A stretch of DNA of 64,000 nucleotides from Lachnospiraceae bacterium (GTDB taxonomy: Bacteria > Bacillota > Clostridia > Lachnospirales > Lachnospiraceae): assembly GCA_017618075.1 (NCBI GenBank), contig JAFZUY010000025.1, positions 62,001 through 126,000 on the forward strand. The letters are read 5' to 3'. Within the stretch, counting starts at the first letter, position 1. Each line of letters begins with the position of its first letter. Both the position numbers and the translations under genes were made by a program. This document shows, in pieces, positions 1 to 64,000 of the stretch. The notes beneath the pieces are model-generated. The model saw only the letters and a program-made list of their open reading frames with translations. It ran no database searches and was not told the origin of the DNA.

Positions 1-2
1 AA

Positions 3-428
3 CTTGTCACATCCGTTACGATGACGATATTCTATGTTTTAGTGTATCGTCTCTGGGTAAAAGTCTATGATATCAAAGAATCAAAACCCTTTGCGATTTC
101 TTTTTATATTTTTGTATTCTTAAGAATCGCATTGTGCCTCTTCCCGCAAAACCGCTGGTTTACAAACGACTCGCCTCTTTTATGGGGAATACTGAGGAAT
201 ATTCCTTTTGTGGTTGTCGGAGTGATGATAGTGGTTATATATTTTATGAAGCGCAAGGAAGATAAGGCATTTAAATTCGTATGGCTTCTCGTGCTTCTTT
301 CGTTTGCATTCTACATTCCGGTAACGGTCGGCGCTTCGTTCGTTCCGATACTCGGAGCACTGATGCTTCCGAAGACAATCTGCTATATGCTTATGATGAT
401 CTGCTTTTTAAGGAAGGCTAAAGAATAG
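3..428 (+). CDS. Integral membrane protein, C-terminal part (5' end outside window)
   Basis: The frame is open from the first bases of the window, so the visible ATG at 21 is probably internal and the gene starts upstream. The visible ~140 residues are strongly hydrophobic, with about four membrane-spanning stretches separated by short charged loops (for example MKRKEDKAFK) and a basic C-terminus (LRKAKE). No catalytic motif or recognisable family signature is visible. It is followed after 20 bases by another membrane-anchored protein on the same strand, so the two may be co-transcribed. The function is unknown. Confidence 0.6.
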   Translation, partial: LVTSVTMTIFYVLVYRLWVKVYDIKESKPFAISFYIFVFLRIALCLFPQNRWFTNDSPLLWGILRNIPFVVVGVMIVVIYFMKRKEDKAFKFVWLLVLLSFAFYIPVTVGASFVPILGALMLPKTICYMLMMICFLRKAKE

Positions 429-448
429 GTGAAAATAAGGAATGGCGA

Positions 449-1237
449 ATGGGTAATAAAGAAAAGAAAATTGCAGAGCTTAAATCAAAGAAAAAAGGCG
501 ATATTATTATCGCTGCGGTTTTTCAGTTATTTCCTCTTTTGAGTATTTTTTTTATAGTTGTCGGTGTCATTAACAGGGGAGATACCGTCAATACAATTAT
601 CTGCCTGGTATTGGGCTTTCTGCCCGCCGAAGTGATTGCGCTTCTGCTTATTTTAGATGCAAAGAAGTGCAGTAAACTGATTGCTGAGGAAGAGGCCAGA
701 CCTTACGAGCCGCCGGCAGAATTTGCGAAAACACTGTATAATAACGACGGATATACATACAATACCGCGCGCGAATTTTACCTCGCTCAGACCGGCAGGA
801 ATCCGAAGAAACTTACGCGCGAGGATGAAAATGCAGTCTGGGAATATGCATATGATGATTTTGCGTATCTTTTAATGTGGATAATTGAAAATAATTTCTA
901 CCAGGCCTCGAAAGATAATGATGAGAACACCGCAGCTGAGATAAAAGAATTAATGGCCCGGATTAAGAAGCGCGAAGTAAAACCGACGGACTATCTTACA
1001 GGAAACAACTGGTTTATGGAAGATGAGGTTAAGAAAAAGGCACGCGGATTTGTGATTGAATATTATAACGGCGCATACACGGATGATGTTAAGGCGTTTG
1101 CAAAAGAACATCTTAATGCAGAGCTTTACGGCTTTCCGTTCCGCTTTGAAGATTATGATGCTTTTAAGGTTCAAATAGATGAGGCGTATGCGAAATACAA
1201 AGAAGAAAATGAACAGACCAAGAAGGAAAATGAATGA
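449..1237 (+). CDS. Membrane-anchored protein of unknown function
   Basis: A 262-residue protein. A lysine-rich N-terminus is followed by two predicted membrane segments (about residues 19-41 and 46-69). The remaining ~190 residues are soluble, rich in Glu, Lys and Tyr, and end in a highly charged tail. An AAGGAA stretch 7 bases before the ATG at 449 is a plausible ribosome binding site. Its stop codon overlaps the hydE start by four bases (ATGA at 1234-1237), so translation is probably coupled. I do not recognise the family, and no link to hydrogenase maturation can be drawn from sequence alone. Confidence 0.65.
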   Translation: MGNKEKKIAELKSKKKGDIIIAAVFQLFPLLSIFFIVVGVINRGDTVNTIICLVLGFLPAEVIALLLILDAKKCSKLIAEEEARPYEPPAEFAKTLYNNDGYTYNTAREFYLAQTGRNPKKLTREDENAVWEYAYDDFAYLLMWIIENNFYQASKDNDENTAAEIKELMARIKKREVKPTDYLTGNNWFMEDEVKKKARGFVIEYYNGAYTDDVKAFAKEHLNAELYGFPFRFEDYDAFKVQIDEAYAKYKEENEQTKKENE

Positions 1238-2277
1238 AAGACATAATTGACAGACTTGTAAAAGAAAGAGACTTAACCGACGAAGAATTTGAAAAATTAA
1301 TTCTATGCGAAGACAAGGAAACAACAGAATATCTTGCATCGAAGGCGAGAGAGGGTAGAGAAGCCGTATACGGTAAGGAAGTTTATTTAAGGGGACTGAT
1401 TGAGTTTACGAATTACTGTAAGAACGACTGCCTCTACTGCGGCATCAGACGAAGCAACAAGAATGCCGAGAGATACAGACTGACCGGAGAGCAGATTTTA
1501 AACTGCTGCGAGATCGGATATAAATTAGGCTTCAGGACATTCGTGCTGCAGGGCGGAGAGGATGCATATTTCAGTGATGATGTGCTCGTCCCGCTCATAA
1601 AAGAAATCAAGGAAAAATATCCTGAATGTGCTCTGACACTGTCGATTGGCGAGAGAGAAAAAGAAAGCTATCAGAAGCTTTTTGATGCGGGTGCCGACAG
1701 ATATCTTTTACGACATGAGACTGCGGACAAAGAGCATTACGAGTCGCTTCATCCCGCGGAGCTTTCATTCGACCACAGAATGAAATGCCTTTGGGATTTA
1801 AAAGAAATCGGATATCAGGTCGGCTGCGGAATGATGATCGGTTCGCCGAACCAGACCGTAAAACACCTCATAAAAGACTTAAGATTCCTGCAGGAATTCA
1901 AGCCCGAGATGGTCGGAATCGGACCTTTTATTCCACATCACGATACGCCTTTTGCAGACCGTGAGACAGGCAGTGTGGATATCACTTTAAAACTTTTATC
2001 CATCATAAGAATCATGCTTCCGGAAGTCCTGCTTCCCGCAACCACTGCACTTGGAACAGCGGACGGTCTCGGAAGGGAAAAGGGAATTTTAGCAGGCGCA
2101 AATGTTGTTATGCCAAACCTTTCTCCGACAGATGTCAGGGATAAATATCTTTTATACGACAATAAAATCTGTACGGGTGATGAGGCCGCGGAATGCATCC
2201 GCTGCATGACCTTAAGGGTTAAAAAGGTCGGCTATGAAGTGGTTCAAAAGAGAGGCGACCACATAAGGTTTTCTTAA
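1234..2277 (+). CDS. hydE: [FeFe]-hydrogenase H-cluster radical SAM maturase HydE
   Basis: A 347-residue radical SAM enzyme of the HydE/BioB-like group. The CxxxCxxC motif that ligates the 4Fe-4S/SAM cluster is C62-C66-C69 (CKNDCLYC), followed by GIRRSN and the GGED motif near residue 106, both typical of HydE. HydE takes part in assembling the di-iron subcluster of the H-cluster of [FeFe] hydrogenases together with HydF and HydG. Neither partner nor a hydrogenase gene is within this window, so HydE is encoded apart from them here. It overlaps the upstream membrane gene by four bases. Its presence implies hydrogen-producing fermentation in this organism. Confidence 0.9.
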   Translation: MKDIIDRLVKERDLTDEEFEKLILCEDKETTEYLASKAREGREAVYGKEVYLRGLIEFTNYCKNDCLYCGIRRSNKNAERYRLTGEQILNCCEIGYKLGFRTFVLQGGEDAYFSDDVLVPLIKEIKEKYPECALTLSIGEREKESYQKLFDAGADRYLLRHETADKEHYESLHPAELSFDHRMKCLWDLKEIGYQVGCGMMIGSPNQTVKHLIKDLRFLQEFKPEMVGIGPFIPHHDTPFADRETGSVDITLKLLSIIRIMLPEVLLPATTALGTADGLGREKGILAGANVVMPNLSPTDVRDKYLLYDNKICTGDEAAECIRCMTLRVKKVGYEVVQKRGDHIRFS

Positions 2278-2344
2278 CCCAATTGACCGCATACATAAAA
2301 AGTGTTATTCTTTCAAAGGATTATTAATACGGAGGTAAACAAAA

Positions 2345-2539
2345 ATGGCAGAAATTACAAAAGATATGACTATCGGTGAAATCATAAATGCTAATCCTGA
2401 TGCAGTTCCTGTACTTATGGGCGCAGGCATGCACTGTATCGGTTGCCCCGCTGCTCAGGGCGAAACACTTGAGGAAGCAAGCATGGTTCACGGAATTGAC
2501 GTGGATGCACTTGTATTTGCACTCAACCAGAAAAACTAA
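2345..2539 (+). CDS. DUF1858 domain protein (hybrid-cluster-associated redox disulfide type)
   Basis: A 64-residue protein consisting of one DUF1858 domain: a helical start ([12 protein letters not shown]), then MHCIGCPAA with the C31-x-x-C34 pair, then a short helical end. Similar domains occur alone or fused to ScdA/Ric-type and hybrid-cluster proteins in anaerobes, and the two cysteines are proposed to be redox-active or metal-binding. The ATG at 2345 follows GGAGG (2331-2335). It lies 67 bases after hydE and is closed by a strong terminator at 2558-2593. The family assignment is firm; the biochemical role is not. Confidence 0.85.
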
Positions 2540-2557
2540 TTGCTAAAGCATATTAAT

Positions 2558-2593
2558 AACGACTTTCCGCGAAAACGGAAGGTCGTTTTTTTT
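2558..2593 (+). terminator. Rho-independent terminator after the DUF1858 gene
   Basis: A stem AACGACTTTCCG / CGGAAGGTCGTT (one G-U pair) closes a short A-rich loop and is followed by eight or more T residues. It ends the hydE-DUF1858 unit just before the MoxR operon. Confidence 0.9.
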
Positions 2594-2605
2594 ATGATTT
2601 TATAG

Positions 2606-2611
2606 TATAAT
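2606..2611 (+). promoter_or_regulatory. Candidate -10 box of the moxR-DUF58-transglutaminase operon
   Basis: A perfect TATAAT lies 37 bases upstream of the MoxR start, in the A+T-rich stretch after the terminator. The expected -35 position (around 2583) overlaps the terminator's T-run and does not match TTGACA well, so this is only a probable promoter. Confidence 0.4.
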
Positions 2612-2647
2612 TATCTGGGAGAAATAACGGACTAAAAAGGAGAAGGC

Positions 2648-3568
2648 ATGAGCGAAAAACTATCTGATTACATTAACAAATATTTTATCGGACATGAGGA
2701 TGTTACAGAGAATGTAATCATCTGTCTTTTGTCGGGCGGACACGTACTCTTGGAGGATGTTCCGGGTGTCGGAAAAACCACGCTTGCGAAGACACTTGCA
2801 CGCGCCGTTGATTTAAGCTTCGGACGTATTCAGTTTACACCGGATACGCTTCCTTCGGATGTGCTAGGCGTGCAGATTCTTAACATGAAGACAGGTGAAT
2901 TTGAATACAAAGAGGGTGTTGTAATGCATCAGCTTATTCTTGCTGATGAGATTAACCGTACTTCGCCCAAAACCCAGTCGAGTCTTCTTGAGGCAATGGC
3001 GGAAGGTTGTGTTACGATTGACAAAAAGCGTATCAAACTTCCCGATCCTTTTATGGTAATTGCCACTCAGAACCCTATAGAATTTGTCGGGACATATCCG
3101 CTTCCCGAAGCGCAGATGGACCGTTTTATGATGAAGCTTTCCGTAGGATATCCCTCTCAGGAAAACGAAATCATTATGACCAAGAATTTCCTCGCTGATA
3201 AAAGAGACGAGGAAGGCGAGGCGGTTCTTAATGCCGAGAAGATAATCGAAATGAAAAAAGAAGTCGAGAAAGTAAAAGTTGTCGACGATGTCATAAAATA
3301 TGCCAACGATATCATCAATATGACCAGAAGTGAATCAAGCTTTGTAATGGGAGCATCACCCAGAGCAATGCTTCACTTAATTCGCGCCGCTCAGGCCAAG
3401 GCATATTTATCGGATCGTGATTTCGTCAAGCCCGATGATATCAAGGCAGTGGCAATCAATGTCCTTCACCACAGAATTTCTCTCACATACGAAGCAAAAA
3501 TAGCCAAGGAAGATGTGGATAAAGTATTAAAATCCATCATTCTGAAAGCAAAGGTACCTATGGTTTAG
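2648..3568 (+). CDS. MoxR-family AAA+ ATPase
   Basis: A 306-residue AAA+ ATPase of the MoxR group. Walker A is DVPGVGKTT (about 37-45) and Walker B is LILADEINR with D100-E101. The downstream sensor and arginine-finger region contains ATQNP and LPEAQMDRF, hallmarks of MoxR proteins, which act as chaperones in assembling or activating partners with metal-binding or protease-like domains. The gene is the first of three (MoxR, DUF58, membrane transglutaminase), a common bacterial cassette. SD AAAAGGAGA precedes the ATG at 2648. The client is unknown. Confidence 0.92.
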   Translation: MSEKLSDYINKYFIGHEDVTENVIICLLSGGHVLLEDVPGVGKTTLAKTLARAVDLSFGRIQFTPDTLPSDVLGVQILNMKTGEFEYKEGVVMHQLILADEINRTSPKTQSSLLEAMAEGCVTIDKKRIKLPDPFMVIATQNPIEFVGTYPLPEAQMDRFMMKLSVGYPSQENEIIMTKNFLADKRDEEGEAVLNAEKIIEMKKEVEKVKVVDDVIKYANDIINMTRSESSFVMGASPRAMLHLIRAAQAKAYLSDRDFVKPDDIKAVAINVLHHRISLTYEAKIAKEDVDKVLKSIILKAKVPMV

Positions 3569-3587
3569 TTACTTACGGCGGTGTGAA

Positions 3588-4745
3588 ATGCTTAGGAACA
3601 GACTGATTGCAATTGCTCTCTTAATTCTCTCTATCGTTGCAATATCGTTTTACGGCGGACCCGTTACTTACGGGTTCTTCTTTCTTTGCGTTTTAGTTCC
3701 TGCCGTTTCAGCCGGATACTGTTTCTTAGTGTATCTTCGCTACAGAATCTATCAGGTTATTGTAACTAAAAATGTAGTAGTCGGTTCACCGACAGACTAT
3801 TATTTCACTTTGCAAAACGAGGACTTTTATTCCTTCGCCGGAGTAAAGGTTGAATTCTTTTCGGATTTTTCATATATCAGCGAACTGAACGAAAACAACG
3901 AATATGAACTCCCGCCACAGCTGGGTCTTAAAAAAGAAACGGTGCTTGTATGCAAATACCGTGGCGAATACGATGTAGGAATTAGAAATATAATCGTTCA
4001 GGATTATCTTCGTCTTTTTTCCTTTAATTTCAAAAACAAAGAAAACTTAAGAGCAATCGTAATGCCGCGTCTTGAAATTCTTGAGACACTAAGGCACCCT
4101 TATTCGCCCGATGTTTACAAGGATTCACGTATTAATCCGACCGAACAGGATGTGCTGGTAAGAGAATATATCCCGGGCGATGACATAAGAAACATCAACT
4201 GGAAAATTTCCGCACATATGGGAAAGCCCTATGTCAGAACCAAAACGGGGTTAGAGAATCCGAGTATTGCAATCATAATGGATTCATGCCGTTTCGGCAA
4301 AGACATGGAAGATTTTCTTCCGCTTGAAAACAAGGTTCTGGAGACGACAATTGCGGTAGTCTATTACTATCTTTCAAAAGGCATAAATGCATCTGTATTT
4401 ACATACGAAGGCGCTCCTAAAAAATATTCACTGCAGGGTATGGCTTCATTTGAGGACTTTTATGCTGCAATGGGAGCGTTTGCTTTTAAGGAAGAAAATA
4501 CATCCGACAAGCTTTTTAAATCCGTATGGAGTGCAAATATCACCTCCTGCAGTATGGCTTATATGATTATTCACGAGCTTGACGAGAAGGCTCTGGTGCA
4601 GATTGAAGAGCTTAACAAAAACGGACTTCCTGTGACCGTATATCACATCAGTGATGATGAGAAGAAATTAAAGGATGCGGATTTCGGCAAGAATACGGAA
4701 TATACACATATCGGTTATGAAGACAAATTAAAGGAGGTGCTTTGA
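3588..4745 (+). CDS. DUF58 domain protein with two N-terminal membrane segments
   Basis: A 385-residue protein. Two adjacent hydrophobic segments lie at about residues 5-48, followed by a beta-rich region and then the DUF58 core with its signature VREYIPGDDIRNINWK (around residues 193-208). DUF58 proteins have a von Willebrand A-like fold and are almost always encoded next to MoxR ATPases, as here. The gene starts 20 bases after moxR. Its TGA stop (4743-4745) shares one base with the ATG of the next gene, so translational coupling is likely. The complex is probably at the membrane and may act with the transglutaminase partner. Confidence 0.9.
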   Translation: MLRNRLIAIALLILSIVAISFYGGPVTYGFFFLCVLVPAVSAGYCFLVYLRYRIYQVIVTKNVVVGSPTDYYFTLQNEDFYSFAGVKVEFFSDFSYISELNENNEYELPPQLGLKKETVLVCKYRGEYDVGIRNIIVQDYLRLFSFNFKNKENLRAIVMPRLEILETLRHPYSPDVYKDSRINPTEQDVLVREYIPGDDIRNINWKISAHMGKPYVRTKTGLENPSIAIIMDSCRFGKDMEDFLPLENKVLETTIAVVYYYLSKGINASVFTYEGAPKKYSLQGMASFEDFYAAMGAFAFKEENTSDKLFKSVWSANITSCSMAYMIIHELDEKALVQIEELNKNGLPVTVYHISDDEKKLKDADFGKNTEYTHIGYEDKLKEVL

Positions 4746-6970
4746 TGGTCACTTTCTTTTATGAGTGTTTATATGTCTTTACAATCGCATCAGGAATTCT
4801 TGCAATCGCATCGGGCCCTGTGGGTGTCGGAAAAGTCGGAATACTTTTGTTCCTTGGACAAATTGCCGTAACGAGTCTTTTTGTAATTTTTAAAAATGGC
4901 AAGACAACGGGCAGGTTTATTTCAATCGGTATTCTTTCTGCTTTTACGATTTTTATCATCATCCTATCAAGGTACGATGAATTCCTGGGGATGGCTGTTG
5001 AAAATGTAAGACTTTTGTGGCTACTTGCATTTGCGCTTGCTGCGTTTCTTTTGGGAGAACTTGCAGCTTATGTCAGGGTTTTTGGAATCATAATTTCTCT
5101 GCTTTCTTTTGCATCGCTGATTCCGATTACGATTTTAAAATACAATGTCAGCAAACTCTATGTGGCAGCAGTATTTTTGCTTATGCTCTTAACACTTGTT
5201 TCGGAGTTTCAGAGAAGATGGAAAAAGTCGGGCGATAAAGATATCAAAAAACATATGGTCTTTACATCGCCTTTTATCCTTTTGATCATAATTGTGGTTT
5301 TGATTATGCCTTATTCGCCAAAGCCCTACAACTGGACGGTCGTAAAGAATATTTATCAGATTGTAACCGAGACGGTGAGGGATATTCGTATAAAAGCATC
5401 CATTCGAAAGGACGAGGATTATGCGGAGGGCCAGATAGGATTTTCTGACAGGGGAGATATTACCGGTGAAATAAAATCAAACGAAGAAACCGTTCTTTCG
5501 GTGGCAGGTATTCCCAATGAAACGGATAATCTGAAGCTTAGGGGAAAGAATTTCTCTCAATTCTCCGGACAGGAGTGGATAGATGATGATGCTTCGGCAT
5601 CGCCCGATTCAATGTTTGATACCATCGGAATCATTGCATCCTTAGAGGATTATGACGACAGCGTCAGAAATTATGTCAGATGGGAAAAGATGCGAATCGA
5701 GTTTATTCAGATGAATACCTCATATATTTTTGTGCCCGAAAAGGTTGCAATCAGAAAGAGTAATCTGCCGGTTTACAGCTTCGATGTAATCAACAGCGGT
5801 TCGGATCTTTTATGGCCGAAGAGCAAGAGCTACAGAACCGCATACAATATTGTTTATCTTCTCGTAAATACCGAAAATGAGGACTTTGCCAAATTCCTGG
5901 TTAACGGTGAAACTCCTTCGGAAGAAACTTACAACAGAGTACTCAAGCTGCAGTTCGGACTGGAAAACGATACGGAATATACGTACAAGAAATTCATCGA
6001 TCATCAGCAGTATATCCACGATTTTTACGGCAAAGAAGTTGTACTGTCGGATGAACTTAAAGCATATACGGAAAAGCTTTACGAAGGCTGCGAAAACGAT
6101 GTCGAAAAACTTCAGAGAATCGAAGCACTTCTTAAGACTTTTGAATACACGGAAATGCCCGGTAAAATTCCCGAAGATATAGATAACGAGAGTGAATTTC
6201 TTGACTATTTTATCCTGCAGTCAAGAAAAGGTTACTGCAGTTATTTCGCCACGGCATTTACACTCCTTGCGAGAGCGGAGGGCATGCCTGCAAGATATGT
6301 TCAGGGTTATAACGTTAACAACGGTGACAAATCATCGTTATATGTTTCTTCCAACATGGCCCATGCATGGTGTGAGGTTTATTTTGACGGTGCAGGCTGG
6401 GTATCTTTTGATCCTACCCCGGGCTTTGGAGGCGGTACATACTGGGTGAGTGAGGCTAAGCCCTCGGAACTTCCTCCCATCGGAACATATGAGAGAAAAG
6501 AAACACCGACGGATTTAATGACAATTCCCGAGCTTCCGGAAGAAGAGGAAGATAAAGGAATCGTCATTGAGTGGTACATGGTTGCAATACCCGTTGCGGC
6601 AGGCTTGGCCGTAATAGCATTGTTCTTCCTGATATTCAAAATAAGCGTGGCAATCCGCTTAAACAAAATGGATTACGACAGGAAATTCGTAGTGCTCTGC
6701 AAACAGATTTTAATCGTGCTCAAACTCCTCGGAAAACCAATGGGAGAGGCAGAGACGATATACGAATATAAGGTCAGACTGTCAAAAGATTATGAAGAAG
6801 ATTTATTAACCTTTACGGATGATCTGGAAAACTATCTATACAATCCTGCCGGATGCGAAAAGGGCTATAAGGAAGCCTGCGAAAAGGCGTTTAAGATAAG
6901 GGATACACTGCTTGAGGATTTAAAGAAGAGAAGCATTATAAGATTCATAAGATATCATTTGGTGAACTAA
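4745..6970 (+). CDS. Polytopic membrane protein with extracytoplasmic transglutaminase-like domain (TgpA-type)
   Basis: About 741 residues. Six or so membrane segments occupy the first ~190 residues, a large outside region follows, and a transglutaminase core contains GYCSYFATAF, SNMAHAWCEVYF and GWVSFDPTPG. The catalytic triad reads C498, H540 and D556. One more membrane helix (about 612-635) and a cytoplasmic tail end the protein. This matches TgpA/DUF3488-DUF4129 proteins, which pair with MoxR and DUF58 proteins. I chose ATG 4745 over TTG 4742 because AGGAGG at 4732-4737 is 7 bases from the ATG and only 4 from the TTG. The substrate is unknown; the intact triad suggests activity on cell-envelope protein or peptide bonds. 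Confidence 0.9.
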   Translation: MVTFFYECLYVFTIASGILAIASGPVGVGKVGILLFLGQIAVTSLFVIFKNGKTTGRFISIGILSAFTIFIIILSRYDEFLGMAVENVRLLWLLAFALAAFLLGELAAYVRVFGIIISLLSFASLIPITILKYNVSKLYVAAVFLLMLLTLVSEFQRRWKKSGDKDIKKHMVFTSPFILLIIIVVLIMPYSPKPYNWTVVKNIYQIVTETVRDIRIKASIRKDEDYAEGQIGFSDRGDITGEIKSNEETVLSVAGIPNETDNLKLRGKNFSQFSGQEWIDDDASASPDSMFDTIGIIASLEDYDDSVRNYVRWEKMRIEFIQMNTSYIFVPEKVAIRKSNLPVYSFDVINSGSDLLWPKSKSYRTAYNIVYLLVNTENEDFAKFLVNGETPSEETYNRVLKLQFGLENDTEYTYKKFIDHQQYIHDFYGKEVVLSDELKAYTEKLYEGCENDVEKLQRIEALLKTFEYTEMPGKIPEDIDNESEFLDYFILQSRKGYCSYFATAFTLLARAEGMPARYVQGYNVNNGDKSSLYVSSNMAHAWCEVYFDGAGWVSFDPTPGFGGGTYWVSEAKPSELPPIGTYERKETPTDLMTIPELPEEEEDKGIVIEWYMVAIPVAAGLAVIALFFLIFKISVAIRLNKMDYDRKFVVLCKQILIVLKLLGKPMGEAETIYEYKVRLSKDYEEDLLTFTDDLENYLYNPAGCEKGYKEACEKAFKIRDTLLEDLKKRSIIRFIRYHLVN

Positions 6971-6971
6971 A

Positions 6972-7012
6972 AAAGGTGCCGGCACTTTCGTGTCAGGCAC
7001 CTTAATTCTTTT
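6972..7012. terminator. Bidirectional terminator of the GGTGCC hairpin family
   Basis: AAGGTGCCGGCAC and GTGTCAGGCACCTT form a long imperfect stem with T-rich flanks on both sides. It lies between the convergent transglutaminase and cyclophilin genes and probably ends both transcripts. Related GGTGCC hairpins occur at 27117, 32168 and 45587. Confidence 0.8.
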
Positions 7013-7020
7013 ATGAGATA

Positions 7021-7545
7021 TTACATCTTCTCGGGTTCGGGATAATCTACTCCGAAAGTTTCAACCGTTACAGTCTGCATTACCTGAGGCTTTAAAGGTC
7101 TGTCGTTGAAAGGATTGGTATCGCACTCTGCGATTTTGTTTACAACATCCATTCCTTCGATTACTTTGCCGAATGCAGCGTACTGTCCGTCAAGATGAGG
7201 AGAAGTCTTGTGCATAATGAAGAACTGACTTCCGCCTGAGTTGGGGTCGTATGCTCTGGCCATTGAAAGAACACCTTCTGTATGCTTTAAGTTGTTCTCA
7301 AAACCGTTGATTGCAAATTCGCCCTTAATGTTGTATCCGGGACCGCCCATTCCGTTGCCGTCGGGACATCCGCCCTGAATCATAAATCCGTTGATTACAC
7401 GATGGAAGATAAGTCCGTTGTAAAATCCCTTGTTAATTAGTGAAATAAAATTGTTTACGGACTGGGGAGCGATTTCGGGATATAATTCCGCTTTAATCAC
7501 ATCGCCATTCTCCATCGTAATGGTTACTATAGGTTTTTCTGCCAT
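7021..7545 (-). CDS. Peptidyl-prolyl cis-trans isomerase, cyclophilin type
   Basis: A 174-residue single-domain cyclophilin that catalyses cis-trans isomerisation of prolyl bonds. Diagnostic motifs are FHRVINGFMIQGG (active-site Arg and Phe/Met/Gln), NSGGSQFFI and LDGQYAAFGKV. There is no signal peptide, so it is cytoplasmic. It lies 18 bases downstream of mecA on the same strand and is probably co-transcribed with it. An AGGAC-like site upstream of the ATG is modest. Confidence 0.93.
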   Translation of the reverse strand: MAEKPIVTITMENGDVIKAELYPEIAPQSVNNFISLINKGFYNGLIFHRVINGFMIQGGCPDGNGMGGPGYNIKGEFAINGFENNLKHTEGVLSMARAYDPNSGGSQFFIMHKTSPHLDGQYAAFGKVIEGMDVVNKIAECDTNPFNDRPLKPQVMQTVTVETFGVDYPEPEKM

Positions 7546-7563
7546 ATTTTATAAAGTCCTTTC

Positions 7564-8277
7564 TTATCCGAGTCTTTGTACTGCGTCTTTTTCTGCCAGA
7601 ACCTTCGCGTGCTCTGCAAGATAGCTGTCAAAGAATTTGTCGCTTGGAACATTGTTGCCGTACTCGAGAAGACTGATACAGTTCTGTCTGAAGTTTGCGT
7701 CCGGCTCACCGTCAGTAAACATCTTCAGGAAGTAAATCTTCTTTGATTCGTCAAAGTAGAGTGAACTTGAGTGGTCGTATGTTGCTTTGACTGCCTTGCA
7801 GGCATCTATTACATCACCGACCTTGTCAAATGCAAATACGATTGTACTGTCCTTTGAAAAATCAGTGCGGTTGTCATTCTCGTTGTCAATAATACCTTCC
7901 TCTGTAGGGAAGAGGGCGTTTATCAGGTTTTTGAAGCTTTCCGAAAGATCCGAATTTTCTTCCTTTCCGGGATTTTTCATCTTCTCGTATACTGCGGGAG
8001 AGAAATGCGAATATGAAGGATTCAGTTCTTCGGGCTCTTCGACCTTTGTGATAAACAGTACGGCGGAGGTACGAAGCGGAATAACGTCTATCTTAAGCGG
8101 AACGTTATTTGCATCGAAACCGAAGTTCTTGTAAGCATAACGAATAACCTCCGCGAAGAGATTGCGAATCTCTGCAGAATTATAAGACATCTCGCGAAGA
8201 TTAAGATTTCTCTCCGCCAGATCTTTCTCGGTAAGTATGCACTTTATTTGATTGTCATTAATTTTGTCAATTCTCAT
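7564..8277 (-). CDS. mecA: Adaptor protein MecA
   Basis: A 237-residue protein with the MecA architecture: an N-terminal substrate-binding domain (MRIDKINDNQIKCILTEKDL), an acidic variable linker, and a C-terminal domain that binds ClpC (STIVFAFDKVGDVI, SSLYFDESKKIYFL). In Bacillus, MecA delivers proteins such as ComK and ComS to ClpCP for degradation and activates ClpC assembly. clpC is not in this window. A good minus-strand promoter lies at 8325-8353. The cyclophilin gene follows closely, so the two form a proteostasis operon. Confidence 0.9.
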   Translation of the reverse strand: MRIDKINDNQIKCILTEKDLAERNLNLREMSYNSAEIRNLFAEVIRYAYKNFGFDANNVPLKIDVIPLRTSAVLFITKVEEPEELNPSYSHFSPAVYEKMKNPGKEENSDLSESFKNLINALFPTEEGIIDNENDNRTDFSKDSTIVFAFDKVGDVIDACKAVKATYDHSSSLYFDESKKIYFLKMFTDGEPDANFRQNCISLLEYGNNVPSDKFFDSYLAEHAKVLAEKDAVQRLG

Positions 8278-8324
8278 ATCCTATGACCTCATCGTGCATT
8301 TTTTCTGCATCTTTTCTTATTTGT

Positions 8325-8353
8325 ATTTTAACATATATCGGCAAAAAATGCAA
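8325..8353 (-). promoter_or_regulatory. Predicted promoter of mecA (minus strand)
   Basis: Read on the minus strand: TTGCAT, a 17-base spacer ending in TGT, then TAAAAT. This is an extended -10 promoter about 50 bases upstream of the mecA start. It is divergent from the promoter at 8406-8434. Confidence 0.65.
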
Positions 8354-8405
8354 AATTTATAATATGGTGAAATTGTATATAATTACCAAAGGATTATAAA
8401 AAGAC

Positions 8406-8434
8406 TTGTCAAAATATACAAAAAGTTATATAAT
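8406..8434 (+). promoter_or_regulatory. Near-consensus sigma-A promoter without an assigned gene
   Basis: TTGTCA, a 17-base spacer, TATAAT. Transcription would start near 8441. The first confident gene begins only at 8788 and has its own -10 box, so this promoter probably drives a short RNA or a long leader. Confidence 0.7.
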
Positions 8435-8751
8435 CATCTCAAGGTGAAAGGGAAAAATGTACGGAAAGGAGGGCGGTTACTCTTATCTTTGCTCCGTGCG
8501 TCTTTCACGGAGTGTCTTCATTAAAACGATGTGTTACTCACGCATTCGTTTCCCCATATCAAGTTATACACACAAAAATACAAGCACTGTACTCCCACAC
8601 CGAGAATAAAATGTGGCATTATCTTTTCAGATTATTTCATCACGTTCTTTTTGGTCAGAAATCTATGTTTACGGACAAATCCCTCGAGCCGACTGATTTC
8701 GCTTTAAACGAATGCCAAATGAGAAAAGGTAATGACTACATTTTATTTTTT
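8435..8751 (+). other. Gene-poor stretch; possible small structured RNA or leader
   Basis: No convincing protein is encoded here. An 80-codon frame (8512-8754) and a 46-codon frame from ATG 8457 exist, but both show codon use unlike the neighbours and lack a good SD. Several small hairpins can be drawn: CTCCGTG/CACGGAG (8492-8512, perfect 7-bp stem), a pairing around 8528-8549, and CCACA/TGTGG (8595-8616). With the strong promoter at 8406, a non-coding transcript is plausible. No clear terminator or known RNA family was recognised. Confidence 0.3.
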
Positions 8752-8760
8752 TGATATAAT
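8752..8760 (+). promoter_or_regulatory. Extended -10 promoter of the GH18/SH3 gene
   Basis: TGATATAAT (extended TG plus a perfect TATAAT) lies 27 bases upstream of the start at 8788. The -35 region is weak, as is usual for extended -10 promoters. Confidence 0.55.
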
Positions 8761-8787
8761 GAGGGTTGACTTAAAGGAGGACTTGAA

Positions 8788-10638
8788 ATGAGACCTGAAC
8801 CAGGCAGAAGAAATACCACAAGAAGTGGAAGCCATTCTGCAAATACCCGAAATTCAAGAAGACCGCAGCCGTCGAGAAGAAGAGTGAGAAGACGCCCCAA
8901 TGAGGTTGCCAAGCGCAGAAGAAAGAGAAAGTTTTTCGATGCTCTCGGCAGGTTTATTCCCGTATTTCTCGCCATAGCAGCCATCATAGCTATCGTTGCC
9001 GTCTTTTATGGTAATAAAATTCTCGACAGATACAGATATTCCGGCAAACATGCCGATCTGGAAGAGTATTACGGAGTTTATTATGATTATCAGGTTGCAA
9101 TGATAATCAACAACGCCAAAGTCGAGGAAAAGGGCGTTTATTACAAAAACTCATATTATATTTCGCACGAAGACGTCAAAAAATATTTCACTAATCATTT
9201 TTATATTAACCTGGATGAGCAACTCTGCCTTTATACCACACAGGATGAAATCATAAAAGCGGATATCAATCAGACGGGCAACTACTGCTATTACAAGGGT
9301 GATGAAAAGAGAGATCTGGACTGCGCTCCCGTTATCACAAACGACGGAAAGACCTATTTCTCATTCAGTTACCTTTCTCTTTTCGCGGATTTTGACATCA
9401 ACAAATACGACGATCCCAAGAGAATGGTCATCTACACGGAAGATACGCATTTAAACAAAGCGACCATCAACAAGGACACCCAGATCAGATACCGCGGCGG
9501 TGTTAAGAGCGACATCCTAAAAGACGTAAAAGAAGGCGATTCGGTCTATATCTTAGAGGAAATGGAAGACTGGGCCAAGGTTATGACCAGGGACGGTATT
9601 ATCGGCTATGTTGAAATCAAAAGATACGATAAATCCGGCTCAGACAATATAGTAATCGAAAAATGCGAAATACCTCTTGAATACACATCAATCACAAGTG
9701 ATTCAAAGATTAACATGGCATTCCATCAGCTCTTTGACATAAATGCCAGTGATTTTTCGGATGTTCCGACTGATGCGGGAATTAATGTCGTTGCGCCTAC
9801 GGTCTTCAGAATAACCGATAACGAAGGCACAATTAAAAATACGGTTAATGCAAACTATGTTGCGAACGCCCATAATGCGGGCGTAAAAATCTGGGGCGTA
9901 TGGACCGATGTCGACAACGAAGTCGATTTATCCCAGATTCTTCATAAATACAGTTTAAGACAGCAGTTAATCGGCAATATGATTTCGATGACCAAGGAAG
10001 CGGGCCTGGACGGTATCAATCTCGACCTTGAAAAGATACCTTCCGATTCTGGCGCCGACTGGGCTGAATTTTTAAGAGAACTTTCTGTTGCAACGCACAA
10101 AGAAGGCATTGTTCTTTCGGTAGACAACTATGCACCCACAGCTTCAACGATCCATTACAACAGAGGAGTACAGGGCGATACTTGCGATTACATTATCGTA
10201 ATGGGCTATGACGAGCACTGGGCTTCGGGCGGAGTTGCGGGAAGTGTTGCATCTATCGGATTTGTGGAAGACGGTATCGTCAATACCATAGACAGCGGTG
10301 TTCCCGCAGAAAAGATTATCAATGCAGTTCCTTTCTATACGCGTGTATGGAAGACAAAGGACGCCACGGTTACCGCGGATACCATGGGAATGGCATCTAC
10401 CGCAGCATGGTGCGAAGAGTACGGCGTAGAGCTTAACTGGAATGACGAGGCCTGTCAGAAATACGGCGAAAAGGAAATGAACGGAACCCTTTACCAGGTA
10501 TGGCTTGAGGATGCCCAGTCCATAGAAGCCAAACTCTCCGTAATGGATGCGCACGGATGTGCGGGCGTGGCTGAATGGAAGCTTGGATTCGATACAAGGG
10601 AAGCCTGGGATGTAATTGGAGAGTATCTGTCCAGATAG
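8788..10638 (+). CDS. Membrane-anchored glycoside hydrolase family 18 protein with SH3 domain
   Basis: 616 residues. The first ~50 residues are extraordinarily Arg-rich and cytoplasmic, then one membrane helix (about 53-73) leads to an extracytoplasmic region. An SH3b-like domain lies at about 225-285, and a GH18 (YaaH/YdhD-like) domain fills the C-terminal half. The catalytic segment is DGINLDLEKI near residue 407; it keeps the final Asp and Glu of the DxxDxDxE motif, with Asn replacing one Asp. Related proteins cleave N-acetylglucosamine-containing glycans of peptidoglycan or spore cortex. SD AAGGAGG at 8774. The next gene starts two bases after its stop. Confidence 0.85.
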   Translation: MRPEPGRRNTTRSGSHSANTRNSRRPQPSRRRVRRRPNEVAKRRRKRKFFDALGRFIPVFLAIAAIIAIVAVFYGNKILDRYRYSGKHADLEEYYGVYYDYQVAMIINNAKVEEKGVYYKNSYYISHEDVKKYFTNHFYINLDEQLCLYTTQDEIIKADINQTGNYCYYKGDEKRDLDCAPVITNDGKTYFSFSYLSLFADFDINKYDDPKRMVIYTEDTHLNKATINKDTQIRYRGGVKSDILKDVKEGDSVYILEEMEDWAKVMTRDGIIGYVEIKRYDKSGSDNIVIEKCEIPLEYTSITSDSKINMAFHQLFDINASDFSDVPTDAGINVVAPTVFRITDNEGTIKNTVNANYVANAHNAGVKIWGVWTDVDNEVDLSQILHKYSLRQQLIGNMISMTKEAGLDGINLDLEKIPSDSGADWAEFLRELSVATHKEGIVLSVDNYAPTASTIHYNRGVQGDTCDYIIVMGYDEHWASGGVAGSVASIGFVEDGIVNTIDSGVPAEKIINAVPFYTRVWKTKDATVTADTMGMASTAAWCEEYGVELNWNDEACQKYGEKEMNGTLYQVWLEDAQSIEAKLSVMDAHGCAGVAEWKLGFDTREAWDVIGEYLSR

Positions 10639-10640
10639 AA

Positions 10641-11681
10641 ATGTCAATGATTACCAAAACAGTTAAGATAGACGAAAACAATATAGATGATGCGCTCATA
10701 AAAGAAGCAGGCGAGATAATAAAGAAAGGCGGACTCGTGGCATTCCCCACAGAGACCGTATACGGGCTCGGAGGCGATGCGCTAAATCCCGAGTCCTCGA
10801 AGAAAATTTATGCTGCCAAGGGCAGACCTTCGGACAATCCCCTGATAGTGCATATTTACAGGATTGAAGATCTTTATGAGATAGTCGAAGAGGTATCTAA
10901 AGATGCGAAGAAGGTAATGGACGCATTCTGGCCCGGACCGCTTACAATGATTTTTAAGAAAAAAGACAAGGTGCCTTTCGAGACGACCGGAGGACTTGAT
11001 ACCGTTGCGGTTCGTTTTCCGATTCATCCTACGGCGATGGCATTTATCGAAGCTTCGGGCGGATTTGTTGCGGCACCGAGTGCCAATATATCGGGACGTC
11101 CTTCGCCCACGCTTGCAAAGTATGTCTGCGAGGATTTAGACGGCAGAGTCGACATGATAATTGATGGCGGAAACATTCCCATAGGACTTGAATCCACCAT
11201 CGTTGATATGACGGGAGAAGTGCCTATGATTCTTCGTCCCGGATTTGTTTCAAAGGAAATGCTTGAAGAGGTGCTTGGTGAAGTATGCGTGGATCCCACG
11301 ATACTTGATGCGAATTCTACCGCCAGACCCAAGGCTCCCGGCATGCGGTACAGACATTACGCACCCAAGGCCGACATGGTGATTGTAAGGGGCGAAGCGA
11401 ATAGTGTTATTGCCAAAATAAAAGAAATGGGGCAAAATAAAGAGTGCACCGTTTTATGCATCAGCGAACATGTATCTGAGTTCGCGGGCATGAAAGTAAA
11501 GGATGTCGGAAGCGAAAACGATTACAACGAAATCGCCGCCAACCTTTACAGAGTTCTTCGCGAGTGCGATGACGAAAATACCACGCTTATTTTATCCGAG
11601 AGTTTTTCGGACAAAGGAATCGGCGCTGCGGTTATGAACAGACTCATAAAAGCGGCCGGACATAAAATAATCGATGTTTGA
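10641..11681 (+). CDS. Threonylcarbamoyl-AMP synthase (Sua5/YwlC family)
   Basis: About 346 residues: an N-terminal YrdC domain (KGGLVAFPTETVYGLG, AAKGRPSDNPL, AAPSANISGRPSPT) followed by a C-terminal Sua5 domain starting near PKAPGMRYRHYAPKA. It makes threonylcarbamoyl-AMP from Thr, bicarbonate and ATP, the first step of the tRNA t6A37 modification. I start it at ATG 10641, two bases after the preceding stop; the frame continues upstream inside the GH18 gene but that extension is not family-like. The t6A base made through this enzyme is the substrate of MtaB, encoded at 46038. Confidence 0.92.
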   Translation: MSMITKTVKIDENNIDDALIKEAGEIIKKGGLVAFPTETVYGLGGDALNPESSKKIYAAKGRPSDNPLIVHIYRIEDLYEIVEEVSKDAKKVMDAFWPGPLTMIFKKKDKVPFETTGGLDTVAVRFPIHPTAMAFIEASGGFVAAPSANISGRPSPTLAKYVCEDLDGRVDMIIDGGNIPIGLESTIVDMTGEVPMILRPGFVSKEMLEEVLGEVCVDPTILDANSTARPKAPGMRYRHYAPKADMVIVRGEANSVIAKIKEMGQNKECTVLCISEHVSEFAGMKVKDVGSENDYNEIAANLYRVLRECDDENTTLILSESFSDKGIGAAVMNRLIKAAGHKIIDV

Positions 11682-11695
11682 TACGGAGGAATATC

Positions 11696-12136
11696 ATGAA
11701 AATTTCAATAGCCAGCGATCATGGCGGATTCGTTTTAAAAGAAGCGGTTAAGAAGCACTTAATCGAAAAAGGAATAGAGGTTGTGGATTTTGGAACAGAC
11801 TCACTTGCATCCTGCGATTATCCCGATTTCGGAAAACCCGCAGCAGAAGCGGTTGCTGAAGGCAAAGTAGACAAGGGCATCCTTATCTGCACCACGGGTA
11901 TCGGAATGAGCATGCTTGCAAACAAGATTAAAGGTATCAGAGCAGCACTTTGCGCAGATACAGTTTCCGCAAGACTTACCAGAGAGCACAATGATGCAAA
12001 CATCCTTGTAATGGGTGCGGGAATCGTGGGTGAAATCCTTGCAATGTCAATCGTCGACACATTCCTTAATACCGAGTTTTCCAACGAGGAAAAGCACATC
12101 AGAAGAATTAATAAAATTGCAAAAGCAGAAGAATAA
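11696..12136 (+). CDS. rpiB: Ribose-5-phosphate isomerase B
   Basis: A 146-residue RpiB/LacAB-type isomerase interconverting ribose 5-phosphate and ribulose 5-phosphate. The start MKISIASDHGGF is canonical; CTTGIGMSMLANK carries the catalytic Cys and the GIGMS loop, and REHNDANILVMGA is typical. ATG 11696 is chosen because CGGAGGA at 11684-11690 is properly spaced; an upstream TTG overlapping the sua5 stop is unlikely. It is followed 26 bases later by upp, which uses PRPP made from ribose 5-phosphate. Confidence 0.95.
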   Translation: MKISIASDHGGFVLKEAVKKHLIEKGIEVVDFGTDSLASCDYPDFGKPAAEAVAEGKVDKGILICTTGIGMSMLANKIKGIRAALCADTVSARLTREHNDANILVMGAGIVGEILAMSIVDTFLNTEFSNEEKHIRRINKIAKAEE

Positions 12137-12162
12137 AAAAATAAATTAGCGGAGGTAGCAAA

Positions 12163-12792
12163 ATGGGCAAAATTGTGATTATGGATCATCCTTTGATTCA
12201 GCACAAAATCGGTTACATCAGAAGAAAGGATACGGGTACTAAGGATTTTCGTCAGACAATCAGCGAGATAGCAATGCTTATCTGCTATGAGGCCACAAGA
12301 GATTTAAAGCTCGAGGACGTGGATATCGAAACTCCCATCTGCCCTACAACGGTTAAAGAACTTAAAGGAAAGAAAATGGCTATAGTTCCGATTCTTCGTG
12401 CGGGACTCGGAATGGTAGACGGTATGCTTACACTTATTCCTGCAGCAAAGGTCGGACACATCGGTCTTTACAGAGACCCTGCAACACACGAACCTGTAGA
12501 GTATTACTGCAAGCTTCCCGAAGACTGCTCACAGAGAGAAATCTTCGTTGTAGACCCCATGCTTGCAACCGGCGGCAGTGCATCCGCAGCCATTACAATG
12601 CTTAAGGCCAAGGGCTGTAAGAACATTCACTTTATGTGTATCATTGCAGCACCCGAAGGTATTGAAAGACTTACCAAGGATCATCCCGATATCGACATTT
12701 ACATCGGTGCCAAGGATGAGAAATTAAACGAAAACGCTTACATCGTTCCGGGTCTCGGAGATGCAGGCGACAGAATTTTCGGAACCAAGTAA
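12163..12792 (+). CDS. upp: Uracil phosphoribosyltransferase
   Basis: A 209-residue UPRTase that converts uracil and PRPP to UMP. It begins with the expected [22 protein letters not shown] region (positions ~9-30) and contains [12 protein letters not shown] and the PRPP-binding loop [11 protein letters not shown]; the uracil-binding C-terminus [13 protein letters not shown] is intact. SD GGAGG precedes the ATG. It sits in a nucleotide-salvage run with rpiB upstream and a dCMP deaminase 18 bases downstream. Confidence 0.97.
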
Positions 12793-12810
12793 AAATTTTC
12801 GGAGACGGAT

Positions 12811-13293
12811 ATGGATAAAAGACAGGACTATATTTCATGGGATGAATATTTTACGGGAATCGCCATTCTTTCGGGAATGCGTTCAAAAGACCCCAACACT
12901 CAGGTCGGCGCATGTATAGTGGATAAAAACAACAGAATTTTATCCGTAGGATACAACGGATTTCCCAACGGTTGCAGTGATGATCTCTTCCCCTGGGCAA
13001 GAGAAGGAGAAGTACTTAACACCAAGTATGCTTTTGTTGCTCACAGTGAACTTAATGCAATCTTAAACTACAGAGGCGGCAATCTCGAAGGCGCCAAGAT
13101 TTACGTTTCGTTATTCCCCTGCAACGAATGCGCAAAGGCCATTATTCAGGCCGGAATAAAGGAAGTTATCTACGATTCCGATAAATATAACAACACACCC
13201 ACGAATATTGCGGCAAAGAAAATGTTCGAGGCAGCCGGCGTAAAATGTACACAGTACACGAAGACCGGCAGAAAGATCGTAATCGAAGTTTAA
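12811..13293 (+). CDS. dCMP deaminase (ComEB-like)
   Basis: A 160-residue zinc-dependent deaminase that converts dCMP to dUMP for dTMP synthesis. Zinc ligands and the catalytic Glu are in HSELNA and PCNECAK; the N-terminal SKDPNTQVGACIVD and GYNGFPNGC regions are typical of the deoxycytidylate deaminase/ComE2 family. SD CGGAGA is upstream of ATG 12811. It follows upp closely, in keeping with pyrimidine metabolism. Confidence 0.93.
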   Translation: MDKRQDYISWDEYFTGIAILSGMRSKDPNTQVGACIVDKNNRILSVGYNGFPNGCSDDLFPWAREGEVLNTKYAFVAHSELNAILNYRGGNLEGAKIYVSLFPCNECAKAIIQAGIKEVIYDSDKYNNTPTNIAAKKMFEAAGVKCTQYTKTGRKIVIEV

Positions 13294-13306
13294 ACTGATT
13301 TAATCT

Positions 13307-14512
13307 ATGAAGAAAGCATTTACGGTTTTCGTTTCTTTGCTTGCCACACTCAGTTTGTTTTTTGATATGTCACCTCTTTTAGTACATGCCACGCCGAGTT
13401 CGCTGCTTCAGCAGATAGATGAAGCGGAAAAGCAGAAACAGGCGATAGAAGAGGAAAAACAGGCTGCTCAGGGCGAGAAGGACGAAAAGAAAAACGAATT
13501 AAATCAATTGCAGTACCAGCAGGGCGCCCTAAAGGCCCAGTTGGATTCTTTTAATGCAAATCTTGCTGAAGAAAACCGCAAATACGAGGAAATCTGCGAT
13601 AAGATTGATGTTAAAAAAGAAGAGATAGAAGTTAAAAAGCAGGAACTGGCCGATGCAAAGGCTACTGAAGAAGAGCAGTACGAAACCATGAAGAAGCGTC
13701 TTCAGTACATCTACGAACAGCCTGACGATATGTATCTTGACATGATTTTATCGAGTAAGGATTTTGCAACATTCCTAAATATCGCTGATTATATTTTTAT
13801 GATTTCGGAATATGACAACGATATGCTCGCGGATTACAAGCAGACCACACTGGATGTGGCGGCAATGGAAGCCGAACTTGAAGAAGAACTTGCAGGGCTT
13901 GAAACTCTTGAAGAGCAAAGCAGGGAAGAGCAGAGCAGAATCACCGATCTTATCAATACCACCAATGATTTCGTGAACCAGTATTCGGCGCAGATAAGCG
14001 ATACGAATAACGAACTCGCGGAGATTGAAAAGGAAATAGCCGAAAAGGAAGCGCAGATAAAAGCGCAGGAAGAAGATATCGAGGCTTTAAAGAAGCAGTA
14101 TGAGGAAGAATTAAGACTCTCGCAGCTTGCAGCTCAGTCTGCTAAAAGAGATATTTCCGAAGTATCCTTCGCTGATAACGACAGATATCTTCTGGCAAAC
14201 CTCATTTACTGTGAGGCGGGCGGCGAACCATACGAAGGGCAGCTGGCCGTAGGTGCGGTTGTAATGAACAGAGTAATGTCAAGCCGCTATCCCGACACGG
14301 TGTACGGAGTTATTTATCAAAAGAGTCAGTTTTCACCCGCATCAAGCGGAAGACTTGATCTGGCATTAGCCCAGAATCTTGCCACCGCATCCTGCTATCA
14401 GGCGGCGGACGAAGCCATGGCGGGAAATACCAATGTCGGAAACTGCGTATACTTCAGAACTCCGGTACCCGGACTAAACGGTATGCAAATTGGAAATCAC
14501 ATATTTTACTAA
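13307..14512 (+). CDS. Secreted cell wall hydrolase: coiled-coil N-terminus plus SleB-type hydrolase domain
   Basis: 401 residues. A signal peptide (about 1-28, ending ...LVHATPSS) is followed by a long Glu/Lys/Gln-rich coiled coil (about 32-275) like those of PcsB/CwlO proteins, which couple wall hydrolases to FtsEX-type complexes. The C-terminal ~115 residues match the SleB/Hydrolase_2 fold (LIYCEAGGEPYEGQLAVGAV, KSQFSP), a lytic transglycosylase-like enzyme; the Glu in CEAGGE is the likely catalytic residue. No FtsEX genes are nearby. It is closed by the terminator at 14511-14541. Confidence 0.88.
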   Translation: MKKAFTVFVSLLATLSLFFDMSPLLVHATPSSLLQQIDEAEKQKQAIEEEKQAAQGEKDEKKNELNQLQYQQGALKAQLDSFNANLAEENRKYEEICDKIDVKKEEIEVKKQELADAKATEEEQYETMKKRLQYIYEQPDDMYLDMILSSKDFATFLNIADYIFMISEYDNDMLADYKQTTLDVAAMEAELEEELAGLETLEEQSREEQSRITDLINTTNDFVNQYSAQISDTNNELAEIEKEIAEKEAQIKAQEEDIEALKKQYEEELRLSQLAAQSAKRDISEVSFADNDRYLLANLIYCEAGGEPYEGQLAVGAVVMNRVMSSRYPDTVYGVIYQKSQFSPASSGRLDLALAQNLATASCYQAADEAMAGNTNVGNCVYFRTPVPGLNGMQIGNHIFY

Positions 14513-14541
14513 AAAAGGAAGCATCGAAAGCTTCCTTTTTT
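14511..14541. terminator. Bidirectional terminator between wall hydrolase and DUF402 genes
   Basis: AAAAAAGGAAGC, a short loop ATCGAAA, then GCTTCCTTTTTT. The A/T tracts on both sides let it serve both convergent genes. Confidence 0.92.
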
Positions 14542-15023
14542 CATTCGTCGATATATGAATCAAGCATTTCTGTGTATTTTTTGAAACTACCTGAATATGC
14601 GGCCTTTAGGAGCTTGTCCGCACGGATAAGAGCTTTGTGTAAGAGCTCGTCGTCTATAAGACCTTTCTCATGAGCTTCTGCAAGTTCGTCCATATCTAAA
14701 AGATGTATCTCGCCGTCCGCGTTCACCGTGATGTCCAACAGCAAATCCAGTGTGGTGACGGAGTTTTCTTCTTTGTCAAAATAAAACTCAACGATGTCAC
14801 AGTACCATTTGTGCAACGAACCGTCTTTCTTTAAAAATTTGCTGATTTTGAAGCCTTCATCGGGAAGATACAGCGAATAGCCGTGATCGATGTCTTTTCG
14901 GGGATTGATAGTATTCCATTTTGTGACCATGACGTGTTCATCCGCAAAAAGCACCGTATCCCCTTTCAAAGGGATATTTTCAAACGGAATAAGCCTTTTA
15001 CGATAGAAAACCAGGTCTGGCAT
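14541..15023 (-). CDS. DUF402 domain protein
   Basis: About 160 residues of the DUF402 fold (barrel-like nucleotide-binding proteins related to the FAU-1/YgaC group). Visible family features are the conserved KWYCDIVEFYFD segment and LDLLLDITVNADGEIHLLDMDEL (positions split here as LDLLLDITV and DGEIHLLDMDEL), followed by a helical C-terminus. Some members are nucleoside tri/diphosphatases, but I cannot tell whether this one is. MPDL at 15023 is preferred as start because GGGGGA precedes it on the minus strand; the longer form from 15059 lacks an SD. Confidence 0.8.
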   Translation of the reverse strand: MPDLVFYRKRLIPFENIPLKGDTVLFADEHVMVTKWNTINPRKDIDHGYSLYLPDEGFKISKFLKKDGSLHKWYCDIVEFYFDKEENSVTTLDLLLDITVNADGEIHLLDMDELAEAHEKGLIDDELLHKALIRADKLLKAAYSGSFKKYTEMLDSYIDE

Positions 15024-15177
15024 ACGTTTTCCCCCATATATTGTGAATCTTAGAAACAAACAATACTATATCTTTAGATATTACACATAAAAATATGAAA
15101 AGTCAATTGCAAACACGAAATCTTGAAAAAGTAGTAAAAAAGTCTTAAAAACCCTTATTTTTTAAACGATTTTTTTA

Positions 15178-15206
15178 TAGACAAAGACTTAAAAAAATAA
15201 TATAAT
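15178..15206 (+). promoter_or_regulatory. Predicted promoter of the ATP synthase operon
   Basis: TAGACA, a 17-base spacer, TATAAT, in the 186-base gap upstream of atpZ. It sits about 40 bases before the GTG start at 15246 and is the only good promoter before the nine-gene operon. Confidence 0.7.
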
Positions 15207-15245
15207 TTTGGTATGTGTGCGATAGAAGTTTAAAGAGGTATAGCT

Positions 15246-15458
15246 GTGCCAAAGATTGTTAAAATACTCTCTTTTATTTCCCAGTTTACGCTGATCATGC
15301 TTATACCTACTATAGGCTGCTTTTTTCTGGGTTATTATCTGGATAAGAAATTCGGTACATCATTCCTTGTAATAATATTCTTTTTCTTGGGAGCTGCCGG
15401 CGGAATGACCGGTGTTTACAAGCTCGTCAAGAACACATTTAAGGATAACGACGAATGA
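15246..15458 (+). CDS. AtpZ/AtpI-family membrane protein
   Basis: A 70-residue protein with two membrane helices (about 13-31 and 40-60) and the GYYLDKKFGT loop typical of the AtpZ/AtpI putative F0F1-ATPase subunit family, which is implicated in assembly of the c-ring or in cation transport. It begins with GTG at 15246, six bases after AGAGGT. Its stop overlaps the next start by four bases (ATGA), marking the first gene of the ATP synthase operon. Confidence 0.85.
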   Translation: MPKIVKILSFISQFTLIMLIPTIGCFFLGYYLDKKFGTSFLVIIFFFLGAAGGMTGVYKLVKNTFKDNDE

Positions 15459-15913
15459 ATTATTTCAAACAGACGTTAAGGGAACTTCAGATTGGCGTTA
15501 TTATTCTCGGCATCCTGAATATTTTAATCGGTATGTGGTTTCCTAAAAATATGCTTGCCTATGTGCTGGGCGGACTTCTCGGAACGGTAACAGCGTTAGT
15601 TATGACCGACAATATGGCCAGAGCTATTGCAAGGGCGGTATCCGATGAGAAAAGAGCTTCGGCACGCATCAGACTGGCATTTTTCCTAAGATATGCGATA
15701 GCAGTCGTTGTTATGATTGTTGCGTGCGTATCTCCCTACACCAATCCGATTGCGACTTTTATCGGAATATTCTCAATAAAATTTGCGACGTATTTAACGC
15801 CGCTTATCCATAAAATCAATCTTAAAATAAATCCGAATTCTTTGGAGTCCGACGGCTCTGAGGAAGAGGAGGAGGAAAATAATGACTCCGAACCTGTTGT
15901 TGGCGGGCGCTGA
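15455..15913 (+). CDS. atpI: ATP synthase subunit I
   Basis: A 152-residue membrane protein with four hydrophobic segments and an acidic C-terminal tail. Its position immediately before atpB, together with the start YFKQTLRELQIGVIILG and the GLLGTVTALVM region, fits ATP synthase I proteins, which assist c-ring assembly. It overlaps atpZ by 4 bases and atpB by 32 bases, so translation is tightly coupled. Sequence conservation is low in this family, so the call rests largely on context. Confidence 0.8.
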   Translation: MNYFKQTLRELQIGVIILGILNILIGMWFPKNMLAYVLGGLLGTVTALVMTDNMARAIARAVSDEKRASARIRLAFFLRYAIAVVVMIVACVSPYTNPIATFIGIFSIKFATYLTPLIHKINLKINPNSLESDGSEEEEEENNDSEPVVGGR

Positions 15914-16682
15914 CGGCGTCGATTTTATGATCCATGGTGTATTTAAATACAACTTCCTGGGTCATGAGGTATGGATTACAACTTCACATGTTTGCTTACT
16001 CATTGTAGTGGTTTGCCTGTTGATTTTCTTTTTTATAGGCGGACAGGTGTTTAAACACGCCAAGGCCATTCCCGGAACATTCCAGTGCATACTTGAGTTT
16101 GTCGTAGAATTTTTGGACGGCATAACAGAAGGTGCGATGGGCAAGAAGGGCAGGGGCTTTAGAAACTACATCGGTACTTTATTCCTGTTTATTCTTTTTT
16201 CCAATATATCGGGACTTTTGGGATTAAGACCTCCCACAGCCGACTACGGCGTCACACTTCCTTTGGGTCTTATCACATTCACACTTGTCAGAATAAACGA
16301 AGTCAGATTTAACAGCCTCTGGGCTATTTGGAAAGACAAATGTTCACCGCTTCCCTGGTGGTTCCCTCTGTGGCTTCCAATCAACGTAATCGGTGACGTA
16401 GCGGTTCCCATATCGCTTTCGCTTCGTCTTTTCGCAAATATCCTTTCGGGTACCGTTATGATGGCACTTGTATACGGACTGTTATCAAAGTTTGCATACG
16501 GCTGGCCCGCAGCACTTCACGTATACTTCGATCTTTTCTCGGGCGCCATCCAGACATACGTATTCTGTATGCTGACGGTAACATATATAGGCAGTGCAAT
16601 CGGCGATGCCGAAGAGCCTCTTCTTAAAAAGGCTTTTAAAAAGGTTTTCACAAAACAGGAAACCACGACACAGACGAACTAA
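15882..16682 (+). CDS. atpB: F0F1 ATP synthase subunit a
   Basis: A 266-residue membrane subunit forming the ion half-channels beside the c-ring. The essential Arg lies in SLSLRLFANILSG, and GAIQTYVFCMLTVTYIGSA near the C-terminus is the other conserved helix. ATG 15882 follows an AGGAGGAGG run inside the end of atpI. Together with the c subunit at 16725 it sets ion specificity, which the c subunit suggests is sodium. Confidence 0.97.
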   Translation: MTPNLLLAGADGVDFMIHGVFKYNFLGHEVWITTSHVCLLIVVVCLLIFFFIGGQVFKHAKAIPGTFQCILEFVVEFLDGITEGAMGKKGRGFRNYIGTLFLFILFSNISGLLGLRPPTADYGVTLPLGLITFTLVRINEVRFNSLWAIWKDKCSPLPWWFPLWLPINVIGDVAVPISLSLRLFANILSGTVMMALVYGLLSKFAYGWPAALHVYFDLFSGAIQTYVFCMLTVTYIGSAIGDAEEPLLKKAFKKVFTKQETTTQTN

Positions 16683-16979
<297 letters not shown>

Positions 16980-17018
16980 TTAATCGTAAAAGAAATTTAA
17001 AGGAGGCAGGGCTTAATT

Positions 17019-17540
17019 ATGAGCAGACTATTCAACCTGGATTTTCAGCTTCTGCATGATTCCCTCCTGACGCTTATCGCTGTATTTGTACTTTTCCTCG
17101 GCGGTTCGTTCTTCTTTTTCAATCCTGCGAGAAAATTCCTTGAAAAGAGAAAACAGGGAATTGCGGATGATATTGAAGCGGCCAAAAAAGAAAAAGAAGA
17201 GGCAGAGCGTCTCAAGACTGAATATGTAGATAAACTGAAAAACGTTGATGCCGAAGTCGAAGGCATTCTCTCCGATGCGAGACAGAGAGCCTTGGCTAAT
17301 GAGAACAGAATAGTTGCCGATGCACGTGAAGAAGCGGGCAAGATTATCGACAATGCCCATCGTGAAGCAAACCTTGAGAAACTTAAAGTGGCTGACGAAG
17401 TCAAGGAAGAAGTTATCAATGTTGCCGGCGCAATGGCCGGAAAGATTGTTGCTTCTACCATGAGTGAAGCTGAACAGAGACGTTTACTCGATGAAACCTT
17501 AAAGGGAATAGGTGAGGATACATGGCTAAATCAGCAGTAA
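17019..17540 (+). CDS. atpF: F0F1 ATP synthase subunit b
   Basis: A 173-residue peripheral stalk subunit: one N-terminal membrane helix (about 16-36) and a long charged coiled coil rich in Ala, Glu and Lys. FFNPARKFLEKRKQGIADDI is the canonical junction. It overlaps atpH by 19 bases. SD AAAGGAGG precedes the ATG. Confidence 0.96.
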   Translation: MSRLFNLDFQLLHDSLLTLIAVFVLFLGGSFFFFNPARKFLEKRKQGIADDIEAAKKEKEEAERLKTEYVDKLKNVDAEVEGILSDARQRALANENRIVADAREEAGKIIDNAHREANLEKLKVADEVKEEVINVAGAMAGKIVASTMSEAEQRRLLDETLKGIGEDTWLNQQ

Positions 17541-18067
17541 CAACTTACGGCGATGCTTTATTTCAGATTGCATGCGAATCCTCTTCGTGCATTGAAATGC
17601 TTGAGGAAGTTAAGGAACTGAAGAATGTTGTTGATGCCAACCCCGAGTTAAAGGATTTGATGTTAAATCCCAGATTTTCCAAGGAAGAACATCTCGAGAT
17701 TCTCGGCAAAGTATTCAAAGGCAAAATCGACGAAAGACTTTATTCGTTTCTTGAACTTATCACGATAAAAGGCAGATACGGATATCTTGACGAAATACTT
17801 GAATATTTTATTCTTCGCGTCAAGGAACATCTGCATATCGGACAGGCAAAGGTAACAAGCGCGATCGCAATCGACAACGAGATGAAGGAGCGCATAAAAG
17901 ATAAACTTTTATCAACCACCGATTACAAAGAGATCGAAATCGAATTCGAAACAGATCCTTCATTAATCGGAGGAATGGTAATCAGAATAAAAGACAGAAT
18001 TGTGGATAATTCCGTAAAAACGAAGCTTGAAAACATTACCAGGGATTTACACAAAATTCAAATCTAA
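17522..18067 (+). CDS. atpH: F0F1 ATP synthase subunit delta
   Basis: A 181-residue stalk subunit (OSCP type) connecting F1 to subunit b. Typical motifs are YGDALFQIACE at the start, LMLNPRFSKEEHLEIL, and the C-terminal DPSLIGGMVIRIKDRIVDNS. It starts inside the end of atpF and lies 19 bases before atpA. Confidence 0.96.
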   Translation: MAKSAVTTYGDALFQIACESSSCIEMLEEVKELKNVVDANPELKDLMLNPRFSKEEHLEILGKVFKGKIDERLYSFLELITIKGRYGYLDEILEYFILRVKEHLHIGQAKVTSAIAIDNEMKERIKDKLLSTTDYKEIEIEFETDPSLIGGMVIRIKDRIVDNSVKTKLENITRDLHKIQI

Positions 18068-18086
18068 AGAAAGGGATTGAAGATCC

Positions 18087-19592
18087 ATGAATTTAAAACC
18101 GGAAGAAATAAGTTCTGTGATTAAGGATCAGATTAAGAGATACTCTGACCGAATGGAAGTATCCAATGTCGGAACGGTAATTCAGGTTGCGGACGGTATC
18201 GCACGTATTCACGGTCTTGAAACCGCCATGCAGGGCGAACTTCTTGAGTTCCCCGGCGAAGTATACGGTATGGTTATGAACCTCGAAGAGGATAACGTTG
18301 GTGCCGTACTTTTGGGCAACCAGAAGAATATCAACGAAGGCGACATTGTAAAGACCACCGGACGAGTAGTAGAAGTTCCCGTAGGCGATGCGTTGACCGG
18401 CAGAGTCGTTAATGCTCTCGGACAGCCTATCGACGGCAAAGGACCCATTAATACAGACAGATATCGTCAGATCGAAAGAGTTGCCAGCGGTGTTATTACA
18501 AGAAAATCCGTTGATACACCCCTTCAGACCGGTATCAAGGCTATCGACTCCATGGTACCCATCGGAAGAGGACAGAGAGAACTTATTATCGGCGACCGTC
18601 AGACAGGTAAGACTGCGATTGCCATAGATACGATTATCAATCAGAAGGGACAGGGCGTTAAATGTATCTACGTTGCCATCGGTCAGAAAGCTTCTACCGT
18701 TGCAAACATCGTTAAGACGCTCGAAGAGTTCGGTGCAATGGCATATACAACCGTTGTTGCATCAACAGCATCCGAACTTGCTCCCTTACAGTATATAGCT
18801 CCGTACGCAGGATGTGCCATCGGAGAAGAATGGATGGAAAAAGGAGAAGACGTTCTCGTTATCTACGATGACTTAAGTAAGCATGCTACCGCATACCGTA
18901 CACTCTCCTTACTCCTTCGTAGACCGCCCGGAAGAGAAGCGTACCCCGGCGACGTATTCTACTTACATTCAAGACTTCTTGAAAGAGCAGCCAGAATGAG
19001 CGAAGAATACGGCGGAGGTTCCCTCACGGCACTTCCCATTATCGAGACACAGGCAGGCGACGTTTCGGCATACATTCCGACCAACGTTATTTCAATTACC
19101 GACGGTCAGATTTATCTTGAAACCGAAATGTTCAACGCAGGTTTCCGTCCCGCAGTTAATGCAGGTCTTTCGGTATCCCGTGTCGGCGGTGCGGCTCAGA
19201 TTAAAGCTATGAAAAAGATTGCGGCTCCTATCCGTGTGGAATTAGCACAGTACAGAGAGCTCGCTGCATTTGCACAGTTCGGTTCCGAACTTGATGCTGA
19301 TACAAAAGAAAAACTTGCTCAGGGTGAAAGAATCAAAGAGATCTTGAAGCAGCCTCAGTACAAGCCCATGCCTGTTGAATATCAGGTAATCATTATTTAT
19401 GCGGCTACAAAGAAACTGCTTCTTGATGTTGCTGTATCTGACATCACAAGATTTGAAGACGAACTCTTTGAATTCATCAAGACAAAATATCCCGAAGTTC
19501 CCGAAAGCATTAAAGAAGCCAAGGAAATTACGGAAGAAAACGAACAGAAGCTCCTTAAGGCTATTGAGGACTTCAAAGCTGATTTTAAATAA
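18087..19592 (+). CDS. atpA: F0F1 ATP synthase subunit alpha
   Basis: A 501-residue subunit carrying the non-catalytic nucleotide sites. The P-loop is GDRQTGKTA, and downstream [20 protein letters not shown] and the signature [13 protein letters not shown]-type regions are intact. Full length compared with the family. SD AAAGGGATTG precedes the ATG. Confidence 0.98.
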
Positions 19593-19618
19593 ACCTTATT
19601 AGGTAAAGGAAGACGCAT

Positions 19619-20491
19619 ATGGCTTCAATGAGAGACATAAAGCGCAGAAGAGAGAGTGTTACAAGCACTCAGCAGATTACCAAGGCTATGAAACTTGTAT
19701 CCACGGTAAAACTTCAGCGTGCAAAGGGCAGAGCCATTAAATCCAAATATTATTTCAGAGCCATGTACAATACCGTTACAGAGCTTTTATCCGATTCGGC
19801 CAATGTCGACACTCCTTACGTAAAGGTAAGCGAGTCTGACAGAAAGGCAGTACTGGTAATCACCTCCAACAGAGGTCTTGCCGGCGGATACAACTCGAAC
19901 ATTGTCAAACTCATTACAAACGGTGATTTCGACAAGGATAAAACGGATATTTACATCATCGGCCGAAAGGGCAGAGAACTTCTTGAGAGAAAAGGATACT
20001 ACATCAGGAAGGATTATTCCGAACTTGCCGAAGGTTTTGAATACGCCGATGCCATCAAAGTCTGCAACAAGCTCTTAAAAGAATTTGATGAAAAGAAAAT
20101 CGGTGAGATTTATCTGGCATATACCAATTTCAAAAATACGGTAAGTCACGAGCCTACGCTTTTAAAACTGCTTCCGATTATTCCGGGAGAGATTTACGGT
20201 TCGGATGAAGAAGACGATCCCAACGACAAACTTCTTTTAATGAACTTTGAAATCCCCGATGACGAAGCACTTAAATACATCGTACCAAAGTATCTTACTT
20301 CACTTATTCACGGTGCACTGATTGAGGCCGTAGCCAGTGAAAACGGTGCGAGAATGCAGGCAATGGACAATGCCACAAACAATGCGGAAGAGATGATAGA
20401 CAAACTTACTCTTCAGTACAACCGTGCAAGACAGGGAAGCATCACTCAGGAGCTGACCGAGATTATTGCCGGTGCGGAAGCTATTTCATAA
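19619..20491 (+). CDS. atpG: F0F1 ATP synthase subunit gamma
   Basis: A 290-residue central rotor subunit. The N-terminal helix (DIKRRRESVTSTQQITKAMK) and C-terminal helix (ENGARMQAMDNATNNAEEMI, QGSITQELTEIIAGAEA) that form the rotor axle are both conserved. SD AAAGGAAG precedes the ATG. It lies between atpA and atpD in the standard order. Confidence 0.98.
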   Translation: MASMRDIKRRRESVTSTQQITKAMKLVSTVKLQRAKGRAIKSKYYFRAMYNTVTELLSDSANVDTPYVKVSESDRKAVLVITSNRGLAGGYNSNIVKLITNGDFDKDKTDIYIIGRKGRELLERKGYYIRKDYSELAEGFEYADAIKVCNKLLKEFDEKKIGEIYLAYTNFKNTVSHEPTLLKLLPIIPGEIYGSDEEDDPNDKLLLMNFEIPDDEALKYIVPKYLTSLIHGALIEAVASENGARMQAMDNATNNAEEMIDKLTLQYNRARQGSITQELTEIIAGAEAIS

Positions 20492-20500
20492 AACAATTAA

Positions 20501-21907
<1,407 letters not shown>

Positions 21908-21923
21908 ACGGAGTTTTTTATAG

Positions 21924-22331
21924 ATGGAAGATTCAAATCTTTTCGATGTTAAAATAATAACCCCGGAGAGACTGTTTTATGAGGGAAAAGCATCAATGCT
22001 TGAATTCAATACCACCGAGGGCGAAATCGGTGTATTGAAAAATCACATTCCGATGACCGTCATCATAGAACCGGGCATACTTACGATTACGGAAGAAGAA
22101 CATCCGAAGAATGCTGCTTTGCATGCAGGATTTGCGGTTATCAATCCCGATTCGGTTATTATCCTTGCGGAAATAATCGAGTGGCCTTCCGAAATAGATG
22201 AAAACCGTGCGCAGGAAGCTTTCAAGAGAGCGCAGGAAAGACTGGCGGCAAAGGATCCCGACACGGATCTCGACAGGGCTGCTGTTGCGTTAAAGAAAGC
22301 GATATGCAGGATTAATTCAGTTAAGGAATAA
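21924..22331 (+). CDS. atpC: F0F1 ATP synthase subunit epsilon
   Basis: A 135-residue inhibitory and rotor subunit: an N-terminal beta-sandwich (FDVKIITPERLFYEGKASML, GEIGVLKNHIPM) and a C-terminal helical hairpin (AQEAFKRAQERL). It is the last gene of the operon; a hairpin at 22343-22366 follows. Confidence 0.96.
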   Translation: MEDSNLFDVKIITPERLFYEGKASMLEFNTTEGEIGVLKNHIPMTVIIEPGILTITEEEHPKNAALHAGFAVINPDSVIILAEIIEWPSEIDENRAQEAFKRAQERLAAKDPDTDLDRAAVALKKAICRINSVKE

Positions 22332-22342
22332 ATTATTATTTG

Positions 22343-22370
22343 GGTCTGTGACGAAAGTTGCAGACCTTTC
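22343..22370 (+). terminator. Weak hairpin after atpC
   Basis: GGTCTG and CAGACC pair around a 12-base loop and are followed only by TTTCG. It could be a weak terminator or attenuator between the ATP synthase operon and the large downstream gene. Confidence 0.4.
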
Positions 22371-22387
22371 GCATATAACGGGTATTG

Positions 22388-25012
22388 ATGAGAAGAAAGA
22401 AAGACAGGGCAAACGAATTTAATAGTATTAAACACGTTGACCTCCAGGAAAACGGCTCAAGAGACAATCCCATAAAAAGATTTCTTTTGACAAAGATGTG
22501 GAAATACGTGATTATTGCTGCGTGGTTTGTAGCTTCGCTGTTCTTTTTCGGATATCTTTTAAACCGCGGAAATACCGACCTTACCAAGGAAATGGCACCC
22601 GCGACTTTGCCTGTTATCTGCGTAAGACAAAACGGTCATGATTTTAACAGAATGTTCGGATATACCACGGAAATGGATTATTCCGTTATCCGTGACGGCA
22701 TAACTCCTTTGGAAAGCGGCAGAAAGCTAAATGTCCGCTTATACAAAATGGGAGAGACGATTAATAATATCTCCTATGAACTTAGAAGCATTGACAAGGA
22801 AAGATTTGTTGAAGAGGGCGATGTAACAACTTACACGCAGACTTCGGAATATATGGATCTTTCTTTTACGTTCAAAGACATTATCTCGGAAAAAACGGAT
22901 TATTCGCTTAAGATAATCCTTACTCTGGAAAACGACAGAAAAGCATATTATTATGCGAGAATATTTGAGGATGACAGTTTAAACTTCTCCGAGAAACTCG
23001 ATTACGTTTATTATTTCAACGACTGCACGTTTGACAAGGAAACCGCACAGGATGAAATCGGCAAGTACATGGAAAGCAATTCCTCGGGAGACAACACCAA
23101 TTTCTCACATGTGGATATCCACAGTTCAATGGATCAGGTTACCTGGGGAAGTCTTGATGTAAAAAGAGTCGACGAGCCTGTCTGCACCGTCGGAGAAATC
23201 GATTCAAAGAACGCATTGATGAAACTTGAATATACGGTTTCTGCGTTAACCGGCGAAGAGGAAAGACTGTACTCTGTTACCGAATATTACAGATTTATCA
23301 AGGGAACGGATCGAATGTATCTTTTATCCTTTGACAGATACATGAACACGATTCTCTTTGCGGATAAAGGTGTTGTTTATAATGACACTCTGATGCTGGG
23401 AATCATGCCCGACGAATTCGAGCATGCGGAGAGTGAAGACGGTAATACATATGCATTTGTAAACAACAAATCTCTCTTTGTCGTAAACTCCGCACAGAAC
23501 ACCTTCGGTACCGCATATTCTTTTTATGACAAAGACAATTTCGATGCCAGATGCATCAATCCCGAGCATGACATAAAGATTTTAAGAATCGACGAATCGG
23601 GCAACGTATTCTTTTATGTGTACGGATATTTTAACCGCGGTGATTACGAAGGCAAATGCGGCATTCATCTTTTCGAATACAACTCGAAAACAAACGTTGT
23701 TGTCGAAAAGATATTCATAGAGTGCGACAAGCCTTACGAAATAATTAAAAACGAAATAGGAAAACTCGCATACGCAAATAATAAGAACGAGTTTTATTTC
23801 TTTTATGATCAGAAAATCCACAAGGTAAACATCGAAGAGCAGACCGAGGAAATAATCGTAAAAGACCTTAAAAACGAATACCTCTTTGTATCACCCTCGT
23901 GCAAAAACTGCGCATGGATTTCGAAGGAAGATACGGTCGGAATAAGTCAGATAACATTCCTTGATATGGAGCGTTCGCTGTCCTATACCATTGACGCCAA
24001 ATCCGGCGAACACATAAAGCCGATGGGATTTATGGGCGAAGACCTTATATACGGCGATGCAAGAAATTCGGATATCACCGAGAACATATACAGGGAAAAG
24101 ATTGTTCCCATGTATAAGCTTAATATCATCAACAGATATAATGAGATTTTAAAATCCTATACATATCAGAACATATATGTCTTAGGCTGCAGGATTAACG
24201 ACAATCTGATTACGCTTACCAGAAACGAAAAGAACGAAGACGGTGAGTTTGTAAATGCGCCGCCCGACAGCATTGTAAATACTCTGATGGAAAAGACATA
24301 TAAAAACAATTCCGAAGTTGTTATAACGGAAAACCTTAAAAAGATTGTCCAGGTTACTTTGAAAAAAGAGATGGATAATAAGAAGATTAAGTTCAAAACT
24401 CCCAAGACCGAAATGTATGAGGGTCGAAGAGAAATCATTTTGACAGGCGATTCGACGGATATTTATTATGTGATGAATTCCGATGAGTGCGCAGGAATAT
24501 TTACAGATATCAGTGAGGCTGTAAAGTGCGCAAATGAGGGGCTTGGATGCGTTATTGACTCAAACGGTCATTATCTATGGAAGAAGGAAGCATACAGCAA
24601 AACCAATCAGATTATGAGAATAGACGGCATGACTGTCGCAGATGAGGAATCCTCGTCGATGGAAGCCTGCCTTGAAAAGATTCTCGATTACGAAGGTTTC
24701 TCGCTCGATGTCAAAAGCGATTTAAGAAGCATGACATACGAGGAGATAATAGAGAAAAGTGTTCCCAATGCGAAGGGCGTGGAACTTATTAATGTAAGTC
24801 CTGAATTAATCAAGTATTATCTTAATAAGGATATACCTGTTATAGCAGAGGCGGATAACAATACCGTGCTTATCGTCGGCTACAGCGATTCGGTTTATGT
24901 CTGGGTTAATCCCGGTTCGGGAAACCTGATGAAAGTCGGAAGAGACGAAGCGGAAACATTTTATGATAATAACGGCAACGTATTTGTTACGTATGTCAAA
25001 TGGGACTCGTAA
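22388..25012 (+). CDS. Large membrane-anchored protein with degenerate C39-like domain
   Basis: About 874 residues. A basic cytoplasmic N-terminus, one membrane helix (about 36-58) and a long extracytoplasmic region without recognised domain up to ~730. The C-terminal ~125 residues resemble a C39 papain-like domain: SSMEACLEKILDYEG aligns with the usual DCGPTCLAMILNYYG block and NNTVLIVGY with GGHAVLIVGY. The catalytic Cys is replaced by Ser (S757) and the catalytic His by Asn, so proteolysis is unlikely; such C39-like domains can bind peptides. ATG 22388 is preferred over TTG 22385. It is not in an obvious transporter operon. The long middle part is unassigned. Confidence 0.75.
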   Translation: MRRKKDRANEFNSIKHVDLQENGSRDNPIKRFLLTKMWKYVIIAAWFVASLFFFGYLLNRGNTDLTKEMAPATLPVICVRQNGHDFNRMFGYTTEMDYSVIRDGITPLESGRKLNVRLYKMGETINNISYELRSIDKERFVEEGDVTTYTQTSEYMDLSFTFKDIISEKTDYSLKIILTLENDRKAYYYARIFEDDSLNFSEKLDYVYYFNDCTFDKETAQDEIGKYMESNSSGDNTNFSHVDIHSSMDQVTWGSLDVKRVDEPVCTVGEIDSKNALMKLEYTVSALTGEEERLYSVTEYYRFIKGTDRMYLLSFDRYMNTILFADKGVVYNDTLMLGIMPDEFEHAESEDGNTYAFVNNKSLFVVNSAQNTFGTAYSFYDKDNFDARCINPEHDIKILRIDESGNVFFYVYGYFNRGDYEGKCGIHLFEYNSKTNVVVEKIFIECDKPYEIIKNEIGKLAYANNKNEFYFFYDQKIHKVNIEEQTEEIIVKDLKNEYLFVSPSCKNCAWISKEDTVGISQITFLDMERSLSYTIDAKSGEHIKPMGFMGEDLIYGDARNSDITENIYREKIVPMYKLNIINRYNEILKSYTYQNIYVLGCRINDNLITLTRNEKNEDGEFVNAPPDSIVNTLMEKTYKNNSEVVITENLKKIVQVTLKKEMDNKKIKFKTPKTEMYEGRREIILTGDSTDIYYVMNSDECAGIFTDISEAVKCANEGLGCVIDSNGHYLWKKEAYSKTNQIMRIDGMTVADEESSSMEACLEKILDYEGFSLDVKSDLRSMTYEEIIEKSVPNAKGVELINVSPELIKYYLNKDIPVIAEADNNTVLIVGYSDSVYVWVNPGSGNLMKVGRDEAETFYDNNGNVFVTYVKWDS

Positions 25013-25045
25013 AAAATTATTAATATATAAACGGAGAAAAAGAAA

Positions 25046-26239
25046 ATGATCAGACAGGATTACAAAGAAATGCTTAATGCAAAATCGGTAATCAGGGAAA
25101 TGTTTACCTATGCTACCGAAAAAGGAAAAGAGATTGGATACGAGAACGTATTCGATTACAGTCTCGGCAACCCTTCGGTTCCGGCTCCCAGGGAATTTAC
25201 CGATACCATGATTAAACTCTTACAGGAATCAGACCCTATTAAACTTCACGGCTACAGCCCTTCACCCGGAATTCCTTCGGTAAGAGCAGCCATTGCAGAG
25301 TCTTTAAACAAGAGATTCGGTATGAACTATACCGCCAATCACATTTTCATGGCTACAGGTGCCGCAGGTGCGGTTGCCCATGCCGTAAGATGTGTGACCA
25401 ATACAAACGACAAAGTGCTTACCTTTGCTCCTTTCTTCCCCGAGTACATGCATTATATCAATGATACCGGAGCAGTGCTTAAAGTGGTTCCGCCCAACCT
25501 TGAGAACTTCCAGATTAACTTTGAAGCATTTGAAGAGATGTTAACTACCGACGTTCAGGCTGTTTTAATCAATACACCCAATAACCCTTCGGGTGCAGCA
25601 TGTTCATCCGACACCTTAAAGAAACTTGCAGATATCTTGTATAAGAAGCAGGAAGAGTACGGACACGATATCTTTATCATTTCCGACGAACCCTACAGAG
25701 AGATAGTTTTCGACGGTGCAGATGCACCTTACGTATCAAAGTTTTATGACAATACATTAAGCTGCTATTCATATTCCAAATCACTTTCACTTCCCGGCGA
25801 ACGTATCGGATATGTGGCTGTAAATCCCAAGTGTACCGATGCGGAATATATTGTCGGAATGTGCACACAGATTTCAAGAGGAACAGGACATAACTGCCCT
25901 CCTTCAATCATTCAGCTCGCCGTTGCAGAGTGTCTTGACTTAACAAGCGACTTAAAGGTTTATGAAACAAATATGAACCTTATATATAACGAACTCGTCC
26001 GCCTCGGCTTTGAAGTTGTAAAGCCTTCGGGAACATTCTACATCTTCCCCAAAGCACTCGAAGAAGATGCAAAAGTATTCTGTGAAAAGGCAAAGAAATA
26101 CAATCTGATACTGGTTCCTTCGGATTCGTTCGGCTGTCCCGGATATTTCAGAATGTCCTACTGCATTGAAACTGAAAAAGTAAAAAGATCGCTCGTTGCT
26201 CTTCGCGAATTCGTAAAAGCAGAGTACGGAAGAGAGTAA
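25046..26239 (+). CDS. Pyridoxal-phosphate aminotransferase, class I/II
   Basis: A 397-residue fold-type I aminotransferase. NTPNNPSG and SDEPYREIVFDG bind the cofactor ring, and the Schiff-base Lys is in YSYSKSLSLPGERIGY. An Arg (FRMSY) near the C-terminus binds the substrate carboxylate. The unusually long N-terminus with FDYSLGNPSVPAP resembles a subgroup common in clostridia often annotated as aspartate aminotransferase-like; the exact amino donor cannot be fixed from sequence. SD CGGAGAAA precedes the ATG. Confidence 0.88.
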   Translation: MIRQDYKEMLNAKSVIREMFTYATEKGKEIGYENVFDYSLGNPSVPAPREFTDTMIKLLQESDPIKLHGYSPSPGIPSVRAAIAESLNKRFGMNYTANHIFMATGAAGAVAHAVRCVTNTNDKVLTFAPFFPEYMHYINDTGAVLKVVPPNLENFQINFEAFEEMLTTDVQAVLINTPNNPSGAACSSDTLKKLADILYKKQEEYGHDIFIISDEPYREIVFDGADAPYVSKFYDNTLSCYSYSKSLSLPGERIGYVAVNPKCTDAEYIVGMCTQISRGTGHNCPPSIIQLAVAECLDLTSDLKVYETNMNLIYNELVRLGFEVVKPSGTFYIFPKALEEDAKVFCEKAKKYNLILVPSDSFGCPGYFRMSYCIETEKVKRSLVALREFVKAEYGRE

Positions 26240-26408
26240 AAATATACGATTTGTGTATATTTAACAAAAAAAGGCAGATATTTTCTCTAAAAATATCCAA
26301 ATGACAGAAATTACAATCGAACATTTGACAAAAAAAATACAATATATTAAACTTCGTTTATATAAAGCAATTTTTATGTAAATTTGTTAAAAATTTGGTT
26401 AAATTTGT
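26240..26408 (+). other. AT-rich intergenic leader upstream of the AAPAKK-repeat gene
   Basis: About 170 bases, very rich in A and T. Two small hairpins are visible: AAATATAC/GTATATTT (around 26243-26263) and GATATTTT/AAAAATATC (around 26277-26298). TTGACA at 26326-26331 could be a -35 element, but no good -10 lies at 16-18 bases. The promoter of the next gene is probably here but cannot be placed with confidence. Confidence 0.3.
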
Positions 26409-26424
26409 ACACCTCTTGAGGTGT
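26409..26424 (+). promoter_or_regulatory. Perfect hairpin abutting the ribosome binding site
   Basis: ACACCTCTTGAGGTGT is a perfect 6-bp stem with a CTTG loop, directly followed by the GGAAGGAG ribosome binding site of the repeat-protein gene. It could shield or expose the RBS, stabilise the mRNA 5' end, or be a palindromic operator. Confidence 0.55.
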
Positions 26425-26440
26425 GGAAGGAGAATTTATT

Positions 26441-27058
26441 ATGGCAGAGATCAAAAAGACAACAGTTACTGTTAAGCCTATCGCTAAGGCAGCAGCTGCA
26501 AAGGCTGAAGAAAAGAAGGCTGAAGCAGCTCCCGTTGTAGCAGCTAAGGTTGAAGAGAAGAAGGAAGCAGCTCCTGCAAAGAAGGCAGCTCCCGCTAAGA
26601 AAGCAGCTCCTGCAAAGAAGGCAGCTCCCGCTAAGAAGGCAGCTCCTGCAAAGAAGGCAGCTCCCGCTAAGAAGGCTGAGCCCGCTAAGAAGGCAGAGCC
26701 CGCTAAGAAGGCAGCTCCTGCAAAGAAAGCAGCTCCCGCTAAGAAGGCAGCTCCTGCAAAGAAGGCAGCTCCTGCAAAGAAGGCAGCTCCCGCAAAGAAA
26801 GCAGCTCCTGCAAAGAAGGCAGCTCCCGCTAAGAAGGCAGCTCCTAAGGCAGCAGCTTCTAAGATTGCAGTTTACGTACAGTTTGGCGAGAAGTCATACA
26901 GCTATGAAGATCTTGTAAAGATCGCTAAGGACGTATGGGTATATGACCTTGGAAAGAAAGCAGCTGACTTCAAGAGCGCTGACATCTATGTAAAGCCTGA
27001 AGAGAGCACAGCTTACTATGTAATCAACGGTAATGTTGAAGGAAAGTTTGGCATCTAA
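26441..27058 (+). CDS. Lys/Ala/Pro-rich AAPAKK-repeat protein with C-terminal DUF6465-like domain
   Basis: About 205 residues. A short start (MAEIKKTTVTVKPIAKAAA) is followed by roughly 15 copies of a six-residue AAPAKK unit (two AEPAKK), then a ~65-residue folded domain (VYVQFGEKSYSYEDLVKIAK ... EESTAYYVINGNVEGKFGI). The repeat is like histone H1 C-terminal tails and bacterial Hc1/AlgP-type DNA-binding tails, so a nucleoid role is plausible; the C-terminal domain resembles DUF6465 proteins of Lachnospiraceae. ATG 26441 is favoured over GTG 26423, which lies inside the hairpin. Codons are biased to AAG/GCA/GCT, suggesting high expression. Confidence 0.85.
   Translation: MAEIKKTTVTVKPIAKAAAAKAEEKKAEAAPVVAAKVEEKKEAAPAKKAAPAKKAAPAKKAAPAKKAAPAKKAAPAKKAEPAKKAEPAKKAAPAKKAAPAKKAAPAKKAAPAKKAAPAKKAAPAKKAAPAKKAAPKAAASKIAVYVQFGEKSYSYEDLVKIAKDVWVYDLGKKAADFKSADIYVKPEESTAYYVINGNVEGKFGI
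26569..26850 (+). repeat. 18-bp coding tandem repeat (AAPAKK units)
   Basis: About 15 units of 18 bases, of the form GCAGCTCC[T/C]GC[A/T]AAGAA[G/A]. Third-position variants (CCTGCA versus CCCGCT) recur in an alternating pattern, suggesting two-unit blocks were duplicated. The array is prone to length change by slippage. Confidence 0.95.
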
Positions 27059-27078
27059 TCATAATTAAAGTAATAAAG

Positions 27079-27110
27079 GAAAAGGATTCGGTTCGCCGGA
27101 TCCTTTTTTT
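27079..27110 (+). terminator. Terminator of the AAPAKK-repeat gene
   Basis: AAAGGATTCGG, loop TTCG, CCGGATCCTTT, followed by a T-run. A UUCG-type tetraloop gives a stable structure. Confidence 0.92.
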
Positions 27111-27116
27111 ATGCTT

Positions 27117-27150
27117 TAGGTGCCTGACTCGCGTAGCGTGTCCGGCTCCC
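27117..27150. repeat. Degenerate GGTGCC hairpin element
   Basis: GGTGCCTGAC ... GTGTCCGGCTCC is an imperfect palindrome related to those at 6972, 32168 and 45587. Here it lies just after another terminator and lacks its own T-run, so it looks like a stand-alone copy. Confidence 0.55.
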
Positions 27151-27183
27151 ATAGATTTATTTTTCGTTATTTGGAAAAAGATG

Positions 27184-27212
27184 TTGACATTAGGAGACGG
27201 AGGTTGTATAGT
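27184..27212 (+). promoter_or_regulatory. Promoter of the hrcA-grpE-dnaK-dnaJ operon
   Basis: A consensus TTGACA, a 17-base spacer, TATAGT. The CIRCE operator begins 14 bases downstream, so HrcA bound there would cover the transcription start. Confidence 0.88.
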
Positions 27213-27226
27213 ATGAAATGTGGATA

Positions 27227-27253
27227 TTAGCACTCGACCTAATTGAGTGCTAA
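27227..27253 (+). promoter_or_regulatory. CIRCE operator (HrcA binding site)
   Basis: TTAGCACTC - nine bases - GAGTGCTAA, an exact match to the CIRCE inverted repeat. It lies between the promoter and hrcA, so the operon is repressed by its own first product and induced by heat when HrcA needs GroEL to fold. Confidence 0.98.
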
Positions 27254-27277
27254 CGGCGAAGAAGAAAAGGTAAATAT

Positions 27278-28309
27278 ATGGAATTAGATGAAAGAAAAAC
27301 CAAAATACTTCAGGCCATAATCAAGAATTATCTTGAGACAGGAGAGCCCGTAGGTTCAAGAACGATTTCGAAGTATACGGACCTAAACCTTTCGAGCGCA
27401 ACCATCCGTAACGAGATGGCAGACCTCGAGGAACTCGGATTTATAATCCAGCCGCATACATCCGCAGGACGAATTCCTTCGGACAAAGGCTATCGTTTCT
27501 ATGTAGATGCGATGATGCTTGAGCACGAAAAAGAAGTGGAGCAGTTAAAGGACGTTCTTCTTGAAAAGGAAGAAAAGCTTGACCACATGCTTAAGCAGGC
27601 TGCAAAGCTGATGGCGGTAAATACCAACTACGCCACCATGGTAACGGCTCCGAGAAGTTCAAGAAATGTGCTTAAATTCCTTCAGCTTTCCAGAATGGAT
27701 GCCTCACATATTCTTGCCGTTATTGTTATAGAAGGAAACGTCATTAAGAATACGGTAATCGAAGTTGCCGAATCTTTGAATGACGAGACAATGCTTAAAT
27801 TAAACATTCTTCTAAATACGCATTTAAACGGCCTTTCGGTTGAAGAGATAAACTTAGGCCTCATCACGGCGCTTAAACAGCAGGCAGGAATGTACGGCCC
27901 CATTATCGAGGAAGTAATTGATGCGGTCGCAGAGACCATAAAAGAAGACGAAGACCTTGAGATTTACACATCCGGTGCAAACAACATCTTCAAATATCCG
28001 GAACTTTCCGACAACCAGAAAGCCAGCGATTTAATCAATGCCTTTGAAGAGAAACAGCTTCTGACTCAGCTTATCGACGATACAAATACCGAAGGCAAGA
28101 ACGAAATAAAAGTTTACATCGGCGAAGAGTCACCGATCCAGACCATGAAGGACTGCAGTATCGTAACTGCAAATTACGAATTCGGCGACGGCATGAGGGG
28201 AATGATCGGTATCATCGGTCCGAAGCGTATGGACTACGACAAGGTTGTCGGAACGATCAAGACCATCAAATCACAGCTCGATACGATGTATAAAAAAGAC
28301 GACAACTAG
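27278..28309 (+). CDS. hrcA: Heat-inducible transcription repressor HrcA
   Basis: A 343-residue repressor: an N-terminal winged helix (LDERKTKILQAIIKNYLETG, EPVGSRTISKY, SATIRNEMADLEELGFI) and a GAF-like dimerisation domain. It represses CIRCE-controlled chaperone genes, including this operon. HPTSAGRIPSDKGYRFYVD-type motif (here QPHTSAGRIPSDKGYRFYV) is intact. Confidence 0.97.
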   Translation: MELDERKTKILQAIIKNYLETGEPVGSRTISKYTDLNLSSATIRNEMADLEELGFIIQPHTSAGRIPSDKGYRFYVDAMMLEHEKEVEQLKDVLLEKEEKLDHMLKQAAKLMAVNTNYATMVTAPRSSRNVLKFLQLSRMDASHILAVIVIEGNVIKNTVIEVAESLNDETMLKLNILLNTHLNGLSVEEINLGLITALKQQAGMYGPIIEEVIDAVAETIKEDEDLEIYTSGANNIFKYPELSDNQKASDLINAFEEKQLLTQLIDDTNTEGKNEIKVYIGEESPIQTMKDCSIVTANYEFGDGMRGMIGIIGPKRMDYDKVVGTIKTIKSQLDTMYKKDDN

Positions 28310-28336
28310 ATAAAATATTTCTCGGAGGAAAAGAAA

Positions 28337-28969
28337 GTGGCCAGCAAGAAAAAGAACGGCAAATCCAAAGCGGATTCAAAGAAAATCGAAGAAGAAATTC
28401 TAAATGAAACCGTAAAAGAAGAGCCCACGGAAGAAAAGAAAGAAGAAACTCTGACAGAAGAAACGGCTAACGAAGAGTGTAATAACGAATCAGGCGAAGC
28501 CGAAGAAGCTTCAGTCAAAGAAGAAAAGAAAACCAAAGAACAGGAAAAGATAGAGGAACTTGAAGACAGAGTAAAACGTCAGCTCGCAGAGTTTGAAAAC
28601 TTCAGAAAAAGAACAGACAAAGAAAAAGAGCAGATGTTTGAAACCGGTGCAAAGAGCGTACTCGAAAAGATACTTCCGGTGGTTGATAATTTTGAAAGAG
28701 GTCTTTCAAACATCAAACCCGAAGAAGAAAGCGATCCCCATGTGGAAGGCATGAGAATGATTTACAAGCAACTGATGGGTGAACTTGAAAAGCTTGAAGT
28801 AAAGCCCATCGAAGCAGTCGGATGCGAATTCAATCCGGATTTCCACAATGCGATAATGCAGGTTGCAAGTGACGAGTATGAATCAGGCTTTGTGGCACAG
28901 GAACTTCAGAAAGGCTACATGTACAGGGATTCGGTTTTAAGACACAGTATGGTAGCGGTTGTACCCTAG
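28337..28969 (+). CDS. grpE: Nucleotide exchange factor GrpE
   Basis: A 210-residue co-chaperone that promotes ADP release from DnaK. A long Glu/Lys-rich disordered or coiled N-terminus (about 1-75) precedes the conserved part: LAEFENFRKRTDKEKEQ, ILPVVDNFERGL, and the C-terminal beta domain (FNPDFHNAIMQV, LQKGYMYRDSVLRHSMV). It begins with GTG at 28337 after CGGAGGAAAAG. Confidence 0.96.
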   Translation: MASKKKNGKSKADSKKIEEEILNETVKEEPTEEKKEETLTEETANEECNNESGEAEEASVKEEKKTKEQEKIEELEDRVKRQLAEFENFRKRTDKEKEQMFETGAKSVLEKILPVVDNFERGLSNIKPEEESDPHVEGMRMIYKQLMGELEKLEVKPIEAVGCEFNPDFHNAIMQVASDEYESGFVAQELQKGYMYRDSVLRHSMVAVVP

Positions 28970-29028
28970 TAAAGGAAGTTACGAAGAACACTTCGATTAA
29001 ATAATTAGAAAATTAAGGATTTTTTTAG

Positions 29029-30921
<1,893 letters not shown>

Positions 30922-30950
30922 TAATACTTAAAAACTTAAGCAATAAAAGT

Positions 30951-30976
30951 GTGTCGGGGTTTAATGCCCCGACACA
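30951..30976 (+). terminator. Stable hairpin between dnaK and dnaJ
   Basis: GTGTCGGGG and CCCCGACAC form a nine-pair GC-rich stem with an 8-base loop, followed only by ATATTT. With the short T-tract it is more likely an mRNA-processing or partial-termination site that lowers dnaJ relative to dnaK than a full terminator. Confidence 0.6.
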
Positions 30977-31000
30977 TATTTACGAAAAAGGTAAAAAGAT

Positions 31001-32167
31001 ATGGCAGATGCAAAAAGAGACTACTACGAGGTCCTCGGAGTAGATAAAAATGCAGACGAAGCAGAGATAAAAAAAGCATACAGAGCTCTGGCTAAGAAAT
31101 ACCATCCGGATATGAATCCCGACGATCCCAATGCCGAAGCAAAGTTCAAGGAAGCATCGGAAGCGTATGCTGTTCTTTCTGATGCCGACAAGAGACGCCA
31201 GTACGATCAGTTCGGTCATGCCGCATTTGACGGTGCTGCCGGCGGTGGAGCAGGCGGATTTGATTTTAACAGCGCTGATTTCAGTGATATATTCAGCGAT
31301 TTATTCGGTTTCGGTGATTTCTTCGGCGGTGGCAGAAGAGCGTCAAGAAACGGTCCCAAGCGTGGTCAGGATATAGTTCAGAGAGTAAGAATATCTTTTG
31401 AAGAGGCAATTTTTGGCTGCGAAAAAGAAATAGAAGTAAACGTAAAAGAAGAATGTAAGACCTGTAAAGGCAGCGGCGCAAAGCCCGGCACAAGCCCCGA
31501 AACCTGTCCTACCTGTAAAGGTAAGGGCCAGGTAGTTGTTACCAGCAATTCACTCTTCGGTCAGATTCAGACAGTTCAGACATGTCGTGAATGTGGCGGA
31601 AAAGGAAAGATTATAAGAGAAAAATGTGTTGAATGCCGTGGTACGGGTTATACAACCATCAAGAAAAAATATGCGGTTAAATTCCCCGCTGGAATCGACA
31701 ACGGACAGCTTGCTTGCAGAATCCCCGGAAGAGGGGAACCCGGTTCAAACGGCGGTCCGAGAGGCGATATTCTCGTAGGCGCAGTTGTAGGTTCACATTC
31801 CACATTTACAAGAGACGGAATGAATATTTATTCAACGGTTTCACTTCCTTTCTCGGTAGCTGCACTTGGCGGAGAAATCTTTATTGATACAGTTGACGGT
31901 AAAGTGGTATACGATATCAAGGCAGGTACTCCTACGGATACCACATTAAGACTACGCGGAAAAGGTGTTCCCAATGTTAAGAACAAAGACAGCAGGGGAG
32001 ATCACTATGTCAAGCTTGTAGTCAAAGTTCCGGAACACTTGTCTGCAGAAGCAAAAGAAGCATTAAAGGCATTCGACGCTGCGAGCGGAGATTATCTCAA
32101 TGCCACCAAGAATGCCGCCAAAGACGGTATTCCCAAAGAAAAGAAGAAAAAAGGTATATTCAAATAA
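31001..32167 (+). CDS. dnaJ: Chaperone DnaJ (Hsp40, type I)
   Basis: A 388-residue type I DnaJ: J domain (1-70) with the HPD motif (KKYHPDMNP), a Gly/Phe region with [20 protein letters not shown]-like repeats, four zinc-binding CxxCxGxG motifs ([32 protein letters not shown]), and the C-terminal substrate-binding domains. It stimulates DnaK ATP hydrolysis and delivers substrates. Confidence 0.98.
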
Positions 32168-32211
32168 AAAAGGTGCCGGACACTCTCATGAGTGCCCGGC
32201 ACTTAATTTTT
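32168..32211. terminator. Terminator of the dnaK operon, GGTGCC hairpin family
   Basis: AGGTGCCGGACACTC / GAGTGCCCGGCACT stem with loop TCAT and T-rich flank. It separates dnaJ from the convergent TIR gene. Confidence 0.85.
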
Positions 32212-32237
32212 ATACCTGATTTTTTATTTAATTCGGT

Positions 32238-34019
32238 TTATTCGTCTAAGAATGCTCGAATAATCATATCACCGATTGTTTCATCTTTTTTGCTGTCAAT
32301 ACCATCAAATTCATGAATCATTTTCTGAACAGCTCTTTTACGGTCTTCTTTCTTTTGTGAAATCGACTCAGATATAATCTCGCTATCTGCGTAGATATTG
32401 GTATAATTCGCACGAAGGGCTTTGTTTTCTTCAATATACGTATTTCTTAAGGCTTTCATTTTTTCCGAAGTATTGTCAAGTTCCAACAGATTTGAAAGGT
32501 TGTTTTCCTCGCAGAATTTCCTGTATTCCGAAATACATCTTGAAGACAGACTCGAAAGAACTGCTTTGTAAATTGAATCCAGTTCGGCAACTTTATTTGC
32601 AATTTCCTGAGCAATTTTTTTACCGCCGAATGTTGAAAGTGCTGAATTGTCATAATCTCTTTTAAGAGATTTGAGTTCTTTTACAATATCATCTTTTTTG
32701 GCGTAGGTTTTGCTTTCCAATACGGTTTGTCTGAATTCGTCCGCAACTATATCCATTCGCTCATTAAATTTTTCCTGCATACGGATATTTTCCAGGCACT
32801 GATCTTTTATCTTTTCATACTTTTCTTTTAAGGCGCTGCTTGCAAAAGTGACAGCCTTATCGTAATCTTCGTCCTTTGTTAAATCCGTTTTTGCATAAAT
32901 AATATTTTCTTCGTTGTGACGAACGTTAGCCAGAAGGCGAACCCAGTATGCTTCCGACATGGCGGGATTTATAGCGAGCAGATCGCTGATATCGGAATAA
33001 ACAGCGGCATAGTTTTTCTGGTTTAAGTGTTTTTTGGCTCTGCCCAACATAGCTTCGGGAGAGGATAAATCAAGATACTGCGCAGCATTTTTAAGTGCGT
33101 TCGGGTTGCCGTTCTTGCCCGCCTTAAGAATATTGGCAAGATAATTGATTATATTCTTGGCAAGTATTTCCATGGCATCGGGATTGGAAAGAAGCTGTGC
33201 CTGTTTTAAACTGAATGCTCTCGGAAGTTCGTTGGGATCGTCGCAGGCAAAGAAAATCTGCTTGCTTGGATCCTTTTCCATCTGTTTAAGGAAACGGCTC
33301 CACTCGTTCTTTACCCAGGTCGCTGTAAAATATTCGGATTTGCTTCCGATAACGGCCATAACCTTTGAACTCTTTAAAGCGGCGAAGATATAAGGTTCGT
33401 AATCGACACTTAATTTATTCTGAAGAGTTTCTCTTGCGAAGAATACCTTGTATCCGGTCTTGGTGAGTATTTCATAAAGACGCGTGCAGTATGCAACATC
33501 TTCGGTGGTAGTCATTGTATCTTCATCGGTCTCTTTATAGCAGATGAAAACATCGTAAGGAGCTTCGTTTTTAGCAATTTCCAGATATTCGGTCTGGATT
33601 CTGTTGATCTCTGTTGCTTCTTTTATGAGAATGTTTCTCTGCTCCTCGTCACATAATTTAAGAGCATCAAGATAAGAGTAGTAATTAAGAATACTCTCGT
33701 CTTTGATTCTGTGAAGAGTGGGGAAGTATTTGCTGCTGATGGGATCGGGAACATATTCGATACCGTACTCGCATAAAGTTCTTAACCATAAAATATCCGC
33801 AGAAGGAACATTTTCGGATAAAATGTTGTCGTAAATACGGATAGCGTTGTCGTATTCTTTTTCCTGACGCAGTTTGTTGGCACGGTTAAGCTGGTTGATG
33901 TATTTTCCCGCCGTATCCGAAATAAAGTTGGTGGCTCCGCAGTATTCACAAACGGTTATCGCGGACTTAACATCCAGCACACCACCGCAGCATCTGCAGT
34001 TTAGAGCTTCTGTTTTCAT
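32238..34019 (-). CDS. TIR-domain protein with N-terminal zinc ribbon and TPR-like helices
   Basis: About 593 residues. A zinc ribbon uses C8/C11 and C24/C27 (CRCCGG, CEYCG). Helical TPR/SEL1-like repeats fill about 39-150, then a TIR domain runs from about 155 (YDVFICYKETDED) to 290. The TIR helix has the WxxxE motif (WVKNE, 235-239) found in NAD-cleaving TIR enzymes. The rest is helical and charged, with a likely coiled coil at ~440-530. ATG 34019 is chosen because AGGAGG lies six bases upstream on the minus strand; the preceding ATG is too close. Similar layouts are seen in gut Firmicutes. A signalling or immune role is inferred; no partner effector adjoins it. Confidence 0.82.
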   Translation of the reverse strand: MKTEALNCRCCGGVLDVKSAITVCEYCGATNFISDTAGKYINQLNRANKLRQEKEYDNAIRIYDNILSENVPSADILWLRTLCEYGIEYVPDPISSKYFPTLHRIKDESILNYYSYLDALKLCDEEQRNILIKEATEINRIQTEYLEIAKNEAPYDVFICYKETDEDTMTTTEDVAYCTRLYEILTKTGYKVFFARETLQNKLSVDYEPYIFAALKSSKVMAVIGSKSEYFTATWVKNEWSRFLKQMEKDPSKQIFFACDDPNELPRAFSLKQAQLLSNPDAMEILAKNIINYLANILKAGKNGNPNALKNAAQYLDLSSPEAMLGRAKKHLNQKNYAAVYSDISDLLAINPAMSEAYWVRLLANVRHNEENIIYAKTDLTKDEDYDKAVTFASSALKEKYEKIKDQCLENIRMQEKFNERMDIVADEFRQTVLESKTYAKKDDIVKELKSLKRDYDNSALSTFGGKKIAQEIANKVAELDSIYKAVLSSLSSRCISEYRKFCEENNLSNLLELDNTSEKMKALRNTYIEENKALRANYTNIYADSEIISESISQKKEDRKRAVQKMIHEFDGIDSKKDETIGDMIIRAFLDE

Positions 34020-34124
34020 CATTATCCTCCTAATACACTTTTTTAAGCATACATCTATTATAAAATATAAACTCTGAAGTATAAATAGTTTATTAGGGTA
34101 AAATATAACCATATTTTTTGCCAT

Positions 34125-34141
34125 CTTAATAAAATCTTAAC
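34125..34141 (+). promoter_or_regulatory. Direct repeat, probable response-regulator box
   Basis: CTTAAT-AAAAT-CTTAAC: two six-base half sites whose starts are 11 bases apart, a spacing typical of OmpR/PhoB-family regulators. The box lies 11 bases upstream of the -35 of the two-component operon; a third CTTAAT lies at 34159. Autoregulation is likely. Confidence 0.5.
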
Positions 34142-34152
34142 CAATTGTCCCC

Positions 34153-34181
34153 TTGTTTCTTAATAATCGGATGGCTATTAT
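34153..34181 (+). promoter_or_regulatory. Predicted promoter of the two-component operon
   Basis: TTGTTT, a 17-base spacer, TATTAT, about 60 bases upstream of the response regulator ATG. Confidence 0.55.
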
Positions 34182-34240
34182 TATAGATGTACGGAAGACC
34201 TGCAGGATTCCTTAAATAAATATTTGGGAGTTAAATTAAC

Positions 34241-34933
34241 ATGTATAACATTTTAATTTGTGATGATGAGAAAGATATCGTAAACGCGCTGAAGATTTAT
34301 TTATCATCCCCTGATTTAAACTTTTACGAAGCCGAAAACGGAGCAGAGGCACTAAACATTTTAAAATCCAACGAAATTCACCTGGTTATACTTGACATAA
34401 TGATGCCTAAAATGAACGGAATAGAAACACTTTCCAACCTTCGACAATTCAGTAATATTCCGGTAATAATGCTCTCGGCCAAAAGCGAAGATACAGATAA
34501 AATTCTCGGGCTTAACGTAGGAGCCGACGATTACATCACAAAACCCTTTAATCCGATTGAAGTTAATGCGAGAGTTAGATCGGCCCTAAGAAGATACTTC
34601 GATTTCGGAGGCAAGGTTAAAACGGAAAGCATGTATACTGTAGGAGGCGTTACACTCGATGACTCTACTAAAACCGTAACTGCTGACAATGAAGAGGTAA
34701 CGCTTACTCCCAAAGAATTCGATATATTAAAAATGCTTATGCAGTCACCGGGAAAGGTGTTTTCACCCAAAGAAATCTACGAGAAAAACTGGGAAGAAAG
34801 CATGATGCCCGGATGTGAGAAAACAGTTGCGGTTCATATAAGACATATTAGAGAAAAGATTGAAATCAATCCCAACGAACCGAGATACTTAAAGGTTATC
34901 TGGGGACAGGGATACAAAATCGAGGGACAGTAA
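34241..34933 (+). CDS. OmpR/VanR-family response regulator
   Basis: A 230-residue regulator: receiver domain (about 1-118) with D8/D9, phospho-acceptor D52 (LDIMMPKMNG) and K103-type ITKPF motif, then a winged-helix DNA-binding domain (about 130-228; LTPKEFDILKMLMQSPGKVF). Encoded nine bases before its partner kinase. Close to VanR-like regulators of envelope stress or antimicrobial peptide response, though no resistance transporter is adjacent. Confidence 0.93.
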   Translation: MYNILICDDEKDIVNALKIYLSSPDLNFYEAENGAEALNILKSNEIHLVILDIMMPKMNGIETLSNLRQFSNIPVIMLSAKSEDTDKILGLNVGADDYITKPFNPIEVNARVRSALRRYFDFGGKVKTESMYTVGGVTLDDSTKTVTADNEEVTLTPKEFDILKMLMQSPGKVFSPKEIYEKNWEESMMPGCEKTVAVHIRHIREKIEINPNEPRYLKVIWGQGYKIEGQ

Positions 34934-34942
34934 GGATAGGAT

Positions 34943-36904
34943 ATGAACGAAGAAAACATTATTGAAACAGAAACCATAAAAGAAAAAAACATAGATAAAA
35001 AAGTAAAAAAATACTGGCTTGCACATCCCGTGGCAAAAGTGCTTTTATTCGCAGCAAGCGCCGGTGCACTGGCAGTACTTTTGTTTTGTATAGCGGCAAT
35101 AGTTGATATCGGACAGAACGGATTGTTCAGACCCGAAAATGCACTTGAACGTACTTTGGAAGAGCACTTTGAGGATAACGCCGAAAGAAATGTCAGAACG
35201 GTCAAAAATTATCTTTCCATGGATATGAAAGAAGATGCGGATTATTTCCTTAAGGAAAGAAATATTGCAGCACTTATTTTAACACCTCTTTCCAGCCAGA
35301 CGGAGATTTACAGATACTCTTATTTCAGGGAACCTTATTCTGCGGATATGGTCCCGACGAAATATGTTTACAAAGGCGTTGATGAAGGCATTGAATGGAG
35401 CGTTTATCTTCTGCCTGAATTAAATGCGGAGGATGATGCATATAAAAGTAATTTGACACGTTTCAGTCTTGAATACCAATTCCGTATCTGGGTGTTGGTC
35501 GGGAGCGTTGTCAGCGCCATTTTGTTACTTGTATTTGCAGCTTTATTCATAAGCGTAATAGGACGTTCTTATGAGGACGGAGAAGTAAAAGAAAGCTTCT
35601 TTACCAGGATTCCTTTCGATATAGCAGCGTTATTGTTCATTTTTGTAGAAATCTGTTTATTTGGTGTTGCGGTTTCATGCGGTGATGCTGAGGGAGAGGT
35701 AATTTCGATATGTCTCTTCATCATTTTGTTCATAATAGCTTTTATCAATTTCGTACACAGAGTTAAACTTAAAAACATTTTCAAAAGCACTTTGTGCTAC
35801 AAGATACTCGCTTTGTTTGCAAAAATGAACTTAAAGATTTCGGTTATCTGGAAAACACTTCTGGCATTTGCCGTAATACTTTTTGTGGAACTGTTCGGAT
35901 CGATATGTATAGCGGGAATGGTTGGGGAGCCTGCAGTAATATTCCTCCTTTTCCTTGCGATTTTATTTGAAAAATCCATTATTTATCCGATTGTTTTATA
36001 CATAGTTCTTATGATGCGTCAGCTCTTTTATGCGGGTGAAAAACTTGCTGAAGGCAATACGGATTATAAGATTAACTTATCCGGTTTCTTTGGCATTTAC
36101 AAAAAACATGCAGAGAATCTTAACAATCTTTCAGGCTCTGTAAACAATGCCGTTGAAGAAAGAATGAAGAGCGAGAGAATGAAGACCGAACTTATCACCA
36201 ATGTTTCTCACGATCTTAAAACTCCGCTTACATCCGTTATCAATTATTCTGATTTAATCAATACCGAGGCGGCGTCATTTAATGAAAATACCGATGCGGT
36301 CGAAAGCATGGGAAAGATAACCGAGTACTCTGAAGTTTTAAACAGACAGTCCAACAAATTAAAACGTCTTTTGGACGATCTTGTTGAAGTGTCAAAGGCC
36401 AGCAGCGGAAATATAGAGCTTGTTATGGAAAAGCTTGACGTGGGAACAATTATTTCTCAGGCACTCGGCGAGTACGAGGAGAGATTTGAAGAAAAACAGC
36501 TTGAGACAATTACATCCGTTCCCAAAGAAAGCTTATACGTAAATGCCGACAGCAGAAAACTCTGGAGAGTGGTTGATAATCTCTTACAGAACATTTACAA
36601 ATATGCTCTTCCTTCAACCAGAGTTTTCATTGAAACAAAAGAGGAAAACGGAAAAGTAAATATAATATTTAAAAATACCTCCAGAGATATCATTACGATT
36701 TCTCCCAATGAACTGACTGAAAGATTTACCAGAAATGATGAATCAAGACATCAGGAAGGCAACGGACTCGGACTTGCGATTGCAAAGACCATGACCGAAG
36801 CTATGAAAGGTAATTTCAAAATAGAAGTAGACGGAGATTTATTTAAGGTCATTCTGACTTTTGATAAAGAAAGCGCTCCCGAAGAGGCAGACGCTGAAGA
36901 ATAA
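34943..36904 (+). CDS. Membrane sensor histidine kinase
   Basis: A 653-residue kinase. A first membrane helix (about 33-55), an extracytoplasmic sensing region (~56-185), five or six further membrane helices up to ~370, a HAMP-like stretch, then HisKA with H423 (NVSHDLKTPLTSV) and an HATPase domain (N-box DNLLQNIYKYA; G-box GNGLGLAIAKTM). Membrane topology with one outer loop followed by a multi-helix block resembles a clostridial VanS-like group. It is the partner of the preceding regulator; the signal is unknown. Confidence 0.92.
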   Translation: MNEENIIETETIKEKNIDKKVKKYWLAHPVAKVLLFAASAGALAVLLFCIAAIVDIGQNGLFRPENALERTLEEHFEDNAERNVRTVKNYLSMDMKEDADYFLKERNIAALILTPLSSQTEIYRYSYFREPYSADMVPTKYVYKGVDEGIEWSVYLLPELNAEDDAYKSNLTRFSLEYQFRIWVLVGSVVSAILLLVFAALFISVIGRSYEDGEVKESFFTRIPFDIAALLFIFVEICLFGVAVSCGDAEGEVISICLFIILFIIAFINFVHRVKLKNIFKSTLCYKILALFAKMNLKISVIWKTLLAFAVILFVELFGSICIAGMVGEPAVIFLLFLAILFEKSIIYPIVLYIVLMMRQLFYAGEKLAEGNTDYKINLSGFFGIYKKHAENLNNLSGSVNNAVEERMKSERMKTELITNVSHDLKTPLTSVINYSDLINTEAASFNENTDAVESMGKITEYSEVLNRQSNKLKRLLDDLVEVSKASSGNIELVMEKLDVGTIISQALGEYEERFEEKQLETITSVPKESLYVNADSRKLWRVVDNLLQNIYKYALPSTRVFIETKEENGKVNIIFKNTSRDIITISPNELTERFTRNDESRHQEGNGLGLAIAKTMTEAMKGNFKIEVDGDLFKVILTFDKESAPEEADAEE

Positions 36905-36981
36905 ATACTAAATTAAAAACCTCAAGGAGTGTGATGCCTATATAAAATAACCTTCCAAATCGAAATTAAAATGTTGCTTTT

Positions 36982-37015
36982 AAGGATTGTCCTGCGCGGG
37001 GCAATCCTTTTTTTA
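36982..37015 (+). terminator. Terminator after the two-component operon
   Basis: AAGGATTGTCC / GGGCAATCCTT stem with loop TGCGC and a T-run. It is in the 288-base gap 36905-37192, which otherwise holds only the promoter at 37123. Confidence 0.92.
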
Positions 37016-37122
37016 TGCACGGAAGCGTTACTCATTTTATCTTTAAAAAACTTATTTTTCTGTTTTTGTGTAATTGAGCATGCCTAAAGTTCTATTCTGA
37101 TATGTGAAGAGATATTATTTTA

Positions 37123-37131
37123 TGATATAAT
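37123..37131 (+). promoter_or_regulatory. Extended -10 promoter for the 231-residue membrane protein gene
   Basis: TGATATAAT about 60 bases upstream of the ATG at 37193. No good -35. Confidence 0.5.
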
Positions 37132-37192
37132 GTTTTCCGATAGCAGAAAATCTGCTTTCCGTTTGGGGAATTAATATTTAGGAGGAAATGAA

Positions 37193-37888
37193 ATGTTTGA
37201 TAATTACTCAAATTACGATTCTATTACTAACGACAGAGAACGCGAAGAAAAACTGATGCAGGACAAAAGAGAACGCTGCCATAAGGAAGGAAAACTCTAT
37301 TTTGTTCTTTTCTGGCTGACGGTTCTCGGTACACCTGTTATTCTTTTGTTATCGATTATAGGCGGTGTTGCCGGTGCTGCTTTTGATGTTTTATTTGATT
37401 CAAAGGCTGTATTATATGGTTTTCTCGGCATAATCGGCGTCATATCATTAGCCGCCGGTATTGTAACCGCTGTTATTTTATTTATTCTCGGCAAAGAAGA
37501 AAGCTGCTTTAAAGCTGCAGGCATTGCTTATATTATTATTGCATTGTCAAGTACGGCTACTGAATTCCTGCCTGACGGACTGATTAAGACAGTTCTTAAA
37601 CTTGTAACTCTTATTGCTGAGATGTTTTATCTGTTTGAGTTTATAAACGGCAGCATTTATATTTTGGCAGGCGTTGATAATTATATTGCTTCTTCTTGGG
37701 AGACACTCAAAAAGGTCATTATATATTTGTTTATCGGAATCGTGGCATGCGTAATTCTCGTGTTTATTCCCATAATAAGATATCTTGCAATAATAGCACT
37801 TTTTATCGCATGTATAGGAGCAATCGGTATATTAATTTGGGAGTGGGTACTTATGTTTAAAACAGCACGTGCTCTTAAAAACTTTTAA
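37193..37888 (+). CDS. Polytopic membrane protein of unknown function
   Basis: 231 residues: a charged cytoplasmic N-terminus with many Asp, Arg and Glu (about 1-35), then about six hydrophobic segments. No conserved polar motif within helices suggests an enzyme. SD TAGGAGGAAATG is strong. It precedes recU by 16 bases, so the two may be co-transcribed, but no functional link is evident. Confidence 0.7.
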   Translation: MFDNYSNYDSITNDREREEKLMQDKRERCHKEGKLYFVLFWLTVLGTPVILLLSIIGGVAGAAFDVLFDSKAVLYGFLGIIGVISLAAGIVTAVILFILGKEESCFKAAGIAYIIIALSSTATEFLPDGLIKTVLKLVTLIAEMFYLFEFINGSIYILAGVDNYIASSWETLKKVIIYLFIGIVACVILVFIPIIRYLAIIALFIACIGAIGILIWEWVLMFKTARALKNF

Positions 37889-37904
37889 TTAAGTCAGGTA
37901 AAAA

Positions 37905-38438
37905 ATGGCTACTTGGAAATCAAGAGGTTTAAGAGGTTCTGCACTTGAGGAACTGATAAACCGTACAAATGAAAAATACAGAGATGAAGGTCTGGCTCTG
38001 ATTCAGAAAATACCTACACCGATTACACCCATAGAAATCGATCAGAGTACCAGACATATCACTCTTGCATATTTCGATCAGAAAAGTACCGTCGATTACA
38101 TCGGTGCAGTTCAGGGAATTCCGGTTTGTTTTGATGCAAAGGAGAGTGCGACCGAAACATTTTCGCTGCAGAATATTCACGAGCATCAGTACAAATTTAT
38201 GGAAGATTTTGAAGCACAGGGCGGCGTGGCATTTTTCTTAATTTACTATACTTCGATAGATGAGCTCTATTATCTTCCGTTCGAATATTTAAAGATATTT
38301 TGGCAGAGAGCCAAAGAGGGCGGAAGAAAGAGTTTCAGACATGACGAATTAAATCCTGCGTATGTTATACCGAGGGATTCGGATGTATTCGTACCGTATC
38401 TGGAAACATTAAAAATCGATCTTGCGGACAGAGAATAA
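37905..38438 (+). CDS. recU: Holliday junction resolvase RecU
   Basis: A 177-residue endonuclease that cuts four-way junctions during recombination and repair. The start (SRGLRGSALEELINRTNEKY) matches RecU, and the catalytic acidic residues are in STVDYIGAVQGIPVCFDAKE. FSLQNIHEHQYKFMEDFEAQ is the conserved helix. In many Firmicutes recU is beside a penicillin-binding protein gene; not so here. Confidence 0.94.
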   Translation: MATWKSRGLRGSALEELINRTNEKYRDEGLALIQKIPTPITPIEIDQSTRHITLAYFDQKSTVDYIGAVQGIPVCFDAKESATETFSLQNIHEHQYKFMEDFEAQGGVAFFLIYYTSIDELYYLPFEYLKIFWQRAKEGGRKSFRHDELNPAYVIPRDSDVFVPYLETLKIDLADRE

Positions 38439-38457
38439 ATATAAGGATCATAAAAGA

Positions 38458-39420
38458 ATGAAGTGGCATAAAATAACAATCAAAACAATTACAGATGCTG
38501 AAGATATCATTATCTGCTACATGGAAGACATAGGTCTTGAAGGTGCGCAGATAGAAGATAAAATTCCTTTAACTCCGCTTGAAAAAGAAAAGATGTTTGT
38601 GGATATTCCGCCGGTAAGCGAAGAAGATGACGGTATTGCTTATCTTAATTTCTTTGTTGAAGACGAAGAAGGTTTAAACATTGATGAGATAGTAGAAAAT
38701 GTTAAAACCGAACTTGATGCGATAAGAGATTTCACCGATATCGGAGAAGGAAGCGTAATGTTGTCCGAGACCGAGGATCTGGATTGGATTAACAACTGGA
38801 AAAAGTATTTCCATCAGTTTTATATCGATGATCTTCTTGTAATTCCTTCGTGGGAAAATGTTGAAAATCCCGAGCACACAGGAAAGATACTTCATATCGA
38901 TCCCGGTACCGCATTCGGAACGGGTGCGCACGAAACCACACAGCTTTGCATCAGACAGATTAAAAAGTTCGTAAATGAAAACACGGAAATTCTGGATGTA
39001 GGATGCGGCAGCGGAATACTCGGTATCGTTGCGCTTATGTACGGTGCAAAACATGCAAAGGGTACTGACCTTGATCCCTGCGCCATAGATGCATCTGCGG
39101 AGAACCTTGCAAACAACGGAATATCTCCCGAAGACTTTGAAATCATTATCGGAAATATCATAAGCGATAAGGAAGTTCAGGACTGGGCCGGCTACGAAAA
39201 ATACGATATGGTCGTTGCAAACATTTTGCATAACGTTTTAGACGTTTTAACGCCCGTTATTTTGCATCAATTAAAGCCGGGCGGTATTTATATCACCTCG
39301 GGCATTATTGACGAAAAAGAGGGCTTTATGCTTGATGTAATGAAGCGTGACGGCCTTGAGGTACTCGATGTCACCAGACAGGGCGAGTGGGTAAGCATTA
39401 CTGCAAGAAAGCCGGAATAA
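38458..39420 (+). CDS. prmA: Ribosomal protein L11 methyltransferase
   Basis: A SAM-dependent methyltransferase of about 320 residues: an N-terminal substrate-binding domain, then the Rossmann fold with GTAFGTGAHETT, LDVGCGSGILGI and the NPPY-like NILHNVL. PrmA trimethylates ribosomal protein L11. ATG 38458 (MKWHKITIKT) is preferred; the frame extends upstream into recU but the family starts here. It is followed one base later by rsmE, a widely conserved pairing. Confidence 0.95.
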   Translation: MKWHKITIKTITDAEDIIICYMEDIGLEGAQIEDKIPLTPLEKEKMFVDIPPVSEEDDGIAYLNFFVEDEEGLNIDEIVENVKTELDAIRDFTDIGEGSVMLSETEDLDWINNWKKYFHQFYIDDLLVIPSWENVENPEHTGKILHIDPGTAFGTGAHETTQLCIRQIKKFVNENTEILDVGCGSGILGIVALMYGAKHAKGTDLDPCAIDASAENLANNGISPEDFEIIIGNIISDKEVQDWAGYEKYDMVVANILHNVLDVLTPVILHQLKPGGIYITSGIIDEKEGFMLDVMKRDGLEVLDVTRQGEWVSITARKPE

Positions 39421-39421
39421 A

Positions 39422-40168
39422 ATGTATCATTTTTTTGTGGATAAAAATAATATCGTCGACAAAACGGTTATCATCGAAGGACAGGATTTTAATCACATAA
39501 AAAATGTTCTTCGTATGCGTGAGGGCGAAGAGATTTCCGTAGGAAATGGCGAGGACGAAAATGAATACAGATGTGCGATTGAGCACTTTGAAGACGACAG
39601 GGTAATCTGTAAACTTCTTTTCATAAAAGAAGCAAACGTTGAACTTCCTTCAAAGGTAATCCTCTATCAGTGTCTTCCCAAAGCCGACAAAATGGAAATG
39701 ATAATCCAGAAATGCGTGGAGCTCGGAGTAAGCGAGATAATTCCCGTGGCATCCAAAAGATGCGTGGTTAAACTCGACGACAAAAAGGCTTCATCCAAGA
39801 TATCAAGATGGCAGGCGATTGCCGAAGCTGCGGGAAAGCAGAGCAAACGCGCATATGTACCTTTAATCGGACAGGTTATTTCTTTTAAGGATGCCGTCAA
39901 AGATTCTGTCAGAGCCGACGTTAAACTTATTCCTTATGAACTTGCCGAAGGAATGGAAGCTACCAAAGAGGCATTTGACACCATAAAAGAAGGCAAAACA
40001 ATTGCAGTCTTCATCGGGCCAGAGGGTGGATTCGACGAGAGTGAAATCGACGAAGCTGTAAACTCCGGTATAAAACCAATCTCTCTGGGCAGACGTATCC
40101 TTCGCACCGAGACAGCAGGCATGACCGTACTGGCCTGGATCGGATATAAACTTGAAGTTGAAAACTGA
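39422..40168 (+). CDS. rsmE: 16S rRNA (uracil1498-N3)-methyltransferase
   Basis: A 248-residue SPOUT methyltransferase. PUA-like N-terminal domain, then the SPOUT knot with VFIGPEGGFDESEIDEA and LGRRILRTETAGMTVLAW, the signature of RsmE. It methylates U1498 of 16S rRNA. The start directly follows the prmA stop. Confidence 0.96.
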   Translation: MYHFFVDKNNIVDKTVIIEGQDFNHIKNVLRMREGEEISVGNGEDENEYRCAIEHFEDDRVICKLLFIKEANVELPSKVILYQCLPKADKMEMIIQKCVELGVSEIIPVASKRCVVKLDDKKASSKISRWQAIAEAAGKQSKRAYVPLIGQVISFKDAVKDSVRADVKLIPYELAEGMEATKEAFDTIKEGKTIAVFIGPEGGFDESEIDEAVNSGIKPISLGRRILRTETAGMTVLAWIGYKLEVEN

Positions 40169-40189
40169 AAAACAGACTTAAACAAAATA

Positions 40190-40216
40190 AATCCTGCCGG
40201 GCAGCCGGCGGGATTT
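40190..40216 (+). terminator. Terminator after rsmE
   Basis: AATCCTGCCGG, loop GCAG, CCGGCGGGATT, then TTT. One G-U pair in an 11-pair stem. Confidence 0.9.
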
Positions 40217-40250
40217 TTAGATTTATTTAATGGAAAAATAAGCGCTCTTA

Positions 40251-40259
40251 TGGTATTAT
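40251..40259 (+). promoter_or_regulatory. Candidate extended -10 promoter of the cysteine desulfurase gene
   Basis: TGGTATTAT, 33 bases before the ATG at 40292; no clear -35. Confidence 0.4.
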
Positions 40260-40291
40260 TTTTTTGGAAATCTGAAAAGGAAATATAAGTC

Positions 40292-41446
40292 ATGGAATGT
40301 TATCTTGACAATTCGGCCACAACGAAAGCTTTCGATGAAGTCATCGAAGCCGTAAAGTCCGAAATGAGCGAATATTACGGCAACCCCTCAAGCATGCATA
40401 TAAAGGGTTTTGAAGCCGAAAAGAAAATAAAAGAGACGACAAAAATAATCGCTTCCACCTTAAAGTGTGACGAGAGCGAAATTATATATACATCCGGCGG
40501 TACCGAAGCCGACAATATGGCTTTAATCGGTATTGCGAGAGCTTATAAAAGAAGCGGAAAACATATCATCACTTCTTCGATAGAGCATGCTGCAATTCTT
40601 CAGAGTGCAGAGTTTCTTAAAGAAGAAGGCTATGAAATAACATATCTTTCAACCGATTCAAACGGTGTTGTGAACCTTGAAGAATTGGAAAATTCCATCA
40701 GGGAAGATACAATTCTCGTTTCCGTAATGGGCGTAAACAACGAAATCGGTACCGTTGAACCGATTGAGAAAATATCCGAGATTATCAAAAAGAAAAATCC
40801 CGATACTCTTTTCCATGTGGATGCCGTACAGGCGTACGGAAAGATTAAACTCATTCCCAAGAAAATGGGTATTGATTTACTCAGTGTAAGCGGTCATAAA
40901 ATACACGGTCCCAAGGGAATCGGTTTTCTTTATGTGTCTTACAAAATTAAAATCAAACCGATTATTTTCGGTGGCGGACAGCAAAAGAACATGCGAAGCG
41001 GTACCGAAAATGTATGCGGTATCATGGGACTTGGCGCAGCGGTTAAAAAGATATTTGATAATTTCGACGAAGACACCTCACGCATGAGGGAACTTCGCGA
41101 AAGAATGATAAAAGGCCTTACAGAGTGCGAAGGCGTTACAATAAACGGTGCGGATTTTGAAAACAGTGCACCTCACATTGTCAGTGCTTCCGTAAAAGGT
41201 GTAAGAGCGGAAGTCTTACTTCATTCACTCGAAGAAAAGGGTATTTATATTTCTTCGGGCAGCGCCTGCGCATCCAACAAACCTGCGGTTTCGGCCACCT
41301 TAAAGGCCATCGGCGTTGACAAGGACCTTCTTGATTCAACAGTCAGATTCAGTTTTTCGGTACTTACTACAAGAGACGAAATAGATTATGCACTTGAAAA
41401 TTTCAAAGAAACGATAGAAAAATTAAGGCTTTATGTAAGACGTTAA
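40292..41446 (+). CDS. Cysteine desulfurase (NifS/IscS family)
   Basis: A 384-residue PLP enzyme that removes sulfur from cysteine. YLDNSATTKA start, TSGGTEADNMAL, the PLP Lys in SVSGHKIHGPKGIGF, and the active Cys loop SSGSACASNKPAVSATL. The short active-site loop is typical of clostridial NifS-like enzymes. ThiI, a tRNA sulfur transferase needing such a donor, is encoded at 44406; in many Firmicutes the two genes are neighbours, here they are separated by two signalling genes. Confidence 0.93.
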   Translation: MECYLDNSATTKAFDEVIEAVKSEMSEYYGNPSSMHIKGFEAEKKIKETTKIIASTLKCDESEIIYTSGGTEADNMALIGIARAYKRSGKHIITSSIEHAAILQSAEFLKEEGYEITYLSTDSNGVVNLEELENSIREDTILVSVMGVNNEIGTVEPIEKISEIIKKKNPDTLFHVDAVQAYGKIKLIPKKMGIDLLSVSGHKIHGPKGIGFLYVSYKIKIKPIIFGGGQQKNMRSGTENVCGIMGLGAAVKKIFDNFDEDTSRMRELRERMIKGLTECEGVTINGADFENSAPHIVSASVKGVRAEVLLHSLEEKGIYISSGSACASNKPAVSATLKAIGVDKDLLDSTVRFSFSVLTTRDEIDYALENFKETIEKLRLYVRR

Positions 41447-41456
41447 AGGAGAGAGC

Positions 41457-43580
41457 ATGTTACCTTTTTCCACCACAATGGTGCTTAGTTTAATCGAATT
41501 TTTCTGCGTGGTTGTACTTCACGTTATATATGCGTTCGGCCATTTCGGAATTGAAGAAACGCTTCTTTCCGCAATAGGTTTTATTCCTATTCTTTTAACA
41601 GTACTTCTTTTCAGATTGGTCAAAAAAGAGTCGATTATCATCAGAGTGTTCTATATTTCCATGCTTATCGCAAGCTACTTTATTGCATGGAAAATTCAGA
41701 CTCTCGGTATGTTAATCATGGTTTATTTCGCCGGCGCATTAATGATTGCTTTGCACTCTAACCGAAAGCTCATGCTCGAGTATTCGATTGTATCCGCAGT
41801 TATTTTAATTGCAATGGCGATTTTCCAGATGGATGCAATCGACAAGGTCTGCCCTTCGCAGATTTATTACATTTACCTGATTCTGTATGCATTCGGTATG
41901 GTGACGTTAGTCTTTATGGCGAGCGGTATCAAAAATTACAAGCAGAAGATGGAAGAAAAACAGGTGGAAGCACAGAATGCTCTTGAAGCAAAAAGCAACT
42001 TCCTAGCAAATATGTCCCATGAAATCAGAACGCCTATGAACGCAATCTGCGGTATGGCACAGCTTCTCTCCGAGAGAGAACTCGGGGATGAAGAGACTGA
42101 ATATGTTGAGACAATTCAGAAGTCCAGCGAGAGTCTTCTTTCAATTATCAACGAAATCCTCGACTTCTCCAAGATTGATTCCGGTAAGATGGAAATAAAC
42201 GAAGAAGAATACCACTTCAATTCGCTTATCCACGATGTATTAAGTATCATCGAATTCAGACTAAAAGATAAATCAGTCAAGCTGATAACCGAGATTAATC
42301 CAAACATTCCAAGAATAATGATCGGTGATGAACTTCGTATCAGACAGATTTTAATCAACCTTTTAAACAACGCCGTAAACTTCACCCACCGAGGCAGCAT
42401 TACTCTAAAAATTGTCTGGGTTCCCCAGGGAATCGACAAGGGTGTCCTCGAAGTGGAAGTAAAAGATACAGGTATCGGTATTTCCGAAGAAAACATGGGC
42501 AAACTCTTCAAGGCCTTCGGACAGATTGATACCAGAAAAAACAGAAACGTTGAAGGTACAGGTCTTGGTCTTGCGATTTCCAAGAACTTACTTGAACTCA
42601 TGGGCGGCGGTATCTGGGCAACCAGTACACCCGATTACGGTTCGACCTTCAGCTTCTCGCTTCCTCAGAAAGTTAAGGACGGAAGACCTTCGAACTATAA
42701 AAACGATCACAATATCGTTGTCAGACAAAACGACGAATTTAAGATTTCCTTTAAGGCGCCTACTGCACGTGTAATGATTGTAGACGATAACAAGGTTAAC
42801 CTTTTGGTTGCTTTTGAAATCATGAAAAGATTCGGCTTCGAAGCAACGACTATCGATAACGGCGCAGAAGCCTTTAACAGAATCGACGAACATCTTGTAA
42901 CCTATGATATTATTTTCATGGATCATATGATGCCTTTTATGGACGGTGTTGAAACCACCATGAAGATAAGAGCGCTGGATTCGCAGTATGCGAAAGAAAT
43001 CCCCATCATTGCTCTTACCGCTAATGCAATAAAAGGAGTGGAAAAACAGTTCAAGGATGCGGGCATGAACGATTATCTTTCAAAGCCTATCCATGTCGAT
43101 CAGTTAAACGATATCTTAAAGAGATGGCTTCCTCTTGAAAAGCAGATTCGTGTTGTAGACGGCGAAGAAATGAAGCCCGTTCCTTCCAGCAACGCCAAGA
43201 CAAAGGAACAGAGAGAAGAGGATATTCTTTTCTCAATCAAAGGCATCAATCCCGAGACAGGTATCAGAAACTGTGGCGGAAACAGAAATGTTTATATACA
43301 GATTCTGCGTACTTTTTCATCGTCCAATCTTGCTGCCGGACTTGAGTCCTACTATGAAGATTCTGACTGGAAAAACTACGAGGTTATTGCTCATTCCGTA
43401 AAAGGAGCATGCCGTAATATCGGTGCAAATGAAATCGGCGAAAAGGCTTACCAGCTTGAACTTGCAGGCAAAAAAGGCGATGAAACCTTCATCAGGGCAA
43501 ACCACAATGATTTCTTAAATGAATACAAAGAACTGATAAGTTCAATTACCAAAGCGATTATTACTCTTAACATACATTAA
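41457..43580 (+). CDS. Hybrid sensor histidine kinase with receiver and Hpt domains
   Basis: 707 residues. Five or six membrane helices (about 5-160) without a large outside loop, a short coiled linker, HisKA with H188 (NMSHEIRTPMNAI), HATPase (NLLNNAVNFTH; GTGLGLAISKNLLELMGGG), receiver with phospho-acceptor D489 (FMDHMMPFMDG), and a C-terminal Hpt with H646 (AHSVKGACRNIGA). It can run a full phosphorelay to a separate output regulator. The LytTR regulator encoded next could be that target, but hybrid kinases of this type also act on diguanylate cyclases and others. It starts 10 bases after the desulfurase gene. Confidence 0.92.
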   Translation: MLPFSTTMVLSLIEFFCVVVLHVIYAFGHFGIEETLLSAIGFIPILLTVLLFRLVKKESIIIRVFYISMLIASYFIAWKIQTLGMLIMVYFAGALMIALHSNRKLMLEYSIVSAVILIAMAIFQMDAIDKVCPSQIYYIYLILYAFGMVTLVFMASGIKNYKQKMEEKQVEAQNALEAKSNFLANMSHEIRTPMNAICGMAQLLSERELGDEETEYVETIQKSSESLLSIINEILDFSKIDSGKMEINEEEYHFNSLIHDVLSIIEFRLKDKSVKLITEINPNIPRIMIGDELRIRQILINLLNNAVNFTHRGSITLKIVWVPQGIDKGVLEVEVKDTGIGISEENMGKLFKAFGQIDTRKNRNVEGTGLGLAISKNLLELMGGGIWATSTPDYGSTFSFSLPQKVKDGRPSNYKNDHNIVVRQNDEFKISFKAPTARVMIVDDNKVNLLVAFEIMKRFGFEATTIDNGAEAFNRIDEHLVTYDIIFMDHMMPFMDGVETTMKIRALDSQYAKEIPIIALTANAIKGVEKQFKDAGMNDYLSKPIHVDQLNDILKRWLPLEKQIRVVDGEEMKPVPSSNAKTKEQREEDILFSIKGINPETGIRNCGGNRNVYIQILRTFSSSNLAAGLESYYEDSDWKNYEVIAHSVKGACRNIGANEIGEKAYQLELAGKKGDETFIRANHNDFLNEYKELISSITKAIITLNIH

Positions 43581-43612
43581 TAAAAGCTTTTCTAAAAAGC
43601 GCCCGAATGGGC

Positions 43613-43640
43613 AACCGTCTTGTCAAAAGGCGGTTTTTTT
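43613..43640 (+). terminator. Terminator after the hybrid kinase
   Basis: AACCGTCTT / AAGGCGGTT stem with a short loop, then seven T residues. Its loop contains the -35 of the next promoter. Confidence 0.85.
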
Positions 43641-43648
43641 AGTATAAT
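43620..43648 (+). promoter_or_regulatory. Promoter of the LytTR regulator, overlapping a terminator
   Basis: TTGTCA, a 17-base spacer, TATAAT. The -35 box sits in the loop and the spacer spans the descending stem and T-run of the preceding terminator. Confidence 0.75.
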
Positions 43649-43687
43649 TTAAAGGATGCAATAAGCATCGCCAAGGGGGAATTGAAA

Positions 43688-44398
43688 ATGTTCAAGGTTG
43701 CGATTTGCGATGATGAAATGACATCATTGATGATTAACCAGGCACTTACCGAGCAGGTATTAGAAGAAGCAAATATCGAATATGAAATTACCACATTCGA
43801 AGACATGCAGTCCATGATTAAGGGAGTCTTGGATGATAATGCGGATTTTGATCTTCTTTTATCAGACATACTTGCGGTGGGAATGAACGGAATCGAAGCG
43901 GCTGAGGAAATCAGAAGACTCGGTGATAAACTGCCGATAGTATTCATTTCTTCAACGGCTGAATTTGCTCTGGACGGATATCGTGTAAATGCACTCAGAT
44001 ATTTACAGAAGCCGGTACAGATAGACAAGTTAAAAGAAGCGATTCTCGAAGCGTATGCAGCCAAGGGTTCCAAGAAAAAAGAATATCTTTCTTTCCAGGT
44101 TGCAGACAGATTTTACAAGGTCAACCTTGATGACATTGTGTATCTTGAGAGTATGGGAAGAGATACATACGTGGTTACCAAGACTGAGACAATCTGCGTT
44201 CATGCGAAGTTCTCCGATATGGAGCAGCAGGTTCCTTCAGACAGATTCGTCAGATGCCACAGATCATACATTATCAATCTGTCCGAAGTAAAGGACATAG
44301 CTAGATACAGATTTTTAACTAAGAACGGTATAGAGATTCCGATCAGTCAGCTTCAGTATACCGACGTTAAAAAAGATTTTATAGAATTCGAGCAGTAA
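43688..44398 (+). CDS. LytTR-family response regulator
   Basis: About 236 residues: receiver domain with D8/D9 and phospho-acceptor D60 (LLLSDILAVGMNGIEAA), then a LytTR DNA-binding domain (about 135-235; LDDIVYLESMGRDTYVVT, FVRCHRSYIINLSEVKDI). LytTR regulators usually control surface or secreted functions. ATG 43688 follows AGGGGGAA; an earlier TTG at 43682 is unlikely. No LytS/AgrC-type kinase is next to it; the hybrid kinase upstream is the nearest candidate. Confidence 0.9.
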   Translation: MFKVAICDDEMTSLMINQALTEQVLEEANIEYEITTFEDMQSMIKGVLDDNADFDLLLSDILAVGMNGIEAAEEIRRLGDKLPIVFISSTAEFALDGYRVNALRYLQKPVQIDKLKEAILEAYAAKGSKKKEYLSFQVADRFYKVNLDDIVYLESMGRDTYVVTKTETICVHAKFSDMEQQVPSDRFVRCHRSYIINLSEVKDIARYRFLTKNGIEIPISQLQYTDVKKDFIEFEQ

Positions 44399-44405
44399 AA
44401 CAGTT

Positions 44406-45584
44406 ATGACAGACACATATTTAATCAAGTACGGTGAGATTTTTTTAAAGGGCAAAAACAGATTTATTTTTGAAGATGCGCTCGTAAACAGAATTACCGA
44501 AGCTGTAGAAAAGGTAGAGGGAAGATTTAAGGTTTATAAATATCTTTCCAGAGTCTATGTAGAATGTAAAAGCGATTTTGACGAAGAAGAATTAATCGCT
44601 GCACTTAAAAAAGTATTCGGTATTACGGCAATATGTCCGGTTCGCGTACTTGAAGACAAGGGATTTGACGATCTAAAAGAGCAGCTCGTAAAATATGTGG
44701 CTGAAGTTCATCCCGAAGCGAATTTTACTTTTAAGATGCTTTGCAAGAGAGCAAGAAAGAATTATCCGCTCAATTCACAGGAAATGAACTGTGCACTCGG
44801 AGAAGTGCTTCTTGACAGTTACCCTAATTTAAAAGTTAATGTACACAACCCTGATGTTCTTATTACCGTAGAGGTAAGAGAGCGTATTTATGTGTATTCA
44901 AAATCCATTCCCGGACCCGGCGGAATGCCTGTAGGTACCGCAGGAAAGGCAATGGTTCTTTTATCAGGAGGACTTGATTCGCCAGTTGCCGCATATATGA
45001 TATCAAAGCGCGGCGTTAAGATAGAGGCGGTTTATTTCCATGCTCCTCCCTATACATCCGAGAGGGCTAAGGAAAAGGTCGTAGACCTGGCTAAAATTGT
45101 ATCCGCATACACAGGTCCGATTAAACTTCACGTAATAAACTTCACGGATATTCAAATGGCGATATATCAGAAATGTCCGCCCGATGAGCTTACAATCATC
45201 ATGAGAAGATACATGATGAGAATCGCAGAGCACATCGCTTTGGAAAACGGCTGTATGGGCCTTGTTACAGGTGAGAGCATAGGTCAGGTTGCAAGCCAGA
45301 CAATGCAGTCTTTGATGTGTACCAACGAAGTCTGCGCGCTTCCCGTATACAGACCGCTTATCGCATTTGACAAACAGGATATAGTTGATATCTCCGAAAA
45401 GATTAATACCTACGAAACCAGCGTTCTTCCTTACGAAGACTGTTGTACGATATTCGTAGCGGAACATCCTGTCACAAAACCGATACCTTCCGTAATCGAA
45501 AAACACGAACACAATCTGGACGATTGTATCGATGAAATGTACAAGAAGGCAATCGAAGAGAGAGAAATAATAGAGATTAAATAA
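44406..45584 (+). CDS. thiI: tRNA uracil 4-sulfurtransferase ThiI
   Basis: A 392-residue protein: ferredoxin-like and THUMP domains at the N-terminus (about 1-165), then the PP-loop ATP pyrophosphatase domain (LLSGGLDSPVAAYMISKRG). GESIGQVASQTM is the conserved ThiI motif. It makes 4-thiouridine at position 8 of tRNA, with sulfur from a cysteine desulfurase. Like most Firmicute ThiI proteins it lacks the C-terminal rhodanese domain. It begins seven bases after the LytTR gene. Confidence 0.95.
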   Translation: MTDTYLIKYGEIFLKGKNRFIFEDALVNRITEAVEKVEGRFKVYKYLSRVYVECKSDFDEEELIAALKKVFGITAICPVRVLEDKGFDDLKEQLVKYVAEVHPEANFTFKMLCKRARKNYPLNSQEMNCALGEVLLDSYPNLKVNVHNPDVLITVEVRERIYVYSKSIPGPGGMPVGTAGKAMVLLSGGLDSPVAAYMISKRGVKIEAVYFHAPPYTSERAKEKVVDLAKIVSAYTGPIKLHVINFTDIQMAIYQKCPPDELTIIMRRYMMRIAEHIALENGCMGLVTGESIGQVASQTMQSLMCTNEVCALPVYRPLIAFDKQDIVDISEKINTYETSVLPYEDCCTIFVAEHPVTKPIPSVIEKHEHNLDDCIDEMYKKAIEEREIIEIK

Positions 45585-45586
45585 AA

Positions 45587-45624
45587 AGTGGTGCCAGACC
45601 CCGCATGGAGCCTGGCACCTTTAA
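45587..45624. terminator. Terminator of thiI, GGTGCC hairpin family
   Basis: AAGTGGTGCCAG / CTGGCACCTTT stem enclosing a C-rich loop. Fourth copy of the GGTGCC hairpin family in the window, between convergent genes. Confidence 0.75.
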
Positions 45625-45688
45625 CTAAAAAGAAAAAAGCAACACAGTGAACTGCATTGCTTTAAACTCAACTTACTTGATTATCTGA

Positions 45689-45919
45689 TTAAACGATGTA
45701 AGGTGCAAGTACCTTTAATACCTCGTCGCAATCATTCTCGGCATGAATGTTAAGCTCGATGTTCTTAGATAAGTCAAGGGAGAAAATACCCATGATTGAC
45801 TTAGCATCGATTACATATCTTCCGGATACAAGATCGAAATCATAATCAAATTTAGTAATATCATTAACAAATGCTTTTACCTTATCGATTGAGTTTAAAG
45901 AAATTGTAACTGTCTTCAT
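45689..45919 (-). CDS. HPr-like protein lacking the PTS phosphorylatable histidine
   Basis: 76 residues with the HPr fold. The regulatory serine region AKSIMGIFSLDL (S41) matches Ser46 of HPr, the HPrK site. The catalytic GIHARPA segment is replaced by SIDKVKA, with Asp at the His15 position, so it cannot carry PTS phosphate. This resembles Bacillus Crh, a regulatory paralogue acting with CcpA, but is not a clear Crh orthologue. AGGAGG and a good minus-strand promoter (45976-46004) show it is a stand-alone gene. Confidence 0.85.
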   Translation of the reverse strand: MKTVTISLNSIDKVKAFVNDITKFDYDFDLVSGRYVIDAKSIMGIFSLDLSKNIELNIHAENDCDEVLKVLAPYIV

Positions 45920-45975
45920 GTTGAATAACCTCCTTTATACTGTTTCTACCTGTGATTATTTCCAATCACGAGTTT

Positions 45976-46004
45976 ATAATATGGTATATGGAAAGAAAAG
46001 TCAA
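45976..46004 (-). promoter_or_regulatory. Promoter of the HPr-like gene (minus strand)
   Basis: Read on the minus strand: TTGACT, a 17-base spacer, TATTAT, about 57 bases before the start codon. Confidence 0.75.
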
Positions 46005-46037
46005 TTACAAAAAGTGCCGAAAATAAAGGGTCAAAAA

Positions 46038-47402
46038 ATGAGAACTATAGCATTTCATAACCTAGGCTGTAAGGTGAATTCATACGAGACGGATGCAATG
46101 GCACAAAAATGTATCGAAAAAGGATACAAAATTGTCGACTTTGAACAAAAAAGTGACATTTATGTGGTAAATACATGCTCCGTAACAAACATTGCAGACC
46201 GAAAAAGTCGTCAAATGTTACATAAAGCCAAAAAACAAAATCCCGATTCCGTAGTGGTTGCGGTGGGCTGTTTCGTGCAGGCAAATCCCGAAGAAGCAGC
46301 CAGGGACGAAGCTATCGATTTAATAGTCGGCAACAACAAGAAGAAGGATTTGTTTGAAATTCTCGAAGAGTATTTAAAACAAAAAAACGACAGCAAGGAT
46401 TTGCAGGGTACTACAATCACGGATGTACATCACTGCGATTATGAAGAGTTAAAAATCAACAAGAGCGAAGAGCATTCGCGTGTATTCGTAAAGATTCAGG
46501 ACGGGTGCGACAGATACTGTACATACTGCATTATTCCGTATGTCAGAGGCAATTTAAGATCGAGAAAACCCGAAGATGTGGTAAGAGAGATTGAAGAAAT
46601 AGCCGCTAACGGCTACAGAGAAGTGGTTATCACCGGAATTCATCTCTCGTCCTACGGAAAGGACTTCCTAAAAGACGGAAAACCCTCTCTGGACTACACC
46701 GGTAATGCCGATTATTTAATAGACCTCCTAAAAGATATAAACGAAATCGAAGGCATAGACAGAATAAGAATCGGTTCATTTGAGCCGATGATTCTCTCCG
46801 AAGATTTTGTTGCGAAGTTAAGTAAGATATCAAAACTTTGCCCGCATTTTCATATATCACTTCAGTCAGGGTGTGACACCGTGCTTAAGCGCATGAACAG
46901 ACATTATAATACCGAGCAGTTTTATGAGAAAACGGTTCTTTTACGAGAGTATTTCCCCGGCTGTGCATTAACAACAGATGTTATAGTAGGTTTCCCGGGC
47001 GAGACGGAAGAGGAATTCAGGGAAACTTACGAATACCTAACGAAGATTAAATTCTTCGAAACGCATATCTTCCCTTACTCAAGAAGAAAAGGCACTGTTG
47101 CAGACAGAATGCCCGGTCAGCTTACAATGAATGAGAAAAAGGAACGTGTATCCAAACTTCTTGAGCTTGATGCTAAACTTTCGAGAGAATACAGGGAAAG
47201 CAAGCTTAATGCCACTGACAACATCATCATTGAGGAAATTAAAAACATAGACGGAAAAAATTATTATGTCGGCCACACACCTGAATATGTTATGGTGGCA
47301 CTTAAGGAAGACGAGGCACTAAGTAAATTAGTCGGTCGGACAGTAAAAGTTAAGCTTGATAAAATGCTTACCGATGAAGTGGTAATTGGAGAAAAACTAT
47401 GA
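46038..47402 (+). CDS. mtaB: tRNA t6A37 methylthiotransferase MtaB
   Basis: About 454 residues: the UPF0004 domain with Cys ligands (HNLGCKVNSYETDAM, NTCSVTNIADRKSRQ, VGCFVQ), the radical SAM domain with CDRYCTYC, and a C-terminal TRAM-like domain. MtaB converts t6A to ms2t6A at tRNA position 37. ATG 46038 matches the family start; the frame extends upstream without homology and overlaps the HPr-like gene's promoter. It overlaps the next gene by four bases. Confidence 0.95.
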   Translation: MRTIAFHNLGCKVNSYETDAMAQKCIEKGYKIVDFEQKSDIYVVNTCSVTNIADRKSRQMLHKAKKQNPDSVVVAVGCFVQANPEEAARDEAIDLIVGNNKKKDLFEILEEYLKQKNDSKDLQGTTITDVHHCDYEELKINKSEEHSRVFVKIQDGCDRYCTYCIIPYVRGNLRSRKPEDVVREIEEIAANGYREVVITGIHLSSYGKDFLKDGKPSLDYTGNADYLIDLLKDINEIEGIDRIRIGSFEPMILSEDFVAKLSKISKLCPHFHISLQSGCDTVLKRMNRHYNTEQFYEKTVLLREYFPGCALTTDVIVGFPGETEEEFRETYEYLTKIKFFETHIFPYSRRKGTVADRMPGQLTMNEKKERVSKLLELDAKLSREYRESKLNATDNIIIEEIKNIDGKNYYVGHTPEYVMVALKEDEALSKLVGRTVKVKLDKMLTDEVVIGEKL

Positions 47403-47707
47403 AATATTCCAAAGATGAAGCCTTGGATGAAATCATGAAACGAGGCAAAATAATTAAAAAGAAACATGATAAAAGAAACACAGTCATTCTGTCTTCTGCG
47501 ACCGCTTTGTCGGCATTTCTTCTTGTAATCACAGTCAGCATTTTTGCGGGCGGCGGAAGTGCGGGGACATATTCGGCTTATGGTTCTTTTGTGCTTAACA
47601 ACGATTCCATTCAGTATGTAGTGGAAGCACTGGCAACGTTTTTATTCGGATCTCTTATAACGGTTGTTATATACAGAATCCGCAATTCGAGATATACCAA
47701 GAGATAA
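47399..47707 (+). CDS. Small two-helix membrane protein, copy 1 of a local family
   Basis: 102 residues. A charged, cytoplasmic N-terminus (MKYSKDEALDEIMKRGKII, then KKKHDKR), a first membrane helix (about 29-50), an outside loop with GTYSAYGSFVL, a second helix (about 65-92) and a basic tail. It is clearly paralogous to the protein at 51519 (same start, same helix layout, shared SAYGSF). It overlaps mtaB by four bases and lies 13 bases before a sigma factor gene, so it could serve as its membrane anchor or anti-sigma factor; this is inference. No family recognised. Confidence 0.8.
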   Translation: MKYSKDEALDEIMKRGKIIKKKHDKRNTVILSSATALSAFLLVITVSIFAGGGSAGTYSAYGSFVLNNDSIQYVVEALATFLFGSLITVVIYRIRNSRYTKR

Positions 47708-47720
47708 GGCGGAGTAAGTT

Positions 47721-48299
47721 ATGCCCGAAACAGACGGACAACTTTATTTAAAATACGTAAAAGAGAACGATACCGAAGCCTTTCGACAGGTATATGAGAA
47801 ATACCGCGACTCTTTGATTCTTTTCTTAAACGGAATTGTCGGAAATATCGATGATGCGGAAGAACTGATGATGGATACTTTTGCAATCCTTTCATCGAGA
47901 ACGGTCAGGTACAAGGAAAAAGAGGAAGCAGGCTTTAAGACATGGCTTTACGCGATAGCGAAAAACCGTGCAAAAATGTTCTTAAGGAAACACAAAACCA
48001 TGTTTCAGCTTCCCGAAGACGACGAGATGAATTCGGAAGAATTATCTGATAATACAGATGCATCACCTGAAGAATCGCTCATAAAAGAGGAGCAAAACAA
48101 GGAACTCTATACGGCGCTTGAGAGTCTGGATTCGGACACAAGGCAGGTAATATACTTAATTTATTTTGAAGGTCTAAAACCGCCCGAAATAAGCCGTATC
48201 ATGAAGAAAAACATCAAACAGATATACAATATGACAGCACGAGGAAAGACCGCACTAAAAGATACTTTGGAAAGGAGGGGATATTCATGGGATATGTAA
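47721..48299 (+). CDS. ECF-like sigma-70 family sigma factor
   Basis: 192 residues. Region 2 includes FRQVYEKYRDSLILFLNG, DAEELMMDTFAILSSR and FKTWLYAIAKNRAKMFLRK. A short acidic linker follows, then region 4 with a helix-turn-helix (LDSDTRQVIYLIYFEGLKPPEIS). The architecture is that of group 4 (ECF) sigma factors. Upstream is a 102-residue membrane protein and downstream are a 38-residue membrane peptide, a polytopic membrane protein and a PrsW-like protease, an arrangement suggesting membrane-controlled release of the sigma factor. SD GGCGGAG before the ATG. Confidence 0.9.
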   Translation: MPETDGQLYLKYVKENDTEAFRQVYEKYRDSLILFLNGIVGNIDDAEELMMDTFAILSSRTVRYKEKEEAGFKTWLYAIAKNRAKMFLRKHKTMFQLPEDDEMNSEELSDNTDASPEESLIKEEQNKELYTALESLDSDTRQVIYLIYFEGLKPPEISRIMKKNIKQIYNMTARGKTALKDTLERRGYSWDM

Positions 48300-48403
48300 T
48301 AGTCGGGATAGCCGCATTTTTGCTTGGAATATCCCTCACACTTCTTTGTCTGCATTTAAGAGAAACAAGAAAAAACGATTTTGAAGAATCGGAGAAAAAA
48401 TGA
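48287..48403 (+). CDS. 38-residue single-helix membrane peptide
   Basis: Starts at ATG 48287, six bases after an excellent SD (AAAGGAGGGG, 48271-48280), and overlaps the end of the sigma factor gene by 13 bases in another frame. It encodes one hydrophobic helix (VIVGIAAFLLGISLTLLCLH) followed by a charged tail (RETRKNDFEESEKK). Its TGA overlaps the ATG of the next gene (48400). Strong SD, start-stop overlap and topology support a real gene. It may tether or regulate the sigma factor, or assist the downstream membrane proteins; its function is unknown. Confidence 0.75.
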   Translation: MGYVIVGIAAFLLGISLTLLCLHLRETRKNDFEESEKK

Positions 48404-49206
48404 GTTTTGAAACCGTATTTGGAAATATAATTTCAATACTGTCGTTAATCGTTACCGTTTCAATAATCATTTTGTCGGTAAGAAAACTGACGGAAACCAA
48501 GAACAAAGTTCTTTCCGTCTTTTTTACGTTTGCAATGGTCAGTTATTTTATGAGCGAAGTTTATTACTTTGCTTATAATTTTTTAATACCCGATACAAGA
48601 ATGCCCTTTGCGGCCAATGAAATCGCCGAAGCATCTATGATTCTTTTGCTTTGCGCCGTTCTTGAAACGACACTCGGCAAAGAGAAAAAAATAAACATTC
48701 CTGCATTCATCTTTTCGACAGTTTTTATCGGAATCAATATTGTTTTATGGATTTTCTGGTCAGACGAATGGATTAAGAATATCTTATTCGGCCTGCCGTA
48801 CATTTATTTTCTGTATCTGTTAATTAAGGGTGTAACCAAAACAAAGGCAGCTTCGGGCAAGGAACTTATTATAGCAGCGGTTTTAAGTTTCGTTTCACTC
48901 ACGGGAGAGGCGATTGCGTTTGCAACGCAGGATACTTTCGGACCGACAGTTGAGATATGCTGTTATCCTTTCATGTACCTTCTCTGGATATTTATCCTCG
49001 TAAAAGTAATAAAATCCCTTAGAAAAGAAAAAGCAAACCAAAGCGAGTCAATATACTTGTCTTTCACGCTGCATATCTGGACCATGCTCTTAATGTTTAT
49101 GAGCGCAGATATCTTTTATAATATCGCGAACATTATGTATATAATTGTTCTGCTTTTAATGTATCTTGCATTTAAAAAGGAGTTATCAGAAGATGATATA
49201 CGCTGA
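48400..49206 (+). CDS. Polytopic membrane protein (about eight helices), sigma-factor operon
   Basis: 268 residues with about eight hydrophobic segments and short loops. The layout resembles 7TM/8TM sensor-like integral membrane proteins, but no known signature is visible. It starts on the stop codon of the 38-residue peptide and overlaps the start of the PrsW-like gene by 14 bases, so it is certainly part of this operon. It may sense the signal that triggers the protease or sigma factor; this is inference. Confidence 0.7.
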   Translation: MSFETVFGNIISILSLIVTVSIIILSVRKLTETKNKVLSVFFTFAMVSYFMSEVYYFAYNFLIPDTRMPFAANEIAEASMILLLCAVLETTLGKEKKINIPAFIFSTVFIGINIVLWIFWSDEWIKNILFGLPYIYFLYLLIKGVTKTKAASGKELIIAAVLSFVSLTGEAIAFATQDTFGPTVEICCYPFMYLLWIFILVKVIKSLRKEKANQSESIYLSFTLHIWTMLLMFMSADIFYNIANIMYIIVLLLMYLAFKKELSEDDIR

Positions 49207-49837
49207 GAATATTTTAATCTGCATAGCGGTGCCTCTTGTGATAGCTTTGATGTTCTTAAGAGGCGGCGGAAGAAAATTCGTTATAACCTTCCTGCTTGGA
49301 ATGGTTGTCTGCCTGCTTTCCGCATATATGAGCGGATTCTGTCAGAATGTATTTGATTTAAGTGCGGAAGAAACGTCCGTCTTCATATCGCCTATTACGG
49401 AAGAGATAATGAAGCTGCTTCCGATTATGTTCTATCTCTACATCATTGAGACCAAGGGCGAAGAGATATTGTTTGTATCGGTCGGAATCGGTGCCGGATT
49501 TGCGACTTTTGAGAACGCATGCCATATCTTATCAAGCGGATCTCAAAGCCTTTATTACATTCTCATAAGAGGCGCAGCAGTAGGTGTAATGCATCTTGTA
49601 ACAATGGTTGTGCTCTCAATGGGTCTTAACCTCCTAAAAGATTACAAAACGTTCTCACTCGCCGGCATCCTCGGAGCGCTTTCGCTCGCCATGACGGTGC
49701 ATGCTCTCTATAACCTTCTGGTATCAAGACCGGGAGCATCCACATATATCGGATATGCATTTCCGCTTATCCTGGCGATTGTTTTCTGGGCTGCAAGATA
49801 TGTTTATCTGTCCCAAAAGGCGGAAAAAACCTCATAA
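49193..49837 (+). CDS. PrsW-like intramembrane metalloprotease
   Basis: About 214 residues with roughly seven membrane helices. PrsW/CPBP-type motifs are present: SPITEEIMKLLP (E70, E71, K74), GAGFATFENACHI, a helix with GVMHLVTM (His) and VHALYNLL (His). In B. subtilis PrsW performs site-1 cleavage of the anti-sigma factor RsiW; placement in an operon with an ECF sigma factor suggests the same kind of role. ATG 49193 follows AAAGGAG; an upstream start inside the previous gene is less likely. Confidence 0.8.
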   Translation: MIYAENILICIAVPLVIALMFLRGGGRKFVITFLLGMVVCLLSAYMSGFCQNVFDLSAEETSVFISPITEEIMKLLPIMFYLYIIETKGEEILFVSVGIGAGFATFENACHILSSGSQSLYYILIRGAAVGVMHLVTMVVLSMGLNLLKDYKTFSLAGILGALSLAMTVHALYNLLVSRPGASTYIGYAFPLILAIVFWAARYVYLSQKAEKTS

Positions 49838-49855
49838 AAGAAATCTCATTTAATA

Positions 49856-51064
49856 TTACATATCCTCGGAGTTCGATTTATGCAAATCAATGATTCGTTC
49901 TTTTGCAGAAATCTTTTTTCTGTTTGGATAGGTATTATTAATATACTTTGACAATTCCTGCGTATTATCTCTTATTCTGGTTACCAGTTCTTGACAAACA
50001 ATTTCTTTCATTCCCGAAGAGACACCCACATATATTAGATCGTCATCAAGAATGTCTTTTCCCTTTCCGGTAACTGAAGTAGTATGCTCTCCCCAATATG
50101 TATCGCTATATGTCAAATCATATGCCGGTGCAAGTCTCCATCCCTGATTTTCTGTATACCGGAAAGAAAAGTTTTTCGTATGGTCATCAATATTGTGCGT
50201 CATTACGTTAAAGCACATGATTTTGAACATCTGTTCCTTGTCTTCGTTATTATCTTTTGTTAATGCTCTTGTCAGTTTCATGAATGTTTCGTAATCACAG
50301 GACGGGGCTCTGAAATCTGCCTCGAGAATTCCTGCAAAGGTTGCTGTGAAAATCTTTTCTCCATTTTGCCTATCAAAACGCTCCGTTTTAAAATATCCTT
50401 CGCAAAGCGATGATTTTACAAGCTGTGTTTCGGTCATTGCAATTCCGCATTTTTTGGCACATAACGAATAATCATATTCTCTTTTGCCGCTAATGTCGGG
50501 ATCTTTTTTTGCAGGAAATTTTACAATCCACTCTTTTCCCTGCTCTGATAAGAATATCTTAGGTCTGGTTCCTCCGCTCGAACCGCCCAATTTGTACAAC
50601 ATATCAATTTGGTCATATGGCTTTGATGAAAGAAGTTCATCACACCCTTTGGCTATTTCATCAAAGTTTAGCTTTGAACCGATAATATCAAAGTCGGAAT
50701 TCTTAGCGGGAACATATTCCAACGCACCCATGCCTGAAGTTCCCACATATGCTAAACGATCTAATGTTGAAATGTTTTCTTTGGTTACTCCTATTGAACT
50801 TAAATATCTGTCTAAGAGAAGTTCTCCCCAACTATCGGGAAGACTGTCGGCAAACACACCGAAAAGACCACCGAAGCGTTCTCTTGAACTTTCGGTGGGA
50901 ACAAAAACTTCGTTTGATAAGGGTAACGAAAAAGGGCTAATGGAGAAACCGGTTTGAATCCACTCCCTGTCGTACTGAAATGCAATTCTCTTATCAATCA
51001 TTTCTGCAAGTGTTCCCACATGCTTGTTTTTATAATAAACATCAAGTGTTTTATTTTTGCTCAT
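49856..51064 (-). CDS. HipA-family serine/threonine kinase toxin
   Basis: A 402-residue HipA-type kinase. N-terminal HipA_N part (MSKNKTLDVYYKNKHVGTL, FSLPLS, FGVFADSLPDSWG), P-loop-like GGSSGGTRPKI, and the catalytic core NVMTHNIDDHTKNFSFRYT (HxxDxxxKN) with DLTYS as the metal-binding segment. E. coli HipA phosphorylates glutamyl-tRNA synthetase and causes persistence. The gene overlaps its antitoxin gene by 14 bases, the standard HipB-HipA order. Confidence 0.92.
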   Translation of the reverse strand: MSKNKTLDVYYKNKHVGTLAEMIDKRIAFQYDREWIQTGFSISPFSLPLSNEVFVPTESSRERFGGLFGVFADSLPDSWGELLLDRYLSSIGVTKENISTLDRLAYVGTSGMGALEYVPAKNSDFDIIGSKLNFDEIAKGCDELLSSKPYDQIDMLYKLGGSSGGTRPKIFLSEQGKEWIVKFPAKKDPDISGKREYDYSLCAKKCGIAMTETQLVKSSLCEGYFKTERFDRQNGEKIFTATFAGILEADFRAPSCDYETFMKLTRALTKDNNEDKEQMFKIMCFNVMTHNIDDHTKNFSFRYTENQGWRLAPAYDLTYSDTYWGEHTTSVTGKGKDILDDDLIYVGVSSGMKEIVCQELVTRIRDNTQELSKYINNTYPNRKKISAKERIIDLHKSNSEDM

Positions 51065-51326
51065 TTATAACCTCCTCAATGCTGTTATATATAGGAGTTG
51101 AAAACAAATTATTTAGTTCACTTGTCAAGCCTAGTTCCATAGAAATCTTTATAAAAGATTCAAGGGAAATCTGTCCGGTTTTTTCGAATTTTCTAAGTGT
51201 TGCGTAGCTTACATTACTTCTTGCTGCCAATTGCTTTTGCGTTATCTTTCGTCTTTTTCGTATGGACTTAATTTTATTTGCCAGTTTGACTGCTACATCA
51301 GATGGTGTTTCGAATATGTAATTCAT
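51051..51326 (-). CDS. HipB-like XRE-family antitoxin/repressor
   Basis: 91 residues with an N-terminal extension and a Cro/C1-type helix-turn-helix (IRKRRKITQKQLAARSNVSY, TLRKFEKTGQISLESF). It is the upstream gene of the HipA kinase and probably neutralises it and represses the pair by binding the inverted repeat at 51345-51396. SD GGAGA before the ATG on the minus strand. Confidence 0.88.
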   Translation of the reverse strand: MNYIFETPSDVAVKLANKIKSIRKRRKITQKQLAARSNVSYATLRKFEKTGQISLESFIKISMELGLTSELNNLFSTPIYNSIEEVINEQK

Positions 51327-51344
51327 AGTAAATCTCCTTTTGCT

Positions 51345-51396
51345 GCTATTATATCACTTTTCATTTATTTTGTCATATATTTGATATTATAATAGC
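51345..51396 (-). promoter_or_regulatory. Inverted repeat, probable HipB operator
   Basis: GCTATTATATCA (51345-51356) and TGATATTATAATAGC (51382-51396) form an inverted repeat just upstream of the antitoxin gene, over its expected promoter. Two-half-site operators close to the start are typical for hipBA autorepression. Confidence 0.55.
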
Positions 51397-51463
51397 AATT
51401 TTTTTCGGAAGTATTATTTAAAACTCTTCTCCTCGAACCATATTTCAAAAAATTTTCAAAAAT

Positions 51464-51508
51464 CGTGAGTAAAAATTCCACAAGCTGCAATTAAGTATAT
51501 AGAAGGGG
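51464..51508 (+). repeat. Conserved upstream element, copy 1
   Basis: A ~45-base sequence (starts CGTGAGTAAAAATT, centre CTGCAATTAAGTATATAG) repeated nearly identically at 55615-55658. This copy lies 11 bases before the 102-residue paralogue gene. The sequence similarity continues a little upstream (A-rich) and into the gene. Candidate promoter or operator, possibly recognised by the ECF sigma factor encoded at 47721. Confidence 0.7.
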
Positions 51509-51518
51509 AGAAAAACCT

Positions 51519-51827
51519 ATGAAATATACGAAAGACGAAGCCCTGAATGAAATATATAAAAGGGGCAGAAAAATAAGAGAAAAACATAATAAAAGAATAA
51601 CAGGGGCACTTTCAACCGCAACCGTTATTTCGACATTCATTCTGTTTTTATCAATCAGCATATTTACAGGAAATGCCGTAACCGGAACAAATTCGGCATA
51701 CGGATCGTTCCTCTTACCGACGGAAGTGCTTGGATATGTCATTGTTGCGGTCATTGCGTTTGTTTTGGGCGTAATTATTACGGTAATCGTAAGAAAAAAC
51801 AAAGGAAAAAATAATAACGAGGATTAA
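51519..51827 (+). CDS. Small two-helix membrane protein, copy 2 of a local family
   Basis: 102 residues, same length and layout as the protein at 47399. It has the start MKYTKDEALNEIYKRGRKI, a basic segment, one helix, the loop with TNSAYGSFLL, a second helix and a Lys/Asn tail. It lies right after the conserved upstream element and before an exported InlB-repeat protein gene. SD AAGGGGAG. Possible signal-transducing partner of the sigma factor or of the surface protein; function unknown. Confidence 0.78.
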   Translation: MKYTKDEALNEIYKRGRKIREKHNKRITGALSTATVISTFILFLSISIFTGNAVTGTNSAYGSFLLPTEVLGYVIVAVIAFVLGVIITVIVRKNKGKNNNED

Positions 51828-51839
51828 TAATTTTTATCC

Positions 51840-51868
51840 TTGACTCAAATTAACAAGGAAGGTATTAA
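51840..51868 (+). promoter_or_regulatory. Predicted promoter of the first InlB-repeat surface gene
   Basis: TTGACT, a 17-base spacer, TATTAA, located 32 bases before the ATG at 51901. It suggests the surface gene can be transcribed separately from the 102-residue gene. Confidence 0.5.
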
Positions 51869-51900
51869 AAACGAATATATAACAAATCGGAGGATTGAAG

Positions 51901-54462
51901 ATGGAAAAGAAGATCAAAAAAATGGTAGCATTTATTTTATGTGTCATACTGACTGTCGGTCTGGTAGCTTTTGGTATGCCGCAGACCGCTATTAAGGTTA
52001 AAGCAGAGGAGAATGCACCTGTAAAAAAGATTCAGCTTGGTGCAAGAATACTCATGCCTAAAATGAAAACGGTTGAACATAAAGATTATTATAACTGGGG
52101 TGAAAGAGAAATGGTTATAGAAACATCCGTAGTATATTATGGCAAAGATGGAAAAAACAAATGGCTTGTAATAGGCAATAACGGAACAGGTGCTATTAAT
52201 AAAGATGATAGCAAAGGATATCTGACTTTGCTTGCAGAGAATGCATTGAAGGACAATCAGCAATTTTATGATAAACCCCTTGAATCAAATGCCAATTCCT
52301 ATAAGAATTCTTTGGTGAAGAAAGTAGTTGATGCGTATTATGACAACGAGAAAGATAATAATTTGCCTTATTCTTTATTTACAGAACAAGAAAGAAGTTC
52401 AATAAAAGAAAGAGAATTAGTTGCAGATACTTATTCTGCTCCGACAGAAGATAATAACTATAAATTGTGTAATGGAGTATCAGAAAAAACGTCGGGTTAT
52501 TTATGGCTTTTATCAACCGATGAGGCGGATTTGGTTGGATTAAAGTACAGAAATATAAACAGGTTTTGGTGGCTTCGCTCCCCCGGTCGCAATGTTAATT
52601 TTGCCGCCGAGGTCTATGACGATGGCCTAGTCGATTACGAAGGGTATGATGTAGACTTCAGTGACTGCGTTCGTCCCGCTTTTAATTTAAATCTTGAATC
52701 TTTAATCTTCACATCTGCCGCCGAAGGCGGCAAAATCTCCGGTGCCGTAGGCACCGACGCACTTACGGCTGTAGCTGACTATTCGGGTAACGACTGGAAA
52801 TTAACTCTTATAGACGATGGTTCCGCTAATAGTGTGGGAAATGGTCATCAAAATTTTACTGCTACAAGAACAGATACAGGGAATAAACACGCAGGAGAAA
52901 CTATTTCGATTTCATATAAAAATGCAGCTGTTGGTGCAAGTGAATATGTTTCTGCTATCATAGTTGATTCGGCTGGAAATGTTCTTTATTACGGAAATAT
53001 CGCAGATAAGAGTAGTGGTAATCCTAATGGGAATGTAGACATTAAAATACCTGAAAACTTGAAACCGGGTAATTATAGCGTAAAGATTTTCTCCGAACAA
53101 TGTAATGGCGATAAATTAACTGATTATGCCTCGGCGCTTAGTTCATTTGATATTTCTGTTGTAAAAAAGGATCCTGAAACTGATGATTTTACAGTAACTC
53201 CTCCGAGCAATCTGACATTTGACGGAAATGAGAAAAATGCAATTATAACTATACCTTTTGGTACAGGAAACGTTACGCCGATATATTATGAAGTTACAGA
53301 TACGGGATATACAAAATTAAACTCAGCACCGGTTGAACCGGGAACATATAAAGTTGAACTGGATGTTGAAGAGGGAGATAATTATTTTGCTGCATCAGGA
53401 TTAAGCAAGGATTCATGGACTTTTACAATTAATACAGCAACTTATAGTGTTAAGTATCATACTAACGGCGGAACAATTAATTCGGAAAAATATGCAGAAT
53501 CCTACGAGTATAAAACCGGTGCCTCGCTTCCTGATGATGTTACTAAGGAAGGATATACTTTTAAAGGATGGCATGATAATAAAGAGTTATTGGAAATGCC
53601 TGTAACAGAAATATCCACATCCGAAAAGGGTGATAAAGAATTTTATGCCGCATGGCAGGCTAACAGATATACGGTAATATTCGATGCAAACGGCGGTACG
53701 GGAACGATGGATGATCAAAACCGTACATATGACGATGGAGTTAAACTTACTGAAAATACTTTTACTTACGAAGGTAAATCATTTAACGGTTGGAAAGATG
53801 ATTTGGGAAACCAATATTCAGATAAAGAAAAAACAAATCTTTCGAAAGAGGATAAGGCTACAATAACCCTTTACGCCCAGTGGACTACAGATACTTTTAC
53901 GGTAGTATGGAAAAACTATGACGGTACAGTGCTTGAAACTGATGATGCGGATGATTATGGTACTACTCCGACATATGACGGTGAAACACCCGAAAAGCCT
54001 TCTGATGAACAGTATACTTACACATTTGCAGGCTGGACACCTGAAGTCAGTGCAGTAAAAGGAGCTGCAACATACATAGCTACATATGATAAAACCGAAA
54101 TAGTTAAACCTGAGGAACCTAAAAAAGAAGAACCTCAGGAGCCGACAGAGCCTGAAGTTCCGGAAGAACCTGAAGTGGAAATCCCCGAAAAAGACTGGCT
54201 TGATGATTTAAGACTTGCGCTTCGCATTGCTGACGAACTCGGTGGTGTGCAGACGGTGGAATATAGCGGTGATTTTGCACTCTCATACGATATCATGACC
54301 TACCTTGTGGAGCATCCTTCGATTACGTTCATTTATCATGTAACATACGAGGATGTTGAATATACAATCATTATTCCTGCAGGAAAGGCTGTCTCAAGCC
54401 CCGAGATTCCATGGTACGGACCTTTGTGGCTGCTTGCAAATTACGGCAACGGAAATTATTAG
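51901..54462 (+). CDS. Exported InlB-repeat surface protein with DUF6273 region, copy 1
   Basis: About 853 residues. Signal peptide (about 1-36). Residues ~200-273 contain WWLRSPGR and CVRPAFNLN, typical of DUF6273 domains. A beta-rich spacer is followed by two or three InlB/Flg_new-type repeats (about 515-730; [23 protein letters not shown]), a Pro/Glu-rich linker ([16 protein letters not shown]), and a C-terminal domain (about 762-853; [33 protein letters not shown]) almost identical to that of the protein at 55754. No LPXTG or cell-wall anchoring motif is present; the C-terminal domain might be the attachment or sorting signal. SD CGGAGGA selects ATG 51901. Confidence 0.85.
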
Positions 54463-54469
54463 TAATTAT

Positions 54470-54489
54470 CTTATTCTTTTTTGAATAAG
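54470..54489. terminator. Hairpin after the first surface gene
   Basis: CTTATTC, six T residues in the loop, GAATAAG: a perfect seven-pair stem. Without a clean T-run it is a weak terminator candidate. Confidence 0.4.
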
Positions 54490-54529
54490 TTAATTTATAA
54501 AGATTCATAAAATGAAAGGGGAAAATAGC

Positions 54530-55444
54530 ATGAACATTGTAATTTTAGTTAATAAGGATTTTGAATATGATGGATATAGGGATGGCATAGACAGCAGGAA
54601 TAATTGTACTAAATTAGATTTGGTTTTTGAAGATACAACCACAGGACCGGATAAAATGACTCCATCTCGAATTTACAAATTAGCAGACACTACTATTAAA
54701 GCTACGGAGTATTGTATTAGATATATGTTTCCGAAAGATCAAAATAGTTCAAATTCTGAAGTGAAGTATGGATTATTAAATGATCTTTTGTGCAATAGAA
54801 TTATAGATAAACCGGACTTTATTATTAGCGTAAGTACAAGTGAGTCTACACCTAATAGCCAGGGCGGAAATTCAGAAACTCACAGTGTCAACGGTTGCGT
54901 TTTCTTAGGAAGTCGTTTCTTCGCAAGAGACTGTAGCGATATTGACCGTGACTCTGGAAGTCATTTAGAAGTTATTGAAAAAAGATATATGAGTGAAGAG
55001 ATATATCCGGGGTTTTATAAAGATTTGTCTGATAAAGGAAATAAAGATAGAATTGCTAAAGGAATGGAAAGAGTACCCAATAAACCAGCAGATAATTTGT
55101 TTGTGGATGCGAACGAAAAAAACACCAGCTTGGGAGTAATTAATGTGGTACATTATGATAAATACGAAGAAGCCGATAAAAGAACTTATGACGATTTCAT
55201 AGGAGTGAATTCTTTTAATAATGATGTAATTCCGGTAGGTATAGAAACAACGCATGCAGTTGTAAGAATGGTAGCAGATGAAAATAATAATATACCTGTC
55301 CTTTTTGTATCTCCTATCACTGACAGATACTTGAAATTTGCTGAAGATGTAGATGATCAAAACAGGCAAAACGAAGCAAGTTCATATAATGCCGGTGTCG
55401 TAGTGGCCAACTTGTTGGATTTTATTGCCGATAAATTGCAATAA
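54530..55444 (+). CDS. Possible nucleoside phosphorylase/nucleosidase-superfamily protein
   Basis: About 304 residues, cytoplasmic, no signal peptide. The C-terminal part reads GIETTHAVVRMVAD, IPVLFVSPITDRYLKFAED and YNAGVVVANLLDFIADKL, the same order as the MxxE-alanine helix, the RxISD catalytic-Asp strand and the final helix of MTA/SAH nucleosidases and PNP-type phosphorylases. The N-terminus MNIVILVNKDFE fits a first beta strand. The middle is divergent. AAAGGGG selects ATG 54530. Its A+T-richness and codon use differ from the housekeeping genes and suggest acquisition. I consider the superfamily call tentative and do not infer a substrate. Confidence 0.55.
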   Translation: MNIVILVNKDFEYDGYRDGIDSRNNCTKLDLVFEDTTTGPDKMTPSRIYKLADTTIKATEYCIRYMFPKDQNSSNSEVKYGLLNDLLCNRIIDKPDFIISVSTSESTPNSQGGNSETHSVNGCVFLGSRFFARDCSDIDRDSGSHLEVIEKRYMSEEIYPGFYKDLSDKGNKDRIAKGMERVPNKPADNLFVDANEKNTSLGVINVVHYDKYEEADKRTYDDFIGVNSFNNDVIPVGIETTHAVVRMVADENNNIPVLFVSPITDRYLKFAEDVDDQNRQNEASSYNAGVVVANLLDFIADKLQ

Positions 55445-55548
55445 AAATAATATCCAAACATGAAAAACACACGAAAAAATGATTAAAACACTATATAATT
55501 GGTCATGAAAGTATTTATGTAGAAAACTATTTCTAGCAAAAACACAAA

Positions 55549-55583
55549 GAGCCAAACAATAGCGAAAACTATTGTTTGGCTTT
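55549..55583 (+). terminator. Terminator of the nucleosidase-like gene
   Basis: GCCAAACAATAG, loop CGAAAA, CTATTGTTTGGC, followed by TTTTTA. A similar GTTTGGC hairpin closes the second surface gene. Confidence 0.92.
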
Positions 55584-55614
55584 TTATTAAAAAATTTCTT
55601 AAAATTTCTCAAAA

Positions 55615-55658
55615 ACGTGAGTAAAAATATCACAAACTGCAATTAAGTATATAGAGGG
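55615..55658 (+). repeat. Conserved upstream element, copy 2
   Basis: Near-identical to 51464-51508 (CGTGAGTAAAAAT, CACAA, CTGCAATTAAGTATATAG). Here it is followed by the decayed copy of the 102-residue gene and the second surface protein gene. Confidence 0.7.
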
Positions 55659-55667
55659 ACAAAATTC

Positions 55668-55731
55668 TTGAAAATATAAAAAAGATAGCCATTTAGAAAA
55701 TTTAAAAGTGGCAGAAAAAATCATAAAAGAT
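55668..55731 (+). pseudogene. Remnant of a third copy of the 102-residue membrane protein gene
   Basis: From 55668 the sequence aligns with the first ~75 bases of the gene at 51519, including AAAAG.GGCAGAAAAA, at the same distance from the conserved upstream element. The start is TTG instead of ATG and there are small indels and in-frame stops (TAA, TAG) after four and seven codons. Only the 5' end survives before the ribosome binding site of the surface gene. Confidence 0.65.
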
Positions 55732-55753
55732 ATTCATATGGGAGGATATGAGA

Positions 55754-58306
55754 ATGAAAAAAAGTATTAAACAGGTATTATCGTATATTATAAGTGCAAT
55801 TCTTATTATTGGACTTTTTGCTTTCGTTATGCCTCAGAATGTAATTAAAGCTAAAGCCACCGGAACGAATAAGGCAATTCAAATTGGTCCGGATGTTTTG
55901 GGCGTTGGTGCAAATAATATAGATGGAAAAGCAGCGACAATTTATTATAATTCGTATAAAAAATATGACGATTCTAATATAGATTGGGTATTGAATAATT
56001 CGTGGTATGTTATTGGATATGGCGGAAATGGAGTGGCTTCAGATGATAATACAATGGTACTTTTATCAAAGAATTCGATATTTAATATAAATTATTCATC
56101 AGGTAAATCTAATGCTTATGCTGATAGCAATGCTTCGGAGGTAGCGAAAGCCTTTTATAACGAGCGTTTTTCCTCAATAGAAAAAGAATCAATAGAAAGC
56201 CGTACGCTATTTGGAGGGAGCGGCAATTATGGAATGGAAAATTATGATGAGGATAAAATAAGCGGAAATTCTCTATCAGGTGTAAAGTTGTGGCTTTTAT
56301 CTTCAAAGGAAGCGAATCTGGTTGATAGTGAAATTAGAAAATGCAATGAGGATTGGTATTTGAGATCTCCCGGAAGGCTCGATTTTTTTGCCGGTGGAGT
56401 ATCTTATGATGGAAGTGTTTATAAGGAAGGTTTCCCTGTTGGTTGGGACCCGGCTAATGTCGGATTTCGTCCTGCATTTATTTTGAATAAGTCCTCAGTT
56501 ATTCTTGTTTCAGCTGCGCAAGGGGGAAAAGAATCAGGTAATATTGGTTCATCAGCACTTATGCCGATTTCTGAATACACAAATACAGAATGGAAGGTGA
56601 CTTTACATGATACATCCAGAGATTCTTTTGCTGTATCGAGAATCGGAAACGGAAATATAACTTTAGGAGATAATATAAGTTTTTCGTATGAAAATGCAAA
56701 CGAAGGGGAAAAAGAATTTGTTTCTGCTATTTTGTTTGACTCGAATGATAATGCGGTTTCTTATGGAAGAATAGTGAATGTGACAGATACTTCTTTGTGT
56801 AATGGAACTGCCTCGGTAAAGATTCCGTCTGATTTGATTGAAGGAGAAACATATACATTAAAATTTCTTTCGGAACAATATAATGGGGACAAACTCACAG
56901 ACTTGGCTTCAAAATTTGATGATTCAAGAAATATAGTATTTAAAATCAAAAAAAATCCACAAGTCAGAGATTTTGTTGTATCGACAACAGATAAAATATA
57001 TGATGGAAATGCTTCGGCAGTAAGTGTTAGTGTTGCGACAGATGTTAGCGGAATTGGAACCCCTGTTGTTGAATATTATGACGATAAAGGCAATAAACTT
57101 GATTCGACTCCGATTCAGCCGGGATTATATAAAGTAAAACTTATTATTCCTGAAGGAATAGATTATAATGCAGCCAATTTAGAGGATCCTTTATGGAATT
57201 TTACGATTTTTACGAGAGATTACAATGTGATTCTTAATACAAATGGTGGAAAAATAAATTCGAATGATGTCAAGAGTTATACATATCAAAAGGGAGCAAT
57301 ACTTCCTACAGCAAATGATATTTCAAAGAGGGGGTATGTATTTGACGGTTGGTTTGATAATGAGGAATTAACGGGCTCTGCTATTACAAGTATTACGGTT
57401 TCTGAAAACGGTAATAAGGAATATTTTGCCAAATGGAATCCTAATTCATATAGTGTTAAATTTGATGCAAACGGTGGAAGCGGAACCATGGCTGATATGA
57501 GCCGTAAATATGGTGATAACACAGCACTTACAGCCAATGCTTTCACTTATGACGGACATATATTTTCGGGCTGGAATACACAGGCTGATGGCAATGGAAC
57601 ATCATTTGCAAACGAATCTGCAGATAACCTAATATGCGAAGATAATGTTACAGTAACGCTTTATGCACAATGGGATAGTGTATTTTATAATGTTGCAACT
57701 ACAGATGATGGAAACGGAACAGAAATTGCATCCGCAACTTCAGGCATAAAAGGAACGAACATTACCTTAACAGCAACTCCTAATGAAGGCTACAAGTTTG
57801 CTGGTTGGGAAATTGTATCCGGGGAAGCAAAGATTAAAGATGAAAGTGAAGCTTCAACTATACTATCGATAGGAACTTCGGATGTTGAAGTTAAAGCAAA
57901 CTTCGAAGAAATACCTGACGAACCTGAACCTACAGAACCTGAAGAACCTCAGGAGCCGACAGAGCCAGAAGTTCCCGAAGAACCTGAAGAGCCTGAAATT
58001 CCTGAAAAGGACTGGCTTGATGATTTATGGCTTGCTCTTCGTATAGCAGATGAACTCGGTGGCGCACAGACAGTGGAGTATAGCGGTGATTTTGCACTCT
58101 CGTACGATATCATGACCTACCTTGTCGAGCATCCTTCGATTACGTTTATTTATCACGTGACATACGAGGATGTTGAATATACAATCATTATTCCTGCAGG
58201 AAAGGCTGTTTCAAGCCCCGAGATTCCATGGTACGGACCTTTGTGGCTGCTTGCAAACTACGGTAACGGAAAAGTTCCGCAGGCGCAAAAGGGAACCAAT
58301 GAATAA
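55754..58306 (+). CDS. Exported InlB-repeat surface protein with DUF6273 region, copy 2
   Basis: About 850 residues. Signal peptide (about 1-37), a DUF6273-like part (~179-249; WYLRSPGR, GFRPAFILN), spacer, InlB/Flg_new repeats (~487-640; LNTNGGKIN, FDANGGSGTM, YAQW), a divergent InlB-like repeat (ATPNEGYKFAGWEI), a Pro/Glu-rich linker and the C-terminal domain (~751-850) shared with the protein at 51901, plus a short extra tail. The N-terminal two-thirds is AT-rich and diverged; the C-terminal ~190 bases are almost the same as in copy 1. GGGAGG selects ATG 55754 over 55748. Probably a surface adhesin or binding protein. Confidence 0.85.
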   Translation: MKKSIKQVLSYIISAILIIGLFAFVMPQNVIKAKATGTNKAIQIGPDVLGVGANNIDGKAATIYYNSYKKYDDSNIDWVLNNSWYVIGYGGNGVASDDNTMVLLSKNSIFNINYSSGKSNAYADSNASEVAKAFYNERFSSIEKESIESRTLFGGSGNYGMENYDEDKISGNSLSGVKLWLLSSKEANLVDSEIRKCNEDWYLRSPGRLDFFAGGVSYDGSVYKEGFPVGWDPANVGFRPAFILNKSSVILVSAAQGGKESGNIGSSALMPISEYTNTEWKVTLHDTSRDSFAVSRIGNGNITLGDNISFSYENANEGEKEFVSAILFDSNDNAVSYGRIVNVTDTSLCNGTASVKIPSDLIEGETYTLKFLSEQYNGDKLTDLASKFDDSRNIVFKIKKNPQVRDFVVSTTDKIYDGNASAVSVSVATDVSGIGTPVVEYYDDKGNKLDSTPIQPGLYKVKLIIPEGIDYNAANLEDPLWNFTIFTRDYNVILNTNGGKINSNDVKSYTYQKGAILPTANDISKRGYVFDGWFDNEELTGSAITSITVSENGNKEYFAKWNPNSYSVKFDANGGSGTMADMSRKYGDNTALTANAFTYDGHIFSGWNTQADGNGTSFANESADNLICEDNVTVTLYAQWDSVFYNVATTDDGNGTEIASATSGIKGTNITLTATPNEGYKFAGWEIVSGEAKIKDESEASTILSIGTSDVEVKANFEEIPDEPEPTEPEEPQEPTEPEVPEEPEEPEIPEKDWLDDLWLALRIADELGGAQTVEYSGDFALSYDIMTYLVEHPSITFIYHVTYEDVEYTIIIPAGKAVSSPEIPWYGPLWLLANYGNGKVPQAQKGTNE
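58080..58273 (+). repeat. Near-identical 3' coding block shared with 54263-54456
   Basis: These 194 bases differ at only a few positions from 54263-54456, far fewer than the rest of the two genes. This suggests recent gene conversion or domain exchange. Confidence 0.85.
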
Positions 58307-58336
58307 CTAAGTATAACAAAATGCATAATGACTGAA

Positions 58337-58383
58337 CGGGTCAAACAATGGCTGAACGCTGTTGTTTGGCTCGTTTTTCTTTT
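58337..58383 (+). terminator. Terminator of the second surface gene
   Basis: A GGTCAAACAATGGC / GCTGTTGTTTGGCTC stem with a short TGAAC loop, followed by GTTTTTCTTTT. Confidence 0.85.
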
Positions 58384-58449
58384 GTTTTATGAGGTTTTGT
58401 GGTAAAATATTATAGTTGATTTGTATGAATCAGACGGAGGGGTTAACGG

Positions 58450-58872
58450 ATGAAAAAAGAACTTAAAAATCTGATGATAATTGCGATGGAAGCAAGGAAT
58501 TATGCATACTGTCCTTATTCGAATTATTCGGTTGGCGCGGCGATTCTTTGCAAAGACGGAAGAATTATTACAGGCAGCAATATAGAGAATGCATCTTACG
58601 GAGTATCTAACTGCGCTGAGAGAACGGCATTTTTTAAGGCGGTTTCGGAAGGCGAGAAGGATTTTGTTGCGATTGCGATTTCAGGCGGAGTTAAGGATAT
58701 GGAGGCTGATTCGTACGCCTATCCCTGCGGTGTCTGCAGACAGGTTATGAGGGAGTTTTGCGACGAAGATAAGTTTAAAATTCTTGTGGTTAAGAATGAA
58801 AAAGAGTACGAAGAGTATCTTTTACGAGATCTGCTCCCGAAGAGTTTCGGACCTGACAATCTGGCCAAATAG
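58450..58872 (+). CDS. cdd: Cytidine deaminase
   Basis: A 140-residue homotetramer-type CDA converting (deoxy)cytidine to (deoxy)uridine. Zinc ligands and catalytic Glu are in NCAERTAFFKA and PCGVCRQVMREF; substrate residues are in YCPYSNYSVGAAIL and GSNIENASYG. SD GGAGGGG precedes the ATG. It marks the return from accessory to core genes. Confidence 0.96.
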   Translation: MKKELKNLMIIAMEARNYAYCPYSNYSVGAAILCKDGRIITGSNIENASYGVSNCAERTAFFKAVSEGEKDFVAIAISGGVKDMEADSYAYPCGVCRQVMREFCDEDKFKILVVKNEKEYEEYLLRDLLPKSFGPDNLAK

Positions 58873-58901
58873 TCTCGAAATCCTAAAAGTAACGATATTA
58901 C

Positions 58902-58930
58902 TTCAAATAATTAACATAATATGGTATAAT
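58902..58930 (+). promoter_or_regulatory. Probable promoter of the ireB-ruvX operon
   Basis: TTCAAA, a 17-base spacer, TATAAT. A good -10 with a weak -35, about 60 bases before ireB. Confidence 0.5.
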
Positions 58931-58990
58931 AAAAAGTCAGGATTTACGGAAAATTAATTATTTTAACATAAATGTATGGAGGGAAACAAA

Positions 58991-59269
58991 ATGGCTGTAT
59001 CCACAGAAACCCAATATTTTAACGTAGGATGGGACGAGAGAGATTCCGTTAACAATATCATAAAAGAGGTTTACACAGCTCTTAAGGAAAAAGGTTACAA
59101 CCCCGTCAATCAGATTGTCGGATATATTATGTCCGGCGATCCCACATATATCACAAGCTATAAGGGTGCTAGAAGCCTTATTATGAAGGTTGAGAGAGAC
59201 GAGCTCGTAGAAGAGATGCTTCTTGAATACATCTTCTCGAATGCATGGGACGAGGAAACCGATGAATAA
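58991..59269 (+). CDS. ireB: IreB-family regulatory phosphoprotein (DUF965)
   Basis: A 92-residue IreB/YrzL protein. Core motif [20 protein letters not shown] (positions 5-24) and [19 protein letters not shown] are diagnostic. In Enterococcus IreB is a substrate of the IreK kinase and modulates cephalosporin resistance. ATG 58991 follows GGAGGG. It overlaps ruvX by eight bases. In B. subtilis yrzL also precedes yrrK. Confidence 0.94.
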
Positions 59270-59696
59270 CGAAAGGCTCATGGGGCTTGACTTCGGTTCC
59301 AAAACAGTTGGTGTCGCACTTTCCGATCCGACCGGGCTTATTGCGTCTCCTCTTGAAATCATCGAGAGAGAAAGAGAAGACAAATTAAGAAAAACGTTTT
59401 CGAGAATCGAAGAACTTATCGAAGAGTATAAAGTGACCAAGATTGTTTTGGGGCTCCCTTTAAACATGGATTCAAGCGAAGGCGAGAGAGTCAGAAAGAC
59501 CGAAGAATTCAAGGAAGCGCTTGAGCGAAGAACAGGTCTTGAGATAGTATTCTGGGACGAGAGATTATCAACGGTTGAGGCTCATGACATTATGACCGAA
59601 GCCGGTGTAAAAGGAATCGACAGGAAGAAGTTCGTGGATAAAATCGCAGCTTCAATTATATTACAGGGTTACATGGACTCACAAAAAGAAAAATAG
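59262..59696 (+). CDS. ruvX: Holliday junction resolvase-like RuvX/YqgF
   Basis: About 144 residues with the RNase H-like YqgF fold: [19 protein letters not shown] (first catalytic Asp), [15 protein letters not shown], and [13 protein letters not shown]. The protein family acts in 16S rRNA 5' end processing and is proposed to resolve recombination intermediates. ATG 59262 is used; an in-frame upstream start inside ireB lacks family support. Confidence 0.94.
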
Positions 59697-59705
59697 GTAC
59701 GAAAT

Positions 59706-59960
59706 ATGGAAAAAATTTTATTTAAGGCAGATGGAGAAAATCCCGTTGAATTTTACGTACTCGAGCAGACCACAGTATCGGGTATCAATTATATTCTGGT
59801 AACCGAGGAAGAGGACGGCGATTCCGAGGCTTTGATCCTAAAAGACACATCAAAACCCGACGACGAAGAAGCGGTATACGAAATCGTTTCTGACGATACA
59901 GAATTAAAAGCTCTTGCAGATATTTTCGAAAGCCTTATGGAAGATATTTCGTTTGAATAG
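59706..59960 (+). CDS. DUF1292 domain protein (YrzB-like)
   Basis: An 84-residue acidic protein made of one DUF1292 domain (EFYVLEQTTVSGINYILVTEE, then acidic DGDSEALILKD). It is a conserved companion of ruvX in Firmicutes with no firm function. Starts ten bases after ruvX. Confidence 0.88.
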   Translation: MEKILFKADGENPVEFYVLEQTTVSGINYILVTEEEDGDSEALILKDTSKPDDEEAVYEIVSDDTELKALADIFESLMEDISFE

Positions 59961-59986
59961 TTTTATAAACAGATTAGGAGACAGTT

Positions 59987-61648
59987 TTGAATAAAAATAA
60001 AAATAGCGTTCGCATCATTCCTCTCGGGGGACTTGAGCGAATTGGCGTTAATATAACCGCTATCGAATATGACGATGAAATCATCGTTATCGACTGCGGT
60101 CTCGGATTTCCGGAAGACGATATGTTCGGTATCGACCTTGTGATTCCGGATGTGACGTATCTTGAAGATCACAAGGATAAGGTTCGTGCTTTTATGATTA
60201 CGCACGGACATGAAGACCATATCGGAGCACTTCCGTATATTTTAAAAAAGATTAATGTACCTGTGTTTGCTACTACTCTTACACAGGGACTTATTGAAAA
60301 CAAATTAAAAGAGCATGAACTGCTTGACGTGGTAGAACGTCACACGGTTCATTTTGGTGATGTGGTTAAAATCGGACCTTTCGGTGTCGAATTTATCAAG
60401 ACCAACCACAGTATCGTGGATTCTGCAGCGCTTGCAATCCACACACCCGCCGGAGTCATAGTACATACGGGCGATTTTAAGGTTGATTACACACCTGTTT
60501 ACGGAGACAGAATCGATCTTGAAAGGTTCGCAGAACTTGGCAGCAAAGGTGTCCTTGCACTTATGTGTGATTCGACCAATGCGGAGCGTGAAGGCTTTAC
60601 TCCTTCGGAAAAAACCGTCGGCAGAAAGTTTGACATCATCTTCAGCGAGCACAAGGATTCGCGAATCATCGTTGCTACATTCGCGTCAAACGTAGACAGA
60701 GTTCAGCAGATACTTAATTCCGCACAGCGTTTCAACCGCAAGGTTGTTGTCGAAGGAAGAAGTATGATCAACATCATCGATGTTGCGACCAAACTCGAGC
60801 GTATAACCATTCCTGAGAATACACTCATCGACATTGAAAATATCAAGGATTATCCTCCCGAGCAGACCGTTTTGATTACCACGGGAAGCCAGGGCGAAAG
60901 CATGGCGGCGCTTAGCCGAATGGCGATGGGTACGCACAGAAAGGTTAAGATTTCTCCAAAGGATGTCGTTATCTTTTCATCACACCCTATACCCGGCAAC
61001 GAAAAGGCTGTTACAAAGGTCATCAACGATCTTTTGAGACTGGGCGCGGATGTTATCTTTGAAGACACACATGTTTCGGGACATGCCTGCAGGGAAGAGA
61101 TTAAGCTTATTTACTCGCTTACAAATCCCAAGTATGCAATTCCCGTTCACGGGGAATACAAGCACTTAAAGGCCCATGCAAAGCTCGTAAAAGAACTGGG
61201 TATGGATTCGGAAAACGTATTCATTCTTTCATCGGGAAATGTGTTGCAGCTTGACAGCGAAAAGGCAGAGATTATAGGCAATGTTGATGCCGGTCCCGTC
61301 TTCGTGGACGGACTCGGTGTGGGCGATGTAGGAAACATTGTTTTAAGAGACAGACAGAAGCTGGCCGAAGACGGAATCGTGGTAGTTGTACTTGCACTTG
61401 ATTCTTATTCGGGCGAAATATATGCGGGCCCTGAAATCGTTACCAGAGGATTTGTGTACGAAAAAGAATCCGAGGAACTTTTAGGCAATGCAATGGCACA
61501 GTTAAGAGATTATCTTGAAGCCAAAAATTCCAAGGATGTTGCGGATATGTATCGTTGCAAGAATATTATCAGAGATTTTTTAAGCGATTATTTTTGGAAG
61601 AATACCAAGCGTAAACCTATGATTTTGCCGATTATTACAGAGGTATAA
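59987..61648 (+). CDS. Ribonuclease J
   Basis: A 553-residue metallo-beta-lactamase/beta-CASP ribonuclease with 5'-3' exonuclease and endonuclease activity in mRNA decay and rRNA maturation. Metal-binding HGHEDHIGALPY, GDFKVD, beta-CASP motifs (CDSTNAEREGFTPSE, SSHPIPGNE, PVHGEYKH) and the C-terminal dimer domain are intact. It begins with TTG at 59987, six bases after AGGAG (59976-59980); no ATG start gives the conserved N-terminus. Whether it is RNase J1 or J2 cannot be told. Confidence 0.95.
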   Translation: MNKNKNSVRIIPLGGLERIGVNITAIEYDDEIIVIDCGLGFPEDDMFGIDLVIPDVTYLEDHKDKVRAFMITHGHEDHIGALPYILKKINVPVFATTLTQGLIENKLKEHELLDVVERHTVHFGDVVKIGPFGVEFIKTNHSIVDSAALAIHTPAGVIVHTGDFKVDYTPVYGDRIDLERFAELGSKGVLALMCDSTNAEREGFTPSEKTVGRKFDIIFSEHKDSRIIVATFASNVDRVQQILNSAQRFNRKVVVEGRSMINIIDVATKLERITIPENTLIDIENIKDYPPEQTVLITTGSQGESMAALSRMAMGTHRKVKISPKDVVIFSSHPIPGNEKAVTKVINDLLRLGADVIFEDTHVSGHACREEIKLIYSLTNPKYAIPVHGEYKHLKAHAKLVKELGMDSENVFILSSGNVLQLDSEKAEIIGNVDAGPVFVDGLGVGDVGNIVLRDRQKLAEDGIVVVVLALDSYSGEIYAGPEIVTRGFVYEKESEELLGNAMAQLRDYLEAKNSKDVADMYRCKNIIRDFLSDYFWKNTKRKPMILPIITEV

Positions 61649-61651
61649 AAA

Positions 61652-61978
61652 ATGGAAAGTTTTGACAAACTGACCGAAATCTATATTGAAGATTTAAAGA
61701 AGACTCCGACATACAAACGTTACAGAGACAAACTCAAAGCACTCAAAAAAGACGAAGAGATGTGGGAGAAAGTCAAAGAGTACAGAAACAAAAGATTTGA
61801 ACTTCAGAAAAACACATCCGGAGACGAGCTGTACGATAAAGCGGACTGGTTCGAAAGAGAACACGCGTATATTTACGAGAATAAGCAGGCTAAAGATTTT
61901 CTTGAAGCCGAAGTTGCTTTGTGCAAATTAGTACAGGATATTTGTTTCAGACTCACTTCTTCAATAGAGTTTGAATAG
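61652..61978 (+). CDS. YlbF-family regulator
   Basis: A 108-residue all-helical protein of the YlbF/YmcA family (the Y-complex, which modulates RNase Y and mRNA maturation in B. subtilis). Family features include spaced Tyr/Glu-rich helices (TPTYKRYRDKLKALKKDEEM) and CKLVQDICFRL at the end. It lies three bases after RNase J, fitting a link to RNA turnover. Confidence 0.82.
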   Translation: MESFDKLTEIYIEDLKKTPTYKRYRDKLKALKKDEEMWEKVKEYRNKRFELQKNTSGDELYDKADWFEREHAYIYENKQAKDFLEAEVALCKLVQDICFRLTSSIEFE

Positions 61979-61987
61979 AGGTATAAA

Positions 61988-62473
61988 ATGACCAGAAAGA
62001 TACTACAGGAAATAGTTTTTATAGCGGTAAGGATTGCGATTATCGTAGCAATTATTTATGCCGGATACAGCTGCATTTCCGCATGCTATGATTTCGGATT
62101 TAAGATTTTTGCAGACGAAGCAAAAGACCGCGAACCCGGTATTACCAAAACGGTTGCTATTGTAGAAGGAAAGACTGATAAGGAAATCGGAGACGTACTC
62201 GCAGAGAAGGGTCTTATCGACAGCGGATTCCTATTCATGGTTCAGGTTTATTTTTCCGAATACAAGGACCAGTTAAAGCCCGGTGTATATGAACTTAGCA
62301 CCGCGATGTCACCTTACGATATGATGGCTGTAATGGCTGCTTCGGATGCAGACGAAGAAATCGATACCGATGACGAAAACTATGTACCGACCAAAAACGA
62401 AGCCAATCTCTGGGATGAGGCGGATGACACCATAAAAGAAGATAAAGACGAAAAGACCGAAGATGGAAATTGA
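61988..62473 (+). CDS. Short MltG/YceG-like membrane protein without catalytic domain
   Basis: 161 residues: one N-terminal membrane helix (about 10-32) followed by a domain like the LysM-like subdomain of MltG (VAIVEGKTDKEIGDVLAEKG, LKPGVYELSTAMSPYDMM), then a very acidic tail. The catalytic YceG domain with the active-site Glu is missing; normal MltG proteins are more than twice as long. In B. subtilis the full-length mltG (yrrL) occupies this place in the operon. Possibly a regulator or a reduced relic. It overlaps trmR by 11 bases. Confidence 0.75.
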   Translation: MTRKILQEIVFIAVRIAIIVAIIYAGYSCISACYDFGFKIFADEAKDREPGITKTVAIVEGKTDKEIGDVLAEKGLIDSGFLFMVQVYFSEYKDQLKPGVYELSTAMSPYDMMAVMAASDADEEIDTDDENYVPTKNEANLWDEADDTIKEDKDEKTEDGN

Positions 62474-63107
62474 CGAAGAAAGAGCCGAAGTTTTTATAAG
62501 GGCGCATTCCAAGGGATTTCCCAATTACCTTGAGGTGCTTGAAAAAGAAGCGAAGGAGCAGGATGTACCGGTTATAAGAAAGGGTACGCAGGAGTTACTT
62601 CGTTTCTTGTTATGTTTGAAGAAACCAAAAAACATACTTGAAATAGGCACGGCGGTCGGATTTTCATCACTTCTTATGGCTGAATATACCGATGAAAATA
62701 CGAAGATTACAACCATAGAAAATTACGCTCCGAGAATAGAAAAAGCGAAAGCAAATTTTAAGCAGTACGATAAAGGCGGAAAAATAAATCTTATCGAGGG
62801 CGATGCAGGCGAAGTTTTAAAATCTTTGGACGACAAATATGATTTGATTTTTTTAGACGGTCCGAAAGGACAGTACGAATCATATCTTGATGATATTTTA
62901 CGATTAATGCCTGAGGGGGCATTGCTAATCACAGACAATATTTTCAAAGAGGGAGATATCCTCGAATCAAGATATGCGGTTGAAAGAAGAGACAGAACGA
63001 TTCATGCGAGAATGAGAGAGTTTCTTTTGAGACTGCGCGATGAAGAATCGCTTGAAAGTGTGATTTTATCCTCCGGTGACGGAGCTACATTAAGTGTAAA
63101 AAAATAG
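62463..63107 (+). CDS. trmR: tRNA 5-hydroxyuridine O-methyltransferase (TrmR-like)
   Basis: A 214-residue class I SAM methyltransferase of the YrrM/COMT group. NILEIGTAVGFSSLLMAEYT is the SAM-binding motif, DLIFLDGPKGQY carries the metal-binding Asp, and ALLITDNIFKEG is typical. In B. subtilis TrmR methylates 5-hydroxyuridine at tRNA position 34 to 5-methoxyuridine; the hydroxyuridine is made by the U32 proteins encoded directly after it, as here. It starts inside the upstream gene. Confidence 0.88.
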   Translation: MEIDEERAEVFIRAHSKGFPNYLEVLEKEAKEQDVPVIRKGTQELLRFLLCLKKPKNILEIGTAVGFSSLLMAEYTDENTKITTIENYAPRIEKAKANFKQYDKGGKINLIEGDAGEVLKSLDDKYDLIFLDGPKGQYESYLDDILRLMPEGALLITDNIFKEGDILESRYAVERRDRTIHARMREFLLRLRDEESLESVILSSGDGATLSVKK

Positions 63108-63115
63108 GTTATTTT

Positions 63116-64000
63116 ATGAGAAAGCCGGAATTACTTATTCCCGCAGGCAGTCTTGAAGTACTGCGTACAGCGGTGAATTACGGAGCCGATGCGGTTTATA
63201 TCGGAGGAGATGTTTTTTCACTCCGCGCAAAGGCCAAAAATTTCACAAAAGAAGAAATGACCAGCGGCATAGCATATGCGCATTCAAAGAATGTAAAAGT
63301 ATATGTTACGGCCAATATTTTCGCGCATAACAAAGATTTAAAAGAGGCAGAGGGATATTTTAAGGAGATGGCTGTGGTGAAGCCTGACGGACTGATTATT
63401 TCAGATCCCGGAATGTTTACCTTGGCCGAAAAATTCTGCCCCGAAGTTGAAAGACATATTTCCACACAGTCCAACAATACCAACTATCTTACATACAGAT
63501 TCTGGTATGAGCACGGTGCTAAAAGAGTGGTGAGCGCAAGAGAATTGTCTCTGTCGGAGATAAAAGAAATAAGAGCCAATATCCCTGAGGACATGGAGAT
63601 TGAAAGCTTTATTCACGGAGCTATGTGCATATCTTATTCCGGCAGATGTCTTTTATCAAATTACTTCACCGGAAGGGATGCAAACCAGGGCGAATGCACA
63701 CATCCCTGCAGATGGAAATATGCGGTTGAAGAAGAGAAAAGACCCGGTGAATATCTGCCTGTATTCGAAAACGAAAGAGGCACATATATTTTCAATTCAA
63801 AGGATCTTTGCATGATAGAACATATTCCCGAGATGATTGATGCGGGAATTGATTCTTTTAAGATCGAAGGCAGAATGAAGACCGCTTTGTATGTTGCATG
63901 TGTTGCGAGAACATACAGAAAAGCGATTGACGATTATCTTGAAAGCGAAGAAAAATACCGTGCAAATATGGACTGGTATTTATCCGAGATTTCAAAATGC
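63116..64000 (+). CDS. Peptidase U32-family protein, probable tRNA hydroxylation protein (3' end beyond window)
   Basis: The first 295 codons of a U32-family gene that runs off the window. Diagnostic parts: MRKPELLIPAGSLEVLRTAV, NYGADAVYIGGDVFSLRA, the family motif ESFIHGAMCISYSGRCLLSN, the cysteines in GECTHPCRWKY, and NSKDLCMIEHIPEMIDAGID followed by FKIEGRMKTALY. U32 proteins include collagenase-like peptidases and the tRNA/rRNA hydroxylation proteins TrhP and RlhA. Because it follows trmR, it is most likely TrhP, which hydroxylates U34 of tRNA. Starts nine bases after trmR. Confidence 0.87.
   Translation, partial: MRKPELLIPAGSLEVLRTAVNYGADAVYIGGDVFSLRAKAKNFTKEEMTSGIAYAHSKNVKVYVTANIFAHNKDLKEAEGYFKEMAVVKPDGLIISDPGMFTLAEKFCPEVERHISTQSNNTNYLTYRFWYEHGAKRVVSARELSLSEIKEIRANIPEDMEIESFIHGAMCISYSGRCLLSNYFTGRDANQGECTHPCRWKYAVEEEKRPGEYLPVFENERGTYIFNSKDLCMIEHIPEMIDAGIDSFKIEGRMKTALYVACVARTYRKAIDDYLESEEKYRANMDWYLSEISKC

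Follow-up and report, generated by a model that had tools for sequence, protein, structure and literature searches.

A candidate ECF sigma factor module with a PrsW-family protease that appears to turn on large surface proteins in Lachnospiraceae

Gene content of the locus

The window, i.e., the whole stretch of 64,000 nucleotides that was analyzed, comes from a gut (rumen-type) bacterium of the family Lachnospiraceae and carries a small gene-control module that is common to many relatives. The module and the genes associated with it comprise the following features:

47399..47707, + strand, p102a, two-helix membrane protein of 102 aa, paralogous to the gene at 51519
47721..48299, + strand, ECF sigma factor, 192 aa (Sigma70_r2, Sigma70_r4_2, TIGR02937)
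48287..48403, + strand, orf38, 38 aa with one helix, overlaps the sigma stop; truncated p102(1), second helix only
48400..49206, + strand, m268, conserved polytopic membrane protein between sigma/p102(1) and PrsW
49193..49837, + strand, PrsW-family intramembrane protease (PF13367, E = 9.7e-16)
51466..51494, + strand, promoter-like element, core TGAGTAAAA-N11-TGCAATTAA, before p102b
51519..51827, + strand, p102b, a p102(2), 102-aa two-helix membrane protein
51901..54462, + strand, surf1, 853-aa secreted protein with List_Bact (InlB) repeats and a C-terminal WYGP domain
54512..55444, + strand, x310, member of a rare unnamed family, behind surf1
55618..55646, + strand, second copy of the promoter-like element
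55668..55747, + strand, fragment of a p102 gene (5′ end), aligning to the gene at 51519
55748..58306, + strand, surf2, 852-aa secreted protein with List_Bact, divergent InlB repeats

The sigma factor consists of the sigma-2 and sigma-4 regions only, within about 190 residues, as is typical of the ECF (group 4) family, and scores well above the cut-offs of Pfam Sigma70_r2 (37.5 bits against 24) and Sigma70_r4_2 (37.9 against 25.7) and of NCBIfam TIGR02937 sigma70-ECF (86.7 against 42.9), with SigH, SigW and SigE among its best solved relatives. The protease, taken to start with MIYAEN at its ATG codon (in the longest ORF, the start is 49166), matches PF13367 with 58.3 bits (cut-off 23.5) and no NCBIfam family; it contains the EExxK, FEN and His motifs of PrsW, which we take to be the catalytic residues, and in the alignment EE..K, GFATFEN, MH and H..YN are invariant in 15 of 15 sequences. 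An intact 102-residue paralogue adjoining the sigma gene, as pointed out in the initial annotation, is indeed present: p102a, which is 50-52% identical to p102b, has a radical-SAM ORF (45918-47402), which it overlaps by 4 nt, on one side and the sigma gene on the other.

In the window, a HipAB pair separates PrsW from the p102(2) gene, and downstream of this pair the succession of element, small gene and surface gene is followed by element, remnant and surface gene, with all the parts in place that the initial annotation had listed. The duplication of the entire unit that it deduced is only partly shown: of the small gene, the second copy retains about 70 nt, together with the element. The two elements (51442-51506 and 55594-55658) are 85% identical over 65 nt, and the alignment of the remnant (55668-55747) with the 5′ end of the gene at 51519 has a score of 54, which none of 1000 dinucleotide shuffles reached (mean 30.0, sd 4.6, maximum 50). 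The N-terminal halves of surf1 and surf2 are only about 35% identical, whereas 278 nt near the 3′ ends are 92% identical, which suggests that the 3′ ends were exchanged later. The two proteins share the same C-terminal domain (surf2 might alternatively start at 55754); the DUF6273-like region of surf1 scores 21.6 bits, below the cut-off of 23.5. The WYGP C-terminal domain was considered as a marker of the system and rejected, being present in 13 of the 299 genomes of the family, of which only G000 and G319 also have p102. For x310, no relative was detected in Pfam, NCBIfam, PADLOC, PDB or PHROG at the thresholds used, and the PADLOC search offered nothing to suggest a defence-system gene; its homologues in two closely related other genomes come immediately after a copy of the element with one mismatch.

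The p102 family and its partners

The p102 proteins are about 100 aa long and combine a conserved cytoplasmic helix, a YGSF/L loop and two membrane helices; among 22 aligned sequences, R15, Y61, G62 and G84 are invariant. The cytoplasmic N-terminus amounts to only about 25-28 residues. Searches against Pfam, NCBIfam and PDB detected no known anti-sigma domain in the family: p102a has no Pfam family, p102b has six weak Pfam matches, all below cut-off and none to an anti-sigma domain, and the best PDB match of the p102 profile has an E-value of 0.22. A reading of p102 as part of a defence system is not supported, with two weak matches in the PADLOC search.

In the phylogenetic tree, from which the fused ORF L079 11339 and eight short copies were left out, all 14 full-length p102(1) sequences group together and apart from p102(2), with low branch support (0.505). 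Within the p102(2) part, p102a groups with the 51519 gene of this genus, a placement that rules it out as the ancestral neighbor of sigma. The position directly behind sigma is held by orf38, which matches positions 71-100 of the p102 profile (E = 4.8e-5; 8.5e-7 in a second search) and the first 28 residues of which are identical to those of its L012 counterpart despite silent changes. The N-terminus of p102(1) has been lost in eight loci, with conservation of the second helix, and other sigma loci, e.g., L016, L017, L019, L020 and L023-L025, lack p102(1); therefore, one p102(1) per sigma factor is not universal. The p102 gene at L152 is the one of L023.

Genome comparison identifies sigma, p102(1), a polytopic membrane protein, PrsW, the promoter, p102(2) and a large secreted protein as a conserved unit. 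When loci were collected by scanning with the sigma protein, p102, m268 and PrsW were also present in 15 of 18; given that loci L064-L081 and L083 were picked for holding p102, only this sigma-based scan tests the co-occurrence from the other side. Conversely, among the 299 genomes of the family, for which one to three p102 clusters per genome were fetched, 16 encode p102, and 15 of these have the sigma gene and PrsW in at least one p102 cluster; for the 16th (G103), the contig that was retrieved starts with the p102 gene. The co-occurrence of the 102-residue family with the sigma factor and with surface proteins in other genomes, a test set beforehand, is borne out. The loci are not independent events because they include close pairs (L014/L015, L017/L019, L021/L022 and L024/L025). 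Taken together, these comparisons strongly support a conserved regulator made up of m268, PrsW and the sigma factor at 47721, and from them we strongly infer the module itself.

The surface proteins proved to be a looser part of the assemblage than initially proposed. A large secreted protein is encoded within 100 nt 3′ of 27 of the 38 p102(2) copies, compared with 15 of 285 control ORFs, and behind none of the 14 p102(1) genes, but the partner need not be a DUF6273/InlB protein, even if DUF6273 recurs among the outputs. Secreted proteins were called here by a hydropathy rule rather than a trained predictor; the rule misses L077 and rejects L064 and L075, in both of which a long ORF with a signal starts some 360-420 nt farther downstream, and a looser reading of the same data gives 28 of 38. 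The output varies between InlB repeats, DUF6273, collagen-like, pilin-like and LRR proteins, i.e., the surface protein is exchanged and the regulator is conserved. The paired outputs named in the initial annotation were not seen at this place in the most closely related genomes, the three being L012, L013 and L082.

Given that p102(2) precedes the surface gene in these 27 copies and in many loci overlaps its start (gaps of -4 to -35 nt, for predicted starts), and given the separation of the two subfamilies in the tree, p102(2) could be a dedicated helper of the surface protein, involved in membrane insertion, export or anchoring, with p102(1) alone regulating sigma. This interpretation appears rather unlikely: 11 of the 38 p102(2) copies have no large secreted gene directly after them by the hydropathy rule, and four such loci (L017, L019, L021 and L022) retain the element together with sigma and PrsW as neighbors; the promoter stands without p102 in front of several surface genes of the regulon, among them surf2; p102(2) also occurs in loci that lack p102(1); and the N-terminal helix with the invariant arginine is common to both subfamilies. 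Because there are p102 copies without a surface gene and regulon surface genes without p102, p102 belongs more to the regulator than to the surface protein.

Another possibility is that m268, whose place between sigma and PrsW is conserved, acts as the inhibitor that binds sigma or receives the signal, and that the p102 proteins are mere accessory subunits, as YhdK is for YhdL/SigM in Bacillus subtilis; YhdK provides a precedent, being a second membrane protein without which the anti-sigma activity is incomplete (PMC6827917). We consider this reading improbable, since m268 has no family above cut-off and no recognizable anti-sigma domain in Pfam and NCBIfam, the N-terminal helix of p102 is conserved, and distant loci keep p102 even though the place of m268 is taken by a different or strongly diverged membrane protein.

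The promoter-like element and its targets

The ECF sigma factor at 47721 very probably reads the two-box motif as its promoter; in that case, TGAGTAAAA would represent the -35 region and TGCAATTAA the -10 region. Across 31 genomes of the genus, there are 15 exact sites, 14 of which lie within four genomes that have p102; the remaining one is in G007, a genome in which the searches detected neither sigma nor p102. A further exception to the co-occurrence of the element with the sigma gene is G024, the contig of which ends inside PrsW, and G004 encodes a lower-scoring sigma relative without p102 and without an exact site. With up to two mismatches allowed, the genus yields 25 matches against 12 in the reversed control, so that within the genus only the exact sites are telling. 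Lengthening the spacer by two bases (N13) gave 13 scattered matches, 12 with two mismatches and one with one mismatch, and none at the system. In 12 further genomes, picked for having the system, 33 sites were detected against 3 reversed-control matches, the p102(2) sites themselves accounting for 12 of the 33.

The element is found upstream of p102(2) well beyond this genus. A weight matrix built from 15 of the 16 near loci (L026, without an exact core, was excluded) outscored all 60 simple letter shuffles of the respective sequence for 13 of the 22 other p102(2) upstream regions, including that of L082, a close relative of the training set, and failed to score in the other 9; L067 was left unscanned. 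The same matrix scored in none of the 13 p102(1) upstream regions and in one of the 22 sigma upstream regions, namely that of L079 2618, which belongs to a weak sigma match.

The targets marked by the element make up a small regulon that also includes unlinked genes. Beyond the locus, most of these are secreted or membrane proteins, and the sigma factor itself is a target twice; a deaminase, zinc-ribbon-like and LuxR-type proteins are also among the targets and fit a surface regulon poorly.

The element might instead act as an operator or, at the RNA level, as a leader signal shared by these genes, and the conserved block does reach the ribosome-binding region in close relatives (GTATATAGAAG). 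Such an assignment is decidedly improbable in view of the fixed spacing of the boxes in the 15 near sites, the loss of the system sites at N13, the variable distance from the boxes to the start (52 to 91 nt), the co-occurrence with the sigma gene and the fact that, between genera, mainly the two boxes are kept; genome comparison strongly supports the promoter assignment. An ordinary tandem duplication of surface genes, with no regulatory tie, next to a coincidental sigma/PrsW/p102 neighborhood, in line with the further proteins of the source genome that have the WYGP domain and imply that such genes do multiply, is already contradicted by the comparisons: the neighborhood recurs in many genera, p102 pairs are present in four other families of the class (where they are known from the genes alone) and the element marks unlinked genes.

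Related systems and the proposed mechanism

PrsW-dependent ECF factors are reportedly present in Clostridioides difficile. A close parallel is the SigW-RsiW-PrsW-RasP system of Bacillus subtilis, in which the SigW anti-sigma factor is cut by PrsW as its site-1 protease (PMC3498285); the ECF sigma factor and PrsW are common to both systems, which probably also share the logic that sigma is released once a membrane regulator is cleaved. The module differs from it in the two-helix proteins of about 102 aa without a recognizable anti-sigma domain, so that no class I anti-sigma domain of the SigW/RsiW/PrsW type was found in the protein next to the sigma gene, in the presence of PrsW and a further membrane protein in the same cluster, in the first box (TGAGTAAAA) and in the size of the regulon (one to five matching sites per genome against 89 genes for SigW).

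SigI-RsgI systems have membrane regulators. In Clostridium thermocellum, they reportedly involve alternative sigma factors controlling extracellular proteins (PMC4711584), as would be the case here; however, the sigma factor of the module is of the ECF type by NCBIfam, and no RsgI-type N-terminal domain was detected by Pfam on p102 or m268. CnrY is membrane-bound. Class II anti-sigma factors such as CnrY contain a short two-helix sigma-binding segment (PMC7406223), and a short segment of this kind is the point of likeness, but the N-terminus of p102 can accommodate about one cytoplasmic helix, and p102 has two membrane helices and the conserved YGSF/YGSL loop. The SigM-YhdL-YhdK system of B. 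subtilis, in which an ECF sigma factor is restrained by the combined action of two membrane proteins encoded next to it (PMC6827917), resembles the module in gene layout and differs in that here PrsW is in the cluster and one p102 subfamily sits with the output gene. No description of the module was found in the literature searched.

A small gene module with its own private DNA start signal appears to turn on large surface proteins. Under the reading that we favor, with a probability only somewhat better than even (about 0.55), this is a self-contained ECF sigma factor module, and the p102 proteins are proposed to be small two-helix membrane regulators of sigma, with a short cytoplasmic N-terminal helix, that act as anti-sigma factors and/or PrsW substrates. 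Sigma would be held at the membrane by p102(1), the gene of which overlaps that of sigma, although in this genus the duplicate p102a may do so instead; a signal sensed through m268 would cause PrsW to cut a p102 protein, and the freed sigma would transcribe p102(2) along with the surface protein, the newly made p102(2) then shutting the response off again. The surface gene would be exchangeable cargo. In the window, the cargo locus would have gained a second promoter-surface gene unit, the p102 copy of which may have decayed because only the promoter was needed. More tentatively, p102 could be a new class of sigma factor regulator with two ancient two-helix subfamilies, one tied to sigma and the other co-made with the surface protein that it controls; PrsW would read the balance between them, so that the cell would measure the production or export of its own adhesin, the adhesin gene being an exchangeable cassette under a private promoter.

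The module bears on how gut and rumen Lachnospiraceae select the large surface proteins that they display. Since it has a sigma factor, a protease and a readable promoter of its own, the module would allow the controlled surface proteins to be listed for each genome from sequence alone and provides a concrete place to seek the signal. If p102 regulates sigma, it would represent a kind of anti-sigma factor that has been missed by domain searches and a new substrate family for PrsW.

Organization of the window locus

The assembly that contains the window (G000; 2.44 Mb in 54 contigs) has its closest named relatives among the Lachnospiraceae, numerous rumen MAGs included. All parts of the repeated cassette proposed in the initial annotation, that is, a pair of promoter-like elements, 102-residue membrane protein genes (the p102 family, two of them intact), a p102 remnant and two surface protein genes, are indeed present:

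Features of the locus (window coordinates)
47399: intact 102-aa membrane protein gene (p102a)
47721: putative ECF sigma factor gene, assigned from known families
48287-48403: gene for a 38-aa single-helix protein, overlapping the 3' end of sigma; a reduced p102(1), the copy that follows sigma, retaining only the second p102 membrane helix
48400: polytopic membrane protein gene (m268)
49193: intramembrane protease gene (PrsW)
49856-51326, minus strand: HipA/HipB-like pair between PrsW and p102b (Pfam: HipA_C, 153 bits, and HTH_3)
51442-51506 and 55594-55658: element pair, 85% identical
51519: intact 102-aa gene (p102b), a p102(2), the copy that precedes a surface gene
51901 and 55748: secreted protein genes surf1 and surf2
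54512-55444: x310 gene
55668-55747: 5'-end fragment of a p102-type gene

The alignment score of the p102 fragment, 54, was reached by 0 of 1000 shuffles (mean 30.0, sd 4.6). Both surf1 and surf2 carry List_Bact/InlB repeats and have a C-terminal domain in common, and surf1 additionally contains a DUF6273-like region slightly below the Pfam cut-off; a passage of PMC10743442 likens DUF6273 domains to C-type lectins. The N-terminal halves of the two proteins show only ~35% identity, whereas 278 nt of the 3' parts (54178-54455 and 57995-58272) are 92% identical at the DNA level, the remainder being strongly diverged, which points to a recent exchange of the C-terminal domain. This domain (WYGP; ~90 residues, 54187-54456 and 58004-58273) also occurs in two of the closest relatives of the locus, L013 and L082, is followed by LysM in some proteins and is often found in several copies per genome. 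It was rejected as a marker of the system, being present in 13 of 299 family genomes, two of which carry p102.

In the three closest relatives, L012, L013 and L082, a single surface gene follows p102(2), and the second cassette (55594-58306) is therefore absent from these loci. Because only 139-140 nt separate PrsW from p102(2) in the same three loci, the HipA/HipB-like pair was probably inserted later, separating the regulator from the promoter of its output. The short form of p102(1) is shared by the window and seven other loci (eight in all); given that its first 28 residues do not differ between the window and L012 although the codons carry silent changes, it looks to be under selection.

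Conservation of the gene cluster

The sigma protein scan of named genomes recovered 18 relatives, and p102, m268 and PrsW were all present at 15 of these loci; the three most distant relatives (L027-L029) have no such set at the locus. The p102 profile matched 16 of 299 family genomes and 8 of 391 class genomes, four other families among the latter. At least one p102 cluster was fetched from each of the 15 other family genomes, as well as from G018 and G024 of the genus. In 15 of the 16 family genomes, p102 genes lie beside a sigma gene and PrsW, the exception being G103, where the contig begins at the p102 gene. Separately, a lower-scoring sigma relative (L126, G004:C137:18172-18693) was observed in the same genus, in a genome with neither a p102 match nor an exact element.

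The usual gene order is sigma, p102(1), polytopic membrane protein, PrsW, p102(2) and large secreted protein. Among the variants, p102(2) is located elsewhere nearby (L014 and L018) or behind the surface gene (L067), and some loci lack p102(1). Predicted start positions put p102(1) in overlap with the 3' end of sigma in 12 of 14 full-length cases; the surface gene frequently begins inside p102(2) or directly at its end. The 14 full-length p102(1) proteins form one group in the phylogenetic tree, albeit with low branch support (0.505), and the 47399 gene falls with the 51519 gene of this genus.

Large secreted proteins were called by a fixed rule that required a length of 300 aa or more, a hydrophobic segment close to a positive charge at the N-terminus, no other strong membrane segment in the interior and a start no more than 100 nt away. 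Such a protein comes next after 27 of 38 p102(2) copies, compared with 15 of 285 other ORFs of the same loci and none of 14 p102(1), 3 p102a, 8 short copies, 37 sigma, 37 PrsW and 28 m268 genes. The eleven misses are L017, L018, L019, L021, L022, L064, L075, L077 (where a 3240-aa ORF is present but rejected by the rule) and one copy each in L066, L067 and L069. Eight proteins encoded behind p102(2), all from outside the window, were scanned against Pfam:

Pfam domains of output proteins
L013: InlB repeats and LysM
L014: fn3, FG-GAP, InlB-type and Ig-like domains
L064: FctA pilin-type domain
L065: DUF6273 and LysM
L066: DUF6273
L068: no Pfam domain
L072: collagen repeats with CFSR
L081: collagen repeats; fn3 and FG-GAP weaker

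Promoter-like element and its putative regulon

Of the 16 near loci, 15 carry the boxes TGAGTAAA and ATTAA at a constant spacing ahead of p102(2), with 52-91 nt from the first box to the start codon; in L020 the second box is ATAAA, and the L026 element has diverged. A search of 31 genomes of the genus with TGAGTAAAA-N11-TGCAATTAA (up to two mismatches) yielded 25 matches, against 12 for the reversed pattern with all mismatch classes taken together. Exact matches account for 15 of the 25 (G000, 3; G016, 4; G022, 5; G024, 2; G007, 1). The first four of these genomes carry p102, and the sigma gene was found in G000, G016 and G022, the G024 contig ending inside PrsW; G018 combines sigma and p102 with a two-mismatch site, and in G007 these searches detected neither sigma nor p102. 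With a spacer two bases longer, 13 scattered matches with one or two mismatches were obtained, none at the system. A slightly wider pattern, allowing at most one mismatch, matched 33 sites (15 exactly) in twelve further system-bearing genomes, versus 3 for its reversed form. The near-site matrix outscored all shuffles in 13 of 22 other p102(2) upstream regions, 0 of 13 for p102(1) and 1 of 22 for sigma; a distant form, TGAGTAAAATTTAAGAAAAAGGGTACTAAT, occurs in L076.

Downstream of the 15 exact sites in the genus lie p102(2) (4), surf2 (1), a 191-194-aa membrane protein (5) and further proteins that begin with a signal-peptide-like segment (4); one site has no clear gene behind it. Of these four further proteins, three were scanned: L112 has LRR_5, L104 has List_Bact and L117 matches no family; the fourth is L119. 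The membrane protein is the commonest unlinked target in the genus (L102:1591-2172, L099, L113, L114, L116) and is also a target in G007, a genome without a sigma hit; its one scanned member, L102, matches no Pfam family. At the site without a clear gene (L108:1501, G022), the leader resembles that of the L104 surface gene with no matching reading frame, as though the promoter had remained after loss of its surface gene.

The 33 sites of the further genomes precede p102(2) (12), an extra p102-like gene (1), sigma (2), LRR proteins or proteins whose starts are signal-like (11, including an LRR fragment that lacks a signal), dCMP/cytidine deaminase-like proteins (2, in the related genomes of L170 and L176), a small protein with CxxC pairs (2; L157 and L173), zinc-ribbon-like in appearance but without a Pfam match, a LuxR-type regulator (1; L175) and x310 homologues (2). 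The deaminase-like, CxxC-pair and LuxR-type targets do not readily fit a surface regulon. Family scans bear out the HipA/HipB, deaminase, LuxR, LRR and DUF6273 names first given by inspection. Among these regulon proteins, DUF6273 recurs in L166 and one L178 protein, and slightly below the cut-off in L165; InlB repeats are found in L153 and LRR in L164. The output class comprises adhesin-like surface proteins generally, with DUF6273 a recurrent member.

The x310 family is a rare one, occurring in 1 of 299 family genomes; Pfam, NCBIfam, PHROGs, PADLOC and PDB gave no relative at the cut-offs applied. The window copy lies inside the cassette, and the homologues in G715 and G716 (L177 and L179; 45% identical to it), genomes closely related to each other but of another group than the window genome, directly follow a one-mismatch site. 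Because all three known copies stand behind the element, their position appears to be an independent sign, possibly counting as one event, that the element defines a regulon.

Proposed role of p102

Genome comparison shows the clustered genes, the element and a putative regulon; in the proposed mechanism, p102 would restrain sigma and would be cut by PrsW, which a passage of PMC3498285 describes as the site-1 protease of RsiW in B. subtilis. Several features favor p102 as the sigma regulator: its position overlapping sigma, its presence at all 15 sigma-scan loci with PrsW, its conserved N-terminal helix, the positive charges at both ends, and the location of a p102 gene behind the promoter that sigma would read, an arrangement to be expected in a feedback loop; against this role, p102 contains no known anti-sigma domain, its cytoplasmic part is very short, and p102(1) is missing, or lacks its N-terminus, at some loci. 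Under the positive-inside rule, positively charged ends face inside, and since both ends of p102 are so charged, its YGSF loop is likely to lie outside the cell membrane.

Among the papers listed by searches of the PrsW, ECF-sigma, SigI/RsgI and DUF6273 literature, none deals with a sigma/p102/PrsW module, judged by titles and abstract openings, and no paper on PrsW in Lachnospiraceae was retrieved; within that scope the module appears undescribed, as initially suggested. Several such modules, adjacent or divergent, coexist in single genomes (L065-L067 in G319; L069 in G163), which raises the question of cross-talk between them.
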